Source: Planococcus shenhongbingii (lineage in GTDB: Bacteria; Bacillota; Bacilli; Bacillales_A; Planococcaceae). Taken from it: 64,000 nucleotides of DNA. Below, one piece after another: positions 1 through 64,000 of the stretch (the stretch's first letter is position 1; every line of letters begins with the position of its first letter). The stretch covers positions 2,728,001-2,792,000 of the forward strand of contig NZ_CP129235.1 of assembly GCF_030413635.1 (NCBI RefSeq), written 5' to 3'. The position numbers and the translations under genes are program-made. The notes below the pieces were generated by a model. It did not search any database, was not told where the DNA came from, and saw only the letters and a list, made by a program, of their open reading frames with translations.

Positions 1-667
1 GCTTAGCTTGGATTTCACTGACCGAACCTTGGGCAATCAGTTTGCCCGCATCAATCACGCCAATGCTGTCACACATTTCTGCGAGCTCCGGCAAGATATG
101 AGAGGATATGAGAATGGTTTTGCCCATCGATTTCAGTTCTTTCAAAATCTCCCGCATCTCTACTCGAGCTCGTGGATCCAGCCCTGAAGCCGGTTCATCC
201 AGTATTAGCACTTTCGGGTCATGGATCAATGCCCTGGCAAGGCACAACCGCTGTTTCATGCCTCGTGACAGCAAATCTACGTATTCATAGCGTTTCTGGC
301 TAAGATTGACAAGCTCCAGTAATTGTGGAATGAGCTGTTCCCGCTCTTTCGGTTTCAATCCATAGCTGGCGCCGTAAAAATCCAAATATTCATTTGCTTT
401 TAACTGGTCGTAAACACCAAAAAAATCAGGCATATAGCCAATTTGTTTTCTTACTTCATGGGCATTCTTGATGATGCTTAAGCCGTTGATAAATGCATCT
501 CCTGCGGTCGGCTGCAGCAGCGTCGCCAAAATTGAAAACGTGGTTGATTTACCGGCACCATTGGCCCCTACAAAACCGAACACAGTGCCATCTTCCACTG
601 TCAGGTTCAAATCCTGCAAGGCATAAAAAGAGCCGTATTTTTTTGTTAATCCGATGGTTTCAATCAT
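1..667 (-). CDS. ABC transporter ATP-binding protein (partial)
   Basis: ATPase subunit of an ABC transporter, cut by the window edge so only about the first 222 residues are visible. The Walker A motif GANGAGKST lies near residue 35, the signature reads LSRGMKQR, the Walker B reads VLILDEP, and an SSH switch histidine follows. This arrangement is typical of exporter/CcmA-type ATPases that pair with a separate membrane subunit. The ATG overlaps the TGA of the upstream 785-residue membrane protein (ATGA), implying translational coupling. The substrate cannot be told from the sequence. Confidence 0.93.
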   Translation of the reverse strand, partial: MIETIGLTKKYGSFYALQDLNLTVEDGTVFGFVGANGAGKSTTFSILATLLQPTAGDAFINGLSIIKNAHEVRKQIGYMPDFFGVYDQLKANEYLDFYGASYGLKPKEREQLIPQLLELVNLSQKRYEYVDLLSRGMKQRLCLARALIHDPKVLILDEPASGLDPRARVEMREILKELKSMGKTILISSHILPELAEMCDSIGVIDAGKLIAQGSVSEIQAK

Positions 668-3021
668 GGAGCCACCACACCTTTCAGCTTGATTTTTGGC
701 AAGGTCACTTCGGGCTGGCTGTTTGCGGAACTAGTTTCCACTACAAATTTGATATGACCTTCCGGAGAGATGTAGTCGCTGACTGCTTCTGTGATGGCTT
801 GCTGGTTATTGGTGATTTCTTCAGTTTTTCCCGTTTTCATATTGTAGATGGATAATCCAATATTTTGTTTAGCGGCAGTGACCATCAATTCTTTCCACGT
901 GGTCTTTTTCAGATCCACTGCATCCGTTATCCGGTAAGCCACTTCATATTTGCCATTGTCCATATAATATAGATAAGGATCCGGAGGAACATTCTCAAAA
1001 TAAGAAGAGCCATTTACTCCATTGACTTCTAGACTGAATGTATCCGCGTTTAAACTGATTTCCCCTTTTAAGTTCATGTCCGGCTTGAATGGCTGGGCGA
1101 TCAAATGAACAGCGGAAACGGAAGCCCGCTGTTTTTCCAAAGTAATAGGAACAATCGCATTGTTCGTATACGCAATCACATAAGGAGAACTTTCGTTGCT
1201 TTCCAATTGATTATACGACATCGACAAAATAGTTTGTTTTCTCGCCTTTTTTAATTCTTCTTTATTCGCGATTGGCTGATAAGCATAAGTCGATCCAATT
1301 GGCGAAGCTGCTGGCAAGATATCCGATTGTACAGGCTGATTGACCTCCAGTTGCTCACCGGGACTTAAATCACCCATTGCCATTAACCGGGTACCGGTCC
1401 AAATTGAAACATCTTCGATTGCAAACGGGAAATTATTTTGGATGGTTCCCGAAATGGTTTGGTCTTCGACTGCCAAATCAACCGCAAAGTTCCCGGTGTT
1501 TTCGATATACGATTCCCCCAGAACAGATCCGACAGACCAATAGCGCATATCCCGCATCGTCAAATTGCTTCCGGTTGCCTGCTGTTCTAAAATTGCCGAT
1601 TGCTGAAGCGGATTTTCACTGAATTGAGTGTCCAGCAAATAGGTCATGGTCGTGCTTGAAGGAGCAGCGAAGCGATAATCTCCTCCCCGGTTTGATAATA
1701 GAGTATTCATATAATAGCCATTCAAACCGCCATCTTGATCTACCTCGAAAAAACCGGTTTGCTGGATTTGCGGATTTGCTATGCGGTCTTTGGCGCCGAT
1801 CGCGAACAAGCCGATTGAAGTAACTAAAGCAGCAGCCGGAATAATAATCCAAGCGTACTCACGCTTATCCTTCTTTTTCAGGATCATGTAAAGGACAGGA
1901 ATGATTAGAATAATATAAATCAGCACGATTCCCATAATCAGGGTTTTAGAAACAGCAAAACTTTCAAATAGCTCGTTTACCTGACCCACTTCATACGTCA
2001 TCATTTCCTTAATCGATTCACCTTGATTCATCATATTAGGTCCAGAGACAGGTGGAAAAAAGCGGGAGGCAAGATCTACATAAGCTTTCTGGGAAGTGAC
2101 CGGTTCATCTCCTAATGAGAAACTTGTTTGGGTGATGGTTCCGGAACCTACTTGCATGCTGGCAGCCAGAACTTCCCCTTTCTGTTCAATGAGCGGGACT
2201 GCCCCCTCTTTTAAGGTAGCTTCAAAGACAGGGACCGGCGTTTCTAAAGATGGTATCATCGCTTCGCTTGGAGCCCCAAGTTCCAATGGCAAAAACTCAC
2301 TGAGATTTCCCATAGCGGCAGAAATATTTTCTGTAGACCCTACTACAACATGGCCGCCCTGCTGTATCCATTGCAATACAGCTTGCTGCACCGCTTCCGG
2401 CAAATCACCATAAGAAAATTCATCCACCAGCAAATAATCGACCGTCTCCCACGCCAGCGCTTCTGTCGGCAATGAAAATTGGTTCATTTGGTTCAAGTGG
2501 AAAATTTGGGTCGACTCACTGCCCGCCGGAGATATTTGATCCAATTGCAAAAGCCGGTCTGAGTTATTAGTCAATGTAGCGATGAACAATGAAGAAGGTG
2601 AAAAGAATCCGGGACTTAAGGTTTTAGAGCCTTTAAAGTTAATCGATTTGCCATCTTCCCATCCTCCTTCATATAAAAAGATAGTTTGTATAGAAGGTCC
2701 ACCCATTGACATCATATCGGACAAACCCGGCACTGCGACTTGGATGGTCTTTGTTTCGCCTGCGGCTAACTCGACCGGGACCGATAAGCCGGCGCCAAGA
2801 CTATAGGTTTCGCTGTAACTCAAGACTAGGTCACCGGAAAAATCGGAACCGCCGTTGCTTAAGGTGAATTGAACAGGCAATCCCTTATCGTATTTCACTT
2901 TGTTTTGCAGCCCCGCATCTGCTTTAATGGTCATTTCGGGTGCTGCCAGCGATGTCAGCGGAAGAAAAAATAAAAAAAGGACACAAGCGAATATGCTGAG
3001 TGACATCAATCGTTTAAACAT
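664..3021 (-). CDS. Large membrane-anchored protein with GATase-like domain, ABC-associated
   Basis: A 785-residue protein with an N-terminal signal sequence (residues about 5-27), a long extracytoplasmic beta-rich region, a glutamine-amidotransferase-like stretch near 194-228 (VDYLLVDEF, then GGHVVVGST), two membrane segments at about 361-381 and 390-410, and a further large domain. I start it at the ATG preceded by GGGGG; the reading frame stays open 22 codons further upstream without a good ribosome site. It is coupled by an ATGA overlap to an ABC ATPase and probably acts with it. No specific function is recognised. Confidence 0.85.
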   Translation of the reverse strand: MFKRLMSLSIFACVLFLFFLPLTSLAAPEMTIKADAGLQNKVKYDKGLPVQFTLSNGGSDFSGDLVLSYSETYSLGAGLSVPVELAAGETKTIQVAVPGLSDMMSMGGPSIQTIFLYEGGWEDGKSINFKGSKTLSPGFFSPSSLFIATLTNNSDRLLQLDQISPAGSESTQIFHLNQMNQFSLPTEALAWETVDYLLVDEFSYGDLPEAVQQAVLQWIQQGGHVVVGSTENISAAMGNLSEFLPLELGAPSEAMIPSLETPVPVFEATLKEGAVPLIEQKGEVLAASMQVGSGTITQTSFSLGDEPVTSQKAYVDLASRFFPPVSGPNMMNQGESIKEMMTYEVGQVNELFESFAVSKTLIMGIVLIYIILIIPVLYMILKKKDKREYAWIIIPAAALVTSIGLFAIGAKDRIANPQIQQTGFFEVDQDGGLNGYYMNTLLSNRGGDYRFAAPSSTTMTYLLDTQFSENPLQQSAILEQQATGSNLTMRDMRYWSVGSVLGESYIENTGNFAVDLAVEDQTISGTIQNNFPFAIEDVSIWTGTRLMAMGDLSPGEQLEVNQPVQSDILPAASPIGSTYAYQPIANKEELKKARKQTILSMSYNQLESNESSPYVIAYTNNAIVPITLEKQRASVSAVHLIAQPFKPDMNLKGEISLNADTFSLEVNGVNGSSYFENVPPDPYLYYMDNGKYEVAYRITDAVDLKKTTWKELMVTAAKQNIGLSIYNMKTGKTEEITNNQQAITEAVSDYISPEGHIKFVVETSSANSQPEVTLPKIKLKGVVAP

Positions 3022-3089
3022 TACAAACCCCCTATTCTTGTCTCTATTAAGTAGTACGTTGCACGGATAAAATAGTTCCTTCCGCATAC

Positions 3090-3125
3090 AAAAAAAAGAG
3101 CAGCCAGCCCGGGGCTGTCTGCTCT
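3090..3125 (-). terminator. Rho-independent terminator after the DAP deacetylase gene
   Basis: On the minus strand the stem AGAGCAG...CTGCTCT, with a GC-rich inner part around CAGCCC/GGGCTG, is followed by a run of eight T. It begins directly after the stop codon of the deacetylase gene and separates it from the membrane-protein/ABC unit. Confidence 0.85.
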
Positions 3126-4241
3126 TTATCGTGTACGGAAAAAATCATGTATAAATTCCGGCATGATTTCAAGAATCGCCTCATCGGGATTCAATTTGGA
3201 ATGGTGCAAACCGAACGGAGAATCGACGCCGGCCCAAAACATCACGCCAGGCAGTTCTTCGGTAAAATAACCGAAGTCTTCTCCTGTCATTGCAGCTTCG
3301 CTCCGGACGGCATGAACTCCAGCATACTCATCAGCGAACCGCAGAAATGCTTCTGCCAGCTCTTCGTCATTGTTGACTTCTAAATAACTGGAGCCGTAAT
3401 CAATTGACACCCGGCAATTATAGCCTTCTTCAACCGCACGGCAAATCGCTTCAATGCGTTTTTTTACTCGAAGCATCGATTCAAGATTCAAAGTACGGAT
3501 GGTGCCTTCAAGGCGCGCATGTTCCGCAATGATATTCTGGACCGTTCCAGCGCTCAGTTTACCGACAGTCAAGACGGCAGAATCCATCGGGTTGACATTG
3601 CGGCTGACAATGGTCTGCAGCTGCATCAATAGAGAGGCGGCCGCTACTGCCATATCTTCTGTTAAATGAGGAAAAGCGGCATGTCCGCCTTTGCCATGCA
3701 AGTCGATATACAGTTCAGAAGTATTCGCAAACAGCAAACCCGGTTTCGTGGCAACTGTTCCTACCGGATGCTCCGGTGCAATATGCAGCGCATAAATCTG
3801 ATCCGGCAAAAATGCCGGTTGGTCGTTTTTCAGCCATTCCCGAAATGGCAGTGCTCCACCAGGACCTTCTTCAGCCGGCTGGAACAAAATCACTGCATCA
3901 TCGGCAATAGGTTCTTCTATCAACCGGTTCAATAAGCCGAGTGCGATCGTCATATGGACGTCGTGCCCGCAGGCGTGCATATACCCTGGATGAGCCGACT
4001 GGAACGGCAAGCCTGTTTCTTCTGTGATCGGCAATCCGTCAATATCCGTGCGCCAACCGATTGTTTTAGTTGACGCTGTACCCCGAACCTTTACAGCGAG
4101 CCCTGTTTTCCATTCAACGACTTCCAAGCGGTCCTGAGAAAGCGTATCAATGTGGGCTTTCAAATAAGTTTGCGTCTTCCATTCCTGAAAACCGATTTCT
4201 GGAATCTCATGCAAGTCTCTTCTGATTTTTAGTAAATCCAT
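3126..4241 (-). CDS. dapL: N-acetyldiaminopimelate deacetylase
   Basis: M20-family amidohydrolase of 371 residues, homologous to B. subtilis YkuR. It removes the acetyl group from N-acetyl-LL-diaminopimelate in the acetylase branch of lysine/DAP synthesis. Metal-site motifs are visible: HACGHDVH at about 89-96, QPAEEG near 121-126, and MTGEDFGYF late in the protein. It follows dapH by 13 bases, so the two form an operon. The start is the ATG at 4241, because the longer frame runs back into dapH. The symbol dapL is also used for an unrelated aminotransferase elsewhere; here it means the deacetylase. Confidence 0.93.
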
Positions 4242-4254
4242 CGCCAAAACCCGC

Positions 4255-4968
4255 TTACAGCTGGCGAAGTTCTTGTTTGATTTCTGTTTTCGCCCGTGTT
4301 TTTTCATCCATTAATTTCAAGACGCGCGCAGGAGTTCCGCCCACTACTGAGTTTTCAGGAACATCTTCGATCACGATTGCACCTGCTGCAACAACAGCGC
4401 CTCTTCCTACCCGAACGCCTTCCAGTACAACCGCATTAGCGCCGATCATAACATCGTCTTCAATAATAACCGGCGTAGCAGATGCAGGCTCGATTACGCC
4501 AGCAAGTACGGCTCCTGCACCGATATGGCAGTTCTTTCCGACAGTTGCCCGGCCTCCCATAACAACGCCCATATCGATCATTGTACCGTCTCCGATAACA
4601 GCGCCGATATTAATGACAGCTCCCATCATGATGACACAATTATTGCCGATTTCTACGTTTTCACGGATAAAAGCGCCAGGTTCGATCCGGCTATTGATAT
4701 TTTTCATATCCAATAGCGGAATTGCTGAATTTCTGCGGTCGTTCTCCACCACTGAATCTTCAATTACAGATGCGTTCGCTTCCAAAGCTTTTTGTACTTC
4801 AGCCCATTCGCCGAATACAGTTGCATTATTTCCTTCGCCAAATACTTTCGAACCTTTGCCGAAATCCAGTGAAGCGACGTCTTGGCCTTTTACATAAACT
4901 TTTACCGGCGTCGACTTTGTTGCATTTTGTATGTACGAGATAATTTCATTTGCATCCATCTGCTTCAT
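4255..4968 (-). CDS. dapH: Tetrahydrodipicolinate N-acetyltransferase
   Basis: 237 residues, the length of B. subtilis DapH (YkuQ). It acetylates tetrahydrodipicolinate, the committed step of the acetylase DAP/lysine route. The N terminus [11 protein letters not shown] and the stretch VKVYVKG match the family, and residues about 90-190 are left-handed beta-helix hexapeptide repeats ([20 protein letters not shown] and following). A GAAAGAGG ribosome site precedes the ATG. It is the first gene of the dapH-deacetylase operon; a TATAAT at 5002-5007 upstream is a candidate -10 element. Confidence 0.96.
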
Positions 4969-5034
4969 TATTAAAAACCTCTTTCTATAAGTTATGCTGT
5001 AATTATAGCGGATATAGTATAAAAATTCAGCACT

Positions 5035-5916
5035 TTAGCTTAATAAAGCGGCATGTTTTTTGACAATATCGACAAAAGCCTCTACTTGACGCAATTGAAA
5101 CGAAGATTCGTAGCCGATTAGCCATGTATCCCGTGTTAACTCCAGTTCCTCCGCACTGTTTGTGAGCGGCATCTTGTGGATGTTTTCAATTCCGGTTAAT
5201 GTAATTGACGGCAAAATGGCGTAGCCGATGCCGTTGATGGCCATTTGCTTACAGGTCTCAATTTGATCTACAGTAATCTGCCGTTTCGGGTTTGAGGGAA
5301 AATGGCGCTGCCACCATTGCTGAATTTCTTCGTAATAATTGGAATCACTTTTAAATTGGATAAATGGGCGTTCCGTCTTTTCCACCTGATCCAATGATTG
5401 GATTTCCTTGTCCACCAAATATAAGGTGTCCCGGAACAAATGCATCTTTGGCCCTTTCCAGTCGGTATGTCCTCTGACAATCCCGATATGGGCTTCTCCT
5501 TCATACAATGCCCGGGCAATTTCCGAACTCCACCCTGTAATCAAATGGATTTTCGCTTCAGGATAAAGCGTAACAAAATCTTTCAGCACTTTCGGAAGCC
5601 AGTTTTGGCCAATAATTGTTGCACAGGCAATTTTCAGCGTACCATGGACTTTTGACGTCAATGTATGCAGCACTTCAAAAACGTCTTCTTTCCGCTGAAT
5701 CGTTTCTTTGCAATAGTCGATGACTAATTCACCCGCTGGCGTGGGAGTCAGCCCTTTTTGGGAACGGATGAATAATTGCTGCCCCCATTCTTTTTCAATT
5801 GATTGCAGACGCTGGGACAATGCCGGTTGCGATAAGAAAAGGCGTTCGGCAGCTTTTCGCATATTTCCTTCTTCTGCCAGCACTTTGATGATCAATTCTT
5901 CATTAGCCACGGTCAC
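5035..5916 (-). CDS. ccpC: LysR-type transcriptional regulator CcpC
   Basis: 293 residues, closely resembling B. subtilis CcpC, the citrate-responsive repressor of TCA-branch genes such as citB and citZ. The N-terminal winged helix-turn-helix contains NMRKAAERLFLSQPALSQRL; the effector domain keeps the family segments LITGWSSE and VDQIETCKQMA. The start is GTG with an AAGGGG ribosome site five bases away, and it lies inside the end of the upstream MFS gene (14-base overlap). Its position beside dapH matches the ykuM-ykuQ neighbourhood of Bacillus. Coupling to a transporter is unusual and is discussed in the findings. Confidence 0.93.
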   Translation of the reverse strand: MTVANEELIIKVLAEEGNMRKAAERLFLSQPALSQRLQSIEKEWGQQLFIRSQKGLTPTPAGELVIDYCKETIQRKEDVFEVLHTLTSKVHGTLKIACATIIGQNWLPKVLKDFVTLYPEAKIHLITGWSSEIARALYEGEAHIGIVRGHTDWKGPKMHLFRDTLYLVDKEIQSLDQVEKTERPFIQFKSDSNYYEEIQQWWQRHFPSNPKRQITVDQIETCKQMAINGIGYAILPSITLTGIENIHKMPLTNSAEELELTRDTWLIGYESSFQLRQVEAFVDIVKKHAALLS

Positions 5917-7378
5917 TCAACCCCTTTTTTCTTGGCAAGCCGAAAATTAGAACAAAACTGATCAAAGCAAAGACAGCAGTTAATCCGTATACATTTTGCA
6001 GCGCTTGTGAAAGGCCTTCCTGCAAAAAATGGAGCACTTCGACAGGGAGCGCTTCCCGGCTGTCTTTAGTCAGCATCCCATTGACCGAATTCAAGGTATA
6101 ATCCTGCTCGTTGTCTTGAAAATAATTCAGCAATGTAGAATTCAACAGGCTGCCGAGCAATGCCACTCCGATTGTACTGCCAAGATTGCGCATAAACATA
6201 TTGGAGGCCGTCGCCGTACCGCGCTGTTCATAGGAAACCGCAGCTTGGATGGAAACAATAAAAGCTGTGGAAGTTAGGCCCATGCCGACTCCAATCATGA
6301 AACTGGACATCGCCGCCCACATCGGGCCAAATTCAGGCCGCATCAGCACAAACAGCACCGAGCCGATCACCAGGAAAATCCCTCCTGCAAGTGAAGTTTT
6401 GAAATAACCGATTTTGATCAGCAGCTGGCCTGAGAAAAAGGCGGCAATTGGCCAGCCGATCGACATCGCCGTCAATGTGAAACCGGCTATCGTCGCCGGC
6501 TGTTCCATAACACCTGTCACATAAGTCGGCAAATAGCTCGAGACAGAGATTAAAATCATCCCGGTGAATAAAGAAACCAGATTCGCATATAAGATGGATT
6601 TGTTTTTCCAAATGTCAAAAGGCATCATTGGATCTTCCGCTTTTCTTTCAACAAGAACAAAAACGGCAAAAACAGCCACGGCACCCAGTGACAGCGTATA
6701 AGAAGGCAGTGAGTTCCAGGCAAAACCGACTCCGCCCTCCACCAGCCAGTACAGGAAGCTTGTAAGAGACACCGTCAGCAAAAAAGCTCCCATATAATCG
6801 ATCGATGGTTTTGCTTTTTTCTTTGGCTCAACCAGAAAAATCAAAACGCCTGCAAGTGCCAGGATGCCCAGAGGGATATTCACCCAAAAAACATATTCCC
6901 AGCCGATTGTGGCAACCAAAACTCCGCCGATTGCCGGACCGGTTACAGCAGAGATTCCCCAAACACTGGACAAATAACCTTGTATTTTCCCACGCTCTTC
7001 AGCCGTATAGATATCTCCTACAATCGTGGTGGCAATCGGCATAACTGCCCCTGCCCCGATGCCCTGGATAAAACGGTAGAAAATCAGCTGTTCCATAGAG
7101 CCGGCTAACCCGCATAATAAAGATCCTATTAAGAATAAAATAATACCGAATGCAAAAATGGGTTTGCGGCCAAAAATATCCGACAGCTTTCCGTATAACA
7201 GCACCGTGACCGTACTCATCAACAGGTAAGCGGAAAATACCCAGCTGTATTTCGAAAACCCTCCGAGGTCCGCCGAAATGCTTGGCATAGCTGTTGAAAC
7301 GATCGTCGCTTCCACGGCACCGATGAACATGGCTAGCATGACTGAGGCCAGCACGAAAGGCCTGTTTGTTTTTTTCAA
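5903..7378 (-). CDS. MFS transporter, DHA2 (EmrB/QacA) drug-efflux family
   Basis: 491 residues with about 14 membrane segments. Family motifs include the early TIVSTAMPSI segment, motif A GKLSDIFGRKP and motif C GPAIGGVL. I place the start at TTG 7378 (M-KKTNRPFVLAS), because it has AGGTGGGG just upstream and gives the normal family N terminus; the frame stays open about 43 codons further back, but those codons include the leader hairpin. Likely a proton-driven exporter of drugs or metabolites; the substrate is unknown. It overlaps ccpC, with which it must be co-transcribed. Confidence 0.9.
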   Translation of the reverse strand: MKKTNRPFVLASVMLAMFIGAVEATIVSTAMPSISADLGGFSKYSWVFSAYLLMSTVTVLLYGKLSDIFGRKPIFAFGIILFLIGSLLCGLAGSMEQLIFYRFIQGIGAGAVMPIATTIVGDIYTAEERGKIQGYLSSVWGISAVTGPAIGGVLVATIGWEYVFWVNIPLGILALAGVLIFLVEPKKKAKPSIDYMGAFLLTVSLTSFLYWLVEGGVGFAWNSLPSYTLSLGAVAVFAVFVLVERKAEDPMMPFDIWKNKSILYANLVSLFTGMILISVSSYLPTYVTGVMEQPATIAGFTLTAMSIGWPIAAFFSGQLLIKIGYFKTSLAGGIFLVIGSVLFVLMRPEFGPMWAAMSSFMIGVGMGLTSTAFIVSIQAAVSYEQRGTATASNMFMRNLGSTIGVALLGSLLNSTLLNYFQDNEQDYTLNSVNGMLTKDSREALPVEVLHFLQEGLSQALQNVYGLTAVFALISFVLIFGLPRKKGLSDRG

Positions 7379-7403
7379 TTCCCCACCTGCTTTCGATTGA
7401 CAG

Positions 7404-7433
7404 AAAAAAGGCCTCGCAATGAGACCTTTTTTT
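7404..7433 (-). promoter_or_regulatory. Terminator-like hairpin in the MFS gene leader (candidate attenuator)
   Basis: On the minus strand seven A, the stem GGTCTC, the loop ATTGC, the stem GAGGCC and six T form a textbook rho-independent terminator, one U-G pair included. It ends 26 bases before the TTG start of the MFS gene, leaving no room for a promoter between them. A weak promoter, TTCATT (7464-7469) with 16 bases to TACAAT (7442-7447), lies just upstream. Either expression depends on readthrough, or the element mainly stops transcripts from cbpB about 200 bases upstream. Confidence 0.6.
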
Positions 7434-7514
7434 ATGTTTAAATTGTATCCATTCTTAATGAATAATGAAAAAGACATCAACTGCTTGAAATAATATAAGA
7501 CGGACAATTAATGA

Positions 7515-7625
7515 ATTTTTTTACACTCCGCTTCAGACGCTTTGGGCAGGACTTCCGCAGTAAGCCGAGAAGAACACTCGTCTCATAACTCCGCCTCGCC
7601 TCTGTCTGTGCCTGCGCTGAATGAG
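7515..7625. repeat. GC-rich intergenic segment, probable dispersed repeat
   Basis: This non-coding block between cbpB and the MFS gene is clearly richer in GC than its AT-rich surroundings and carries alternating motifs such as GCAGGACTTCCGC and CTCCGCCTCGCCTC. Its purine-rich complement (CACAGACAGAGGCG) resembles part of the repeat region at 16.1-16.4 kb. I see no open reading frame with a ribosome site. That it is a dispersed repeat is inferred from style and resemblance. Confidence 0.4.
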
Positions 7626-7638
7626 TTTTATTGATGCA

Positions 7639-8082
7639 TCATTTTTTTAACTGGTAAATTTGTTTTTTTAATTGTTTAAGTATGACGCGTCGAGTAAGTA
7701 TACCCATGAACATTCCTTCGTCATCAATGACACATAAGAAATTCTGATCAATTAATAAATCCAGGGCTCTTTGAAACCGTTCCGAAATATGGATCAACGG
7801 AAAATCTGTCTGCATGATATCTTCTACACGTATTTCCGGCAAGCGTTCATATTCAATGTGCTCTAACCCAAGAATGGCATCCGTGATCCGCTGAGCATTA
7901 ATCAGGCCGCAAAAATGGTATTTTGAATCCAAAACGGGAATTGCAGCATAACCTGTCTTTGTTAATACGAGAAGTGCATGTTCAGCACTGTTGTTCACTT
8001 GGACATGTGCTACTTTTTCAGATGAAATAATATACTCTTCAATGGGGGTATCGAGAAAATCTCGGCTGGGTAATGAAATCAT
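7639..8082 (-). CDS. cbpB: CBS-domain c-di-AMP-binding protein CbpB/DarB (YkuL)
   Basis: 147 residues made of two CBS domains (about 12-70 and 85-145), the length and layout of B. subtilis YkuL/DarB. In that species the protein binds cyclic di-AMP and, when free of it, stimulates the (p)ppGpp synthetase Rel and pyruvate carboxylase. Family signatures seen are KVAHVQV, HALLVLTKTGYAAIPVLD and FTRR-like LTRRVILKQL. AGGAG lies eight bases before the ATG. It is a stand-alone gene between fadH and the MFS pump. Function is assigned by family; no direct sequence proof of ligand binding is possible here. Confidence 0.92.
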   Translation of the reverse strand: MISLPSRDFLDTPIEEYIISSEKVAHVQVNNSAEHALLVLTKTGYAAIPVLDSKYHFCGLINAQRITDAILGLEHIEYERLPEIRVEDIMQTDFPLIHISERFQRALDLLIDQNFLCVIDDEGMFMGILTRRVILKQLKKQIYQLKK

Positions 8083-8183
8083 ATACTCTACTCCTTTTGC
8101 ATCATAAACGAGTCATCCTGTCTTCGGTTACATCATAACATAACCCGTTTAACGAAACTATTTAATTGTATTTCCAAATCTCC

Positions 8184-8951
8184 TCAAAATGGAAATTTAT
8201 TTAACCACTGCCCGCCATCGAGAGTCACAATTTCACCATTCATATAAGACGCTTTATCTGACATCATAAATGCTGCCAGTTCAGCCACTTCTTCCGGTTT
8301 TCCTAAACGGCCAAGCGGAATCGATTCAAGCGTCCGTTTCGCCGCTTTTTCAGATTCCCATAATTTTTCTGCCCCGCCAGTCCGCTCAATAGGTCCTGGT
8401 GCAATTCCATTTACCCGTATGCCGTATTGAGTGCCCCATTCTACCGCTAACGTCCGAGTTAAAGACATGACGCCTGCTTTTGCAGCTGCCGAGTGTGCCA
8501 CTCCTGCTCCAGCATTCCAGGCATACGTCGCAAGCATGTTGATGATGCTGCCTTTGATGTTATGCTCAATCCAGTAATTGCCTACAGCATGCGAACAGAA
8601 AAAAGTGCCATTCAATACGATATCAATAACAGATCTCCAGCCATTCGGCGATAATTTTTCTGCATGAACGATAAAATTGCCAGCTGCATTATTGACAAGT
8701 CCATCGATTCGCCCAAATTTGTCATGCGCAAATTTCACCATAGCTTTTGCGTGTTCCGGTTCCCGGACATCCATCTGGAAAATTTCCACCGAACCATGCT
8801 GTGCTGCAATTGTAAGAACCGCTGCATTCAGCTTTTCCATATCCCGGCCCGTGATGACCACATTAGCTCCTTCAGAAGCAAATTTCTCAGCCATGTGAAG
8901 CCCCATCCCGCTGGAGCCTCCAGTAACAATAATTGTCTTATCTTTTAACAT
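8184..8951 (-). CDS. fadH: 2,4-dienoyl-CoA reductase (SDR family)
   Basis: 255-residue short-chain dehydrogenase, homologous to B. subtilis FadH (YkuF), which reduces 2,4-dienoyl-CoA during oxidation of unsaturated fatty acids. The Rossmann motif TGGSSGMG is at about 10-17, NNAAGNF near 90, and the carboxy end DGGQWLNKFPF is characteristic of this subgroup. The start at 8951 follows AAGGGGAATTGGAT; the frame extends 11 codons further without a better site. Neighbouring ykyB and cbpB keep the Bacillus yku order. Confidence 0.93.
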   Translation of the reverse strand: MLKDKTIIVTGGSSGMGLHMAEKFASEGANVVITGRDMEKLNAAVLTIAAQHGSVEIFQMDVREPEHAKAMVKFAHDKFGRIDGLVNNAAGNFIVHAEKLSPNGWRSVIDIVLNGTFFCSHAVGNYWIEHNIKGSIINMLATYAWNAGAGVAHSAAAKAGVMSLTRTLAVEWGTQYGIRVNGIAPGPIERTGGAEKLWESEKAAKRTLESIPLGRLGKPEEVAELAAFMMSDKASYMNGEIVTLDGGQWLNKFPF

Positions 8952-9099
8952 ATCCAATTCCCCTTTCAAAAAATATTCCCCCATCCTCTATCATTAAAAA
9001 TCTGTTAAAGCCCAACCCCTTCAGTATACACTGAAGATATTTTTTGATATGATTAATAGGTATTGTCCATAAAAATCTGCTATAGAAAGGAATGAGTCC

Positions 9100-9561
9100 A
9101 TGCCAAGTAAAAAAAATGACACGGATATTGCCCAAGCTATTTTCACAGTCAATAGACATGCGAAAACTGCTCCTGACAACCAATATTTATATGCGTTGAA
9201 AAAAGAAGCCCTTTTATTGATGATCACACAAAACCGTGCTCAAAAAATCGGCCTTCACTTCAGTAAAAACCCCCAGAAAAGCCAACAACAATCTTCAGTC
9301 CTCGTAAAATGCGAAAGTTATTATTTTCACATGTTGCCGAAAAAAGAAGACTTTGAACAGCTTGAGCATTTAGGCCAGTTAGATGAAACCTACCGCAATC
9401 CGCCAAGCAGAATGAATCTAAAAATGGCAAAAGAAATTTTAAGCGAATTTACCGGACTCCAGCCTCAAAAAAAAGAAACAGCTGCTTCTCCTTTTGAAAA
9501 GTCCTATAAGCCGCGTCAAGTAGATCGTTTTTACTCACCTAAAAAATCATATTTTGATTGA
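9100..9561 (+). CDS. ykyB: YkyB family protein
   Basis: 153 residues matching B. subtilis YkyB throughout the N-terminal two thirds (FTVNRHAKTAP, KIGLHFSKNP, SQQQSSVLV, YYFHMLP, LDETYRNPPS). The C-terminal 40 residues are less conserved and polar. The protein is small, soluble and of unknown function. A GGAATGAG ribosome site lies before the ATG. It is transcribed divergently from fadH, as in Bacillus, and ends at a terminator shared with ykwC. Confidence 0.9.
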   Translation: MPSKKNDTDIAQAIFTVNRHAKTAPDNQYLYALKKEALLLMITQNRAQKIGLHFSKNPQKSQQQSSVLVKCESYYFHMLPKKEDFEQLEHLGQLDETYRNPPSRMNLKMAKEILSEFTGLQPQKKETAASPFEKSYKPRQVDRFYSPKKSYFD

Positions 9562-9567
9562 GTTAGT

Positions 9568-9599
9568 AACCGGGGACCTTTACAGGCCTCCGGTTTTTC
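9568..9599. terminator. Terminator between convergent ykyB and ykwC
   Basis: A stem beginning AACCGG and closing CCGGTT, with an imperfect centre (GGACC/GGCCT), is followed on the plus strand by a run of T. It directly follows ykyB and lies against the stop codon of ykwC. Confidence 0.8.
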
Positions 9600-10457
9600 T
9601 CATTCAAAATGCTTGATCAATGCCTGGGTGCCGTTTTCGCTATACCCCTCATCTGCCAGTTTTTCGTACATTCTGAGCGATAAACGCAATCCTGGCAAAT
9701 CCAATCCCATCAGTTCTGCTTCTTCTGCCGCAATTTTCATATCTTTTATAAAATGCTTGATGTAAAAGCCCGGCGCAAAATCTTCTGCAATCATACGTGG
9801 TGCAAGATTGGATAATGACCAAGAACCTGCGGCGCCGGATGAGATGGATTTTAGTACTTGTTCCGGATCGAGGCCTGCTTTTTTTGCATACACGAGTGAT
9901 TCACAGACCCCAATCATATTAGAGGCAATATTGATTTGGTTGCACATCTTGGTATGCTGGCCCGAACCGGCTGTCCCTTGATAAACAATATTTTCTCCCA
10001 TCAATTCGAGGAGCGGCAAAACTTCCTGGAATGCTTCTTCGTCTCCTCCCACCATAATTGACAACGTACCTTTTTGCGCACCGAGATCTCCGCCGGATAC
10101 AGGGGCATCCAAAGCTTTTATGCCTTTTTGCTTTGCTTCTTCAAAAATGCGTTTAGCGAGATTTGGTTGGGAAGTTGTTAAATCGATCAACACTGTGTTT
10201 TGTTGAGCATGTTTCAATATCCCTTGCTCTCCAAAATATATTTCTTCTACATCTGACGGATAGCCGACCATCGTAAAAAGCGTTTCTGCTACTTCAGCAA
10301 CTTGTTTGGGGGATTCCACTAACTTCGCGCCTGCAGCTACCAGATTTTCAGCTTTTTTAGCTGTACGTGTATATATGGTTACTTCATGCCCCGCTTTCAG
10401 CAAATGTTTCACCAAACTATTGCCCATGACTCCTGTGCCTATAAATCCTAGTTTCAT
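9600..10457 (-). CDS. ykwC: Beta-hydroxyacid dehydrogenase family protein (YkwC-like)
   Basis: 285-residue NAD(P)-dependent dehydrogenase of the 3-hydroxyisobutyrate dehydrogenase / 6-phosphogluconate dehydrogenase-like family. The nucleotide-binding motif GFIGTGVMG is at residues 4-12, the substrate-loop motif DAPVSGGDLGAQKGTL near 117, and the catalytic-lysine segment GSGQHTKMCNQI near 165-176. AAGGAG precedes the ATG. Length and order match B. subtilis YkwC, whose substrate is unproven, so I assign only the family. Confidence 0.9.
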   Translation of the reverse strand: MKLGFIGTGVMGNSLVKHLLKAGHEVTIYTRTAKKAENLVAAGAKLVESPKQVAEVAETLFTMVGYPSDVEEIYFGEQGILKHAQQNTVLIDLTTSQPNLAKRIFEEAKQKGIKALDAPVSGGDLGAQKGTLSIMVGGDEEAFQEVLPLLELMGENIVYQGTAGSGQHTKMCNQINIASNMIGVCESLVYAKKAGLDPEQVLKSISSGAAGSWSLSNLAPRMIAEDFAPGFYIKHFIKDMKIAAEEAELMGLDLPGLRLSLRMYEKLADEGYSENGTQALIKHFE

Positions 10458-10716
10458 ATGTAATCACTCCTTTTTCTCTGTCTTCAGTTTAGCAAAATTT
10501 TTCTGTTAATTCACTGAAATTTAGAAAATCTTCATTTATTGGAAATTTTTATAGCCTTTCTACTACTTCAAATGCTGTAACTCCATTTTCAACGTTCAGG
10601 GAAAAAGAAGGTAAAAGACAAAAAAAAGAAGCCGATCCGCTATTCGGACCGACCACAAAAGGGGGAAATGAGAATGTTGCTGTGTTCAAATATATTATGC
10701 CCTTCTTTTCAGGGGG
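10458..10716. other. Non-coding spacer upstream of ykwC
   Basis: AT-rich sequence with no convincing gene. It holds a short hairpin, CGATCCG/CGGACCG, at about 10633-10651. Beyond it a GGGGG is followed by two close ATG codons opening a 19-21 codon frame that ends at 10733. That frame has no recognisable content and runs antisense to the tail of the small gene described next. Confidence 0.4.
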
Positions 10717-10988
10717 TTAAACATAATCTTTAAAATATTTTCCGTTTATTTTTTCTGCCAGATGAAAAAGGCTTGCTTCAGTTACTGGTTCATCTTTGCT
10801 TATTTGGATGGCTCTTCAGTATATGTATAAATTGTAAGGCCGTGGTGAAAAGCTGCTCCCCGGAAATGCTTAAAATCCTCTCGCTTAAGTAGGATCTCGC
10901 GGAATTCCAAAAAATCTTCTTTCTCAATCTGTAAGGAAGAAATTTCTCCCTGCTTTAATTGTTCGAGTAATTCATCATAGTTTGCCAT
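10717..10988 (-). CDS. Small conserved-looking protein, probable -1 frameshift at about 10803
   Basis: From an ATG with GGAGAATATTGT upstream, a 62-residue acidic protein (MANYDELLEQLKQGEIS...) runs to a TAA at 10800-10802 after TEEPSK. The -1 frame then continues, without its own start codon, for 28 protein-like residues (ISKDEPVTEASLFHLAEKI... ending KDYV) to a TAA at 10717-10719. One extra A in the AAA run before the stop would join both parts into a 90-residue protein. Either the gene is truly 62 residues (10800-10988), or it is frameshifted or contains a sequence error. Function unknown. Confidence 0.5.
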
Positions 10989-11201
10989 ACAATATTCTCC
11001 TTTATCCTTCTTTTCACTTTGCCGCTTCTGTTATAATATATGAGGTACACAAGCTGATTACCTAAGCTGTACTGGATTTTTTTGCCACGCTCTTTTTCAG
11101 CCGATAATTAATAGTATACAACATCGAAAGAAGTTGGACATCTTTGCCCCGCCGTTCTGGTTCCATTGAAGATCGGCTTTTATTATTTAGGAGGATTACC
11201 T

Positions 11202-11813
11202 ATGTTAAATCTTTACAAAAAACATCAACTGATACTGCTAATTCCTATAGCATTTGCTCTATATAGTTTAGCCTTTCAAGACACCGCTATTTTTTGGTAT
11301 ATGTACACATTTGCGATACTGGTGCTGATGTCGTTTGCCATCATGTCAATAAAAATCTTCGATGAAATGGTGACATGGAAATCATTGATTTACGGGCTTG
11401 GTTATGGAACACTCATTTATGCGATTATCGCAGGCGGTTTTCAATTTTTCAAGTTGCTTCCGTTTAATTTTGAAGCTTCCACTTCTTCCTTTTTATCAAC
11501 ATTTGCACCTGCATCAATTTGGCATTTCCTGCTTCTTATGTTCGTTATCGTGCCTGGAGAAGAAATTTTCTGGAGAGGATTCGTCCAACAGAAATTGAAA
11601 CAGTATTTCCCAATGTCTTATTCAGTCTTGATTTCATCGTTATTATTCGGGCTGGCGCTTGGCTTTGGAGGGTTTGTGCCAGGGATGCTGGCCGGTATTG
11701 TCACGGGGTTAATTTTAGGTTCTTTATATGAGTGGAAAAAAAGTATGCCATTGTTGATTATTGCCCATTTGGTTATGCTCGTACTGCTTTTTTTAGTTAT
11801 GCCGCTGTCTTGA
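11202..11813 (+). CDS. CPBP family (CAAX-type) intramembrane metalloprotease
   Basis: 203 residues with six or so membrane helices. The family motif EExxxR appears as PGEEIFWRG at about residue 120, followed by a downstream histidine (IIAHLVM near 190) expected to bind metal. Such proteins process membrane peptides or protect against bacteriocins; the substrate here is unknown. The start at 11202 has GGAGGATTACCT directly upstream; the frame opens 12 codons earlier without a ribosome site. It is monocistronic and ends before a bidirectional terminator. Confidence 0.87.
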   Translation: MLNLYKKHQLILLIPIAFALYSLAFQDTAIFWYMYTFAILVLMSFAIMSIKIFDEMVTWKSLIYGLGYGTLIYAIIAGGFQFFKLLPFNFEASTSSFLSTFAPASIWHFLLLMFVIVPGEEIFWRGFVQQKLKQYFPMSYSVLISSLLFGLALGFGGFVPGMLAGIVTGLILGSLYEWKKSMPLLIIAHLVMLVLLFLVMPLS

Positions 11814-11860
11814 AAATTGCTATGTCAAATCCACAAATTAAAGCGCAATAATAAGAAATC

Positions 11861-11892
11861 GAAAAAAGCCATCCCGCCGGATGGCTTTTTTC
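11861..11892. terminator. Bidirectional terminator
   Basis: A perfect stem GCCATCC/GGATGGC with loop CGCC is flanked by six A and six T. It serves the plus-strand protease gene and the minus-strand MarR gene, which converge here. Confidence 0.93.
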
Positions 11893-11897
11893 ATAGC

Positions 11898-12341
11898 TTA
11901 ATAGGATAAGTCTTTAATCGATAAACCCAGTTTTTTCATCAACTCAATTGCTTCGTCTTTTTCTTCGCTCGATAAGGCCGTTGTTAACTCATGCAGGTTT
12001 TTTTCATGTTCCGGAAAAATTTCGCTCATGAATGCCTTTCCTTCTTCCGAAATTTCGGCGTACGTAACGCGGCGATCGGTTGGGCAATTGACTCGAGTAA
12101 TATATCCGCGCTTTTCCAATTTATCAATTACGTAAGTAATGGAGCCGCTTGCCAGCAAAATCTTCCCGCCTATTTTTTGCAAAGGCTGCTTTCCTTTATG
12201 ATACAGCAATTCCAAAACAGCAAATTCGGTAGGATTGACTCCATGTGCTTGAAAAAACTGATTAGTCTGTTCTGTTATGGCTTTATGTGCCCGCGATAAA
12301 ACAATGAATAGTTTTAAAGACTGCTTTACATCTTCGTTCAT
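11898..12341 (-). CDS. MarR family regulator, MhqR-like
   Basis: About 147 residues with the MarR winged helix-turn-helix: the recognition segment ILLASGSITYVIDKLEKRGYI is followed by the wing with CPTDRRVTYAEIS. The sequence strongly resembles B. subtilis MhqR (YkvE), a repressor of quinone-detoxifying genes. No such targets are adjacent, so the regulon is inferred only from the family. I prefer ATG 12341 over the in-frame GTG at 12350, because GAGTGG sits at a better distance. Confidence 0.85.
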   Translation of the reverse strand: MNEDVKQSLKLFIVLSRAHKAITEQTNQFFQAHGVNPTEFAVLELLYHKGKQPLQKIGGKILLASGSITYVIDKLEKRGYITRVNCPTDRRVTYAEISEEGKAFMSEIFPEHEKNLHELTTALSSEEKDEAIELMKKLGLSIKDLSY

Positions 12342-12433
12342 AAGATCCACTCATTTCCAATTTAAAAATCTCTTATAATAATTATAGTCGTTTTGTAGGA
12401 AAAAAGCACGGTTATTAAGCTATTATTCCATGA

Positions 12434-13783
12434 TTACCCAATTATAACTCGTTCTTTCGGATAATGGAATTTGGTCGGATCGGTTTTCCCACCAATCGTA
12501 AACAGGAAGGAAATGAGTCCAACCCTTCCGATAAACATCAACGCCATAATAACTACCTTTCCAAAACTGGATAAGTCGTCAGTTATCCCGAGGGACATCC
12601 CACACGTTCCAAACGCTGATGTGATTTCGAAAATGATTTCTACAGCAGAGGCATGTGGTTCTGAGATAATCAAAGCCATAGTGGTGACAAGTACCATGAA
12701 GCAAGCCAAAATGATGACCGCATATGACCTAAACACATCGATCAGCTCAATTTCCCGTTTGAATATCTGAATACTGTTCTTTCCTCTTGCAAAATTGATC
12801 AAAAAAAGCACCGCGATGGCAAAAGTAGTTGTCCGGATCCCTCCTCCAACTGAACTTGGAGAAGCCCCGATAAACATCAGTGCACTCATAAAAATATTGG
12901 TTGCTTCACTGAACTCTGTAATATCCATTGTCGTAAGCCCTCCGGAACGGGAGGATACGGAATGGAACATTGCAGCAAATAATGTCTCGTGCCAATTATA
13001 GCCTTTGAACGCATTCAGCGATTCAAAGGCCAGTAAAACAAGGGTTCCCACCACCAATAAAATTCCGAAGGTCGAAGTTGTAATTTTAGTGAACAAAGAA
13101 AATCGGAAGTTTTTATTTCTATTCGACAGGAATTCTTTCACTTCTATTAAAACCGGAAAACCGATGGCGCCTAAAATGATCAGGATCATATTAATGATTT
13201 GCACAAAATAATCATTGAAAAAAGGTGTTAAAGATTCTCCTGTAATATCAAATCCTCCGTTTGTGGTTGCACTGACCGAAGCGAAAATCCCTTGTAATAA
13301 AGCCTCAGTAAAAGTATCGAAATATTGGGTGAAGTATAAAGTGAAAATAATAGCTCCCACTAGTTCAATCATCAACAGGATTTTTATGATTTCACGAATC
13401 AGTTTAACAACTCCCGACATATTAAACTGATTGTGGTCGACCATGATTAATTGCCGTTCCCGTAAACCAATGCGCTTACCGACTAGCAACCAGAAAAAAG
13501 TGCCTAGCGACATGATTCCAATTCCACCGAGCTGCAAGATAAACATGATCATGATTATGCCGAAAACAGAATACGTTTCTGCAATATTGACAACGGTCAA
13601 GCCAGTCACACTTACAGCACTTACCGCAGTAAATAAGCTGTCGATTCTTGACATTTCCACTCCAGGCCGATGCACCCCCGGTAAGCGAAGCAGCAAAAAG
13701 GAAAAAGCAATCGCTACGAAATAATACGAAACGATTGCTTGGGCAGGTGTAAGATTCCGGATTTTTTGAAATGAACTGTTCAT
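12434..13783 (-). CDS. TrkH/KtrB/KtrD family potassium uptake membrane subunit
   Basis: 449 residues with repeated M1-P-M2 units. Selectivity-filter-like loops are visible at AVSVTGLTVV, ATTNGGFDITG, SSRSGGLTTMD and GTCGMSLGI. It would form the K+-conducting dimer that works with a soluble KtrA/KtrC-type regulator, which is not encoded nearby. The length equals B. subtilis KtrD, but I cannot separate KtrB from KtrD by eye. AAGGAATTAACCTC precedes the ATG. In Bacillus such transporters are controlled by cyclic di-AMP, but no ydaO riboswitch is visible here. Confidence 0.9.
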   Translation of the reverse strand: MNSSFQKIRNLTPAQAIVSYYFVAIAFSFLLLRLPGVHRPGVEMSRIDSLFTAVSAVSVTGLTVVNIAETYSVFGIIMIMFILQLGGIGIMSLGTFFWLLVGKRIGLRERQLIMVDHNQFNMSGVVKLIREIIKILLMIELVGAIIFTLYFTQYFDTFTEALLQGIFASVSATTNGGFDITGESLTPFFNDYFVQIINMILIILGAIGFPVLIEVKEFLSNRNKNFRFSLFTKITTSTFGILLVVGTLVLLAFESLNAFKGYNWHETLFAAMFHSVSSRSGGLTTMDITEFSEATNIFMSALMFIGASPSSVGGGIRTTTFAIAVLFLINFARGKNSIQIFKREIELIDVFRSYAVIILACFMVLVTTMALIISEPHASAVEIIFEITSAFGTCGMSLGITDDLSSFGKVVIMALMFIGRVGLISFLFTIGGKTDPTKFHYPKERVIIG

Positions 13784-13881
13784 GAGGTTAATTCCTTTCT
13801 GCCTTTTATTCTCTCCTTATTCTATGAAAAGAAAGATAAAAAAGAAAGAGGCAAAAACACTCTCCTCTACTTATTTACAAC

Positions 13882-13912
13882 AAAAAAGAGCAGAATGAAC
13901 TTTTCTACTCTT
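13882..13912 (-). terminator. Terminator at the end of sigI-rsgI
   Basis: On the minus strand AGAGTAG...CTGCTCT is followed by six T. The rsgI stop codon lies inside the first arm of the stem. Confidence 0.75.
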
Positions 13913-15143
13913 TTTCCTCTTTTCCAGTTTTCGATTGTGAAGAAGCTTTTTTCTCTTTTGAAGGGAAATCGTCTTTTTTATCCTCTTTTTTAAATTTCTC
14001 GCTTTTTTCCTTTTCTGCCTTCGGTGCTTTTTCTTTTTTCATTTGTCCGGGTGCTTTCTTGTCTTGCGCACTTCGATTCTTTTGCTCTTGTTGGGGTTTG
14101 TTTTCCTTCTCTTGCTTTGGCACCGTTTTTTTCTCGCTTTTCTCTGGAGAAATTGTTTCTTTCTTCTCTTTCGTTTTTGGTATTTTTTTCTTTTCCTGCC
14201 CCGGAGTCTTTTCTTTCTTTTGTTGGCCGAGTATATTGTCACTTTTTGGGGGACCAGGAGTCATTTTCTTTTCTTGTTCAGAAAGCTTCAAGTTCTTTTG
14301 TTGTCCTGATATTGTTTTTTTCTTTTGAGGTTTTGGCGATGTTTCTTTTACTTTTTCGTTAGGTGCACTTTCATTCTTGGGTGTGCTGTCTAGTTTCGTT
14401 TCTTTTTTTTCTTGTCCAGCGGGTATTTTGCTCTCAGGTTTAACAGTGGAGTTTTCTTCATTGTTGGCTTTTGGTTTTTCTGCTGGCACTTGTTGTTCTT
14501 TAACATGTACAGGTATAAATTTTTTGATTTTCTGGCCAACTGGTACGCTTTCTTTAACCGATTGCCGCCATTGACTGCGAGTCGCTTTTTTTAAATGGAC
14601 TTCAACATTATCTTCCAATAAGTTGCTGGTCGCCGCCATGACAATCTTTTCAACAGGCAATTCCGGATTTTCACCTTTACTGCCATCAACAGTTGTAATC
14701 GTCACTTCTTCGGTCGCATCATTTAATGACATGGAAATAACCCGGACTAAAATTTCAGCCAATGAATGATTTTTCCACTCCCCGAGTTGATCGATCAAAT
14801 CTGATCCATCGGCATTTAAACTGCGGAGTGAAATTACATCAAAATCTTCATCCACTCCAATTTCCATTGCTGGATTAACTTCAACTTGGATATAAGCAAA
14901 AGCTTCTTCAGCGGGAAGAAGCACCGATAAAAATAAGAACAGGACAGCAACTGCAGCTATAATTGGCACCCATATCGGCTTCCAATGCACCTTCATTTTC
15001 TTGGGTTGCGGGTAAAAATGCACCTCTTCCCCTATCCTTGCGGCAGGGCCAACCGGATTGCCCATGATAAACTGTCCGTTCTTCACCATATAAATAGAGC
15101 GGTTTCCTTTAGATTCCACGCATATCCCTTTTTGCATAATCAT
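13905..15143 (-). CDS. rsgI: Anti-sigma-I factor RsgI
   Basis: 412 residues in three parts. The N-terminal cytoplasmic RsgI domain (about 1-55) should bind SigI. A single membrane helix (about 61-79, IAAVAVLFLFLSVLLP) is followed by the conserved extracytoplasmic domain with VEVNPAMEIGVDEDF. The last ~200 residues are a low-complexity tail of Lys, Glu, Gln and Pro in place of the sensory domains found in clostridial relatives. In those relatives the Asn-Pro bond of this motif is reported to be cleaved. The ATG overlaps the sigI TGA (TGATG); ATG 15137 is an alternative start. Confidence 0.93.
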   Translation of the reverse strand: MIMQKGICVESKGNRSIYMVKNGQFIMGNPVGPAARIGEEVHFYPQPKKMKVHWKPIWVPIIAAVAVLFLFLSVLLPAEEAFAYIQVEVNPAMEIGVDEDFDVISLRSLNADGSDLIDQLGEWKNHSLAEILVRVISMSLNDATEEVTITTVDGSKGENPELPVEKIVMAATSNLLEDNVEVHLKKATRSQWRQSVKESVPVGQKIKKFIPVHVKEQQVPAEKPKANNEENSTVKPESKIPAGQEKKETKLDSTPKNESAPNEKVKETSPKPQKKKTISGQQKNLKLSEQEKKMTPGPPKSDNILGQQKKEKTPGQEKKKIPKTKEKKETISPEKSEKKTVPKQEKENKPQQEQKNRSAQDKKAPGQMKKEKAPKAEKEKSEKFKKEDKKDDFPSKEKKASSQSKTGKEEKE

Positions 15144-15895
15144 CAAAGTAACCGCTCCTTCAAATAGTCTTTTAAGTAATGCAAGTCGCTGTTGAGCAAA
15201 AGAATGATAGCGATTATGTATTTCCGGTTTCGTTCAATCGTTTTTCTTGAAACCCGGACCATTTTTTCAATTTCTTTGATTGGCAACTTTTTCTTACTTC
15301 GCAAGTATTCCATATATTCTTCTGTCTCGGCCACAAGCTGGGCAATTTGTACAGCAGACTTGCGGGCATCTTCATGTGACGGCGAGACTTTAACCAATAT
15401 CTGATAACTTAAATTAAATTCTGAAAGCATCACTTCGTACTGAGCTATCTCTTCACGCCTGATTTGGCTTTGCTGCTCTAAACTAAAACGATTAAGGGCA
15501 GCGGAATCTTCAATCCATTTAAGCGTTTCTTCTTCGCTACTAGCTGAAATTGTAAAATTGGAGCTAAATTCAGAACGCCGGTTTTCTTTCCGGATAAAAT
15601 CAATCATTCTTCTTCTTATTACCATATGGGCAAATGTTAAGAACGAAGCGTTTTTTCCTAATTCAAATCCTTCTATTGCTTCATGAAAAGCGGAAAGGGC
15701 AATGCTGTATTCGTCATCATGATCATCGATGAACCGCTTGCATACTTGCGCTGCCGTTTTTTTCATAAAAGGGGTATAAGCAGAGAGTAAATTAGTCAAC
15801 GCTTCATCATTTCCCTTTTGCGCAAGCAAAGCTAATTCTTCTGCTGTTGCTTTTTCACTTCGTCCAAATAAACCTGTTAATGCAGCTATCAGCAT
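15143..15895 (-). CDS. sigI: RNA polymerase sigma factor SigI
   Basis: 250 residues, the length of B. subtilis SigI, a heat- and envelope-stress sigma factor of the sigma-70 group. The region-2 core is visible as DEYSIALSAFHEAIEGF with FLTFAHMVIRRRMIDFIRKE, and a C-terminal helix-turn-helix reads MVRVSRKTIERNRKYI. I start at ATG 15895 with AGAGGTG upstream, rather than at the longer frame. It is co-transcribed and coupled with rsgI. I did not find a convincing autoregulatory SigI promoter. Confidence 0.95.
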   Translation of the reverse strand: MLIAALTGLFGRSEKATAEELALLAQKGNDEALTNLLSAYTPFMKKTAAQVCKRFIDDHDDEYSIALSAFHEAIEGFELGKNASFLTFAHMVIRRRMIDFIRKENRRSEFSSNFTISASSEEETLKWIEDSAALNRFSLEQQSQIRREEIAQYEVMLSEFNLSYQILVKVSPSHEDARKSAVQIAQLVAETEEYMEYLRSKKKLPIKEIEKMVRVSRKTIERNRKYIIAIILLLNSDLHYLKDYLKERLL

Positions 15896-16036
15896 GCTGT
15901 TCACCTCTTTTCTTTCTGACACCACTTTTGATTGTAACGGCAGAATTTGTAAAAGAAAAGGGCATTTAAGTGGTACTTTTTAATTATTCGACAGCTTGAA
16001 TTACTTTATGTCGGTAGCCTATTTATTTCTTTCCAT

Positions 16037-16064
16037 AAAAAAAGCCTCCTTAGGGAGGCTTTTT
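16037..16064. terminator. Terminator hairpin upstream of sigI (inverted copy of the terC terminator)
   Basis: GCCTCC TTAG GGAGGC is flanked by seven A and five T and can work in either direction. Its core is exactly the reverse complement of the hairpin at 16479-16506. No gene that it obviously terminates is adjacent. Confidence 0.75.
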
Positions 16065-16068
16065 GTCA

Positions 16069-16099
16069 GGCTGTCGAGAAACTCTCGATAGCCTTTTCT
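16069..16099 (+). terminator. Second terminator-like hairpin
   Basis: GGCTGTCGAGA AAC TCTCGATAGCC followed by TTTTCT forms a near-perfect plus-strand stem right after the previous hairpin. With no gene reading into it, its role is unclear; it may belong to the repeat block. Confidence 0.5.
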
Positions 16100-16139
16100 G
16101 ATTCTCTAAAACCGGTGATTGTTTGAGAAAGCTCTCTAT

Positions 16140-16432
16140 TCTCTGTTCCTGCTCTCCAGATATGGAGCCAACCAGCGGAGAAAATCGTACTGCTCCTGCA
16201 TCGCTTCGCTGCTTCGTCGCAAAGACTTAGCCTCACAGGCTTCGGCTAATGTCTTGCCTGCGGGGCAGCGCAGCGATGCAGAGACAGAGACAGGAGCGTA
16301 AGCGACGAAGCGGCTTGGCGCTCGCCCGCGGCTAAAACATATGCTCCTGCAGCGCTGCGCGCTTCGTCGCAAAGACACGGCCTCACAAACCTCGGCCAAT
16401 GTCTTCGCAGCTGGTTGGCGGAATATCGGTTA
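16140..16432. repeat. GC-rich repeat block with direct and inverted modules
   Basis: A module of about 80 bp occurs twice in direct orientation, from about 16188 and about 16340. Each copy contains GCTCCTGCA, then GCTTCGTCGCAAAGAC, then GCCTCACA, TCGGC and AATGTCTT. Between them lies an inverted piece (CAGGAGCG...GCGACGAAGCG). Short frames of 60-87 codons on both strands have no ribosome sites and repeat the module, so I treat it as non-coding. It fills the 580-base gap between sigI and terC and looks like a dispersed palindromic element. Confidence 0.6.
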
Positions 16433-16478
16433 AGGAAGAATCACTAATAGAAACTTTAACTTCCTCTACAAGCTCATA

Positions 16479-16506
16479 CAAAAAGCCTCCCTAAGGAGGC
16501 TTTTTG
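16479..16506 (-). terminator. Terminator of terC
   Basis: Reading the minus strand, GCCTCC TTAG GGAGGC with flanking A and T runs starts immediately after the terC stop codon. Confidence 0.9.
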
Positions 16507-16508
16507 TA

Positions 16509-17285
16509 TTACGCGTTTTCTTCTTTGTTCTTTTTGATTCCAGTCAGGACGCCAACAACGACAATTCCGATCAATACTGTCCAGAACACGATTGTCCAAG
16601 GCGTTGAGTGAGGGAAATCATGCGGCAAAATTCCGAGATTCTCGTGTGACAAAGTCATAACGAGCAATTTAACCCCTACCCATCCGACAATAACAAATGC
16701 GGCAGTTTCCAATTGAGGGTACTTCTCAAGGACTTGAACAAATTTATGGGCAGCAAATCGCATAATGATAACTCCGATCAGACCACCTGCTAACATCACA
16801 ACGAATTGTCCAGCGTTGATTCCGCCAATTTCGCTTACGCCGAACATGTCCAAATGCGGCAATGTTACAGCAAGCGCTACGGCAGCAAGCATAGAGTCAA
16901 TTGCAAAGGCAATATCCGCTAATTCAACTTTTAATACCGTCATCCAGAAACTAGAACCTTGTTTAGGCGCTTTTTCAATATCAATGGCATGATCGCTTTC
17001 GCCTTTTCGCTGATCATAAATGTTTTTAATCGCGATGAACAATAAATAAGCTGCTCCCAGCGCTTGAATCTGCCATATATCAACAAGTAGAGTAATCATG
17101 AATAACGCTGCAAAACGGAATACAAAGGCACCGACTAAGCCATAAAATAGAGCTTTTTTCTGCTGATCTTTCGGTAAATGTTTGACCATAACGGCCATAA
17201 CAACTGCGTTATCCGCAGCCAATAGTCCTTCAAGTCCTACCAGTACAAGCAAGACCCAGGCATACTCTAATAATATTGCTTCCAT
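16509..17285 (-). CDS. ykoY: TerC family integral membrane protein (YkoY-like), Mn2+-regulated
   Basis: 258 residues with seven or so membrane helices. The TerC signature acidic motifs are present: LEGLLAADNAVVMAV early and ELADIAFAIDSMLA near the middle, both with membrane-embedded Asp/Glu that fit metal transport. B. subtilis members of this family are linked to manganese export and metalation of secreted proteins. The upstream yybP-ykoY riboswitch supports a manganese role. GGAGGAG precedes the ATG. It is monocistronic. Confidence 0.92.
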   Translation of the reverse strand: MEAILLEYAWVLLVLVGLEGLLAADNAVVMAVMVKHLPKDQQKKALFYGLVGAFVFRFAALFMITLLVDIWQIQALGAAYLLFIAIKNIYDQRKGESDHAIDIEKAPKQGSSFWMTVLKVELADIAFAIDSMLAAVALAVTLPHLDMFGVSEIGGINAGQFVVMLAGGLIGVIIMRFAAHKFVQVLEKYPQLETAAFVIVGWVGVKLLVMTLSHENLGILPHDFPHSTPWTIVFWTVLIGIVVVGVLTGIKKNKEENA

Positions 17286-17311
17286 TCTTTCTCCTCCTAT
17301 ATTTTGCCAGC

Positions 17312-17450
17312 AAAAAAGACCCTTGCCTAAAAAAAGGCAAAGGTCTCGCTAAGCAAATAAATTCACTATCATAACCGATGGTTACTAACCATGTATTGAC
17401 GATTATGAAATAGGTTTCCCCATAGCTACTCCCCTCTGACTGAAAGTCAA
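17312..17450 (-). promoter_or_regulatory. yybP-ykoY manganese riboswitch with terminator
   Basis: Reading the minus strand, the leader contains the family's conserved GGGGAGTAGC, then CATCGGTT, then GCGAGACCTTTGCC. The last element doubles as the first arm of a terminator (GACCTTTGCC, loop, GGCAAGGGTC at 17318-17345, then six T). In this family Mn2+ stabilises the aptamer, releases the conserved segment from the terminator and turns expression on. The motif order, the terminator overlap and the TerC gene downstream all agree. Confidence 0.92.
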
Positions 17451-17471
17451 AGTGTATGAAGTTGTAAAATT

Positions 17472-17499
17472 ATTATACCATAATTTTTTAGCATGTAAA
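17472..17499 (-). promoter_or_regulatory. Promoter of the riboswitch-terC transcript
   Basis: On the minus strand TTTACA (-35) is followed after 16 bases by TATAAT (-10, 17472-17477). Transcription would start about 15 bases before the aptamer. Confidence 0.75.
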
Positions 17500-17502
17500 A
17501 GA

Positions 17503-18582
17503 TTAGCGTATGGCAATATGGTATTTCTTGTCTTCTTTATGAAGTTGATAGAACTCAACCATCGAAGGCATTGTCGCTAAAAAGTCCGCGCACTGAATGC
17601 CACTCCCTCTTAACAGCCGCTGTGCTTTGCTTGCATCAAATGAAGCATTCCATGTTAAATAATCGAGCGTTTCCACTTCCACGCCTAATATTTTACGTAC
17701 AGGCGAAACTGCCAAAGACAGTTTCGCCAATTTATAAGGCAATCGGGCTTTCGGCATTTTTCCAGTCATTTCAAAAACCATTCTGCGATATACTTCTTCA
17801 ACTGGGTGAGGATTTGGATCGGTCAAATGGGCAGTTTCCCCTTCTGCCTGTGGCAAAGAACTCAAATAAATGGATGCATCGATGATATAGTCAATGGGCA
17901 CAACATTGATAAAAGCTCTAGACCGTCCTACATAAGGAACAAAAGGAAGCCGGCTGGCCCGATCGATTAAATTCAGAAAAAAGTACGGACCATCAAACTT
18001 CACTGTTTCTCCAGTCACTGAATGGCCTCTCACAATTCCTGGACGGATAATCGTCAATGGAACTTCTTTTTTTAATTCTTCGACAAGCAGTTCGGCTTCG
18101 AATTTTGTTTCTTCGTAAAAATTCTTGAATTTTTCGGGGCGAATTAATTCATTTTCATAAAGCATGCCTTCTCTTGCTCCTGCAACATAGGCGGTACTAA
18201 AATACATATAGCGTTCAACATTCGGCAAAGTGCGTATAAAGTCATTTACGTTTAAAGTGCCCTCCACATTAACTTTCCAAGCGAGTTCACGGGGAACTGC
18301 CAAATCATAAATAGCAGCCAAATGCCAAAAAACCACTTTTTTAGATTTTAAATATGCCCTCGCTTGCCGATTTAAAGCTAAATCCTGCTTTGTAATATCA
18401 CCTTCAATAATATGTATCGGTTGGCAGCCTGTTTCCTGCTGAATAAGTGCTGCTTGCTGCTCAGCTTTTTTCCGTTCGGCTGGAAGGACAATGGCCGACA
18501 CGCTGACATTTTCTCCAACAGACTTGCGGATAAGCTGGCTCGCTATAAATCCAGGAAAACCGGTAAAAACGATTTCTTTCAT
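17503..18582 (-). CDS. SDR / NAD-binding-4 (male-sterility type) oxidoreductase
   Basis: 359 residues. The nucleotide-binding motif is TGFPGFIA at residues 7-14, where the last Gly of the common TGxxGxxG is Ala, and a YxxxK pair occurs as YEETK near 155. The overall form resembles thioester-reductase/fatty acyl-CoA reductase-like SDR proteins, but the substrate cannot be read from sequence. The start at 18582 has AAGGGGTGG upstream. The longer frame would run into the terminator of the RND gene, which supports the shorter start. Confidence 0.83.
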   Translation of the reverse strand: MKEIVFTGFPGFIASQLIRKSVGENVSVSAIVLPAERKKAEQQAALIQQETGCQPIHIIEGDITKQDLALNRQARAYLKSKKVVFWHLAAIYDLAVPRELAWKVNVEGTLNVNDFIRTLPNVERYMYFSTAYVAGAREGMLYENELIRPEKFKNFYEETKFEAELLVEELKKEVPLTIIRPGIVRGHSVTGETVKFDGPYFFLNLIDRASRLPFVPYVGRSRAFINVVPIDYIIDASIYLSSLPQAEGETAHLTDPNPHPVEEVYRRMVFEMTGKMPKARLPYKLAKLSLAVSPVRKILGVEVETLDYLTWNASFDASKAQRLLRGSGIQCADFLATMPSMVEFYQLHKEDKKYHIAIR

Positions 18583-18652
18583 GACATCCACCCCTTTTCT
18601 TCCATTATACATAATATTCCAACTTCTATCTTTTGAATATTGCATTTTCAAT

Positions 18653-18697
18653 AAAAAATGCACTTCCATTGCCCCGTTAAGAGAAGCATGAAAGTGC
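18653..18697 (-). terminator. Terminator of the RND transporter gene
   Basis: On the minus strand GCACTTTCAT pairs with ATGGAAGTGC (one T-G pair) across an 18-base loop, followed by six T. Confidence 0.8.
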
Positions 18698-18764
18698 AAA
18701 GTAAAAAAACACTCGATCAGTGGGATTTTAACAATTTGCGCCGGTTTTGAAAGCGGAAAAAAGT

Positions 18765-21700
18765 TTAAGCACTAGTTTTCTTTCTATTCATATTTCTTGT
18801 TTCACGATCAAACAAACTATAAACAATGGGCACAATATACAGCGATAAGAAAGTAGAACTGATCATGCCTCCAATAACGACAATCCCCATTGGCTGATTG
18901 ATTTCAGTTCCTTCCCCGAGCCCCAATGCTAACGGGATTAAACCAAGTATCGTCGTCAAAGCAGTCATGAGAATCGGACGGACCCGGTCACGGACAGATG
19001 TGATGATTGCTTCATAAGAACCCATGCCTGCCGCTTTCCGCTGGTTGATGTAATCGACAAGGACAATTCCGTTATTGACCACAATTCCGACAAGCACCAA
19101 TATCCCGATAACTGCCGTAATGCTGATGGGGGTTTGGGTGAAGAATAATGCGATTGATACCCCAATAACCATTAACGGCACTGTAAACATGATGACAAAT
19201 GGATACTTGAATGATTCAAATTGCGCCGCCATAACGATATAAACTAGAACCACCGCTAATGCAACTGCCAAAAGCATATCATCAATGGCATTATCGAATA
19301 ATTCCCGGTCGCCGCCGAAAGTTATTTGCGTATCTTTATCTAAATTCAGTTCTTCAAGTACTTTATCTACCTCGTCGGACATGTCCCCAAGCGTTACATC
19401 CGATTTGTGCTGCAAGGTGAAAGCAACACTGTCTGCTTGATCAACTCGTTTAATGTCCACAGGGCCTTCTGAAACTTCTATATCCGCAAGTTCTTCCAGA
19501 TTCACGAACTGTCCAGCCGGAGTCCTTAATTTTAAAGCTTCAAGTTTCTCTTCGCTGTCTCTGAACTGTTCACCCAGTTTTACAAAAACACTTAGCACTT
19601 TATCGTTTTCAGTAATAACTTGAGTAGCAAAAACACCACGGGTCAAATTATTTACCGTCTGGGCAATTTGAGCAGGTGCAAATCCAAATTCTGTTGCAGC
19701 CTGTTTATTGATTTGCATTTGAATCTCTTCAATTGTTTCATCCCGATCATTTGTTAACTCCGTTACTTCCGGAAGGTCTAGAAGTGCCGCATTGATATCT
19801 GTAACTGTATCGTCAAGCCTTTCTTTATCTGTATCCGTCACAGTAAAACTTAAAGTATTCGGAGAAGAACCGGCAGCAGTCTGCAAATTGAAATTGACTT
19901 CTGCCCGGTCGCCTATTGTCTCAAGTACCCGCGGCTGAACCTGATCCACAAATTCAAAAACCGAGCGTTCGCGCTCATCCAGTGGAACTAATTTTACATA
20001 TAATTCTGCGGTATTGGTTTCAGTTGTGCCTTGCGCCTGGCCTTGCTGCGTGCTTCCAACTAAACTGACGAAAACTTCTACGTCTTCTTCTTTTTTCAGT
20101 TCTTCTTCTATCATATTCACTACTTCATCCGTAGCTGCTAATGATGAGCCGTAATCCAAACCGACGGAAACAGTCACAAAGCCTTCATCTGTAGCCGGAA
20201 GGAATTCTGTTCCAACCTGATAAACACCAAATATCCCTACAATAAAGAAAACGAAGGCGGTAGTTAATAGAATCAATCGATGAGCCAGTGCCCAGGCAAC
20301 AGAACGCTGGAATTTTTCGAGTCTTTTCGACCGCCTTGCCTCTGTTTTATTGTCACCACTCGGTTTTTTCAGCATTCTTGAAGCAAGCATTGGCACTACG
20401 GTCAAGGCGACAGCAAGACTGGCAAATAAGCTGAAAGAAATGGTGACGGCAAATTCGAAGAAAATCTGCCCAATCAGCCCTGTAATGAATACCACAGGAA
20501 CAAATACTGCCACAGTCGTCAATGTGGAAGAAGTGATGGCAGCTGCCACTTCTTTTGTACCTTCTGATGCTGCCATGCGCGGAGTTTTCCCCATCCCCAA
20601 ATGGCGCTCAATATTTTCAATTACGACAATGGAGTTATCTACCAGCATTCCGATCCCTAATGCCAACGCACCCAAAGTCATAATATTTAAGGCGAAATCA
20701 GCAAAGTACATTAAAACAAAAGTTACGATAACCGAATAAGGAATCGCAATACCAATAATAATTGGGCTTTTTATGCCTCGCAGAAAGAAAAATAACACGG
20801 CCATGGCAAATAATCCACCAAACAGGAGGGTTTGTCCAATATTGCCTACGGCTAAGCGGACATAATCACCTTGGTCAAATAACACATCCGCTTCCACACC
20901 TTTGAAACGCTCTTCCGCCAGTAATTCATCCAGTTTAGCTTTAAAAGCTTCCGATACGTCGGCAGTATTCGCTTTCGACTCCTGCAAAGCGGACAGCAAA
21001 ACCGCTGGCTCTTCATTGGCTCTTGTCTCGCTATTTGTCTCTTGTTCGCCGACTGCCACATCCGCTACATCACCGATTGTCACATTTTCTCCATTCAGCG
21101 GATTCACAGTTATGACCAGATTACGGATTTCGTCTGCACTGGTTAATGTACTGACTACGCGAGTGGTTAAATGGCGGCCATTTTCTGTATCGATCGGCTC
21201 CCCAGGCATAGAGATATTATTCGCCTGGATGGATTGAACAATATCCGATTGCTGTAACCCTCTTTTTTCAAGTTCTTTCTGATTCAATGCTATTTGTATT
21301 TCTTCAACCAAAGAACCTGAAATATTAACACTTGCCACTCCTTCTGTTTGAAGCAGCTCTGTTTCCAACTCTTCCGCCAACACTCGGACATCTTCCCCTG
21401 ATTCAGTAGCTCTAACCGCTAGTTGAATAACCGGAAATTGTGAAGGATCAAACTTAAAAAATTGTGGTTGGTTCGAATCATCCGGAAGGATGGTCTGATC
21501 AATCCGCTGCATGATATCCGTTTGGACATCATCTATATTTGTTGACCAGTCAAATTCAAGCAAGATAAAATTCGAGCCTTCTTCAGATGAGGACTGAAGA
21601 GAATCAAGTCCAGGCAATGTAGACAAACTTGCTTCGAGAGGCCTTGTCACTTTTTCGCTTACTTCAGTCGGGCTGGCCCCCGGGTAACTGGTTACTACTA

Positions 21701-21836
21701 CGCCGATTGGCGGATTTATTTCTGGTATAAGGGTAATAGGGATTTTAAAAAAAGACACTACTCCAAGAATTATGATTAAAAACATGATAACAATAGTAAA
21801 AACTGGCCTCTTTATCGAAAAATCGCTTAATTTCAT
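18765..21836 (-). CDS. RND family efflux transporter permease
   Basis: 1023 residues with the AcrB/HAE architecture: a first helix at about 12-30, a large extracytoplasmic loop, a six-helix bundle containing GMLVDNSIVVIENIERH (proton-relay Asp), a second loop, and a final bundle with LVGIVVNNGIVLVDYINQR. Gram-positive members such as SwrC export surfactin or membrane-active compounds, often without the periplasmic adaptor used in Gram-negatives. No adaptor or outer-membrane partner is encoded nearby. AGGAAACAG precedes the ATG. It is monocistronic between its own terminator and prfC. Confidence 0.93.
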   Translation of the reverse strand: MKLSDFSIKRPVFTIVIMFLIIILGVVSFFKIPITLIPEINPPIGVVVTSYPGASPTEVSEKVTRPLEASLSTLPGLDSLQSSSEEGSNFILLEFDWSTNIDDVQTDIMQRIDQTILPDDSNQPQFFKFDPSQFPVIQLAVRATESGEDVRVLAEELETELLQTEGVASVNISGSLVEEIQIALNQKELEKRGLQQSDIVQSIQANNISMPGEPIDTENGRHLTTRVVSTLTSADEIRNLVITVNPLNGENVTIGDVADVAVGEQETNSETRANEEPAVLLSALQESKANTADVSEAFKAKLDELLAEERFKGVEADVLFDQGDYVRLAVGNIGQTLLFGGLFAMAVLFFFLRGIKSPIIIGIAIPYSVIVTFVLMYFADFALNIMTLGALALGIGMLVDNSIVVIENIERHLGMGKTPRMAASEGTKEVAAAITSSTLTTVAVFVPVVFITGLIGQIFFEFAVTISFSLFASLAVALTVVPMLASRMLKKPSGDNKTEARRSKRLEKFQRSVAWALAHRLILLTTAFVFFIVGIFGVYQVGTEFLPATDEGFVTVSVGLDYGSSLAATDEVVNMIEEELKKEEDVEVFVSLVGSTQQGQAQGTTETNTAELYVKLVPLDERERSVFEFVDQVQPRVLETIGDRAEVNFNLQTAAGSSPNTLSFTVTDTDKERLDDTVTDINAALLDLPEVTELTNDRDETIEEIQMQINKQAATEFGFAPAQIAQTVNNLTRGVFATQVITENDKVLSVFVKLGEQFRDSEEKLEALKLRTPAGQFVNLEELADIEVSEGPVDIKRVDQADSVAFTLQHKSDVTLGDMSDEVDKVLEELNLDKDTQITFGGDRELFDNAIDDMLLAVALAVVLVYIVMAAQFESFKYPFVIMFTVPLMVIGVSIALFFTQTPISITAVIGILVLVGIVVNNGIVLVDYINQRKAAGMGSYEAIITSVRDRVRPILMTALTTILGLIPLALGLGEGTEINQPMGIVVIGGMISSTFLSLYIVPIVYSLFDRETRNMNRKKTSA

Positions 21837-21984
21837 CTGTTTCCTACCCTCTCTTTATCCCTCTGCCTAAAGTAAATTCCGGTGATTGAAGTTGCACTTT
21901 ACTTCGTCTTTTTATCATAAAAAATATTAAGGGGAACCGCAAACTTTAGTCGCATTATTTACTAAATATTAAATTTATTTTGTC

Positions 21985-22014
21985 TAAAAAAAGAACCTGC
22001 ATAAGCAGGCCCTT
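21985..22014 (-). terminator. Terminator of prfC
   Basis: On the minus strand GGGCCTGC TTAT GCAGGTTC is followed by seven T, just past the prfC stop codon. Confidence 0.85.
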
Positions 22015-23583
22015 TTATAATAGACTATATAAATTAATTTCAGGATTTTTGTCCTGGAACCAGCGGGTCGCAAATTCATTTTCAAATAAGAAGACGTAGT
22101 TATCATAGCGGTCTTTAACTAGCATTGAACGGCCGCTTGACATAGATTCTTTGACCTTTTCTTCGTTTTCAATCCAGCGGGCAATCTTGGAGCCTATCGG
22201 TTCCATACGGACGTCGACATTATATTCGTTTTTCATCCGATGTTCGAAGACTTCGAACTGAAGTTGTCCGACAGCACCCAAAATGACTTCTTCCAGATGA
22301 AGTGTCTTGTAATACTGTATGGCACCTTCCTGCACAAGCTGAAGGATTCCTTTATGAAAATGCTTTTGCTTCATAACGTTTTTGGCTGTCACTTTAACGA
22401 ATAGCTCTGGTGTAAACTGTGGAAGATCTTCGAAGTGGAATTTACTTCCACTTGTAATCGTGTCTCCGATTTGATAATTTCCAACATCGTGAAGGCCGAT
22501 GATATCACCCGCCACAGCCTCACTGACGGTTTCCCGGTCATCCGCTAAAAATTGAGTGGTTTGGCTCAATTTAATAGACTTGCCTGTTCGAGCCAGCGTC
22601 ACATTCATGCCGCGTTCAAATTTACCTGAGACAATTCGGACAAACGCAATGCGGTCGCGATGAGCCGGATTCATATTGGCCTGGATTTTGAAGATAAACC
22701 CTGAAAATGGCATGTCGACCGGATCAATTTCTTCTTTTTCCTGAGTCTCGCGTGATTGCGGCGGTGGAGCAAACTGCAAATACGTTTCCAGGAAAGTTTC
22801 AACACCGAAGTTTGCAAGCGCACTGCCGAAAAATACAGGAGTAAGCTCTCCTTTTCTCACTTGCTCAATTGAGAAATCATTGCCTGCTTCATTTAACAAT
22901 TCGATATCTTCCATAGCCTGCGTATAATAAGATGTTTTCATCATCTCGTGTTCTTCAGCCAGTTGGCCGTCTTCATCCAATTCGAGGAATTGTCTGCTCC
23001 CTGTACGGAAAGGCTCAACCCGCTTATTGAAACGGTCATAAATCCCTAAGAATTCTTTTCCCATTCCAATTGGCCAGTTCATGGCGTAGGACTGGATGCC
23101 GAGAACTTCTTCTAATTCTTCCATTAATTCAAGCGGCTCTTTTCCTTGCCGGTCCATTTTGTTAATGAAGGTGAAAATTGGAATGCCGCGCATTTTACAG
23201 ACTTTAAACAGTTTGACTGTCTGGGCCTCAATCCCTTTAGCCACATCGATGATCATAACAGCGCTGTCCACTGCCATTAACGTGCGGTAAGTGTCTTCAC
23301 TGAAATCTTGGTGTCCGGGTGTGTCCAGAATATTGACCCGATGTCCGTCGTAATCGAATTGCATGACAGAGGAAGTAACAGAAATCCCTCTTTGCTTTTC
23401 GATTTCCATCCAGTCGGAAGTTGCAAACTTCCCGCTTTTCTTGCCTTTTACTGTTCCAGCGTCGCGAATCGCGCCTCCAAATAACAGTAATTTTTCTGTC
23501 AGTGTCGTTTTCCCAGCATCCGGGTGGGAAATGATCGCAAAGGTTCTTCTATTTTGAATTTCATTTTTTAATTGGGTTGACAT
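22015..23583 (-). CDS. prfC: Peptide chain release factor 3
   Basis: 522-residue translational GTPase that recycles RF1/RF2 from the ribosome. G1 [10 protein letters not shown] is near residue 20, G3 reads [16 protein letters not shown], and G4 reads [12 protein letters not shown]-terminal RF3 domains follow ([19 protein letters not shown]). AAAGGAGAG precedes ATG 23583; the longer frame lacks a ribosome site. It lies about 110 bases downstream of murE on the same strand, with a terminator between. As I recall, B. subtilis has no RF3 whereas staphylococci do, so this locus is staphylococcus-like. Confidence 0.97.
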
Positions 23584-23661
23584 TCTTATACTCTCCTTTA
23601 ATTCTACTCTGTTTATATTAGAGAAGGGAGCTGAAAAAGACAAGGAATTTAAACGCTCTCC

Positions 23662-23691
23662 TCAAAAAAAGAAGCCGGATAGGGCTTCTTT
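23662..23691 (-). terminator. Terminator between murE and prfC
   Basis: On the minus strand GAAGCC CTATCC GGCTTC is followed by seven T, immediately after the murE stop codon. prfC therefore probably relies on readthrough or its own promoter. Confidence 0.85.
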
Positions 23692-25152
23692 TCAACAGAA
23701 TTTTTTCAATGTTTCTTTAATCGCGATTTCTTTGTCGCTATGCGGATACTTGGTGGAACCGATGATTTGGTAATCTTCATGGCCTTTTCCCGCCAAAATG
23801 ATGATATCTCCTGGTTCTGCTTGAGCAACTGCATGTTTAACTGCTTCCCCGCGGTCGCCAATACAAGCGAAATTGTCATGGGCCATACCGGTCTGCAGGT
23901 CATTCAAAATACTGTCATATTCCTCGTAGCGCGGGTCATCTGTTGTCAAAACCACATAATCGGCAACCGACGCTTTTTCAGCCATGATCGGACGTTTCGT
24001 TTTATCCCGGTTGCCGCCTGTGCCCACTAGGAAAATGATGCGGTTTGTTTTAAAATCAGCAACCGCGTCGATGGCTTTTTCAATGGCATCAGGGGTATGG
24101 GCATAGTCAATGAAAATAGAAATGGGAGCATCCAATTCAACTTTTTGCATCCGCCCTTCAACCGGCGCAATTCTTGACAATGCAGCAAGCACCTCCTCAA
24201 GAGGAAAACCTTCTGCATATAATGCAGTAATCGCTGCTAATGCGTTTGATACATTGAAATGGCCCAGCAGTTTCATCGACACGGCAAACTCACCCTCTGG
24301 ACAATTCAATGTGAATGTTGTTCCGTGGTTATCCATGTGTATGCCTGCAGCTTTGAACTGGGCATCTTCTTTAATTCCGTACGTATACACAGGATGCGGC
24401 GTCATATCGGCATACTGCTTTGACCAGGGATCGTCTGCGTTTAAAACAGCTTGCTTTTTCTCTTGCAAATTTTGTCCAAGCTGCGAAAACAACAAGCCTT
24501 TGGCGTGTCCGTACTCTTCCATTGTGCCATGGAAATCCAAATGGTCATGCGTTAAATTGGTAAAGATGGCCGTATTAAATTCCACTCCAGCCAAACGGCC
24601 TAAAATCAATCCATGAGAAGACACTTCCATGGTCATATGTGAGCATCCGGTTTCTTTAGCTTGTGCAATCATTCTTTGTGTAGTCAGTGCATCGCTCGTC
24701 GTATTGGAGGATTGATGCAACTCACCGTTCAAGTTAAAACCGATGGTTCCGGTAAGAGCCGACGATTTGCCAAGCTCCATTAACATTGAGTGCAGCATTC
24801 CAGACACGCTTGTTTTTCCATTCGTGCCTGTCACGCCAATCATTTGCAAATCCTTTGACGGGTAGCCATAGAATTTCGCAGCAAGCAATCCAAGTACGCG
24901 GTCAGTATCTTCTACCACGAGGATTGCGGTATTTCCAATTTCCAGCGGCTGTTCTGAAACGATCAGTACAGCTCCTTGTACGGCAGCTTGCGCCGCAAAA
25001 TCGTGGCCATCCACCGTATATCCTTTGATGCAAATAAATAAAGATCCTTTTCTGACTTCACGTGAATCCATTGTGATGTGTTCAATGGTTTCGGGCAAAG
25101 TGCCGATTAATCTATTAAAAGGAACATTTTCGATTAATTGTTGTGTGTTCAT
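23692..25152 (-). CDS. murE: UDP-MurNAc-tripeptide synthetase MurE
   Basis: 486-residue Mur ligase adding the third residue to the peptidoglycan stem peptide. The ATP motif VTGTNGKT is at 107-114, the carbamylated lysine is expected at K218 (GHAKGLLF), and the ligase C-terminal domain begins near 335. The diamino-acid specificity motif at 405-408 reads DDPR, whereas DAP-adding enzymes have DNPR and S. aureus has DNPA. The sequence and the neighbouring prfC resemble the staphylococcal murE locus. It follows the M42 peptidase gene by 10 bases and has GGAGGATTTTC before the ATG. Third residue: DAP or Lys unresolved. Confidence 0.93.
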   Translation of the reverse strand: MNTQQLIENVPFNRLIGTLPETIEHITMDSREVRKGSLFICIKGYTVDGHDFAAQAAVQGAVLIVSEQPLEIGNTAILVVEDTDRVLGLLAAKFYGYPSKDLQMIGVTGTNGKTSVSGMLHSMLMELGKSSALTGTIGFNLNGELHQSSNTTSDALTTQRMIAQAKETGCSHMTMEVSSHGLILGRLAGVEFNTAIFTNLTHDHLDFHGTMEEYGHAKGLLFSQLGQNLQEKKQAVLNADDPWSKQYADMTPHPVYTYGIKEDAQFKAAGIHMDNHGTTFTLNCPEGEFAVSMKLLGHFNVSNALAAITALYAEGFPLEEVLAALSRIAPVEGRMQKVELDAPISIFIDYAHTPDAIEKAIDAVADFKTNRIIFLVGTGGNRDKTKRPIMAEKASVADYVVLTTDDPRYEEYDSILNDLQTGMAHDNFACIGDRGEAVKHAVAQAEPGDIIILAGKGHEDYQIIGSTKYPHSDKEIAIKETLKKFC

Positions 25153-25162
25153 GAAAATCCTC

Positions 25163-26218
25163 CTACTCTGTAACTAGCGGTGACAATACATATGCTTCAA
25201 GCAATGCTGCCGCGGCTTTCAGTGAATCGATATGGGTGCGTTCATAGGAATGAGAAGCTTCAATCCCCGGACCGAACAAAGCGTGTTTGACGTCGAGCCC
25301 TGCTCCGACTGCTGCAGAAGCATCTGAACTATAATATGGATAAATATCCACCTTATACTCAATATTATTCTTTTTTGCTAAATCTATCAAATGGCGCGTT
25401 AAGCCGTAATGATATGGGCCACTTGAATCTTTTGCACAGATAGATACGGTATATTCATCCGAAGCCTGGCCATCTCCGATTGCTCCCATATCAACGGCTA
25501 TGTATTCCGCAGTTTGCGGTGGAATATTGGAATTGCCTCCATAACCGATTTCTTCATTATTAGATATGTAAAAATGTGTGGTATGCGGCAACTCTTTGTT
25601 TGACACATTCAATTTTTTTACCAATTGCAGCAATAATGCCGTACTGGCTTTATCATCAAGGTGACGTGATTTGACAAACCCTGACTCCGTTGCAGCAAAG
25701 CGTGGATCGAATGATACGAAATCCCCTACTTCTACTTCGAGCGCACGGACTTCCTCACTGGAAAATGCTTTTTCATCCAGACGGACTTCCATATTATTTT
25801 CGTCCCGGTCAGCTGTTCCCGCATCTTTATAAACATGGACAGCTGTCTGGTGCATTAAAATTGTGCCCGTTATCGTTGTTCCATCCCTTTTATGTATCAG
25901 GCAGTTCTCGCCTTCAATTGCGTTGAATTTAAAGCCGCCTACAAGAGATAATTTCAAGCGGCCACTTGGTTTGATTTCTTTGACCATTGCTCCGAGAGTA
26001 TCTACATGAGCCGTTAATAACTTGTGCTGGTTTTGGTTTTTTCCTTGAATGGTCGCTATTACGGCGCCTTTTTTAGTTGTAGTGTAGCCAACATTCCATT
26101 TTTCTAAGTGTATTTTGATGGAGTTCATGACTTCCATTGTGTAGCCTGATGGACTGGGAATATCCACCAGTTCTTTTAATAGTCCGAGTGCTTCTTGTTT
26201 ATTCCATTCAAATGACAT
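25163..26218 (-). CDS. M42 family metallopeptidase (glutamyl aminopeptidase-like)
   Basis: 351 residues. The two-metal site of M42 peptidases is visible: the HVDTLGAMV histidine and aspartate near 70, the bridging SRHLDDKAST segment near 183, and the catalytic EEIGYGG near 217. Cytosolic M42 enzymes form tetrahedral aminopeptidases that trim short peptides. GGGAGGCGG precedes the ATG. Its close spacing to murE (10 bases) means they share a transcript, though a functional link to wall synthesis is only conjecture. Confidence 0.9.
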   Translation of the reverse strand: MSFEWNKQEALGLLKELVDIPSPSGYTMEVMNSIKIHLEKWNVGYTTTKKGAVIATIQGKNQNQHKLLTAHVDTLGAMVKEIKPSGRLKLSLVGGFKFNAIEGENCLIHKRDGTTITGTILMHQTAVHVYKDAGTADRDENNMEVRLDEKAFSSEEVRALEVEVGDFVSFDPRFAATESGFVKSRHLDDKASTALLLQLVKKLNVSNKELPHTTHFYISNNEEIGYGGNSNIPPQTAEYIAVDMGAIGDGQASDEYTVSICAKDSSGPYHYGLTRHLIDLAKKNNIEYKVDIYPYYSSDASAAVGAGLDVKHALFGPGIEASHSYERTHIDSLKAAAALLEAYVLSPLVTE

Positions 26219-26320
26219 ATATACCGCCTCCCTGATTTAATAATCATAACAAAATGAAGCATGTTCTGACAGGGCATTATATAGTAATATTGTAATTAGA
26301 CCCCTAGATTGAGGTGAATC

Positions 26321-27892
26321 ATGGATCGTTCTACGAACAATCAAAGAAGAAACAAACTCTTTATTCATATATTCGGCAGTGCCAGTATCTTGCATTCGCT
26401 GCTCCCGGCAGCAGTGAATTTTCATACAGCCCTTTATTCTCCTATATTCGGAATAATCTCTTATATCATTCTGCTGATTTTACAATATAAAAAAATCAAT
26501 GAACGCATCATTCAAATACTCGTTCTTCTTCTCATGAACTTCTATGTATTCATTTTAAATTTTGAATCATTTTCAGCCATTACGGTGATTTATTTTGTTA
26601 TCCCTATTATCGCTTCCGCTTTATATTACGATACATTGCCGATCATCTTCCTCGGTGTCTTAACTGCTGTCGAAACACTTTTGCTGGCTTTGGTATTTGA
26701 CGAATTAAGCGCAAGAGCTTCACTTTCCTACATTCATTTATCGTTATTTGTTTTTATCATGGTTGTTCTTATCTTGACTATCCTCCATTCCATCTATTTC
26801 AGCCGTATCTGGTCCCAGCTGGAACAAAAAAACGAGTCGATGGAAAAAGCCTTGATTTCGAAAGACGGCTATCTTCAGCTGTTTTTTGAAACGGCTAAAG
26901 ACGCAATTGCAGTGTTTGATTCAAATAATAAAATTATCGCTATTAATCCGGCTTTTGAAGAATTATACGGCTGGACATCGGAAGAATGCATTGGTCAAAG
27001 CCTTGATCTTGTACCGCCTGAAAGGATTGAGGAAGCTAATATGCGTACCTTCCAAGTCCAACAAGGTGAAAGTTTTTCCTTGCTCGAAACAGTGGATATC
27101 AAAAAAGATGGAAGCCTCTTCCATGCACAAATCACTTTATCGCCCATCACTGATGAATTTGGAAACGTTGTAGCCACATCGGTCATTTCCCGGGACATCT
27201 CTTACCAAAAAGAAGCAGAGAAGTTGATTGTCCAAGCGGAAAAATTGAAGTTAGCCGGCGAAATTGCCGCAGGCGTGGCACATGAGATCCGTAATCCAAT
27301 GACTGTTATTTCCGGATTCGTACAGATGATGCAGGAAGATCCCAGCTATCCATATAAAGATTACACAAAATTGATCCATTCTGAGTTAGAGCGCATCAAT
27401 CTCATCATCGGTGAATTTCTGGTTTTGGCTAAACCCCAGGCCTCAGCGCCTAAAAAAATCAGCTTGCGCCAAACCATGGATGATATTATCGTTTTATTCG
27501 GTCCACAATTGAATTCGCATGGGATTCTCCTGACTAACCATTGGCAAAAAGACGACTTTTTTATTCTCGGGGAAGATCATCGCCTTAAGCAAGTCCTTAT
27601 TAATCTTTTAAAAAATTCAGTTGAAGCGATTGGCCAACATGGCCAAATCACTATTTCAGTAGAAAACTTTGATGATGGCTTTGTTTCTCTGCGGTTGAGG
27701 GATAACGGAAGCGGCATCTCCCGTGAAGTTCTGTTGAAAATTTTCGAGCCTTTTTACACGACTAAATCTGAAGGTACCGGCTTGGGTTTAATTATTTCAC
27801 AGAAAATAATCCGGGAACTTGGCGGAAGCCTTGAAATCGAAAGTGAAGAAGGTATAGGGACAACTGCCACTGTACTGCTACCGAAAGCATAA
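26321..27892 (+). CDS. PAS-domain sensor histidine kinase (sporulation-kinase-like)
   Basis: 523 residues. Five to six membrane helices span about 20-165, a PAS domain spans about 185-298 (DSNNKIIAINPAFEELYGW), and the HisKA phosphorylation site is H321 in AGVAHEIRNPMT. The HATPase domain has LINLLKNSVEAI, DNGSGI and GTGLGL. The layout resembles Bacillus KinB/KinD-type kinases feeding a phosphorelay; no response regulator gene is adjacent, which fits that. GAGGTGAATC precedes the ATG. It is divergent from the M42-murE unit and ends at a strong terminator. Confidence 0.9.
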   Translation: MDRSTNNQRRNKLFIHIFGSASILHSLLPAAVNFHTALYSPIFGIISYIILLILQYKKINERIIQILVLLLMNFYVFILNFESFSAITVIYFVIPIIASALYYDTLPIIFLGVLTAVETLLLALVFDELSARASLSYIHLSLFVFIMVVLILTILHSIYFSRIWSQLEQKNESMEKALISKDGYLQLFFETAKDAIAVFDSNNKIIAINPAFEELYGWTSEECIGQSLDLVPPERIEEANMRTFQVQQGESFSLLETVDIKKDGSLFHAQITLSPITDEFGNVVATSVISRDISYQKEAEKLIVQAEKLKLAGEIAAGVAHEIRNPMTVISGFVQMMQEDPSYPYKDYTKLIHSELERINLIIGEFLVLAKPQASAPKKISLRQTMDDIIVLFGPQLNSHGILLTNHWQKDDFFILGEDHRLKQVLINLLKNSVEAIGQHGQITISVENFDDGFVSLRLRDNGSGISREVLLKIFEPFYTTKSEGTGLGLIISQKIIRELGGSLEIESEEGIGTTATVLLPKA

Positions 27893-27920
27893 AAAAGGAG
27901 CCTAAAGGCTCCTTTTTTAT
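27892..27920 (+). terminator. Terminator after the histidine kinase
   Basis: GGAGCC TAAA GGCTCC with six flanking A and six T is symmetrical, so it can also end transcription from the opposing PepSY gene. Confidence 0.92.
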
Positions 27921-27949
27921 GCTTTCATTTTGCTTCAACGCTTTTCAGC

Positions 27950-28564
27950 TTAATCATCATCGTTATTATCATCGTCGTCATTGTCGTCATCGGTTTCCTG
28001 TTTGATGATTGAACCGTCTTTGGCATTGACTGTCACTTCATGTTCAGTTGATCCATTTTCAATCTCGAATTCGTATTGGACTACACCATCATCGTTGTCC
28101 AATTCCATGTCTTTAACTGTTCCGTTGGCAACAGCAAGAGCTGCCGCTGTCGCTTCTTCAGAACTGATCAAACCTTCAGTTGAAACGATATCATCTGAAT
28201 CATTATCATCGTTGTCTTCTCTTTCACGTTTTTGTTCCAGTATTTCACCAGTGTCGGCATCAAATTTCAAATCGTATTCAAAGCCTTCATGTGCAACATC
28301 CACTTCATAAACCGATCTGCTGCCTTCTCTCTCCAATTCAATATCCGTGATAGTACCATTAGCTATTTCCAACGCTTTGGCAGATGCCTCTTCGAATGTC
28401 AGCTTTGGCGCTTGCTGACTTGCTTGCTGGTTGCTATTTTGGACATTGGAATTGTTTGAATTGGTTTCTGCGTTTCCAGCTGGATTTGAATCTGTATTGG
28501 CTAGTACAATACCTCCGAATGTTAATGCTCCTGCAATTACTGGGATGTAAACGAATTTTTTCAT
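27950..28564 (-). CDS. Secreted PepSY-domain protein (YkoI-like)
   Basis: 204 residues with a signal peptide (1-22), two PepSY domains (about 55-113 and 130-188) and a C-terminal tail rich in Asp and Asn that may bind cations. It resembles B. subtilis YkoI, encoded next to ykoGH. PepSY domains are thought to inhibit proteases or sense the wall. AGGAGGAG precedes the ATG. The promoter region carries three CTCAT direct repeats, suggesting control by the neighbouring response regulator. Confidence 0.87.
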   Translation of the reverse strand: MKKFVYIPVIAGALTFGGIVLANTDSNPAGNAETNSNNSNVQNSNQQASQQAPKLTFEEASAKALEIANGTITDIELEREGSRSVYEVDVAHEGFEYDLKFDADTGEILEQKREREDNDDNDSDDIVSTEGLISSEEATAAALAVANGTVKDMELDNDDGVVQYEFEIENGSTEHEVTVNAKDGSIIKQETDDDNDDDDNNDDD

Positions 28565-28596
28565 GTTAATTTCTCCTCCTCATTTGTTATATCTTT

Positions 28597-28650
28597 ACTA
28601 TAGCCCCCGCTTCTGAGAAGACGATGAGGGGTTTATGAGAATTTGATGAG
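28597..28650 (-). promoter_or_regulatory. Candidate response-regulator binding array and promoter before the PepSY gene
   Basis: The minus strand carries CTCAT three times at 28646-28650, 28635-28639 and 28624-28628, exactly 11 bp apart, as OmpR-type dimers prefer. They cover the -35 position of a -10 box TATAGT (28597-28602), whose -35 is otherwise poor. Such a layout fits an activated promoter. YkoG is the natural candidate regulator, but this is inference. Confidence 0.55.
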
Positions 28651-28674
28651 AAATTCATTAAGAATTCTAATGGT

Positions 28675-29382
28675 TTAATCATCCCACTCCACGGTCAAGG
28701 TTTCACCGCGGATTGCATGGATTTGGACAGTTACTTCCTGTTCTGTTTCTTCGTTTTCAATTTCCACTAAATAATAGCCGCCATCTTCGGTTTGCACAAA
28801 TTCGACTTCCTGCACTTCCCCGTCAAGCGTCTGTTTCGCAATAGCAATTGCTTCATCTTTTGAAATCACTGGGTTCGGTTCAGGTTCTGGAACAGGTTTG
28901 TTGTCCGCTTCAATAGCCGAGTTTGTTGTAATTTTTCGGACTTCGCCTGTCTTGGAAGCTACGAACACTGTTGCTATATTTTCACCATCTTTTATTTTCA
29001 CTTCATATTCACGCTTATCTTTTGAGTAAGTGACTTTTTCCAAGGTCCCATCAACTTCTTTTAACGCAGCCGCTGCTGCCTGTTCTTTTGTCAGTTCAAC
29101 TGGCTGTTCCTTTTTCTCAACGAGTTTCATCGACTCGACTTGGCCTGTCTCTTTGTTGACGATTGCGGTATAAAGACCATCTGCCTTATCAAAGTCCACT
29201 GCAAAACTGTCTTCGGATTCAGATGTCCCGACTGCCTCTCCCCCATACATTTCCAGTACCGATTGCTCTGCTTCAGCAGCACTGATGCTTTCAGTACCGA
29301 TGAACGGGTTCAAGAGATAGGCGATGACAATAACGCCAAGCAAGATGGTTCCTGCTGCCATAAGCATCCATTTTCTCATCAT
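28675..29382 (-). CDS. Membrane-anchored triple PepSY-domain protein
   Basis: 235 residues with an N-terminal helix (about 5-27) as anchor and three PepSY-like repeats (about 35-85, 100-155 and 175-233), facing outward. The gene overlaps the end of ykoH (ATGATG over the TGA), so it is the third gene of a ykoG-ykoH operon and may act as an accessory sensor or inhibitor of that kinase. The second ATG, at 29379, is at the better distance from AGGAGGG, so the start may be one codon later. Confidence 0.85.
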   Translation of the reverse strand: MMRKWMLMAAGTILLGVIVIAYLLNPFIGTESISAAEAEQSVLEMYGGEAVGTSESEDSFAVDFDKADGLYTAIVNKETGQVESMKLVEKKEQPVELTKEQAAAAALKEVDGTLEKVTYSKDKREYEVKIKDGENIATVFVASKTGEVRKITTNSAIEADNKPVPEPEPNPVISKDEAIAIAKQTLDGEVQEVEFVQTEDGGYYLVEIENEETEQEVTVQIHAIRGETLTVEWDD

Positions 29383-30749
29383 AATCCCTCCTGGCTCGAT
29401 TGTACCGCGCCAACATTAAAATCCGATGAGAAAATAATTGAAACAGTTGTCCCCATCTGCTCAATGCTTTCAATTTCCAATTCGATGCCCAGCGAATCCG
29501 CCAATTGCCTGGCGAGCGATAACCCAAGGCCCGATCCCCCAGTTTCGCGGCTTCGTGCCTTATCCACCCGGTAGAAGCGCTCAAAGATGAATGGCAGTGA
29601 TTCTTTCGGGATTCCGATGCCGTAGTCCCGGATTTGAATAAGGGTGCGCCCTTCATTTTTAGCCACCACTTCAATCCGATCGCTGCTGTATTTACGTGCA
29701 TTGTCAAGCAGAATGTATAACAGCTGCTTGAGCTTCGCAAGGTCCGTCGTTACAAATAGATCCGGTTCGCTTGTTTGCAATAAAAACTCCCGGTTATATG
29801 AAGTCGTCAGAGCCGCAGTTGTTTGCTCAAGCACTTCCACAATATTTACTTTCGAATATTCAAGCTGCGACTCACTTTGCCGCGCAATATGCAATAATTG
29901 CTCGATTAAAGCTTTCATACGGTCCGTTTCGTTCCGGATTGCGGTAAGCCCTTCGCCGGCAATTTTTTCATCGCGCATCCCTTGCCGCTGCAGCAATTTG
30001 GCGTAGCTGCCAATCACCGTCAAAGGCGTCTTCAATTCATGGGAGGCGTTCGATACAAATTCTTCCTGCTTTGTGTAGTTTTCTTCTAGAAGAGCCATCA
30101 TTTCGTTGAATGTCTGACCCATTTGGCCGATTTCATCATTTGTTTCTCCAGCAGTCTGCAATTTCTCGAATTTGCCGTTGCGCTGAATGCGTGTCATCGT
30201 ATTGGTCAAATCAGTGATTGGCTTCGTAATGATCCTGCCAAGAACGATGCTCGAAATCACGACCGGAATCATGGCAAGCACCGTCACCGTGATAAGAACA
30301 AGACGTAAAGTCTGAAGATTGCCCGTTACTTCCCGCATCGACTGGGCTATCGTCAAATTTGCCACTTCTCCATCTGTCCAAATAACAGGAGTTGTCACAT
30401 ACACGAAAAGCTCATCTTCTACTTGTATGGTGCCTGAAGCTTCCGGCAAATCTGCGGGTAGTTCCGTCTGCACTGAAGGATCTTGGATTGTCGGGATTAA
30501 TTCATTTCCATTTCGATTAACTTGGATTGAACCATTAACTGGAACATAGCCTCGCAGTACGGTCCGGGGATCTTCTGTCGAAGTTTCATTTAACTTTGTC
30601 ACGACGACACTGGCTTCGGTACGCAACTGGGTGACTTCCGATGAATACGTCAATCGGCTGAATGAAAAATAAATCACTGTCATAAGCACCAGTAGAATGA
30701 CCAGCATCAGCAGCGTCGTCCAAATATGGATTTTATTTTTCAGTTTCAT
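29379..30749 (-). CDS. ykoH: Two-component sensor histidine kinase YkoH
   Basis: 456 residues: a first helix (about 10-32), an outside sensor domain to about 150, a second helix (150-171), HAMP (172-224), phosphorylation H237 in NASHELKTP, and a HATPase domain with LLYILLDNARKYS, DYGIGIPKESL and GSGLGLSLA. It overlaps ykoG by 17 bases and has GGAGCATATTA before the ATG. Gene order and neighbouring PepSY genes match ykoGHI of Bacillus. The signal sensed is unknown. Confidence 0.93.
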   Translation of the reverse strand: MKLKNKIHIWTTLLMLVILLVLMTVIYFSFSRLTYSSEVTQLRTEASVVVTKLNETSTEDPRTVLRGYVPVNGSIQVNRNGNELIPTIQDPSVQTELPADLPEASGTIQVEDELFVYVTTPVIWTDGEVANLTIAQSMREVTGNLQTLRLVLITVTVLAMIPVVISSIVLGRIITKPITDLTNTMTRIQRNGKFEKLQTAGETNDEIGQMGQTFNEMMALLEENYTKQEEFVSNASHELKTPLTVIGSYAKLLQRQGMRDEKIAGEGLTAIRNETDRMKALIEQLLHIARQSESQLEYSKVNIVEVLEQTTAALTTSYNREFLLQTSEPDLFVTTDLAKLKQLLYILLDNARKYSSDRIEVVAKNEGRTLIQIRDYGIGIPKESLPFIFERFYRVDKARSRETGGSGLGLSLARQLADSLGIELEIESIEQMGTTVSIIFSSDFNVGAVQSSQEGL

Positions 30750-31431
30750 TAATATGCTCCTTCAAGACATAGCCCACGCCTCGAACGGTTTGGATATAAG
30801 TGGAAGATTCCCCCGCATCCACTTTTTTGCGCAAATAACGGATATACACATCAATGACATTCGTATCTCCGTAATAATCATAGCCCCATACGGCATTCAG
30901 CACTTGCTCACGGCTAAGCACTTGGTGTGGATGCTGCATTAAATACAGCAGCAAATCAAACTCGCGCGGCGTGAGCTCAATGGCTCTTCCGTTTCTGGAA
31001 ACTTCCCGTGTCGTTTCATTCAGCTCTAAATCTTCAAAGCGGCGCACTTCTGAATGGCCGTTTCCGGCAGACAATCGCAGGCACGCGCGGATGCGAGCCA
31101 GCAGCTCTTCGATTTCAAATGGTTTTGTTACATAGTCATTGGCCCCTAAATCAAGACCGGCCACTTTATCTTTGACATCATTTTTGGCTGTCAGTAAAAT
31201 GACCGGAACGGTGGAATCCGAAGAACGAATGCGCTTCAATACGTCCAATCCGTGGATTTCCGGGAGCATTAAATCCAGCAAAATCAAATCCCAGTCATTT
31301 TCCCGAAATTGAATAAGGCCTTCCGATCCGGTATGGGCAACTCCTGTTTTATACCCTTCATATGTAAGTTCAAGTTCCAATACACGCGCAATATTCTTTT
31401 CATCTTCTACTATCAGAATGCGTTCTGCCAT
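30733..31431 (-). CDS. ykoG: OmpR-family response regulator YkoG
   Basis: 232 residues. The receiver domain carries the phospho-acceptor D53 in LLDLMLPE, acidic pocket residues E9 and D10, and K103 in YVTKPF. The winged-helix domain (about 130-228) contains LTPREFDLLLYLM and VWGYDYYGDTNVIDVYIRYLR. I use ATG 31431 with AGAGGTGAAGG upstream, over the in-frame GTG nine bases earlier. First gene of the ykoG-ykoH-PepSY unit, starting shortly after the terminator of the aldehyde dehydrogenase gene. Confidence 0.93.
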   Translation of the reverse strand: MAERILIVEDEKNIARVLELELTYEGYKTGVAHTGSEGLIQFRENDWDLILLDLMLPEIHGLDVLKRIRSSDSTVPVILLTAKNDVKDKVAGLDLGANDYVTKPFEIEELLARIRACLRLSAGNGHSEVRRFEDLELNETTREVSRNGRAIELTPREFDLLLYLMQHPHQVLSREQVLNAVWGYDYYGDTNVIDVYIRYLRKKVDAGESSTYIQTVRGVGYVLKEHINETEK

Positions 31432-31459
31432 TTCCTTCACCTCTTACTGATTATTCTAG

Positions 31460-31500
31460 CAAACCTAAAGAAAAAAGCGACCCGCAGGCCGCTTATTTTA
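31460..31500 (-). terminator. Terminator of the aldehyde dehydrogenase gene
   Basis: On the minus strand GCGGCC TGC GGGTCGC is followed by six T; the upper stem is short and imperfect. Confidence 0.6.
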
Positions 31501-32881
31501 ATACCGTTCTGACTAACCGGACCCTCTTTCCATATGGAGGGAATAGCAGATTAGTCGACAGCTTAGTGGATTTTTTCAATATCGATTTGGCATGTGTAAA
31601 TGTTTCGAAACTTGCTTTTCCATGATAAGAATTGATGCCGGAAGTTCCAATACCGCCAAACGGAAGATAGGGGCTGCCAACATGGGATACCGTGTCATTG
31701 ATGCAACCTCCGCCGAACGGCAGTTCTTCCAGGAAAAAGTTGATGGCGCGTTCATTTTCCGAGAACATATACGCCGACAATGGCTTTGGCATTTTTCGGA
31801 TATGGCGCAATAATGCCGGAAGGTCAGTATATGTAATAACCGGAAGAATTGGGCCAAATATTTCTTCTTCCATGGAAGGGCTATTCCATTGGATATTCTC
31901 AAGGACTACCGGTTCAATATAGCGCTCATTCCGGTCCATCTTCCCGCCTGTTACGATATGGGCGGATTCTTTTTCAATAATTGACGCCAACCGGTCAAAA
32001 TGCTGCGGTGAAACGATACGGCCGTAATCCGGGCTTTCTTGTGCATTTTTTCCATAAAAGCTTCGGATAGCTTTGACCAGTTTTTTCATAAACTCCTCTT
32101 TCACGGACTCACGCACACATACATAATCCGGAGCGACACAAGTTTGTCCTGTATTCATCAATTTTCCCCATGCAATACGTTTTGCCGCCAGGTCCAGATT
32201 GGCGGTTTGGTCGACGATTGCCGGGCTTTTCCCTCCCAGCTCCAACGTAATCGGAGTCAGGCGCTCAGAAGCGGCCTTCATGATGACTTTTCCAACATTA
32301 ACGCTGCCGGTAAAGAAAATATAATCAAATGGAGCATGGATAAGCGCAGTCACTTCTTCCCGTTCCCCTTCCACCACTTGTATATAATAGGATGGAAACG
32401 TTTTTTCAATTAGCTGTCGAATCACCCGTGTGACATTCGGGGTGGTCTCCGACGGTTTAACTACAGCGCAGTTGCCGCCAATTATGGCACCGATCAACGG
32501 TTCCATTATCAATTGGAAAGGATAATTGAACGGCCCGATGATCAATACAGAGCCATAAGGTTCCCGCAGCACAAAACTTTTTGCAGGCTGAAAATGCAAT
32601 GGTGTCTTCACTTGTACAGGCTCCATCCATTCATCCAGTTGCTTTGTCATAAAACCGATGCTGTCGAGAACGAATCCTATTTCTGTGGTATATGCCTCAA
32701 ATTCGCTTTTTCCCAAATCCTTCTTCAATGCTTGCGTAATTTCTTTCTCATATTCCACAATGGCTTGTTTTAAGCGTTGGAGCTGTGCTTTGCGGAAACT
32801 GGCACTTTTTGTGGCACCGGTATAAAAAAAGTCATGCTGTTGTTCAATAAGCGTTTCGACGCTTGCGGACGTAACTTCCAT
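31493..32881 (-). CDS. Aldehyde dehydrogenase (YwdH-like, class 3)
   Basis: 462-residue NAD(P)-dependent aldehyde dehydrogenase of the shorter, class-3-like type. The catalytic glutamate lies in ITLELGGKSPAIV and the nucleophilic cysteine in NTGQTCVAPDYV; the cofactor loop reads FTGSVNVGK. It has a C-terminal basic extension (KKSTKL...GKRVRL) of the kind used for membrane association by fatty-aldehyde enzymes. GGAGGCTCAAATA precedes the ATG. Likely oxidises long-chain or aromatic aldehydes. Confidence 0.92.
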   Translation of the reverse strand: MEVTSASVETLIEQQHDFFYTGATKSASFRKAQLQRLKQAIVEYEKEITQALKKDLGKSEFEAYTTEIGFVLDSIGFMTKQLDEWMEPVQVKTPLHFQPAKSFVLREPYGSVLIIGPFNYPFQLIMEPLIGAIIGGNCAVVKPSETTPNVTRVIRQLIEKTFPSYYIQVVEGEREEVTALIHAPFDYIFFTGSVNVGKVIMKAASERLTPITLELGGKSPAIVDQTANLDLAAKRIAWGKLMNTGQTCVAPDYVCVRESVKEEFMKKLVKAIRSFYGKNAQESPDYGRIVSPQHFDRLASIIEKESAHIVTGGKMDRNERYIEPVVLENIQWNSPSMEEEIFGPILPVITYTDLPALLRHIRKMPKPLSAYMFSENERAINFFLEELPFGGGCINDTVSHVGSPYLPFGGIGTSGINSYHGKASFETFTHAKSILKKSTKLSTNLLFPPYGKRVRLVRTVLK

Positions 32882-32942
32882 TATTTGAGCCTCCTTGTTA
32901 ATGCGTTCATTTTAGTACTTTACCCGCTATCAGTTCTGGCAA

Positions 32943-33869
32943 TCAATTTTTCTGAAGTAAATGATCAATATACCGCTGCGCGACCAAACCTTCTTCAAAA
33001 GTGACTAGGAAAGTCGACTGGGTACGCATGGCATCAAATAAAGTCGGCACTTCCACAAAATCCGTGATTTGTTTCCGCTCTTCGTATTTTCGCTCTTCAT
33101 AAAGATTCGACCAATTCTCAAGCGTCAACACGCCTTCTTCACCGTAAACCTTAAATTGCAACAGTTCTTTTTGGCCGATCCCACTGAGCCCGGTAATTAA
33201 AAATGGAATATTGCCGGCAGTCAATCCATGGGCTATGATGCCAGTTTCGCATTTATCCTCTTGTTCCGGATAACTGATTTGATGCGATGCAATCTTCAAT
33301 TCCCCGAATACACGGTTCAACAGCTGCAGATAATGAGGAAATACTTCACGAACAAAGCCGCCTTGGCTTCTTGAAGCAATCCATGGATTTTGCTGCCAAG
33401 CCCGCGGCCAGTCCGGGAAAAAAGTCTGCAGTTCAATTCGCGTTATTTTACCGATATTGCCGGTGCGGATCCGCTTGACCATGTCATGGACAGCCGGAGA
33501 ATACATTAAAGGAAAATGCATAGCAGTCCGGATACGGCTTTTTTCAACAGCTGCTACCATTTCTTCCCCGTCTGCCAAATTGTGTGCCAAAGGTTTTTCG
33601 CTTAACACATGTATTCCAGCACCTGCAGCTCGTTTGGCTATTTCCGAATGTAATGCGGGAGGTGTGCCGATATACAGCCAATCAATATTAGAATGGAGGA
33701 TCGATTCAAACGAATCCGCGATCGGGACCCCATATGTTTTATTCAGATATTGAAGACGTTCCTGCTGCACATCATAAACGCCTTTGATGTCTATTTTGCC
33801 GTCTTGCTGCATTTCCTTAATGATGCGTTCCCCTACAATGCCAGCTCCAATAATGCCGATTGAAATCAT
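32943..33869 (-). CDS. Gfo/Idh/MocA family oxidoreductase
   Basis: 308 residues. The N-terminal Rossmann fold has GIIGAGIVGERI at residues 5-16, and the family motif EKPLAHNLADGEEM (catalytic Lys region) is near 92. These enzymes oxidise sugars or cyclitols with NAD(P). No sugar transporter or catabolic partner is adjacent, so the substrate is open. AGAGGGATAAA precedes the ATG. It lies 61 bases upstream of the aldehyde dehydrogenase on the same strand and may share its transcript. Confidence 0.87.
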   Translation of the reverse strand: MISIGIIGAGIVGERIIKEMQQDGKIDIKGVYDVQQERLQYLNKTYGVPIADSFESILHSNIDWLYIGTPPALHSEIAKRAAGAGIHVLSEKPLAHNLADGEEMVAAVEKSRIRTAMHFPLMYSPAVHDMVKRIRTGNIGKITRIELQTFFPDWPRAWQQNPWIASRSQGGFVREVFPHYLQLLNRVFGELKIASHQISYPEQEDKCETGIIAHGLTAGNIPFLITGLSGIGQKELLQFKVYGEEGVLTLENWSNLYEERKYEERKQITDFVEVPTLFDAMRTQSTFLVTFEEGLVAQRYIDHLLQKN

Positions 33870-33986
33870 TTTATCCCTCTTTTCCGCAAGGCCTAAAGGC
33901 TTATTTTATTTCTCTCTGTTTATTAGTGTAACCTTTAGGGGTATAGAATAGTCAAACAATAATAATATGATTTTCAGGAGGAATGT

Positions 33987-34133
33987 ATGATGGGCAAACA
34001 AGTAAACTGGTGGGAACCAATTTTTTCAGGTGAACTGGAAGTAGGATTAAACAAAGATAAATTGGACGATATGGAACAGGAATCATTTCTTTATTTTAAT
34101 GAAGCTCAAATTGATATGGAGTCACACGCTTAA
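33987..34133 (+). CDS. Small acidic protein, 48 residues
   Basis: A short gene with an excellent ribosome site (TCAGGAGGAATGT) before tandem ATG codons. The protein is acidic and soluble, with a Trp pair near the N terminus (VNWWEPIFSGEL) and Asp/Glu-rich helices after it. A rho-independent terminator follows 40 bases after the stop, so the unit looks complete and independently expressed. I do not recognise the family. Confidence 0.7.
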   Translation: MMGKQVNWWEPIFSGELEVGLNKDKLDDMEQESFLYFNEAQIDMESHA

Positions 34134-34175
34134 TTGAAACGTTCACTAGCTGAATACAGTCGCTGCAGTACATAA

Positions 34176-34214
34176 AAAACGCCTTGTTCAATGATTCATT
34201 GAGAAGGCGTTTTG
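34176..34214 (+). terminator. Terminator of the 48-residue gene
   Basis: AAAACGCCTT pairs with AAGGCGTTTT, and the long loop contains a second small stem (TCAATG/CATTGA). Confidence 0.8.
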
Positions 34215-34363
34215 TCATGTCCAGATTCTTTTGTACATTTCCTCTCTATAAAATAGCGCTGAATAAAAAAGGTACGGCATCGGTTCCGGCAGATACGGCA
34301 ACAGTTTTAGTTGCAAGCTGTACATCAAGTAAATATAATGAAAAAATGGAAGCAGGGATCAAT

Positions 34364-35086
34364 ATGAATAGATTTATAGGCTTATTAACAGCATTATTAT
34401 TGCTTACTGGATGTGGGTTGCAGGATTCCACCGACACAACTGGAACTACGGATCGCATTGACGTGGAAGTCACCTCCGTTATTGACGGTGATACCATCAA
34501 AATCATGTATGAAGGAAAAGAAGAAACGGTTCGCTATCTGCTGATCGATACACCGGAAACAAACCATCCACGTCTCGGAAAACAGCCGCTTGGCAGCGAA
34601 GCCACCGCCGAAAATAAAAGGCTCATCGAATCGGGTGATGTGTCTATTGAATTCGATGTAGGCGGCCGTTTTGATGACTATGGACGGATGCTGGCCTATA
34701 TCTATGTAGATGGAGAAAGTGTGCAGGAGCAGATGCTTGAAGCAGGGTTTGCCCGTGTTGCTTACGTTTATCCGCCAAATACGCGTTATGTTGAGGAATT
34801 TGAGGAAGCGGAACAAATCGCCCAAGAAGCTGGCATCGGTATTTGGGAATTTGAGGATTATTCGACGGAACGCGGCTTCGATGCAGATGCATACGGCAAT
34901 GTAAGCGGGCATAGCCCCCAAAATTCTAATGACAGCAAATGCCGGATCAAAGGAAATATTAACCGCCACGGGGATAAAATCTATCATATGCCTGATGAAG
35001 GTTCATATGAACAAACCAACCCTGAGGAATGGTTTTGCACAGAACAAGAAGCGCGGGATGCAGGATTCAGAAGCACAGGAAGTTAA
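34364..35086 (+). CDS. Thermonuclease-like lipoprotein with C-terminal sunset domain
   Basis: 240 residues. A lipoprotein signal ends at LLTGC, so the mature protein would be lipid-anchored outside the cell. The SNase fold spans about 32-165, with catalytic-type segments VIDGDTIKI, YLLIDTPET, GRFDDYGRMLAYI and AGFARV. The last 50 residues (CRIKGNINRHGDKIYHMP...WFCTEQEARDAGFR) look like the 'sunset' domain often attached to such nucleases. I start at 34364, since upstream codons overlap a terminator. It probably degrades external DNA/RNA. Confidence 0.88.
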   Translation: MNRFIGLLTALLLLTGCGLQDSTDTTGTTDRIDVEVTSVIDGDTIKIMYEGKEETVRYLLIDTPETNHPRLGKQPLGSEATAENKRLIESGDVSIEFDVGGRFDDYGRMLAYIYVDGESVQEQMLEAGFARVAYVYPPNTRYVEEFEEAEQIAQEAGIGIWEFEDYSTERGFDADAYGNVSGHSPQNSNDSKCRIKGNINRHGDKIYHMPDEGSYEQTNPEEWFCTEQEARDAGFRSTGS

Positions 35087-35101
35087 TTGAGGAGGTTTTT
35101 T

Positions 35102-35623
35102 ATGCAAGTCATCGTTCTACGGCTCGATTATCATGCATCCAATATCCTGGAGCAGCTGCAGCAGCAGGCACAAAGCGCAAGCTTAAAGCAGGAAGCTGCT
35201 TTGCCGCCGCATATTACGCTCCAAACATTCAACCAGACCAATCCAATTGACTTGAAAAAAGCCGTCGAACAATGGGCTGGACAAACAAAGCAGTTTTCTT
35301 TATCATTTGCATCTCTCGGATTTTTCAAGCAGCAAGGATGTTTTTACGCTTCAACCATTTATACAAAACCATTAGCACAACTGCATGAAGCATTAAATCT
35401 TTCAACGCGTGAATTCACTGGGCAAAAGAATTATTACATGCCTGAACACTGGGTGCCTCATTCCACAATCATCAACAATATTGCCCCTCCATTTTGGGGT
35501 CCGATGTTTGCACGTCTTTCAATGGAATTTGAGCCATTTGAAGGCAAAGCAGCCGCTATCGAATGCTGGTCACTGGTCCACGGAAAAGCACAAACGGAAT
35601 GGAGTATTTTTCTTTCCAAATAG
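35102..35623 (+). CDS. 2'-5' RNA ligase / 2H phosphoesterase family protein
   Basis: 173 residues with the two HxT/S motifs of the 2H phosphoesterase superfamily: PPHITLQ near residue 37 and VPHSTII near 118. These enzymes act on 2',3'-cyclic or 2'-5' linked nucleotides; the substrate is not known. GAGGAGGTTTTTT precedes ATG 35102, and it follows the nuclease gene by 15 bases. The yjcG gene at 41 kb is a second, divergent member of the superfamily in this window. Confidence 0.85.
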   Translation: MQVIVLRLDYHASNILEQLQQQAQSASLKQEAALPPHITLQTFNQTNPIDLKKAVEQWAGQTKQFSLSFASLGFFKQQGCFYASTIYTKPLAQLHEALNLSTREFTGQKNYYMPEHWVPHSTIINNIAPPFWGPMFARLSMEFEPFEGKAAAIECWSLVHGKAQTEWSIFLSK

Positions 35624-35627
35624 GCTA

Positions 35628-35655
35628 TTGACTTTTCACTAGGGCACGTTATAAT
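35628..35655 (+). promoter_or_regulatory. Promoter of tRNA-Val
   Basis: TTGACT, 16 bases, then TATAAT; initiation would fall about 15 bases before the tRNA. The -35 lies just after the stop codon of the preceding gene. Confidence 0.85.
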
Positions 35656-35676
35656 TATATTTGTCCTGGAAATTGA

Positions 35677-35749
35677 GATTCCTTAGCTCAGCTGGGAGAG
35701 CGCTACCTTGACAGGGTAGAGGTCGCTGGTTCGAGCCCAGTAGGAATCA
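35677..35749 (+). tRNA. tRNA-Val (anticodon GAC)
   Basis: A 73-base cloverleaf: acceptor GATTCCT/AGGAATC with discriminator A, D stem GCTC/GAGC, anticodon stem CTACC/GGTAG around loop TTGACAG (anticodon GAC, valine), variable loop AGGTC, and T stem GCTGG/CCAGT with TTCGAGC loop. CCA is not encoded. Confidence 0.96.
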
Positions 35750-35799
35750 TTGGGTGCCAAACCCACAGCAAGCTTTAGGAACAAAGTTTGCTAAGAAAA

Positions 35800-35832
35800 A
35801 GCCGTTGCCTTCGGGCAGCGGCTTTTTTATTT
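35800..35832 (+). terminator. Terminator after tRNA-Val
   Basis: GCCGTTGCC TTCG GGCAGCGGC followed by six T. Confidence 0.92.
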
Positions 35833-35842
35833 TTATTTATAA

Positions 35843-35880
35843 CCCCCTTGAGGAGCACGTTGCTTCTCAAGGGGCTTTTT
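35843..35880. terminator. Terminator of the TRAP permease gene
   Basis: CCCCTTGAG and CTCAAGGGG pair around a 14-base loop; the stem lies just past the stop codon of the minus-strand permease gene and has T on both sides. Confidence 0.8.
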
Positions 35881-35883
35881 CGG

Positions 35884-37923
35884 TTATGCTGCTGAAGTCC
35901 GTGAAACTTTCTTTTCACGGGACATCCATTGGATGACAAACAAGATAATAAACACTACCGCCCCTACATAAGAATACAGCCCTTCCGGATAAATCAATGC
36001 TAATCCGGTAACCAGAGCCATTATTCGTTCAATCCAATTGAGTTTTCGGTACCAATATCCAATCAGTCCCGCCCCTACTGCTATCATTCCGGCAAAAGCT
36101 GTACTAACCACCCAAGTCAATTCGAGCCAAGTGGTATCAATCATCAACAGCGATGGAGACAGGACAAACATATATGGAATGATAAACGCTGCGGCTGCTA
36201 ATTTAGCGGCAATTACTCCTGTACGAATTGGTTCCCCTCCTGAAATTCCAGAAGCTGCAAAAGCAGCAAGGGCAACCGGAGGCGTAATATCGGCGATAAT
36301 CCCAAAATAGAACACGAACAAATGAGCAGATATGGCAACAACCATTGGGACAGCTGCCCCAGCCGGTTCATCGAGCATTAATAAGGTTATGATGGCCGGA
36401 GCCGCAATTGTGGAAGTGATGACATAGTTTGCCGTTGTCGGCGAACCCATACCTAAAACAAGTGCAGCCAGCATGGTGAAGAACAATGTCAGTAAAATAC
36501 TGCCTCCCGATGCTGAAATCAGTCCATTTGCCAAACTTAGCCCTAATCCGGTTTTTACAACCACCCCTACAATAATACCCGCTGCAGCGGTAGCAGCTCC
36601 TACTGCTAAGGCGGTCCGTGCACCATCCACTAAAGCATCGATCATATCCTTAAAACTTAACCGCGTTTCTTTATTGATGGCACTGACTAAAATGGTAGAG
36701 AGAATGCCGTATAAAGCAGCATGCATCGTTGGAACTCCGACCATTAAAAAGACGATGATGACCACAATTGGAATCAGCAAGTGGATTTTTTTCAACACTT
36801 CTTTCCGGTCAGGCAATTCTTCTTTTGTTAATCCGCGCAAACCTACCCGCTTTGCTTCAAAATGTGTCATGATCCAAACACCGGCAAAATACAATATCGC
36901 AGGAATAGCGGCAGCCTTGGCAATATCCCAATAGCTGATGCCTCCGATAAACTCCACCATCAAGAAAGCGGCTGCTCCCATAATCGGCGGCATAATCTGG
37001 CCGCCAGTAGATGATGTGGCTTCCACTGCACCTGCAAACTCTTTATTATACCCAAGCTTTTTCATCATCGGAATTGTATAGGCCCCTGATGTCACCACAT
37101 TGGCAACCGAGCTTCCGGAAATGGTTCCTTGCAGAGCACTGGAGAAAATGGCTACTTTCGCTGGTCCCCCTATTAAATGGCCGGCAAGCGATACGGACAG
37201 ATCATTAAAGTATTCCCCGACTCCCGTCTTCACTAAAAAAGCGCCAAATAATAGATAAACAAAAATAAACGTTGCTGAAACAGCTAAAGGCGTCCCTAAA
37301 ATCCCGTCAGTAGTATAGAACATCAACTGGATGACGGATTCCAAATCCTGTCCCCGGTGCCTTAAAAAACCGGGGAAATAAGGGCCAAAAAAGGTATAGG
37401 ATAAAAAAATTGAAGAAATAATTGTGATCGGCAACCCGACAGCCCGCCGTGTGGCCTCAAGAGTCAAAAGGATGGCAAGTATTCCGACAAACAGATCCAT
37501 TTCCGTTACACGCCCAATCCGGAACACTAAGTCATCATACATGATTGGCCAGTAAGCCCCTACCAAGATTGACAACAAGGATAAAATATAATCATAGAAT
37601 GGCACTTTGCGTTGATCGCTTTTGCGCTTAACAGCAGGGAATAAAAGAAAAATCAAAGACAAGGCAAATCCTAAGTGAATCGATCGCTGCAAATAAGCGG
37701 TAAACTGGCCATTGATTGCGGTATACAATTGAAAAAGTGAAAAGGCCAGCAAGCCATAGAAGACAATATGTTTTGCAATGCCCATCAAATCGCGGGTATT
37801 CGATTCAGGATCGTACTTTTGCAAAATCTCTTTTTGTTTTTCCTCGGAAATATAAGTCTCCTCTTCCGGAGGCAACTTCAGTTTTTCTTTTTCTTTTTCT
37901 TCTGGCGGCAATTTATTGCTCAT
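35884..37923 (-). CDS. TRAP transporter fused permease (DctM/DctQ, TAXI type)
   Basis: 679 residues with a charged cytoplasmic N terminus (about 1-45) followed by many membrane helices; the small DctQ-like and large DctM-like parts are fused, as is usual for TAXI-type TRAP systems. Conserved stretches include GTISGSSVANVVTSGAYTIP, ATSSTGGQIMPPIMGAAAFLM and LGMGSPTTANYVITSTIAAP. With the binding protein and the DUF1850 protein it forms a sodium- or proton-driven carboxylate/amino-acid uptake system. It overlaps the DUF1850 gene by 11 bases. Confidence 0.94.
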   Translation of the reverse strand: MSNKLPPEEKEKEKLKLPPEEETYISEEKQKEILQKYDPESNTRDLMGIAKHIVFYGLLAFSLFQLYTAINGQFTAYLQRSIHLGFALSLIFLLFPAVKRKSDQRKVPFYDYILSLLSILVGAYWPIMYDDLVFRIGRVTEMDLFVGILAILLTLEATRRAVGLPITIISSIFLSYTFFGPYFPGFLRHRGQDLESVIQLMFYTTDGILGTPLAVSATFIFVYLLFGAFLVKTGVGEYFNDLSVSLAGHLIGGPAKVAIFSSALQGTISGSSVANVVTSGAYTIPMMKKLGYNKEFAGAVEATSSTGGQIMPPIMGAAAFLMVEFIGGISYWDIAKAAAIPAILYFAGVWIMTHFEAKRVGLRGLTKEELPDRKEVLKKIHLLIPIVVIIVFLMVGVPTMHAALYGILSTILVSAINKETRLSFKDMIDALVDGARTALAVGAATAAAGIIVGVVVKTGLGLSLANGLISASGGSILLTLFFTMLAALVLGMGSPTTANYVITSTIAAPAIITLLMLDEPAGAAVPMVVAISAHLFVFYFGIIADITPPVALAAFAASGISGGEPIRTGVIAAKLAAAAFIIPYMFVLSPSLLMIDTTWLELTWVVSTAFAGMIAVGAGLIGYWYRKLNWIERIMALVTGLALIYPEGLYSYVGAVVFIILFVIQWMSREKKVSRTSAA

Positions 37924-38437
37924 CGATGTTCACTCCTCTTAATTGTTGGATAAGGGATAGGCGCTGAACTTGAAAGGTATAAGATTGCCCGCGTACCAGC
38001 GTCTTTTTTAAATCGTATTCATAGCCATTGCTTATAAAAGATAACCCTGCATCGATGTCGCCTATGAAAATCCTGAAATTCGGCAATTCCCTCTTCATGC
38101 CGGTAATGAAATATTTCCCGTCTTTTTCGCCAAACGTCTCTCCATCTCCTGCATTCGAAGGCATGCCGATATTGAAATCTTCATATTCCATGCCAGTCAT
38201 TTGCAGCCTGTCATCTTTAAGCACTTTATAACTCTCCAGCACTTCAGATAAATGGATGGAATGGATATACTTTATTTGGAATAAAGGATCTTCTACAGGA
38301 AGTTGTAAAGCTATTTGTTCGGTGCGATTATCAATAAAAACATAGCTTCGCTTAATGGGAACCAGTGCCGCAGCTGAAATCAATAGAATAAGGACTAATA
38401 ATGAGATAAGAAAGGGCTGCATCGGCTTCGCTTGCAT
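37913..38437 (-). CDS. DUF1850 domain protein (TAXI-TRAP accessory)
   Basis: 174 residues: one N-terminal helix (about 7-27), then an extracytoplasmic domain with the pattern IKYIHSIHLSEVLESYKV, as in DUF1850 proteins that sit between TAXI binding-protein and permease genes. The role is unknown but probably structural or in coupling the binding protein to the permease. GGAGGAGCATGTGGA precedes the ATG. Confidence 0.85.
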   Translation of the reverse strand: MQAKPMQPFLISLLVLILLISAAALVPIKRSYVFIDNRTEQIALQLPVEDPLFQIKYIHSIHLSEVLESYKVLKDDRLQMTGMEYEDFNIGMPSNAGDGETFGEKDGKYFITGMKRELPNFRIFIGDIDAGLSFISNGYEYDLKKTLVRGQSYTFQVQRLSLIQQLRGVNIDEQ

Positions 38438-38513
38438 TCCACATGCTCCTCCATTGCGTAAATAAATAACGACGATAAAGCTTGCGCTTTATCGTCTGCG
38501 ATTTCTAAGTATG

Positions 38514-39503
38514 CTATTTGTTTACTTCGTCGAAATATTTTTGTGCTCCTGGGTGTACATCTATTCCAATGCCATCCAATGCAGTTTCCGCTTTGATGAA
38601 GTCGGCTTTAGCGTGCTGGATTTGATCGGTGTTTTCATAGATCGCTTTTGTAATATCGTAAACAAGATCTTCAGAAATTTCGTCTTGAACGACTAGCATA
38701 GCCAGTACAGAAACCGTCGGTACATCTTCTGTTAACCCGTAAGTCCCGGACTTGATTGTATCGTTGGTATAGTAAGGATATTTTTCAATCAGTTCTTTCG
38801 CTTTTTCTTCCGTGACAGGCACGATATCAACATCAGCAGTTGCACTTAAGCTTTCAACTGCTCCTGTAGGGGTTCCTGCGGTGATGAAGGCAGCATCGAT
38901 TTGTCCGGCTTGCAAACTTTCCTGGGATTCAGCAAAATCCAGGTTTTGTGCTTCGACATCTTCCATCGTCATGCCGTGGATCTCAAGCAGCTGCTCTGCA
39001 TTGATATATGTCCCGGACCCTGGTGCCCCGACCGAAACTTTTTTTCCTTTCAAATCTTCGAAGGAAGCAATACCGGCATTGGCAGTTGTCACCAATTGAA
39101 CCGTTTCGGGATAAAGAGCGCCAATTGCAGATACCGTATCGATTACTTCACCTTCAAACATATTTGTTCCTTCCGCTGCATAATAGGCCGTATCGGTTTG
39201 GACAAATGCAATCTGGGCGCCGCCATCAGCAAGTGCAGTCATATTGGCAGCAGAAGCCTGTGAAGACTCGGCAGTCGTATCAATTCCCGTTTCATTTTCA
39301 ATGATTGTTGCCATCGCCCCACCTAAAGGATAATAAGTTCCAGTCGTTCCGCCGGTTAATATGCTAAGAAATTCAGGATTGGCCGAACCGCCGCCTTCTC
39401 CCCCTTCCCCGCTGTCAGTTGCCGTTTCTCCTCCGCATCCTGCCAAAAAAACCGATCCTGCCAATGCCATTGCAGCGAACAATCCGAATTTTTTGTTTGT
39501 CAT
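38514..39503 (-). CDS. TAXI family TRAP transporter solute-binding lipoprotein
   Basis: 329 residues. A lipobox LAGC at about residue 20 is followed by a Gly/Ser linker and the TAXI ligand fold (LTGGTTGTYYPLGGAMA, then GKKVSVGAPGSGTYINAEQLL). It is the likely ligand-capturing subunit for the TRAP permease downstream; relatives bind glutamate/glutamine or other carboxylates. GGGGGAATTCATTTT precedes ATG 39503. First gene of a three-gene operon. Confidence 0.94.
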   Translation of the reverse strand: MTNKKFGLFAAMALAGSVFLAGCGGETATDSGEGGEGGGSANPEFLSILTGGTTGTYYPLGGAMATIIENETGIDTTAESSQASAANMTALADGGAQIAFVQTDTAYYAAEGTNMFEGEVIDTVSAIGALYPETVQLVTTANAGIASFEDLKGKKVSVGAPGSGTYINAEQLLEIHGMTMEDVEAQNLDFAESQESLQAGQIDAAFITAGTPTGAVESLSATADVDIVPVTEEKAKELIEKYPYYTNDTIKSGTYGLTEDVPTVSVLAMLVVQDEISEDLVYDITKAIYENTDQIQHAKADFIKAETALDGIGIDVHPGAQKYFDEVNK

Positions 39504-39608
39504 AAAATGAATTCCCCCTTTTTTAGAATATTTCAAATTCATCATAACATGTCTTTAGACTTGTTTACCATCTGAATTTTCCAAAAATTATAAGGAGAAT
39601 TTACTCTT

Positions 39609-40193
39609 TTACTTTTCAGCGCCTTCTACGTGTTTTTCCGGTGCTGTATCTTCTGGCGCCACATCTTCAAATGTCATTCCTTTTTCCTCTAAATCTCTGG
39701 TGCGGTGAGCTATGCGCGCAGATGCACAAGCCGCTACACTCGCCACTAGGTCATCAAGGAAAGTATGGACATGCCCGCCTATTTTCGTATCCAGTTTCCG
39801 GATAATCCCCACTTTGTTTTTATCTAAATGCCCAAAAGTAGTGACTGCAATACTGCCGTATGTCAAAACAGCGCCTAGTCCGATCATTTCATCGACTCCA
39901 AACAACCCTTCATCCGAACCGACAATCTGCTGAAGCGGGCGTGATAATTTCCCTTGTTCTGCAAGTTCATCCAATTCAATTCCTACTAGCAATGCATGCT
40001 GCATTTCGCGTTTCCTGAGAACACTTTCCACCGATTCGATGCAATGGTCGATTGTTAAGCCTTCGTTATAAGGCAATTGCATTTCCAATACAATTTTTGC
40101 GATTTCTTCGCTTCTTACACCCCTGCGCTCCAGAGCATCAAGAGTCGCTTTTGTTATTTCTTCCGAATGTATCCGGAATTTTCCTCCATCCAT
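39609..40193 (-). CDS. pgpA: Phosphatidylglycerophosphatase A family protein (YutG-like)
   Basis: 194 residues resembling B. subtilis YutG. The family motif region GVDEMIGLGAVLTYGSIAVTTFGHLDK and the C-terminal DDLVASVAACASARIAHR fit PgpA-like proteins, which dephosphorylate phosphatidylglycerol phosphate in lipid synthesis. The last 20 residues are an acidic extension. AAGGGGATATGACCT precedes the ATG. Function is by family only. Confidence 0.82.
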   Translation of the reverse strand: MDGGKFRIHSEEITKATLDALERRGVRSEEIAKIVLEMQLPYNEGLTIDHCIESVESVLRKREMQHALLVGIELDELAEQGKLSRPLQQIVGSDEGLFGVDEMIGLGAVLTYGSIAVTTFGHLDKNKVGIIRKLDTKIGGHVHTFLDDLVASVAACASARIAHRTRDLEEKGMTFEDVAPEDTAPEKHVEGAEK

Positions 40194-40296
40194 AGGTCAT
40201 ATCCCCTTCCATAATATCTTTAACTTTCCTGCCCATTATACCTCTACCAGTGAATATGTTACAATTTTCGTACAGAAAGCACTAGGAGGTCTATCA

Positions 40297-41019
40297 ATGA
40301 ATAGAGGAACAGTACAGGATTTATCCATTTATAGCAAAGAACTTCAGGAAGACATGCAGCTTCTAATTTATCTTCCTGCTAATTTTTCACCATTATACAA
40401 ATATACTTTGATTATTGCCTCTGACGGCAAGGATTATTTCCAGTTAGGCCGTGCCCCGCGTATTGCGGATGAGCTATTGGATAACAATGAAATCGAAAAC
40501 ATCATTTTTGTCGGCGTTCCTTATAAGAGTGTAAAAGACCGCAGCAGCAAGTATGAACCTGCCGGTGAAAAACATGGCGCATACTTACGCTTTCTAGCAC
40601 ACGAACTCGTGCCTTATTTAGATGAAAACTACCCGACTTACCAAGTGGGAATGGGGCGTGCATTGATCGGAGACTCATTGGCCGCAACTGTATCACTCAG
40701 CGCCGCTTTGAAATATCCAAATATATTTGGCCGTGTGATTTTACAGTCACCGAAAGTGAGCGATGAATTGATGGAAACTGTGGAGGCCTTTAATCCAGCA
40801 AATGCTTTTACTGTTTACCACGTAATTGGAAAAGGAGAAACGGCTGTAAAATTAATGTCTGGAGAAACGGCTGATTTTCTGGAACCTAATCGGAAATTAA
40901 ACAATTTACTGAAAAATAAAGGGTTTTCCATCTTTTACGAAGAATTTGAAGGAGACCATACATGGAAGCATTGGCAACCTGATTTAAAAAGAGCCTTGCT
41001 GCAGAATTTCGGTTTATAA
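40297..41019 (+). CDS. yjcH: Putative esterase YjcH (alpha/beta hydrolase)
   Basis: 240 residues, the length of B. subtilis YjcH, in the esterase-D / enterochelin-esterase group. The nucleophile elbow reads LIGDSLAAT (Ser near 129), and the catalytic His is in FEGDHTWKHW near 227. The substrate is not known; the Bacillus relative BesA hydrolyses bacillibactin, but YjcH is not proven to. AGGAGGTCTATCA precedes the ATG. Adjacent to yjcG and yjcF as in B. subtilis. Confidence 0.88.
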   Translation: MNRGTVQDLSIYSKELQEDMQLLIYLPANFSPLYKYTLIIASDGKDYFQLGRAPRIADELLDNNEIENIIFVGVPYKSVKDRSSKYEPAGEKHGAYLRFLAHELVPYLDENYPTYQVGMGRALIGDSLAATVSLSAALKYPNIFGRVILQSPKVSDELMETVEAFNPANAFTVYHVIGKGETAVKLMSGETADFLEPNRKLNNLLKNKGFSIFYEEFEGDHTWKHWQPDLKRALLQNFGL

Positions 41020-41095
41020 TTCTCAATTCACGGCTTTCATGTTTTTTTGGTATAATAAATATTGAAGTATTTACTATAGACTAGGAGGGCTTTTT

Positions 41096-41614
41096 ATGAA
41101 ATTCGGTGTTGTTGCATTCCCATCTAAAAAACTTCAGGACGTTGCAAACTCATACCGCAAACGTTATGATCCTCATTACGAATTGATTACACCGCATATG
41201 ACGCTGAAAGATGCGTTTGAAGTTGAGGAAACCCAGATCAAAGACATGGTAAAAAATTTGGCTGAAATTGTGAAACGCCATAAACCGTTTCAGCTTCACG
41301 CAACACGCGTCAGCACTTTCTCACCTTTAACGAATACGCTTTATTTCAAAATCGAGCCAAATCCTGAAATCTTGTCTCTTCATGAAGACTTGCATAAGGA
41401 TTTCTATGGCAACCAACCGAAATATTCATATGTGCCGCATGTAACGATTGCACAAAAAATGTCAGACTCAGAACACGCAGATATTTTTGGGCAATTGAAA
41501 ATGGTCGGGATCAACCATGAAGAAACAATTGACCGGATTCATTTGCTTTATCAATTAGAAGATGGTTCATGGACCGTTTACGATACTTTCCGATTACCAG
41601 GAGATGACCAGTAA
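41096..41614 (+). CDS. yjcG: YjcG, 2H phosphoesterase superfamily protein
   Basis: 172 residues with two HxT motifs, TPHMTLKD near 39 and VPHVTIAQ near 118, at the spacing of the 2H phosphoesterase fold. It matches B. subtilis YjcG in length and place; its substrate is unknown. TAGGAGGGCTTTTT precedes the ATG. The stop codon directly abuts the GTG start of yjcF, so both are in one operon. Confidence 0.92.
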   Translation: MKFGVVAFPSKKLQDVANSYRKRYDPHYELITPHMTLKDAFEVEETQIKDMVKNLAEIVKRHKPFQLHATRVSTFSPLTNTLYFKIEPNPEILSLHEDLHKDFYGNQPKYSYVPHVTIAQKMSDSEHADIFGQLKMVGINHEETIDRIHLLYQLEDGSWTVYDTFRLPGDDQ

Positions 41615-42046
41615 GTGATTAAAGTAAAAATTGCAGAAACACCTATTGAAAAAGAGCAAGCATTTAATGTACGAAGAAAAGTTTTTGTCGAAGAACAGGG
41701 AATTCCGTTACACATTGAACTAGATGAATTCGACGATTCAGCCGTCCATTTTGTCGCCTATGAACTTGAGCAGCCCATTGCTGCCGCTCGTATTCGAGAA
41801 CTCGAAATGGGTATAGGCAAAATTGAACGCGTCTGTGTTCTTCCAGAATACCGCGGACAACATGTCGGTTTATTAATGATGCACGAAATGGAGCAATATG
41901 CACAAAAAGCCGGATTATTTACGTTGAAATTAAATGCCCAATCCTATGCTGTTCCTTTCTATGAAAAACTCGATTACTCCGTTAATTCTCCAGAATTCCT
42001 CGATGCAGATGTACCTCATCGAGCAATGGAAAAAAAGATCATATAA
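41615..42046 (+). CDS. yjcF: GNAT family acetyltransferase YjcF
   Basis: 143 residues, GNAT fold, with the acetyl-CoA binding segment VCVLPEYRGQHVGLLMM near residues 72-88. The N-terminal VRRKVFVEEQGIP is typical of the YjcF group. The substrate is unknown. The start is GTG immediately after the yjcG stop codon, with AGGAGATGACC upstream in the yjcG end, so translation is coupled. Confidence 0.9.
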   Translation: MIKVKIAETPIEKEQAFNVRRKVFVEEQGIPLHIELDEFDDSAVHFVAYELEQPIAAARIRELEMGIGKIERVCVLPEYRGQHVGLLMMHEMEQYAQKAGLFTLKLNAQSYAVPFYEKLDYSVNSPEFLDADVPHRAMEKKII

Positions 42047-42078
42047 AAAGCAGGACTCACAAAGAGTCCTGCTTTTTT
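42046..42078 (+). terminator. Terminator of yjcH-yjcG-yjcF
   Basis: AAAGCAGGACTC ACAAA GAGTCCTGCTTTTTTT: a perfect ten-pair stem, also suitable for the converging fabI transcript. Confidence 0.93.
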
Positions 42079-42091
42079 TATGGCATTAGTA

Positions 42092-42862
42092 TTAAAGAAT
42101 ATGATAACCGCTATCTACGTGAATCGTTTCTCCTGTGATTCCACGGGACATATCGCTAAACAAGAATGCAGCCGTATCGCCTACTTCTTCTGGCGTAGTA
42201 TTGCGGCGAAGCGGTGCTTTTTCTTCAATTTCATGAAGAATCGTGTTGAAACCGCTGATGCCTTTTGCTGATAATGTACGGATTGGCCCAGAGGAAATCG
42301 CATTTACACGGATTCCGTGTTTACCGAGGTCAGCCGCTAAATAGCGCACCGACATTTCAAGTGAAGCTTTAGCCACTCCCATGACATTATAGTTAGGCAT
42401 TACACGCTCGCCGCCGATATACGTCAATGCGACAATGCTTCCTCCTTCTGTCATTAGAGGCTTGGCGTATTTTGCTATGACTGTCAATGAATACGAGCTG
42501 ATATTTTGCGCCAGTAAGAAGCCGTCGCGTGATGTATCATAGAAGTTTCCTGCCAGTTCTTCTGTCTTTGCAAAAGCGATGCAATGAGCAAGGCCATGGA
42601 TAGTGCCTACTTCCTCTTTGATGGACGCGAAGCAGTTTTCTACGCTTTCATCGCTTGTTACATCACAAGGCAAAATCAATTCGTGGTTGCCGTCCAATGT
42701 AGCCACCAAATCGCGTACCGGCTTTTCAAAACGTTCGCCAGCATATGTAAAAATCAAGCGTGCACCGGATTGATCCAGTGATTGTGCAATTCCCCAAGCA
42801 ATACTGCGCTTATTAGCTACGCCCATGATGACGTAAGTTTTTCCTGCTAAAGCTATTGACAT
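42092..42862 (-). CDS. fabI: Enoyl-[acyl-carrier-protein] reductase (NADH)
   Basis: 256 residues. Reduces enoyl-ACP in the last step of each fatty-acid elongation round; the target of triclosan in other bacteria. The cofactor motif GVANKRSIAWGIA is at 14-26, and the catalytic pair Y-x6-K is in NYNVMGVAKASLE near 156. GGAGGAATTTTGA precedes the ATG. Expression is expected to be under FapR through the operator described just upstream. Confidence 0.97.
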   Translation of the reverse strand: MSIALAGKTYVIMGVANKRSIAWGIAQSLDQSGARLIFTYAGERFEKPVRDLVATLDGNHELILPCDVTSDESVENCFASIKEEVGTIHGLAHCIAFAKTEELAGNFYDTSRDGFLLAQNISSYSLTVIAKYAKPLMTEGGSIVALTYIGGERVMPNYNVMGVAKASLEMSVRYLAADLGKHGIRVNAISSGPIRTLSAKGISGFNTILHEIEEKAPLRRNTTPEEVGDTAAFLFSDMSRGITGETIHVDSGYHIL

Positions 42863-42886
42863 TCAAAATTCCTCCTATACCTATTA

Positions 42887-42931
42887 TTATTACCTGGTAC
42901 TAATAATACTCCATAAAAAAGAAAAGTGCAA
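42887..42931 (-). promoter_or_regulatory. fabI promoter with FapR operator
   Basis: On the minus strand TTGCAC (42926-42931), 17 bases, then TATTAT (42903-42908). The FapR-type palindrome ATTAGTACCAGGTAATAA covers the -10 and downstream bases (about 42887-42905). FapR represses lipid genes until malonyl-CoA accumulates. The match to the known 17-bp family operator is close. Confidence 0.85.
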
Positions 42932-42944
42932 TTCGCACTTTTCT
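42920..42944 (-). terminator. mgtE terminator overlapping the fabI -35 box
   Basis: GAAAAGTGC AATTC GCACTTTTC forms a stem followed on the minus strand by TTTTTTATGG. The fabI -35 hexamer lies inside it, so the mgtE terminator and fabI promoter share bases. Confidence 0.75.
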
Positions 42945-44314
42945 TAAAGGCTGCCTAAAAAAGTTGTTGCAAGCCCCAGATAAATGAGGATTGAAATAAT
43001 GTCATTCAATGTAGTGATAAAAGGGCCGGAAGCTACTGCAGGGTCAATATTCAAATGATGGATCAGCAGAGGAATAAACGAGCCTGCCAAAGTGGCGACA
43101 AAGATAGATCCCATCACCGCTGTGCCTACGAGCAGGCCAATCAGCAGCTCTCCTTTCCAAAAATAAACCAGCCCAACGACCACAATGCCGCACACTACTC
43201 CCGTTATCAATCCGGTGCCAGCTTCTCTGAACAACAATTTCATTTTGCTTTCTTCTTCGATATCGCCAGTGGCAATTCCCCGGACTGCAACAGCGAGCGC
43301 TTGAGTGCCGCTGTTTCCAGCCATTCCGGCGATTAAAGGGATAAACACGGCTAATAGCGCAACCTGGTCAAGAGTCGCTTCAAACATCCCCATCAAGTTT
43401 GCGGTCAACATACCTAAAAATGTCAGTAAAATCAGCCATGGCAGCCGCTTTTTTGCAGCCGTAAGCGGTCCCTTGTCAAACGTATCCATATCCGATACAG
43501 CGGCCAATTTTGAGTAGTCATCCGATGCTTCTTCATCCAAAACATCAATAATGTCATCAACTGTAATAATACCAAGCAAATGATTCTGAAAATCTACAAC
43601 CGGCATTGCCAGAAAGTCGTAGTCCTTGATTATCCGTGCCACTTCTTCCTGATCTTCCCCTACTGATACACTGACTACACGCTCATTCATAATCGATTTA
43701 ATCAATATATCTTCATCTGAAATAATCAAATCACGTAAAGTCACAATTCCTGAAAGCCGTTTATCTTCATCGACTACAAAAACATAATATATAGTCTCTG
43801 CATTGTGTGCTGCATTCCGAAGAATATTCATCGCCGAACGGACAGTGGAGTTTTCAGGAATGGATACGAACTCCGTGGTCATGATAGAGCCAGCTGTATA
43901 TTCTTCATAATGCAGCAAATCCTTGATTTGCCGTGCAGAATCTTTGTCCATGATTGTTAAATAAGTAGCAACCTGCTCTTTATTCAATTTATTGAGAATG
44001 TCTACAGCATCATCTGTATACATAGCAGAAAGCAGATCAGATGCGTAATGGACATTCATTTCTCTGAATAAATCCTCGTATTCATCGTCATCCAATTCAA
44101 TGGCTTCAAAAGTATTAGCCATTTCTTTAGGAGAGAGATACTGATACAGTTGCTGGCGGATTTCATGCTCAGCTTTCGCAAAAAATGTCGCTTGGTCATA
44201 TGGATGTTGTGCAAGAAATTCTTCCCGGAAACTTTCTACGTCTCCACGTTCCAACAATTCGAGCAATAACTCCTCGTTCAATTCTTGGTCGAGCACCACT
44301 TTTTCTTCCATCAT
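42944..44314 (-). CDS. mgtE: Magnesium transporter MgtE
   Basis: 456 residues: an N-terminal helical Mg2+-sensing domain (about 1-130), two CBS domains (about 135-260), a connecting helix and five membrane helices from about 285, with FIPLIAGMAGNSGTQALAVAVRG in the pore region. This is the standard length. GGAGGGAGTTTAC precedes tandem ATG codons. No M-box riboswitch is visible in the short upstream gap, so regulation is likely by channel gating. Confidence 0.96.
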   Translation of the reverse strand: MMEEKVVLDQELNEELLLELLERGDVESFREEFLAQHPYDQATFFAKAEHEIRQQLYQYLSPKEMANTFEAIELDDDEYEDLFREMNVHYASDLLSAMYTDDAVDILNKLNKEQVATYLTIMDKDSARQIKDLLHYEEYTAGSIMTTEFVSIPENSTVRSAMNILRNAAHNAETIYYVFVVDEDKRLSGIVTLRDLIISDEDILIKSIMNERVVSVSVGEDQEEVARIIKDYDFLAMPVVDFQNHLLGIITVDDIIDVLDEEASDDYSKLAAVSDMDTFDKGPLTAAKKRLPWLILLTFLGMLTANLMGMFEATLDQVALLAVFIPLIAGMAGNSGTQALAVAVRGIATGDIEEESKMKLLFREAGTGLITGVVCGIVVVGLVYFWKGELLIGLLVGTAVMGSIFVATLAGSFIPLLIHHLNIDPAVASGPFITTLNDIISILIYLGLATTFLGSL

Positions 44315-44409
44315 GTAAACTCCCTCCTTTCGAACTTTTAAGGTCTTGTAATTCCAATCTATACGTTACACTATGTATAGAGATAATCAAGATTTAAGAG
44401 GTGATTTTT

Positions 44410-45147
44410 GTGAAATATGACATCATTGGCGATATTCATGGCTGTTTTGATGAGTTGCTTGAACTGCTTGCTAAACTCGGTTATAAAAAAGAGCAAGAAG
44501 TCTACATACATCCCGGAGGGCGCCAACTTGTTTTTGTTGGCGACGCCATGGACCGCGGCCCCAAATCACTTGAAGTGCTGCAGTTATTATTTAAAATGCA
44601 GGACCGGGGCATTCTCTTCTATTCCCCTGGAAACCATTGCAACAAACTTTATCGCTATTTTAAAGGCAATAATGTGCAAGTAAATAACGGCCTGGAAACG
44701 ACACTCGCTGAATGGAGAACCCTTCCTAAAAAAGAGCAGCAGGAATTCAGATCCCGTTATCGCCGCTTTTACGAGAAACTTCCTATATACCAAGAACTAG
44801 GAAAAGAATTGATAGTTGCCCATGCGGGAATCAAAGCCGAAATGATTGGCAAGCCGCTAAGCAGAAATATTGCCGTTTTCGTTTTATATGGCGATATCAC
44901 AGGAAGGTTCGATGTTGACGGGCGGCCAATTAGAAAGAATTGGGCCAAATCCTATAATGGCTCCAAGTGGATTGTTTATGGGCATACACCTACTGAACAG
45001 CCCTATTTAATCAATCAAACTGCCAATATTGACACAGGCTGTGTATTCGGAGGAGCACTTACAGCATTCCGCTTTCCGGAAAAGGAGCTTGTATCGGTCG
45101 CTTCCCATCAGCCTTACCAGCCCGACCGTTTTCACCGCTTCACATGA
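44410..45147 (+). CDS. prpE: Bis(5'-nucleosyl)-tetraphosphatase PrpE
   Basis: 245 residues, PPP-type phosphatase with the metal motifs YDIIGDIHG, VFVGDAMDRGP, PGNHCNKL and VYGHTP. The B. subtilis protein hydrolyses Ap4A and protein phosphotyrosine. The start is GTG at 44410 with AAGAGGTGATTTTT upstream; this gives the family N terminus. The 3' end overlaps the convergent rluD-family gene by 16 bases. Confidence 0.93.
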   Translation: MKYDIIGDIHGCFDELLELLAKLGYKKEQEVYIHPGGRQLVFVGDAMDRGPKSLEVLQLLFKMQDRGILFYSPGNHCNKLYRYFKGNNVQVNNGLETTLAEWRTLPKKEQQEFRSRYRRFYEKLPIYQELGKELIVAHAGIKAEMIGKPLSRNIAVFVLYGDITGRFDVDGRPIRKNWAKSYNGSKWIVYGHTPTEQPYLINQTANIDTGCVFGGALTAFRFPEKELVSVASHQPYQPDRFHRFT

Positions 45148-46028
45148 ATCATTTCATCCATGTCTTTGTTTAATGGCGAAGTGAAAGACAGCTCGTCTCC
45201 TGATACAGGATGAATCAGTTCCAGTGATTTGCAGTGCAAAGCCTGGCGCGGAATATCGTCCCTTTTCCCTCCATACAAATCGTCGCCCAGGAGTGGATGG
45301 CCGATATGGGAAAGATGGACCCGGATTTGATGGGTTCTTCCTGTATTCAGCTGAAGCTGAACATAGGAAAACGTGTCAAATTCCTGCAGGACTTCAACTT
45401 CTGTTTCTGCAAATTGACCATCTTCGCGCACTTCTCTTTCAATGATGCTGCTGTCTTTCCGGCCAATCGGCTCGGTGATTTTAAATTTCTTTTCCGCAAA
45501 CTTGCCGTGCACTAATGCATCGTACCGCCGTACCATTGTCTTTCCTTGTTGCTGCATAGAAAGCATATGGTGAATATGGCGGTTTTTTGCTATGCAGACA
45601 AGTCCCGAAGTATCTCGGTCAAGACGAGTCGCAATATGAAGTGTCGCAGGGATTTCATTTTCCTTAAAGTGCATCGCTACAATATTGGCAAGGCTTCCGC
45701 TGGGGTGTTCACGCGAAGGAATCGTGTTTTGAAGCGGAGGTTTATCTACAATCAGCAATGCTTGATCTTCATAGACAATATTCAGAGGACCAGTCTCCGC
45801 AATAAGCCCTTCCCCCAATTCTTCATTCGGAAAAATAACGGTCACAGCATCATCTTTTTTCAAGACATGCCGGACCGTTACTTCATTGCCATTTACTAAA
45901 ATTTGGCCGCCGCTGTATTTGACAGAGGCCAAGGTTCTTTTAGAAATCCCCCAACCGCTCAAAGCTTCCCGTAAAACACCCGGTTCTTTTGCGCTATACG
46001 TTAACTGAAATGGCTTGAATTGTTTCAC
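45132..46028 (-). CDS. RluA-family pseudouridine synthase (YjbO)
   Basis: 298 residues: an N-terminal S4-like RNA-binding part (about 10-75, ISKRTLASVKYSGGQILVNG) and the catalytic domain with the conserved ATRLDRDTSGLVCIAK motif, whose Asp is the nucleophile, and LNTGRTHQIRVHLSHIGHPLLGD. It modifies uridines in rRNA or tRNA. The start is GTG with GAGGTTTAAAT upstream, two bases after the nadK stop; part of the yjbL-relQ-nadK-yjbO operon. Confidence 0.93.
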   Translation of the reverse strand: MKQFKPFQLTYSAKEPGVLREALSGWGISKRTLASVKYSGGQILVNGNEVTVRHVLKKDDAVTVIFPNEELGEGLIAETGPLNIVYEDQALLIVDKPPLQNTIPSREHPSGSLANIVAMHFKENEIPATLHIATRLDRDTSGLVCIAKNRHIHHMLSMQQQGKTMVRRYDALVHGKFAEKKFKITEPIGRKDSSIIEREVREDGQFAETEVEVLQEFDTFSYVQLQLNTGRTHQIRVHLSHIGHPLLGDDLYGGKRDDIPRQALHCKSLELIHPVSGDELSFTSPLNKDMDEMIHVKR

Positions 46029-46030
46029 AT

Positions 46031-46831
46031 TTAAACCTCACTATCGATGAATGAATCATGGACCCTTTTCCAAAAAGGATGGTTCCGGAACCGGGCAAAA
46101 CGGACTTTTTCTTTTGCCACTCTATACTCAATCGATTTTACATCTTTGTGGAGCAGCTGCAAGTGATCGACAGTGACCATAAAGTCTACGGCTTTCACTG
46201 GACGAAGAGCACACCGGTGATGTGATGGCAGGACAAGTGGTGAACCGACAGTCCGGAAAACCCGGTTATTGATGGAAGCCATCTCTGTCAGTTGCATAGC
46301 TTGCAAAGACGGATGGATAATCGCTCCGCCCAGCGCTTTATTGTACGCAGTGCTGCCCGATGGCGTGGACATGCACAAACCATCTCCTCTAAAAGTTTCG
46401 AAAAGGCTTTCGTTTAAAAAGACATCCATGACAAGTGTGACATCAGGCGATTTAACCGTTGACTCATTCAATGCCAAATAAACTGCAGGAACTTCTTTAT
46501 GCCGGTAATGTATGCTTGTCTCCAGTAAAGGATATTCAATTACCTCGTATTCTTTTTTCGCAATGGAAAGTACCAGCTTTTCAATTTCAATCGGTTTCCA
46601 ATCTGCATAAAATCCGAGGTGGCCAGTATGGATCCCTACAAAAGCAACGGATGACAACTGGTCTCGATATTTATGGAAGGCGTGAAGAAAAGTGCCATCT
46701 CCACCAATGGACAATACGACATCGGGTGATTCCTCGTCCCATTCCAGGCCGAAATCCTGCAAATAATCACGCGCGGTACCCATTAATTCATTTGAAAGTT
46801 CATCACTTCTGGATTGTATAAAAAATTTCAT
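46031..46831 (-). CDS. nadK: NAD kinase
   Basis: 266 residues. Phosphorylates NAD to NADP. The signature [15 protein letters not shown] is near residue 42, and the NAD-binding [20 protein letters not shown] near 155. The start overlaps the end of relQ (ATGA). It corresponds to B. subtilis YjbN/NadF in the same neighbourhood. Confidence 0.96.
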
Positions 46832-47505
46832 CGCGGCGTTGTGCCCCCTTCTCGTTCATTTGGAAAATGCGTACTTGGCGACTCTTTAAATTCACTGAAG
46901 TAAGCTTGAGCTTCTTGAATTTCATCCCTTATTTGCGACATTTCCTCATCAAGTTGAAAAGCAGCCTCCGCGGCCCGTTGAAGCCGCTTTTTTATTTCTG
47001 CCGGGAAAACCCCTTTATATTTATAGTTAAGTGAATGTTCAATTGATGCCCAGAAGTTCATGGCCAAGGTGCGGATTTGAATTTCTGCCAGTATCAGCTT
47101 TTCGCCTTTGATCGTTTGCACTGGATATTCGACGATTACATGGTATGATCGGTAACCGCTTTGCTTTTCATGGGAAATATAATCTTTCTCTTCGACAATC
47201 CGCAAATCATTGCGCTGCCGGAGCAGCGCTACAACGGTTTCAATGTCTCCAACAAATTGGCACATCATACGAAGACCTGCAATATCCTGGAGCTGATGGG
47301 CAAGTTCATCTGATGGCTCGAACGGAATTCCTTTTTCAAGTGTTTTATCATAGATGCTTGCTAAAGGTTTCACTCTTCCCGTCACAAACTCAATCGGAGA
47401 ATTCGAATTATCTGTTTCAAACTGCTGACGCATTCCTTTAAATTTAATTTTTAGTTCATCTACTGCTTGCTTATAAGGCGCTAGAAAGCGATCCCATTGA
47501 CCCAT
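46828..47505 (-). CDS. relQ: Small (p)ppGpp synthetase RelQ/YjbM
   Basis: 225-residue GTP pyrophosphokinase of the small alarmone synthetase class, without hydrolase or regulatory domains. Conserved segments are [45 protein letters not shown] and [20 protein letters not shown]. It makes alarmones under envelope or alkaline stress in relatives. AGGGGGACACGAT precedes the ATG. Links to CbpB, the c-di-AMP-controlled Rel activator family in this window, are only regulatory at a distance. Confidence 0.95.
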
Positions 47506-47526
47506 ATCGTGTCCCCCTTACTTCTC

Positions 47527-47916
47527 TTACGCTCGTGAAGCAAGTGCCTCATGAAAAGCTTCTTCTACCGCCATGCGGAACTCTGATCCGTAGTTATCGT
47601 TACCTTCTATATTCTCTATCAGCATCCACAATTCCTCGTGAAAGGCATCCAGCGGCATAATTTGTTCTCCCCATTGGAGCAATGGAACATCAGTTCTTTG
47701 CAAGGCATTCGCTAAACTTGCCCAAGTATGTTCTTTAAAATGAACATAAATATATTCAGTTCCAGTATCCACTAAATAGATAAAAGCACATTCATCACTG
47801 TCCGTGATCATTTTCCCAGCGGCTTCCACCGCTTCAAACGGCTCAATGGCCTCAATTTTGAATTGAACATGCTTTTCTGTAATCAATCCTTCTTTAACTT
47901 CAACTAATTTACGCAA
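47527..47916 (-). CDS. yjbL: YjbL family protein
   Basis: About 129 residues, acidic, no membrane segment, occupying the position of B. subtilis yjbL between yjbK and relQ. The function is unknown. The open frame runs further to 48105, but that part is the antisense of yjbK. The first sensible start in the intergenic region is TTG 47916 (M-RKLVEVKEGLITEK), preceded by GAAGGGAAG at about ten bases. No ATG is available at a proper place. Confidence 0.72.
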   Translation of the reverse strand: MRKLVEVKEGLITEKHVQFKIEAIEPFEAVEAAGKMITDSDECAFIYLVDTGTEYIYVHFKEHTWASLANALQRTDVPLLQWGEQIMPLDAFHEELWMLIENIEGNDNYGSEFRMAVEEAFHEALASRA

Positions 47917-48027
47917 TAAAAGTACTTCCCTTCTGCCTGTTATATAGCCATATTTTAACACAGCTCTGCCATTCGTTGCAGTTTGCTGCAGATTATCCGA
48001 TAATAAAAATAATAGAGAGGTGTTTTC

Positions 48028-48609
48028 ATGACAAAAGAACTTGAAATTGAATTTAAAAACATGCTGACCCGAGAAGAGTATAAACGGCTTCTTACGCATT
48101 TCCATTTAGCAGCGGACGATGTAAAAACCCAGGAAAACTACTATTTTGATACAGCGGATTTCAAACTGAAAGAAGCTAAATCCGCTCTTCGCATACGAAA
48201 AAAGCTGGAAAGTTTTGAATGCACATTAAAAATTCCGGCTCCTGAAGGGAATTTCGAAATTACCGATCCGTTAAACGCATTGCAAGCTGAAGCTATAATA
48301 AGTGGCCAATCATTCGAAGCTGCTGAAGTATATGCCGCTCTTCAGAAATTGCAAGTAGAGCCGTCTCAGTTAATAATGATCGGTAAATTAATGACTCACA
48401 GGATTGAGCTCGGCTATAAAGACGGCTTGTTGGTTCTTGATCACTCAGAATATCAGAATACCGCAGACTATGAAGTGGAATTTGAAGTGCAAGATGCTAA
48501 ACTAGGTCAACAGCAATTTTTAGAGTTCTTGCAGCTTCAGAAAATTCCGGTCCGTCCGGCGGATAAAAAAATTGCCCGATTTATGAAAGCGGCTAAATCT
48601 GGAATCTAA
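48028..48609 (+). CDS. yjbK: CYTH domain protein YjbK
   Basis: 193 residues. The CYTH triphosphate-tunnel fold is shown by the N-terminal ExExK motif in LEIEFKN and by alternating charged strands (YYFDTADFKL, SALRIRKKL, FECTLKIPA, YEVEFEV). Relatives are tripolyphosphatases or adenylate cyclases; the Bacillus protein's substrate is uncertain. AGAGAGGTGTTTTC precedes the ATG. Divergent from yjbL. Confidence 0.92.
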   Translation: MTKELEIEFKNMLTREEYKRLLTHFHLAADDVKTQENYYFDTADFKLKEAKSALRIRKKLESFECTLKIPAPEGNFEITDPLNALQAEAIISGQSFEAAEVYAALQKLQVEPSQLIMIGKLMTHRIELGYKDGLLVLDHSEYQNTADYEVEFEVQDAKLGQQQFLEFLQLQKIPVRPADKKIARFMKAAKSGI

Positions 48610-48731
48610 TGAATAATGTAACTTCTTTAGATGTAATTTCCTTCTTTACCATGCCATTCAGTCGATTTGTTTGAGAAATTCTTGCTCCGTTGTTAAAATG
48701 AATTTACAGCTATAGCAAAGGAGACACAATA

Positions 48732-49130
48732 ATGACTGGAAAACCAATAATTCCGTACGAAGAAATTGGTGCGGAACGCTTGTCACAGTTAATCGATGCA
48801 TTTTACGCACGAGTGGCCAAGCATCCAAAGCTGCAGCCTATATTCCCTGAGGACCTTACTGAAACCGCTAGAAAGCAAAAACAATTTATGACTCAATATT
48901 TAGGTGGACCTAATATATATTCTGAAGAACATGGACATCCACGGCTTAGAGCACGGCATCATCCTTTTCCAATAACTCCTGATCGTGCACAAGCTTGGCT
49001 GGAGTGCATGAGTGAAGCAATGGATGAGGTTGGATTGGAAGGGAAATTCCGAGAAGTCTTTTTCCAACGGCTTGTTTTGACGGCTCATCATATGGTAAAT
49101 GAGCAAGATAGCGAGGAGGAGTTAGAATGA
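48732..49130 (+). CDS. yjbI: Truncated (group II) hemoglobin YjbI
   Basis: 132 residues, 2-on-2 globin. The proximal helix contains RARHHPFPITPDRAQAWLECM, and the N-terminal helices (FYARVAKHPKLQPIFPEDL) fit group II. In Bacillus it is co-transcribed with yjbH and has been linked to protection from oxidants. AAAGGAGACACAATA precedes the ATG. Its stop overlaps the ATG of the yjbH remnant. Confidence 0.94.
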   Translation: MTGKPIIPYEEIGAERLSQLIDAFYARVAKHPKLQPIFPEDLTETARKQKQFMTQYLGGPNIYSEEHGHPRLRARHHPFPITPDRAQAWLECMSEAMDEVGLEGKFREVFFQRLVLTAHHMVNEQDSEEELE

Positions 49131-49428
49131 ACAATCTGGACTTGGCTCAAGAGACAGAAATGCATGAAAAAACACTGAAGCCAATGGAACTGTATGTTTT
49201 TTTTGACCCTTTAAATCCAGAATGCTGGGAGAAGAGCGGTTAAATCGCCAATCGCCCCCATCATTGAATGAATTATTCTTAAAATATTCTACTCTGGCAA
49301 CCAGAGAAATTGCCTCTATATATAATATTTCTGACCAAACAGCCGAGCGTGAATTGAAAAAGCAAGTGCTTCAGCAAAAACTGGAACGCATCAATTTGCC
49401 TGATCAAACTTTATGGACGTTAAAATAG
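49127..49428 (+). pseudogene. yjbH: yjbH remnant: internal deletion of the Spx-ClpXP adaptor gene
   Basis: The first 35 codons (MNNLDLAQETEM... to MELYVFFDPLNPECW) match the N terminus of YjbH, and a second frame from ATG 49222 to 49428 (MLGEERLNRQSPPSLNELF...LATREIASIYNIS) matches its last ~68 residues. Some 180 middle residues of the DsbA-like adaptor (normally near 300 residues) are missing. The junction, within AATGCTGG at 49221-49228, changes frame, so the N-terminal frame ends at TAA 49241. The start has GGAGGAG upstream and overlaps yjbI. The usual CxxC reads NPEC. YjbH delivers Spx to ClpXP in relatives. Confidence 0.85.
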
Positions 49429-49457
49429 CCTTTCGCTAACGCGAAAGGCTATTTTTA
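49427..49457 (+). terminator. Terminator after the yjbI-yjbH unit
   Basis: GCCTTTCGC TAAC GCGAAAGGC followed by TATTTTT. Confidence 0.88.
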
Positions 49458-49476
49458 TATAATTATAAATTTACTG

Positions 49477-49603
49477 CGCTTTCCTTGTCTAGCTGCAGCG
49501 CCTAACTCCTTGGGTCGTAAGCCACTTCGGCTGTGCGGCTGAAAAAACGCCGCTTCGCCAAATCGTCTTACGCCCGTCGGAGCTGAACAGGCGCTTCCGC
49601 TTT
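49477..49603. repeat. Bacillaceae-type intergenic repeat
   Basis: A GC-rich block begins CTAGCTGCAGCGCCT and ends AGGCGCTTCCGCTTTTCT, with inverted ends (AGCGCCT / AGGCGCT). It strongly resembles the dispersed 'tagctgcagcgcc' elements common between genes in Bacillaceae and Planococcaceae. There is no coding potential. Confidence 0.6.
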
Positions 49604-49611
49604 TCTTTATA

Positions 49612-49655
49612 AACAGCGAAAGGCGCCTTCCACGTCCGGAAGGCGCCTTTCCATA
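49612..49655. terminator. Strong hairpin in the pepF-yjbH spacer
   Basis: GAAAGGCGCCTTCC ACGT CCGGAAGGCGCCTTTC is a long GC-rich stem next to the repeat. T-runs are weak, so it may be a repeat component rather than a terminator. Beyond it, up to 49848, only AT-rich sequence is visible. Confidence 0.5.
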
Positions 49656-49848
49656 TTACACAAAGGGGATGGGAGAAATGTTCACGCTCAAACAAAGGGG
49701 TGTATGTTTGTATGTGATTTATTTCACAACCTAACTTTATCACGAAATAATAGTTAATGCAATAATTCACAAAGAGTTTCACAAATTTGTCACATTAGCA
49801 TAGCGACTAAATCCAGCCCCCTTTATTTACTATATTAATAAAATAAAT

Positions 49849-49882
49849 AAGAAGCTGCCATATTGCATAGCAGCTTCTTATT
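49849..49882. terminator. Terminator of pepF
   Basis: AAGAAGCTGC pairs with GCAGCTTCTT around an 11-base loop, just past the pepF stop codon on the minus strand. Confidence 0.85.
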
Positions 49883-49888
49883 TATAGT

Positions 49889-51697
49889 TTATTTCTTCAA
49901 AAGCAATGTTTCCAGTTCATTTAGTTTCTCTTCAAATACTTTGCATGCTTCTGCTACAGGTTCGGGAGAAGTCATATCCACGCCTGCTTTTTTAAGCACT
50001 TCAATTGGATAATCAGAGCTTCCCGCTTTCAGGAATTCATTGATGTAACGGTCAACAGCAGGCTGCCCTTCTTCTAAAATCCCTTTGCTTAAAGCAGTTG
50101 CAGCACTTAAGCCCGTTGCATATTGAAACACATAATAATTATAGTAGAAGTGTGGAATCCGAGCCCATTCCATTCCAATTTCTTCATCTACAGCTACCTC
50201 TTCCCCGAAATACTTTTTATTCAATTCATAATACACTTCGGTTAAGCGATCCGCAGTCAGCGCTTCTCCATTTTGATCCATCTGATGGATCAAATGTTCG
50301 AACTCAGCAAACATCGTCTGGCGGAAAACTGTTCCCCGGAAACCGTCCAACCAATGGTTCAATAAGTAAATGCGTTCCTGGTCGTCTTTTGTCGTTTTCA
50401 CCATATATTCATTCAGCAATGCTTCATTTGTCGTCGACGCCACTTCAGCCACAAAAATTGAATAATCCCCGTAAACATAAGGTTGAGAAGATCGAGTGTA
50501 ATAACTGTGGACACTATGACCAAACTCATGCGCCAATGTAAATAAATTGTCAACGTTATCCTGCCAATTCATTAGAATATATGGATTTGTACCATATGCT
50601 CCGGATGAGTAGGCTCCACTGCGCTTGCCTTTGTTCTCTTTGACATCCACCCAACGATTGGTGATGCCTTGTTCAACAATCCCTACATATTCCTCTCCTA
50701 AAGCTCCGAGGCCGGAGAGCATCGTTTCTGTCGCTTTTTCATAAGGGATTTCCATCTTCACTTCCTTTACCAGCGGTGTGTACATATCCCACATATGGAC
50801 TTGGTCCAGTCCGAGCACTTCTTTGCGGAGTGCAGCATAGCGGTGAAGCAAGTGAAGGTTATTGTTTACTGTTTCCACTAAGTTGTCGTAAACACTTTCC
50901 GGAATATGATCATCCGACAAGGCTGCCTGCCGTGCCGATTCGTATTTTCGGATTCGGGCATTGACGTTATCGCGTTTTATGTTTCCGGATAAAGTTGAAG
51001 CAAACGTATTGCGGAACTTCCCATAAGTAGCATATACTCCTTTGAATGCATCTTCCCTTACACGGCGGTCTGTGCTTTCAAGAAAACGGCTGTAGTTGCC
51101 GTGCGTAATCTGAACCATTTCGCCGTCTTCGTTTTTGATTTCCGGAAACTCCAAATCGGCGTTATTCAGCATACCGAACGTATCAGAAGAAGAACTGACA
51201 ACTTCAGACAACTGCGCTAGCAATGCTTCCTGTTCTGCTGGCAGAACGTGCGGGCGAACGCTATTCAGTTCTTCCAATGCATGCTTATAAAGCTGCAATC
51301 CTTCATGCTCTTCGATATAGCTATTAAGCATAGGTTCTTCCAAACTGAGAATTTCAGGTGTTAGAAAAGACAAGCCCGTCGACACTTTCGCATATAGCGA
51401 CTTCATCCGGCTATCCATTGCCTGATAAGTAGAGTTAGTGGTGTCTTGGTCATAGCGCATGTGTGAATACGTATATAGTTTCTGCAGTCGCTGCAATAAT
51501 TCATCTTTATAAACCAGCACCTCGTAAAGCGCATCTGCACTTTCTTGAAGTTTGCCTTGATAAGAACCGGCTTTCTCCGCCAACTCTGTTACTTTTGTAA
51601 ACTCCTGCTCCCAAACTTCATTAGACGCAAATATTTCTTCCAGTTTCCATGTCATTTCTGCAGGAATTTCTTCTCTTAATAATAATTTATCTGCCAC
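49889..51697 (-). CDS. pepF: Oligoendopeptidase F
   Basis: 602-residue cytosolic M3B metallopeptidase that cleaves peptides of roughly 7-17 residues, for example those imported by Opp. The zinc motif HEFGHSVHSYY is near residue 388. Length and order after coiA match Bacillus. The start is GTG with GGAGGAAATACA upstream. It lies 60 bases downstream of coiA. Confidence 0.97.
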   Translation of the reverse strand: MADKLLLREEIPAEMTWKLEEIFASNEVWEQEFTKVTELAEKAGSYQGKLQESADALYEVLVYKDELLQRLQKLYTYSHMRYDQDTTNSTYQAMDSRMKSLYAKVSTGLSFLTPEILSLEEPMLNSYIEEHEGLQLYKHALEELNSVRPHVLPAEQEALLAQLSEVVSSSSDTFGMLNNADLEFPEIKNEDGEMVQITHGNYSRFLESTDRRVREDAFKGVYATYGKFRNTFASTLSGNIKRDNVNARIRKYESARQAALSDDHIPESVYDNLVETVNNNLHLLHRYAALRKEVLGLDQVHMWDMYTPLVKEVKMEIPYEKATETMLSGLGALGEEYVGIVEQGITNRWVDVKENKGKRSGAYSSGAYGTNPYILMNWQDNVDNLFTLAHEFGHSVHSYYTRSSQPYVYGDYSIFVAEVASTTNEALLNEYMVKTTKDDQERIYLLNHWLDGFRGTVFRQTMFAEFEHLIHQMDQNGEALTADRLTEVYYELNKKYFGEEVAVDEEIGMEWARIPHFYYNYYVFQYATGLSAATALSKGILEEGQPAVDRYINEFLKAGSSDYPIEVLKKAGVDMTSPEPVAEACKVFEEKLNELETLLLKK

Positions 51698-51757
51698 TGT
51701 ATTTCCTCCTTTGCCCTACTCTTTCGGGAGTCGAACTACGTTTTATTTTCTCAATTT

Positions 51758-52849
51758 TCATACGCTTTTGCAATAGTTATCATACAAAAGCTCTAAAAGA
51801 ACCTCTTCACTGTCTTCTTGTTTTTTCATGCAGGAATTAATCTTCAAATATTGTTCGAGTAACTCCAGTGCATCTTCAAATATTGCTTCATCTGACATCT
51901 TTATTCGATTTGAATTGAGCAGCTCTTTCATTGTTATACCCTTTTCATCTGCCTGTAACGCTTCCATCTGCCAAAGTACAGCAGGCATTTCTATAAAATG
52001 ATTTCCTATTAAAGGAATCCCTAAAGTCAAAGGCAGAGCATTAGCGTCCAGTTGAAGTTCATAAGACAAACGCCAGAAAGGATTTCGGAATCGATTTTTG
52101 GCAAATTGCTGATTACGGACAAAGCGCTGCTTCTCCTTAAAAGCCAATAAATAGATGTTGAAAAACTCTGCTTTGGTTAATCTTTTCGCAATAGCAAAAG
52201 GAAACGTCTGTTTTTCTGCCGGCAATGATTTCACATTGGCAATCCACCGGTTTCCACTGCTGTAAAACAAACTGGAATAATAATAAAATCGATTGTTTGC
52301 CGGATTAAATGCTATAACAAATCGATTGTTCTTATTCCGCTGAAGCATTGCTTGCTCAAAAGACTTGAATTTGATTATTTGAATACCTTCATGAAGCGGA
52401 TTTTTTACAGAGAAAAGCCACAAAGGCATGATCCCCAAAGATTTATATCCTGCCGACCGCAACTCGATTTGCTGCACCGGAATCGGGCTGCATTGAAACT
52501 CAATTGCCAGGTTATGATCTATCAGCAAATCAGCGCGCTGTTTGATTTCAGGAAGATATTTTTCGAGTTCCGTATGGTGATTTTTCTGAGTGAAAAATTG
52601 ATGGAGCATATATTTACCGTGTAAATGCATGGGGGATTCGGGTTCACTGAACGAAGAACATTCAGAAAGGGATTGATGGGCAAAATGGGGGATTTTAATA
52701 TTGCCGACTTTCAGCAGCAATAGCTCACTGCAACTGGGACAAAAAAATTGCTCTTTTCCTCTCAATACAAGAAGTTCTTGACGGCTAATAAGTGGATTCA
52801 AATAAAATAAACGGCCATCCGATGCTTTGGCTACTAATATAGCATTCAC
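51758..52849 (-). CDS. coiA: Competence protein CoiA
   Basis: About 363 residues. The N-terminal zinc-ribbon-like FFCPSCSELLLLKVG is followed by a nuclease-like core (FTQKNHHTELEKYLPEIKQRADLLIDHNLAIEFQCSPI) with DLL...EFQ residues as in CoiA/restriction-endonuclease folds. It is required for processing of DNA taken up in transformation. The start is doubtful: the best fit is GTG 52849, which lies only one base after a GGAG; the open frame extends to 52987 without a better signal. Between mecA and pepF as in Bacillus. Confidence 0.88.
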   Translation of the reverse strand: MNAILVAKASDGRLFYLNPLISRQELLVLRGKEQFFCPSCSELLLLKVGNIKIPHFAHQSLSECSSFSEPESPMHLHGKYMLHQFFTQKNHHTELEKYLPEIKQRADLLIDHNLAIEFQCSPIPVQQIELRSAGYKSLGIMPLWLFSVKNPLHEGIQIIKFKSFEQAMLQRNKNNRFVIAFNPANNRFYYYSSLFYSSGNRWIANVKSLPAEKQTFPFAIAKRLTKAEFFNIYLLAFKEKQRFVRNQQFAKNRFRNPFWRLSYELQLDANALPLTLGIPLIGNHFIEMPAVLWQMEALQADEKGITMKELLNSNRIKMSDEAIFEDALELLEQYLKINSCMKKQEDSEEVLLELLYDNYCKSV

Positions 52850-53018
52850 TCTCCTTTTGTTGATTGTAGGAAAGATTTGCGGCTTAATCAATAAGATATT
52901 TAAAATACTTAAAGCTCCATAAGAAACACTGCAGAAATAATGTTGAAGCCGCGGGAATAACTGATCTGTAATATCACTGCAAGACATGAAAAATTGGGGA
53001 ACAAATAAAAATCATACA

Positions 53019-53043
53019 AAAAAGACCTCCGACATGGAGGCCT
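53019..53043 (-). terminator. Terminator of mecA
   Basis: On the minus strand GGCCTCC ATGTC GGAGGTC is followed by six T, right at the mecA stop codon. Confidence 0.88.
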
Positions 53044-53699
53044 TAACCGAAATAATGTAATACATTTGATAATGCATCTTCTTTAAATATTTGCTTGCCG
53101 TACTCTTCCAGACGATGAATCGTAATTGGTGAAACCTGCAAGTATTCTGTAAAGATACTGATATTGTCTTTTACATCGCTTTCCGAGTGTAAAATCTCAT
53201 CAAAGCTAACATATAGATAGTATTTGTTTTCGAAATGGTAAAGCGCCGATTCAATAGGCACATACATCAAACGGCGTGCTATAGGAAGCAATTCATCAAC
53301 TTCCGAGAAAACGAAAGTATACTCTAATTTCTTTAAATCCGGCTCATCGAAAATTGGTTCAAATTCATCAAACTCCGTAGCAGTTGAATCATCACTGCCA
53401 AACATTTTACGGCGTTCTTCTATATCATCAGGCAAATCAATTTTTTGCCCATCTTTTGTAAGTTGAGCACGAGTAACTGTCACTTCGAGTCCTTTATCCA
53501 TTGCTTGGACTTGGATCCAAAGCGGCCCTTCCATAACAAAATCCGCTTCTTCGTTAACTTCATCCATCATTTCCCAAAAAAGTTCTTCACTTTTGTCTCT
53601 GTTAAACCAAATTTCATCACGGCTAAAGCCACGTTCTTCAACATCAAGATAGGAAATGTAAAATTTAACTGTGTTATCATTGATTCTTTCTATCTCCAT
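53043..53699 (-). CDS. mecA: Adaptor protein MecA
   Basis: 218 residues. The N-terminal domain (about 1-80) starts MEIERINDNTVKFYISYLDVEERGF and should bind targets such as ComK; a central acidic linker (EFDEFEPIFDEPD) leads to the C-terminal ClpC-binding domain (about 115-218). It delivers proteins to ClpCP. AAGGAGAGGTGTAAA precedes the ATG. With spx and coiA it keeps the Bacillus order. Confidence 0.96.
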   Translation of the reverse strand: MEIERINDNTVKFYISYLDVEERGFSRDEIWFNRDKSEELFWEMMDEVNEEADFVMEGPLWIQVQAMDKGLEVTVTRAQLTKDGQKIDLPDDIEERRKMFGSDDSTATEFDEFEPIFDEPDLKKLEYTFVFSEVDELLPIARRLMYVPIESALYHFENKYYLYVSFDEILHSESDVKDNISIFTEYLQVSPITIHRLEEYGKQIFKEDALSNVLHYFG

Positions 53700-53879
53700 T
53701 TTACACCTCTCCTTTCGAAATGGACTAAGAGGATCGTCCTTCTATACCGTGCTGTGGTACTGCCTTAATTATATCCTGTTTCACAATGGATGAGAAAGTA
53801 TATGCCTAACGCCTGCATCAGCATCAAGTACCTTAGAGTTTAGTGCATTATACTGATTTATGCAACTATTTAAGAATAC

Positions 53880-53936
53880 AGAAAAGCTGCCCAAGATCCA
53901 TTATGAATTGTCATAAAGACCGGACAGCTTAAAAAC
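53880..53936 (-). terminator. Probable terminator of spx
   Basis: AAGCTGTCC and GGGCAGCTT (minus strand, one mismatch) pair across a long loop, with a T-rich end. Weaker than the others. Confidence 0.55.
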
Positions 53937-53940
53937 TTTT

Positions 53941-54336
53941 TTAGTTCACCATACGCTGTGCTTCAAGCAACTGATATGCTCGAACTTTGCGAGGAAGGAA
54001 GCGACGAATTTCGTCTTCATTATATCCGACCTGTAAACGTTTTTCATCCATAATAATCGGACGGCGAAGCAAACCAGGATATTCTTGAATTAATTCATAT
54101 AGGCGCTGTAGAGGTAAACTTTCTACATCAACATTTAATTTTTGGAAAATTTTCGAACGTGTTGAGATAATTTCATCTGTGCCGTCTTCTGTCATTCGCA
54201 AGATTTCTTTAATCTCACTGATTGTTAAAGGCTCAGAGAAAATATTGCGTTCTGTATATGGAATTTCATGTTCTTCCAACCATGCTTTTGCTTTGCGGCA
54301 AGAGGTGCAGCTTGGAGAAGTAAATAATGTTACCAT
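53941..54336 (-). CDS. spx: Redox-sensing transcription regulator Spx
   Basis: 131 residues, ArsC-like fold. The redox pair C10-x-x-C13 ([13 protein letters not shown]) is intact, as is [15 protein letters not shown]. Spx binds the RNA polymerase alpha subunit and turns on thiol-stress genes. The start is the second of two ATG codons, giving the exact family N terminus; GGAAGTG lies upstream. In relatives Spx is kept low by ClpXP with the adaptor YjbH, whose gene is broken 5 kb away here. Confidence 0.97.
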
Positions 54337-54667
54337 CATAGTAGAGCACTTCCTTTCGGATTCGGGTTACTTCAAGTAATTATCAAATTAGAATCACTAT
54401 AATGTAGAAGCTTTACATTCATTATACAATATTTGCTTTCAGTTGAATATAGATTCGGTTGAATTTTATAATAAAAGCTTCATAATTGTCACATTTTAGC
54501 TATAAAATGCTACAGCACTTTTATTTTTTTGTATAATTATTTTTACCCTTATACAAGACTTTTAAACCCTCTTCACAAACTTTTTTATTCTCAATTACGA
54601 TTTCTTTTTGAAAATCATTTTTTTCTTTACATTATATAATACGTTTAAAAACCGAAATAGTTACAGA
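54337..54667. promoter_or_regulatory. spx upstream region
   Basis: 330 bases of AT-rich non-coding DNA. One candidate minus-strand promoter is TTGTAT (54424-54429), 17 bases, TACATT (54401-54406), which would give a leader of about 60 bases. The rest shows no clear operator or gene. The stretch may hold more spx promoters, as in Bacillus. Confidence 0.45.
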
Positions 54668-54698
54668 AAAACCCCAATCCTTAGAGTGGGGTTTTTCA
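54668..54698 (-). terminator. Terminator of the putative glycoside hydrolase gene
   Basis: AAAAACCCC and GGGGTTTTT pair around a 12-base loop right after the stop codon. Confidence 0.85.
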
Positions 54699-55913
54699 TT
54701 ATTCTATAGGTGTGTAGTCTACTCCAGGTGAGTAAGTGTTTCCGGCGTTCCATAATAAGAATTCATCGATTCCATTTTCATTCAAAGCTTTAATCTGTGC
54801 CTCAACTTCATCTTTGCCATACTTCTGATAGTTCCCTGCTCCCAAGTAAGAGGCTGTAAAGTCTTGCAGCCAAGGCCGTGAAACAGGCGGGCTTTTAAGT
54901 TCCGCTAATTTATTATTTTCCACTTTGGCGTATTCTGTTACCAGTTTATAAGGTTCCAAGTCAGGTTTCGCTATGCCGAAATAAGAAGTCCAATGACTTG
55001 GATAAATCATTGAAGAAATTACATCAACATTTTCGGAAATTTTAGAGAAGTTCTGCCCAATGCCGGGCGCTTCCGGCAATGTTGCTGCATACCCAAAAAT
55101 ATCAACAGATACTTGGACTCCATACGGCTTTAATTGCTCCCTCGCATAGGCTACAAAGTCTGTCACCGCTTCAACTCTTCTTTGCACTGGATCAAGGTCG
55201 GAATCAGCATATTCGCCCATCGAGTATTTCAGGGTATCGGCCCTATTTTCAAATCCTTCAGGGAACCGTACATAATCAAATTGAATTTCTTTAAATCCCA
55301 ATTTGGCTGCTTCAATTGCAATTTGGACATTATGGTCCCAAACTTCTTTTAAGAAAGGATTAACGAAAGATTCGCCACGGCCATTTTTCCAAACTTGATC
55401 TCCATCTACAAATGATAACTCTGGCCGTTTATTTGCTAGAACAGAGTCTTTAAAAACAACGACTCGGGCTATTGGATATATTTGTTTTTCTTCCAGTCTT
55501 TCAAGCACTGCCCTTGGATCTTTAATATACGGCTGCCCTATCCCTAATGCGGCTAAAGGAGTGCCTTCTTGTGGCATATAAGTCAAATAGCCGAAGTCTT
55601 CCTTAATATCAATTACCATAGCATTCAAATCAGTTGTATCAACCATATTCACCAATTTCTCAAAACGGTCACCCCCTGCTGAATGCGCTGTCACAAAAAT
55701 CCCTCTGACTGCATCCGGATATTCAAATGTCAGACCTGAATCGAAAGCGAAGAGTTTTGACGATGTAAGCATTTCCGTATCGATGCCAATTGCATTGTAT
55801 GTACGTGAAGCAAAATCTAGTGCATTTGATTCGTCTTTTGAAGCTAAAACTGGTGTTGCTGCTAATGTGCTTAGCAATAAAGCACATATTGCCATCCATT
55901 GTTTCATTTTCAT
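54699..55913 (-). CDS. Putative glycoside hydrolase (DUF4015), secreted
   Basis: 404 residues with a signal peptide (about 1-25, ending PVLASKD). The rest looks like a TIM-barrel of the DUF4015 family: GIFVTAHSAGG, LNAMVIDIKEDFGYLTY, IARVVVFKDSVL, EIQFDYVRFPEG, VSVDIFGYAA and LLWNAGNTYSPGV. A role in cleaving wall or capsule sugar polymers is assumed for the family but unproven. GGAGGTG precedes the first ATG, with a second ATG two codons later. It sits between spx and opp, where B. subtilis has no such gene. Confidence 0.85.
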   Translation of the reverse strand: MKMKQWMAICALLLSTLAATPVLASKDESNALDFASRTYNAIGIDTEMLTSSKLFAFDSGLTFEYPDAVRGIFVTAHSAGGDRFEKLVNMVDTTDLNAMVIDIKEDFGYLTYMPQEGTPLAALGIGQPYIKDPRAVLERLEEKQIYPIARVVVFKDSVLANKRPELSFVDGDQVWKNGRGESFVNPFLKEVWDHNVQIAIEAAKLGFKEIQFDYVRFPEGFENRADTLKYSMGEYADSDLDPVQRRVEAVTDFVAYAREQLKPYGVQVSVDIFGYAATLPEAPGIGQNFSKISENVDVISSMIYPSHWTSYFGIAKPDLEPYKLVTEYAKVENNKLAELKSPPVSRPWLQDFTASYLGAGNYQKYGKDEVEAQIKALNENGIDEFLLWNAGNTYSPGVDYTPIE

Positions 55914-55972
55914 TCAGCCACACACCTCCTTTTCTCGTCTTTCTTTATTTTAACATTTTTCTCAAAATTTCA

Positions 55973-56011
55973 AAGAAAAAAGCGATGCCTGATAGGCATC
56001 GCTTTTTCATG
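55973..56011 (-). terminator. Terminator of the opp operon
   Basis: AAAAAGCGATGCC TGATA GGCATCGCTTTTT, a perfect stem with a T run, immediately after oppF. Confidence 0.93.
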
Positions 56012-56012
56012 T

Positions 56013-56969
56013 TCATTTCACTGATACTGCAGGCTTTTCAGGTATGGAAGCTTTTAATGTTTCAAACTCACGAACTGAACATTGCACGAAATGCCCTGGA
56101 GTAATTTCTCTCATCTGCACATCGTCACCTTCTGTGTAGTTATGCATAGCTGGGTCATACGACTTCCGTATACGATTGCGTTCGTAATTCGGATCTGGAA
56201 GTGGAATGGCTGACAATAAAGACTGGGTATATGGATGCATCGGATTGTTATAAAGATCTTCTGCAGGCGCTAATTCCACAAGCTTTCCGAAATACATTAC
56301 GCCAATTCGGTCAGAAATGTATTTTACCATGGACAAATCGTGCGCGATAAACAAATAAGTCAATCCTTTTTCTTCCTGCAATTCTTTCAATAAATTGACT
56401 ACCTGTGCCTGGATTGAAACATCAAGCGCAGAAATTGGTTCATCTGCAATGATGAAATCCGGATCAACAGCCAATGCGCGGGCAATTCCAAGACGCTGAC
56501 GCTGGCCGCCTGAAAATTCATGCGGGTAACGGTTAGCATGCTCTTTATTCAGCCCTACAGTTTCAAGCAAATCGAAAACCATTTTCTTGCGGTCAGCTGC
56601 GTTTTTTGCCAAACCATGGATATCAATGCCTTCTGCAATAATATCCATCACTTTCATCCGGGGATTCAAAGAAGCATAAGGATCTTGGAAAATCATTTGC
56701 ATTTTGCGATTGAATTTTTTTAAGTCTTTTTTCGATTTCTTGCCGTGGACGTTTTCACCTTCATAGAAAACATCACCTGAAGTTGCATCATACAAACGGA
56801 TAATTGAACGGCCAGTAGTGGATTTTCCACATCCCGATTCGCCAACTAAGCCCAGCGTCTCTCCTCTGTAAATATCGAAACTGATGTCATCAACGGCTTT
56901 CACTTCATTCGCTTTGCCAACATTAAAATGCTGTTTTAAGTTCTTGATTTCCAATAACTTTTCTGCCAT
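56013..56969 (-). CDS. oppF: Oligopeptide ABC transporter ATP-binding protein OppF
   Basis: 318 residues: Walker A GESGCGKST, signature FSGGQRQR, Walker B FIIADEPI and the C-terminal oligopeptide-transporter extension (PLPDPNYERNRI...). It powers peptide import together with OppD. The start is ATG 56969, overlapping the oppD TAA (TAATG), with AAGGGGGAGCGG upstream; a longer frame inside oppD is not used. Confidence 0.96.
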   Translation of the reverse strand: MAEKLLEIKNLKQHFNVGKANEVKAVDDISFDIYRGETLGLVGESGCGKSTTGRSIIRLYDATSGDVFYEGENVHGKKSKKDLKKFNRKMQMIFQDPYASLNPRMKVMDIIAEGIDIHGLAKNAADRKKMVFDLLETVGLNKEHANRYPHEFSGGQRQRLGIARALAVDPDFIIADEPISALDVSIQAQVVNLLKELQEEKGLTYLFIAHDLSMVKYISDRIGVMYFGKLVELAPAEDLYNNPMHPYTQSLLSAIPLPDPNYERNRIRKSYDPAMHNYTEGDDVQMREITPGHFVQCSVREFETLKASIPEKPAVSVK

Positions 56970-58024
56970 TATACCGCTCCCCCTTCGTAATATCTGCTGC
57001 CCGGGAACTTCTTCATCCGCTCGATTACTGTTTGCGGCGGTTCCACTTGCGGTGCATCCGGATGCAACAGCCAAGTCGCAGCAGAATGCGTATCGCTCAC
57101 TTTAAAAAATGGCGGATTTTGCTCCATATCTATTTGCAGGGCATATTCACTGCGCAATGCAAAAGCATCTCCTTTCGGAGGAGCTATTAAATCGGGCGGA
57201 GTTCCTGGTATTGCATATAATTTAGCATCCGATGTATCCAGAGAAGGCATTGAACTAAGCAAGCCCCATGTATAAGGATGCTGAGGGTTATAGAAAATTT
57301 CATCTACAGTTCCAATTTCTACAATTTTGCCGCCGTACATAACAGCTACCCGGTCTGCAACGTTCGCTACAACTCCAAGATCATGCGTAATAAAGATAAT
57401 GGATGTATCAATTTTCTTTTGCAGATCTTTCATCAATTCCAAAATCTGTGCCTGAATGGTTACGTCAAGTGCCGTTGTCGGCTCGTCAGCAATCAAAATT
57501 TGAGGATTGCAAGCAAGTGAGATGGCAATAACAATCCGTTGGCGCTGACCGCCGGAAAACTGGTGCGGATATTGTTTCATGCGAAGCTCAGGTTTTGGCA
57601 TACCAACTAAACGCAATAAATCGATGGCTACTTTTTTCGCTTCTGATTTACTGATTTTTTGGTGCTTTAAAATCGGTTCTGTAATTTGCCGGCCAATTGG
57701 CATAGTTGGATTTAATGATGTCATTGGATCTTGGAAAATCATTGAGATGTCTTTTCCGCGAATCTTTTGCATTTCTTTGTCCGACAGCTTAGTCAAATCA
57801 CGGCCGCCAAATAAAATTTCTCCATTTTTGAATTCAGCCGAGTTTTCCGGCAGCAGACGCATGATGGATTTGGTGGTAACCGATTTCCCGGAACCTGATT
57901 CACCAACAATCGCCAATGTCTCCCCTTTATATAAATCAAAGTTGACGCCTCGGATAGCTTTAACTTCCCCACCAAAAGTGTTAAAGGAAAGCTCAAGGTC
58001 TTTTACTTGTAGAATTTTTTCCAT
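56969..58024 (-). CDS. oppD: Oligopeptide ABC transporter ATP-binding protein OppD
   Basis: 351 residues with Walker A GESGSGKSVT, signature FSGGQRQR, Walker B ILIADEPT and H-loop THDLG. The C-terminal extension contains LLSSMPSLD and SEYALQ; the cysteines that bind an iron-sulfur cluster in many OppD proteins are not seen there. GGAGGAAAGTCACAA precedes the ATG. Order oppA-B-C-D-F is kept. Confidence 0.95.
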   Translation of the reverse strand: MEKILQVKDLELSFNTFGGEVKAIRGVNFDLYKGETLAIVGESGSGKSVTTKSIMRLLPENSAEFKNGEILFGGRDLTKLSDKEMQKIRGKDISMIFQDPMTSLNPTMPIGRQITEPILKHQKISKSEAKKVAIDLLRLVGMPKPELRMKQYPHQFSGGQRQRIVIAISLACNPQILIADEPTTALDVTIQAQILELMKDLQKKIDTSIIFITHDLGVVANVADRVAVMYGGKIVEIGTVDEIFYNPQHPYTWGLLSSMPSLDTSDAKLYAIPGTPPDLIAPPKGDAFALRSEYALQIDMEQNPPFFKVSDTHSAATWLLHPDAPQVEPPQTVIERMKKFPGSRYYEGGAV

Positions 58025-58039
58025 TTGTGACTTTCCTCC

Positions 58040-59059
58040 TTAATCTTTCATCTTAGGATCAAGCGCATCGCGAAGACCATCACCGATCAAGTTAAAGCAA
58101 ATCATGATTAAACTTAATAAAATAGCCGGGAATGCCAAAATATGCGGCTGATATTGAAGCAGTTTGTAACCATCGTTGATCAACGTTCCAAGCGATGCAT
58201 CTGGTGCTTGGAGACCTAAACCGATAAAGCTTAAGAACGCTTCAAAGAAAATAGCGGTTGGAATCGTAAACATTGTATTGATAATGATAATCCCCAGAAC
58301 GTTTGGCATTAAGTGTTTCCAAATAATTCTGGAATCGCTGGCACCAAGAGTTCTTGAAGCCAATACAAACTCCTGGTTTTTGTATTTAAGGACCTGGCCA
58401 CGGACTACACGTGACATCCCTGTCCAGCCGGTTATCGTTAACGCAATGATGATGGCCAAAATCCCTGGGTCCATAATCATGATAAACAAAATTACGACAA
58501 CCAAGTTTGGAATTCCTGTCAAAATTTCTACTATACGCTGCATAAAGTCATCTATGCGGCCGCCGAAATAACCGGAAATTCCGCCGTAAATTACACCGAT
58601 TAGCATATCAATCGCTGCTGCTACAAACGCAATGAATAGTGAAACTTGAGTTCCTTTCCATAGACGAGAAAACATGTCACGCCCTAGTCCATCAGTTCCG
58701 AACCAATAGTTGACTTCAACATTTTTCATCTCATACAAGTCAACTTCCTTCCCGCCTAAAGTCCCGACCCCATCAAAAATCCCCAGATTTTCAATGACCG
58801 GAATTTTTGGCGGCAAGTTTGCATGGGTGATAGTTTGTGCATTCGGTTCATAAGGACTAATTGCTGGCCCAACAAATGACATAATGACGATTAAGATGAA
58901 CAGCACTAAGCTGAAGACCGCTCCTTTGTTCTTGCGTAATCTATACCAGGCATCTTGCCAAAAACTGACGCTTGGTTTTGAAATGCGTTCAGCTTGTTTT
59001 GTATCCACTGTGATTCGTTCGAATGAACCTTTAGGTAATTTTTCTAAGTTTTGTGTCAT
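58040..59059 (-). CDS. oppC: Oligopeptide ABC transporter permease OppC
   Basis: 339 residues: an N-terminal cytoplasmic part, one helix near 45-65, a periplasmic loop, then five helices with the EAA loop reading ASRTLGASDSRIIWKHLMPNV. It forms the membrane channel with OppB. The start overlaps the oppB stop by four bases (ATGA) and has GGAGGTAAAAGTTC upstream. Confidence 0.95.
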   Translation of the reverse strand: MTQNLEKLPKGSFERITVDTKQAERISKPSVSFWQDAWYRLRKNKGAVFSLVLFILIVIMSFVGPAISPYEPNAQTITHANLPPKIPVIENLGIFDGVGTLGGKEVDLYEMKNVEVNYWFGTDGLGRDMFSRLWKGTQVSLFIAFVAAAIDMLIGVIYGGISGYFGGRIDDFMQRIVEILTGIPNLVVVILFIMIMDPGILAIIIALTITGWTGMSRVVRGQVLKYKNQEFVLASRTLGASDSRIIWKHLMPNVLGIIIINTMFTIPTAIFFEAFLSFIGLGLQAPDASLGTLINDGYKLLQYQPHILAFPAILLSLIMICFNLIGDGLRDALDPKMKD

Positions 59060-59994
59060 GAACTTTTACCTCCTGAAAGACGAATCCGTGGGTCTATAAT
59101 GCCATATAGAATATCCACAATCAAAATTACGACGATTAGGAAGACAGAGAAGAAAATAGTTGTGCCCATGATAATAGCAAAATCGTTCACCATGATTGAT
59201 TTAACGAATTGTTCTCCGATTCCTGGAATCGCAAAGATTTGTTCAACAACAAGAGAACCTGTTAGAATCCCCACTGTCATTGGCCCTAGTACAGTAATCA
59301 AAGGAATCAATGCATTTCGGAAAGCATGTTTGAATGCTATCTCAGATCCGCTCGCCCCTTTGGCTTTCGCTAATGTTATATAGTCTGATCCTAGAACTTC
59401 AATCATTTCTGTCCGGATAAAACGTGCCGCTGTTGCAAGAGGAAACATTGCCAAGGCAATCGATGGCAGCACGCTCGACATAAATCCGTCTTTCCATAGT
59501 GCTACCGGGAACCATTCCAATTTTAAGCCAAACCAATATTGAAGCAAGGAAGCAAAAACAAATGAAGGAATGGATATCCCGATAATCGCTACAAGTGTAC
59601 TGCTATAGTCGACCCAGGTATTTTGACGCAGAGCAGCTATCATTCCTAGCAGAATACCAATAACAGTACCAATCAGCATCCCTTGGAATCCGATTTGTGC
59701 AGAAGGACCCATTCGGCTGAGTATTAAATCAGTCACTGGAGCACCTTTAAACTGGTTAATCGAAATTCCTAAATCCCCTTGCACTAGCCCGAACATATAG
59801 TTAAAGTACTGAATTGGAAGAGGATCATTCAAACCGTAAGCTTCTTCAACCACTGCCCTTTGTTCTGGAGATAATTTATCTGCGGAAGCGATAGGGGAAC
59901 CCGGTAATATTTTCATTAAGAAAAATGTAAAAGTAGCAATCAGAGCTAAGGTGATTACCATATAAATTAATCGTTTGCCGATGTATCGTGCCAT
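59056..59994 (-). CDS. oppB: Oligopeptide ABC transporter permease OppB
   Basis: 312 residues with six helices; the N terminus reads MARYIGKRLIYMVITLALIA and the EAA loop is AKAKGASGSEIAFKHAFRNA. I start at ATG 59994, preceded by TGGAGGTGCAAC, which removes 12 codons from the longest frame. It is separated from oppA by a hairpin. Confidence 0.95.
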   Translation of the reverse strand: MARYIGKRLIYMVITLALIATFTFFLMKILPGSPIASADKLSPEQRAVVEEAYGLNDPLPIQYFNYMFGLVQGDLGISINQFKGAPVTDLILSRMGPSAQIGFQGMLIGTVIGILLGMIAALRQNTWVDYSSTLVAIIGISIPSFVFASLLQYWFGLKLEWFPVALWKDGFMSSVLPSIALAMFPLATAARFIRTEMIEVLGSDYITLAKAKGASGSEIAFKHAFRNALIPLITVLGPMTVGILTGSLVVEQIFAIPGIGEQFVKSIMVNDFAIIMGTTIFFSVFLIVVILIVDILYGIIDPRIRLSGGKSS

Positions 59995-60121
59995 GTTGCA
60001 CCTCCAAAAATGAATACTTCTATATAACACAAGACTTGTTTCAACTGTAAATTTTAAGGCTTGTTTTTTTCAAAAGTTAGCAGAAAATGTTCAATTTTCC
60101 GTGAATTCCCCTTCATTAGAA

Positions 60122-60165
60122 AAGAGAGTATATCGTCCAAATACCAGCGATATACTCTCTTTCTA
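60122..60165 (-). terminator. Hairpin between oppA and oppB (partial terminator)
   Basis: GAGAGTATATCGC pairs with GCGATATACTCTC-type arm across an 11-base loop, with T runs on both sides. It lies after the oppA stop codon and likely reduces transcription into oppBCDF. Confidence 0.8.
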
Positions 60166-60195
60166 TTTGTTTTTCACAGTGGCCAGTGTATTAGA

Positions 60196-61908
60196 TTATT
60201 CTTTGCCAGAAATGTAAGCCCATTTGTAACTGTAATCTCCACCGAATGGGTGAACAACAATGTCGTGAACATACGGTTTTTGAAGTGACATTACACTGCG
60301 TTGGAAGATACCAGAAATAGTAGCATCTTCTTCAATCAAGATTTTCTCTGCTTTAGCCATAGCTTCCCAACGTGCTGCAGGATCTAAAGCCAATTCGCCT
60401 TTAGCTTGTTCAATCAATTTATCGAATTCAGGATTCGAATAACTCATTTTGTTCTGAGCAGATCCTGTTACGAACAAGTCGAGGAATGTCATCGGATCTT
60501 GATAGTCAGGGCCCCAGCCAGAGTTTTGGATATCGTAGTCTTGTTTTTCATCAAGTTCTAGACGGACTGCAAATGGAACTGCTTTAAGTTCAATAGTCAA
60601 CCCTTCAAGGTTTCCTTCAAGTTGAGATTTTAAGTACTCATCCATTTTCTTAGAAAGCTCAGTATCTCCACCAAGCATTTCAAGAGTCACTTCTGTAACG
60701 CCAAGCTCTTTCAAACCAGTTTCCCAGTATTTTTTAGCTTCTTCCGCATTAAACTCGTTCATTTTTCCGTTAACTTCACGGAAATCTTTTTTCTCTTCGT
60801 CAAAACTGAATTCAGTTGGTACTAAGAAGTCAGCTGGAAGTGATCCGTTAGCTAATACTACATCAACTAAATCTTGTTTGTTGTAAGCCAAAGAAATCGC
60901 TTTACGGATATTTTCGTTTGCTAATGGCGTTTTTTCTCCATTGCGTTCTTGGTTGAATTTTAAGTAGAATACAGTCGGCTCTAATTCTCTAACAGCTTCT
61001 GGATTGTCAGCATGTTGCATAGCGTACTCACCAGAAAGACCAGCGCGGTCTTTTTCGCCTGAATCATAAAGATTAAGCCCAGTACCTGCCTCTTTAACTA
61101 CGTCCACGTTAACTTTATCAAGTTTAACTGTCTCTGCATCCCAGTACTCTGGATTTTTTTCCATTGACCATGTCAGGCCTGTGCCGTCCCAGTTAGTCAA
61201 TACAAATGGTCCGTTGTAAAGAAGGTTGTCAGAATTGGAAGCGTAAGCTTTTCCTTTTTCAGTGACGAAAGCTTCTTTTTGTGGAAGGAATGTTCCAAAA
61301 GCCATTAATGACATAAAGTAAGGGACCGGACGCTCAAGTGTTACCACTAGAGTTTTTTCATCCTTCGCTTCTACACCAAGTTCAGCTTTGTCCATTTTAC
61401 CTTCTGCAATAGCTGCAGCATTTTTGATTGTGCCAGCCATCATGTAAGGGCCGTAAGGTGATCCAGTAGCTGGATCCACAGCACGCTGCCAAGAAAATAC
61501 GAAATCTTGGGCTGTAACTGGGGTACCATCTGACCAGTTAGCATCACGCAATTTAAAAGTGTAAGTTAATCCGTCTTCGCTGATTTCAGGTTCGCTTTCA
61601 GCCATAGCCGGTTCTGCAATGTTTTCTTGGTTCAAGCGGTACAAACCTTCGTTTACGTTATTCATAATGTTGAAAGCTACCGCGTCTTCAGCAAGTGCTG
61701 AATCCATTGTTGGAATTTCAGCGGTTTCCATTAAATTCAACTCTTGTACTGAATCTAAATCCCCTGATGCTTTTTCATCAGTTTTTTCTGTGTTGCCGTC
61801 TGTTTCTGATGGTTCAGTTGTAGTTTCTCCCCCGCCGCCACATGCCGCTAGGAAGGCACTAAGAACTAAAACCAGGCCTAATAGCCAAAATAACTTGCTG
61901 TTTTTCAC
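60196..61908 (-). CDS. oppA: Oligopeptide-binding lipoprotein OppA
   Basis: 570 residues. Lipobox LAAC (about residue 23), a Gly/Thr/Glu-rich linker, then the extracytoplasmic peptide-binding fold (ANWSDGTPVTAQDFVFSWQRAVDP, GPFVLTNWDGTGL, SLAYNKQDLVDVVL, SGWGPDYQDPMTFLDL). The start is GTG with AGGGGG eight bases upstream. It captures peptides for OppBCDF. A partial paralogue occurs at the end of this window beyond trpS. Confidence 0.96.
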   Translation of the reverse strand: MKNSKLFWLLGLVLVLSAFLAACGGGGETTTEPSETDGNTEKTDEKASGDLDSVQELNLMETAEIPTMDSALAEDAVAFNIMNNVNEGLYRLNQENIAEPAMAESEPEISEDGLTYTFKLRDANWSDGTPVTAQDFVFSWQRAVDPATGSPYGPYMMAGTIKNAAAIAEGKMDKAELGVEAKDEKTLVVTLERPVPYFMSLMAFGTFLPQKEAFVTEKGKAYASNSDNLLYNGPFVLTNWDGTGLTWSMEKNPEYWDAETVKLDKVNVDVVKEAGTGLNLYDSGEKDRAGLSGEYAMQHADNPEAVRELEPTVFYLKFNQERNGEKTPLANENIRKAISLAYNKQDLVDVVLANGSLPADFLVPTEFSFDEEKKDFREVNGKMNEFNAEEAKKYWETGLKELGVTEVTLEMLGGDTELSKKMDEYLKSQLEGNLEGLTIELKAVPFAVRLELDEKQDYDIQNSGWGPDYQDPMTFLDLFVTGSAQNKMSYSNPEFDKLIEQAKGELALDPAARWEAMAKAEKILIEEDATISGIFQRSVMSLQKPYVHDIVVHPFGGDYSYKWAYISGKE

Positions 61909-61952
61909 TTACGTGACCCCCTTAAATTTTCTGAAAAATTGGTACACTGTTA

Positions 61953-61980
61953 ATTATACATAATCTTTTTTAGTTGTACA
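61953..61980 (-). promoter_or_regulatory. Candidate oppA promoter
   Basis: On the minus strand TGTACA, 16 bases, TATAAT (61953-61958). The -10 is perfect, the -35 only moderate. The leader would be about 40 bases. Confidence 0.55.
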
Positions 61981-62096
61981 GCACTTTTTTTTGACTAGTT
62001 ACAACATTGTAACAACGATATGTCATTAATATTACATAAAATAGCATGAATATTGGTTTTATAAGGATTTTTTAACAATTTTTTTATTTTTAATTT

Positions 62097-62125
62097 TGAT
62101 TTTTTTTATTATTTCTTCTACAATA
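62097..62125 (+). promoter_or_regulatory. Promoter of the DUF3899 gene
   Basis: TTGATT (62097-62102), 17 bases, TACAAT (62120-62125), about 22 bases before the ATG. Confidence 0.7.
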
Positions 62126-62147
62126 AACTAAGAACAGAGGTGCAAAA

Positions 62148-62489
62148 ATGAAAATAACTATTCTTGGTATAATTATTATCCAAGTTTTAATTTTTTTGAC
62201 GATGGTATTGCGGAGTGAAGCTTTCTCTCTTTTGTCCTATATAAACAATTCTTTTATCTATGGCGGAGTTCTGTTTTTTATCGGCTTATGGGTTTTTGTT
62301 ATACGGACTGGAGTATTTGATATATTTACAATGAGCATGAGAAAAGTCTTTAAGGGCAAATCTACCTTAGAAGATGACGAAATGCGTGCGCCTTCTGAAC
62401 TTTTTGCTGTATCTAGCACTCCTCTCTTGATCATTGGCGGCGTCACTTTACTGGCTATGGGAATTTCACTTTTTATCTACCAGCTATAA
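62148..62489 (+). CDS. DUF3899 membrane protein
   Basis: 113 residues with three predicted membrane helices (about 3-21, 35-57 and 90-111) and a short charged loop (RKVFKGKSTLEDDEMR) between the second and third. It fits the DUF3899 family of unknown function. AGAGGTGCAAAA precedes the ATG. It is a single gene between oppA (divergent) and the trpS T-box. Confidence 0.8.
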   Translation: MKITILGIIIIQVLIFLTMVLRSEAFSLLSYINNSFIYGGVLFFIGLWVFVIRTGVFDIFTMSMRKVFKGKSTLEDDEMRAPSELFAVSSTPLLIIGGVTLLAMGISLFIYQL

Positions 62490-62492
62490 ATC

Positions 62493-62522
62493 TTGCATAT
62501 AAAAACTTTTTTGTATTATAAT
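62493..62522 (+). promoter_or_regulatory. Promoter of the T-box-trpS transcript
   Basis: TTGCAT (62493-62498), 18 bases, TATAAT (62517-62522), placed just before the T-box leader. Confidence 0.7.
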
Positions 62523-62529
62523 AAACAAA

Positions 62530-62775
62530 TAGAAAATGAGCGATGAAAAAGAAGAGTAAATGCTGTTCCTTCTATAATAGAGAGTCTGTGGTTGGTGAAA
62601 ACAGATGTTGGGCAGTATTGAATGGGCTTTTGAGCTGAACCGGTGAACTTGAAAGTAGCCGTTTCCGTGATCTTCACGTTATGAAGAAGAGTGGCCGGTG
62701 ACGGCAACTAGGGTGGTACCGCGGAAAAACACATCATTCGTCCCTTTTTTAGGGATGTGTGCTGTGTTTTTTATA
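62530..62775 (+). promoter_or_regulatory. T-box riboswitch, tryptophan specific
   Basis: The leader contains the hallmark T-box AGGGTGGTACCGCGG at 62710-62724, followed by a terminator stem (AACACA... with GTCCCTTTTTTAGGGAT inside ...TGTGTT and T tail to about 62771). A stem I with a GAATGG specifier region gives UGG (Trp) at 62623-62625. Uncharged tRNA-Trp would pair there and release trpS expression. Confidence 0.92.
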
Positions 62776-62779
62776 TTGA

Positions 62780-63781
<1,002 letters not shown>

Positions 63782-63785
63782 AGAA

Positions 63786-63815
63786 AAGGCTACAGTTATT
63801 GTAGCCTTTTCTTTT
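63786..63815. terminator. Terminator after trpS
   Basis: AAAAGGCTAC AGTTATT GTAGCCTTTTC followed by T; can also serve the converging gene. Confidence 0.9.
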
Positions 63816-63859
63816 TGGTTTTTAGAATGAATTTTCAAAAGCTATCTAAACTTTTTTTG

Positions 63860-64000
63860 TCATTGCTTCCCAGAAATATAAGCCCATTTATAACCATAAT
63901 CCCCACCGAACGGATGCGTTACAATATCATTGACATATGGTTTTTGCAGCACCATCGCACCCCGCTGATAAATAGGCGCAATTGCGGCATCTTCCTCGAT
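63860..64000 (-). CDS. Peptide-binding protein, OppA paralogue (C-terminal part)
   Basis: The last ~46 codons of a second substrate-binding lipoprotein are visible. They closely parallel the OppA C terminus: IEEDA, then YQRG, LQKPYVNDIV, THPFGGDYGYKWAYISGK, then TGA. The rest lies beyond the window. It is likely a tandem oppA-like gene on the same strand as opp, on the other side of trpS. Confidence 0.85.
   Translation of the reverse strand: MEEDAAIAPIYQRGAMVLQKPYVNDIVTHPFGGDYGYKWAYISGKQ

Follow-up and report, generated by a model that had tools for sequence, protein, structure and literature searches.

An internal deletion interrupts yjbH, the gene of the Spx adaptor, in a genome of Planococcus shenhongbingii

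The broken yjbH locus

The window analysed here, a stretch of 64,000 nucleotides, occupies positions 2728001-2792000 of a single contig of 3,979,504 bases (C1) in the studied genome (G000). Within it, the place directly downstream of yjbI, whose stop codon overlaps the yjbH start (ATGA), is taken by a broken yjbH gene (Table 1). A single open frame of about 265 codons is not found there: 302 nt remain, at 49127-49428, and they are divided between two frames, whereas the intact gene in relatives consists of 265 codons and a stop (798 nt). About 496 nt are thus absent, a length which is not a multiple of three and which shifts the frame; the loss corresponds to 162 codons (486 nt) plus a copy of the repeat at the junction, which accounts for up to 10 nt. 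A preliminary description of this DNA had proposed that yjbH is broken by an internal deletion while yjbI and spx are intact. Our analysis bears this out, the deletion being frame-shifting and placed at a short direct repeat, and the sequence, the open reading frames and their translation agree with the positions assigned to the remnants, with their different frames and with the junction AATGCTGG at 49221-49228. The size of the loss, given there as about 180 codons, is in fact 162 codons (residues 36-197).

Table 1. Features of the yjbI-yjbH region and the spx gene, in window coordinates
Feature	Position	Strand	Basis
yjbI, truncated haemoglobin family, intact	48732..49130	+	ORF; Pfam Bac_globin 109.2 bits
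yjbH 5' remnant, 38 codons	49127..49243	+	translation; 35/35 residues identical to P0005
deletion junction, one kept copy of the short direct repeat AATGCTGGGA	49221..49230	+	sequence; equivalent sites of relatives
yjbH 3' remnant, 68-codon ORF, C-terminal winged-helix part, other frame	49222..49428	+	ORF; 68/68 residues identical to P0005
terminator-like hairpin over the yjbH stop, retained	49421..49455	+	fold, 15-pair stem; position read by eye
spx, expected client, intact	53941..54339	-	NCBIfam PRK01655.1 245 bits, cut-off 123

The 5' remnant, read from the ATG at 49127, encodes the 35 N-terminal residues of YjbH, followed by out-of-frame KSG and a stop; its end is overlapped by the start of the 3' remnant ORF, and no Shine-Dalgarno-like sequence was seen by eye ahead of the ATG of the latter. 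The hairpin stretch folds at -21.8 kcal/mol, and it was not among the sites listed by a terminator pattern scan. Just downstream of it, at 49480-49610, lies a 131-base intergenic repeat with 52 matching places genome-wide, some of them tandem pairs; a similar stretch also follows yjbH in two relatives (G004 and G007).

Intact YjbH in relatives and the parts lost

The genus was searched with the intact YjbH of one relative (G013) in 46 genomes, G000 included. One uninterrupted frame covered at least 264 of the 265 query residues in 44 of the 45 other genomes, and G000 returned two YjbH fragments. A yjbI match was present in all 46 genomes, and the two matches abut or overlap in those 44 as well as in G038 (Planococcus sp. 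107-1). In the latter, yjbH is read as two overlapping frames round a one-base gap (G038:C1:2309134-2309924; L011, L070), a split which is likely a sequencing error (assembly completeness 94, contamination 5). At the family level (261 genomes including G000, 19 genera, with match coverage known for the matches listed and otherwise the best E per genome), a YjbH match was found in 261 of 261 genomes; the weakest best E, 1.5e-35, belonged to G000, and the next weakest was 1.1e-69. Among the matches listed, one TAG occurs inside the YjbH match of G247, an assembly of 640 contigs with completeness 90. Breaks of yjbH are therefore not entirely peculiar to G000, although G038 and G247 are both weaker assemblies. 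Database homologues are similarly uniform in length, 260-279 aa in 118 of the 120 listed out of 337 found. As the genus, family and database comparisons agree, full-length yjbH is the rule and G000 the exception; a short form common across the genus, a possibility raised in the preliminary description, was not found. A database search with the 68-aa ORF gave one protein of the same length (P0122, identity 74%), which begins at the same internal Met and comes from a 641-base contig; it may be another short form or a piece cut off at the edge of its contig.

What the deletion removes can be read from the protein of an intact relative. A search with this protein at E up to 0.001 gave one sequence of known structure, that of YjbH in 6ghb/6gho (E 1e-69), which, according to the titles of these entries, was solved with Spx. 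Its predicted structure (mean pLDDT 77.2, pTM 0.70) resembles YjbH of 6gho with a TM-score of 0.83 and E 7.6e-26. In the model, the lost residues 36-197 take in the greater part of helices 31-50 and 188-199, strands 51-57, 167-171 and 179-183, and the helices between 62 and 154, the last of which we regard as mainly the helical insertion. Judged by this model, most of the thioredoxin fold is gone, together with the helical region between its strands. In the consulted text of PMC7253607 the surface that contacts Spx is assigned to elements of both these regions, and of the interface elements described there the remnants retain the first strand and the beginning of the first helix, nothing further. 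Neither remnant is recognised as Thioredoxin_5 (PF13743): the 5' one scores 12.4 bits, where the cut-off is 27, and the 3' one gives no match. The winged-helix remnant keeps its sequence at 68 of 68 residues, out of frame; its model, with pLDDT 73.1 and pTM 0.47, matches 6ghb weakly (E 0.34).

The preliminary description also saw in the NPEC motif of the 5' remnant, in place of CPEC, a sign that the redox site had been altered before the deletion. This was not borne out, since N-x-x-C is the norm of the genus. Of the 31 Planococcus and Planomicrobium loci read, out of 32 named (L078, with its match elsewhere in the locus, was left out), 29 have N at the first motif position, one has S and one has H. 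In other genera, where 26 of 48 loci were read and the pattern missed 22, we counted CxxA in 12, CxxC in six, CxxS in five and other forms in three. Because of these counts, the lack of one cysteine is to be regarded as usual. In one locus (L092, Planomicrobium sp. YIM 101495) the motif is HEKS, with both cysteine positions changed, and the frame is otherwise full-length. As far as the consulted part of PMC7253607 goes, the YjbH cysteines are dispensable for Spx degradation in Bacillus subtilis and Staphylococcus aureus, and the CXXC motif is required for several YjbH functions in Listeria.

Origin and age of the deletion

Microhomology between the two ends of the deletion was invoked in the preliminary description on the basis of a shared octamer. 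This is beyond proof from the joined sequence alone, and the equivalent sites were read in the intact genes of G007, G004 and G013. The sites resembling the junction lie 496 nt apart in these relatives and agree with each other at 9, 7 and 8 of 10 positions, respectively, the stretches of exact agreement being 6, 5 and 6 nt long. Pairs of 10-nt windows agreeing equally well or better numbered 18, 1390 and 200 of 287661 within the respective genes, which suggests that the agreement exceeds chance in each of the three, though for G004 it is only modestly telling. Short similar repeat sites at both ends of the deletion are therefore supported, but the full shared octamer was not seen in any of the three relatives. 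The deletion could have arisen by slipped replication or by microhomology joining between two such sites, and slippage between short direct repeats would be the simplest cause; the length of the repeat in the parent may differ.

Another explanation would be an artefact of sequencing or assembly, in which yjbH is intact in the strain and about 496 nt were dropped during contig building. The evidence is a single contig, and an intact YjbH of P. shenhongbingii (P0005, 265 aa), which could come from the same or a sister strain, is identical at the protein level over the retained codons. On the other hand, the junction falls on a short direct repeat, as in real deletions, and the genes around yjbH are intact. 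For an assembly error, the dropping of some 500 nt at such a short repeat would be unusual. We consider an artefact unlikely.

General decay of the window was not seen either. When the corresponding stretch of G013 was compared with it, 70 of the 87 ORFs predicted there matched the window and 17 did not, being mostly outside the window or extra genes. Alignment over more than 90% was obtained for 59 of the 70, among which five, near the far end, look like paralogue matches. The remaining 11 include yjbH and one ORF (42959) with an over-extended start, the latter assessed from 30 loci (L035-L064). Judged from the table alone, one of the other nine runs over the edge of the window and another matches a paralogue; the remainder are short frames, or frames whose start is likely over-extended, and two of them, 14607 and 57277, also match in pieces, 57277 being upstream of the complete window ORF 48028-48609.

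The comparison with P0005, made at the protein level, also bears on the age of the event. Identity extends to 35 of 35 and 68 of 68 retained residues, and because no amino-acid change separates the 103 retained codons from the intact protein, the loss looks very recent. The YjbH of Planococcus sp. 1R117A (P0004) shows a single residue difference across the retained parts; for orientation, CoiA, also encoded in the window, shares 95% identity with its counterpart in Planococcus sp. 1R117A and 59% with the one in P. glaciei. Relative to G007, G004 and G013, synonymous differences number 23, 23 and 30 in the 68 codons of the 3' remnant and 6, 7 and 7 in the 35 codons of the 5' remnant; non-synonymous differences number 4, 5 and 4 in the former and 8, 8 and 8 in the latter. 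The high non-synonymous share in the 5' remnant was considered as a mark of decay and rejected, because these residues are shared by the intact P0005. That the 3' ORF has stayed open without change is explained equally by a very young pseudogene or by function. Taken together, we favour, with a probability of roughly 0.8, a recent loss-of-function deletion of yjbH confined to the G000 strain or to a very shallow lineage.

It may be asked whether such a recent deletion was a chance passenger or whether selection, either during culture or through an antimicrobial, favoured the loss of yjbH, a proposal compatible with recent deletion. Stops in yjbH or the loss of one residue were found in selected S. 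aureus clones, according to the sections consulted of PMC3124529, PMC11481878 and PMC7235819; however, nothing in the G000 sequence points to selection, which we regard as a tentative possibility. A yjbH pseudogene in S. aureus RN4220, suggested by a search listing, turned out to be a false lead, as the accessible text of PMC10620731 gives only a missense change.

Expected effect on Spx and candidate substitutes

Spx of G000 is 100% identical over 131 aa to Spx of G004, G007 and G013, all of which have intact yjbH, and a compensating change in Spx was rejected on account of this identity. Loss of ClpX or ClpP was rejected as well, both being full-length and encoded in open frames that score above the cut-offs of their models. 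Spx is unchanged, and the sequence thus displays no downstream consequence of the yjbH deletion. In one other genome (G028:C13:2175214-2175602) it is spx that is read in two frames (residues 1-66 and 64-131), with yjbH intact, owing to a sequencing error or to a true break.

Without YjbH, Spx would be delivered to ClpXP more slowly; its level at rest would then be higher, and thiol-stress genes would be more active. A null allele with stabilised Spx is the likeliest result by analogy, and raised Spx in G000 would be a reasonable extrapolation from other bacteria. In S. aureus, as far as the excerpted text of PMC3124529 tells, a nonsense mutation in yjbH made Spx detectable where previously it was not. 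YjbH recognises Spx at its C-terminal end, as stated in a portion of PMC7016130. The literature search found no paper covering both Planococcus and YjbH, and the role of YjbH in Planococcus consequently rests on other genera. Altered antibiotic tolerance, proposed in the preliminary description, would not be safe to assume: in the excerpts concerned, neither the teicoplanin nor the vancomycin MIC of S. aureus changed when yjbH carried the stop and nothing else (PMC3124529), whereas the MIC of one biotin-ligase inhibitor rose on disruption of the gene (PMC7235819).

The preliminary description further allowed for a full yjbH copy elsewhere or for another adaptor. A genome search with intact YjbH matched the two remnants and a paralogue of 25% identity (L001), nothing else. 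The corresponding search with PF13743 gave four places over the cut-off, two of them only with neighbours in frame, and L001 alone covered the whole profile; the others (L002-L004) scored 24-31 bits, and none matched when intact YjbH was the query. L001 (L001:1387-2316, equal to G000:C1:1793469-1794398, with the YjbH match at 1793583-1794173) encodes a DsbA-like protein of 309 aa with a CSHC motif.

It could be supposed that this distant relative of YjbH took over as Spx adaptor and that the loss of yjbH was then of little effect. L001 does match YjbH of 6ghb with E 1.7e-31 over its residues 30-275 and PF13743 with 98.1 bits, but the identity to YjbH is low, and the gene adjoins TetR-like and monooxygenase-like genes (names given by eye). 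A secondary YjbH match was also present in 12 other genomes of the genus. Among the 11 fetched (G031 was left out), the L001 homologue is open and full-length in eight, not fully open in two and missing in one, and yjbH is intact in all 11 except G038. A stand-in would be expected in genomes that have lost yjbH and not in those that keep it, a pattern which was not observed; since its homologues sit alongside intact yjbH in relatives, L001 was not gained as a yjbH replacement. Takeover by L001 is accordingly quite unlikely, although the two proteins may have some functional overlap; of the claim of another adaptor, what stands is the presence of a distant paralogue. Wider still is the proposal that the lineage lives without YjbH through a rewired circuit, with Spx turnover passed to L001 or to direct recognition by ClpXP, and we find it very improbable. 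In two genomes the L001 homologues (L188 in G027 and L189 in G033) match about 250 residues in a frame that is not fully open, and they are possibly broken. L001 is patchy in the genus, and with its neighbours it is, by eye, possibly part of a thiol or electrophile stress operon.

The remaining proposal concerns the 68-aa winged-helix ORF, whose translation might be coupled to that of the short frame before it and whose product might either keep partial YjbH function or compete. The ORF is complete, without change from the intact protein, and starts within the end of the upstream frame; P0122, if not a contig-edge piece, would offer a parallel for the internal start. Against this, no ribosome-binding-like sequence was seen by eye ahead of the ORF, the Spx interface, as described in the consulted part of PMC7253607, is gone from it, the structural model of the fragment is only moderate in both scores given above, and the long form prevails in the genus. 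A functional 68-aa product is, in our opinion, extremely improbable.

We therefore return to the loss of function. G000 carries what looks like a real natural knockout of a well-known adaptor gene, yjbH (spxH), ordinary as an event and not a new kind of system. If real, it affects a gene seemingly near-universal in the family, with an intact, near-identical relative for comparison, and such a strain pair would let the effects of constitutive Spx be tested in a non-model Planococcus; as a reference genome, G000 may carry a stress-regulation defect.

Among known systems, the locus corresponds to that of the YjbH/SpxH adaptor of ClpXP in Bacillus, Geobacillus, Staphylococcus and Listeria, with which it shares the order yjbI-yjbH, and the protein of intact Planococcus relatives is like the Geobacillus YjbH chains of 6ghb/6gho in both sequence and fold. 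G000 differs in keeping the ends only, in two frames, without a complete thioredoxin domain or helical insertion. The DsbA-like paralogue L001 belongs with YjbH to the Pfam family PF13743 and has a CxxC motif, but departs from it in sequence, in neighbourhood and in its co-occurrence with intact yjbH. A parallel is also offered by the selected yjbH alleles of S. aureus, K23stop in the cited portion of PMC3124529 and stops at residues 72, 97 and 105 in that of PMC11481878, in which the adaptor is lost as in G000; those are point changes under drug selection, whereas the G000 allele is a 496-nt deletion in another genus.
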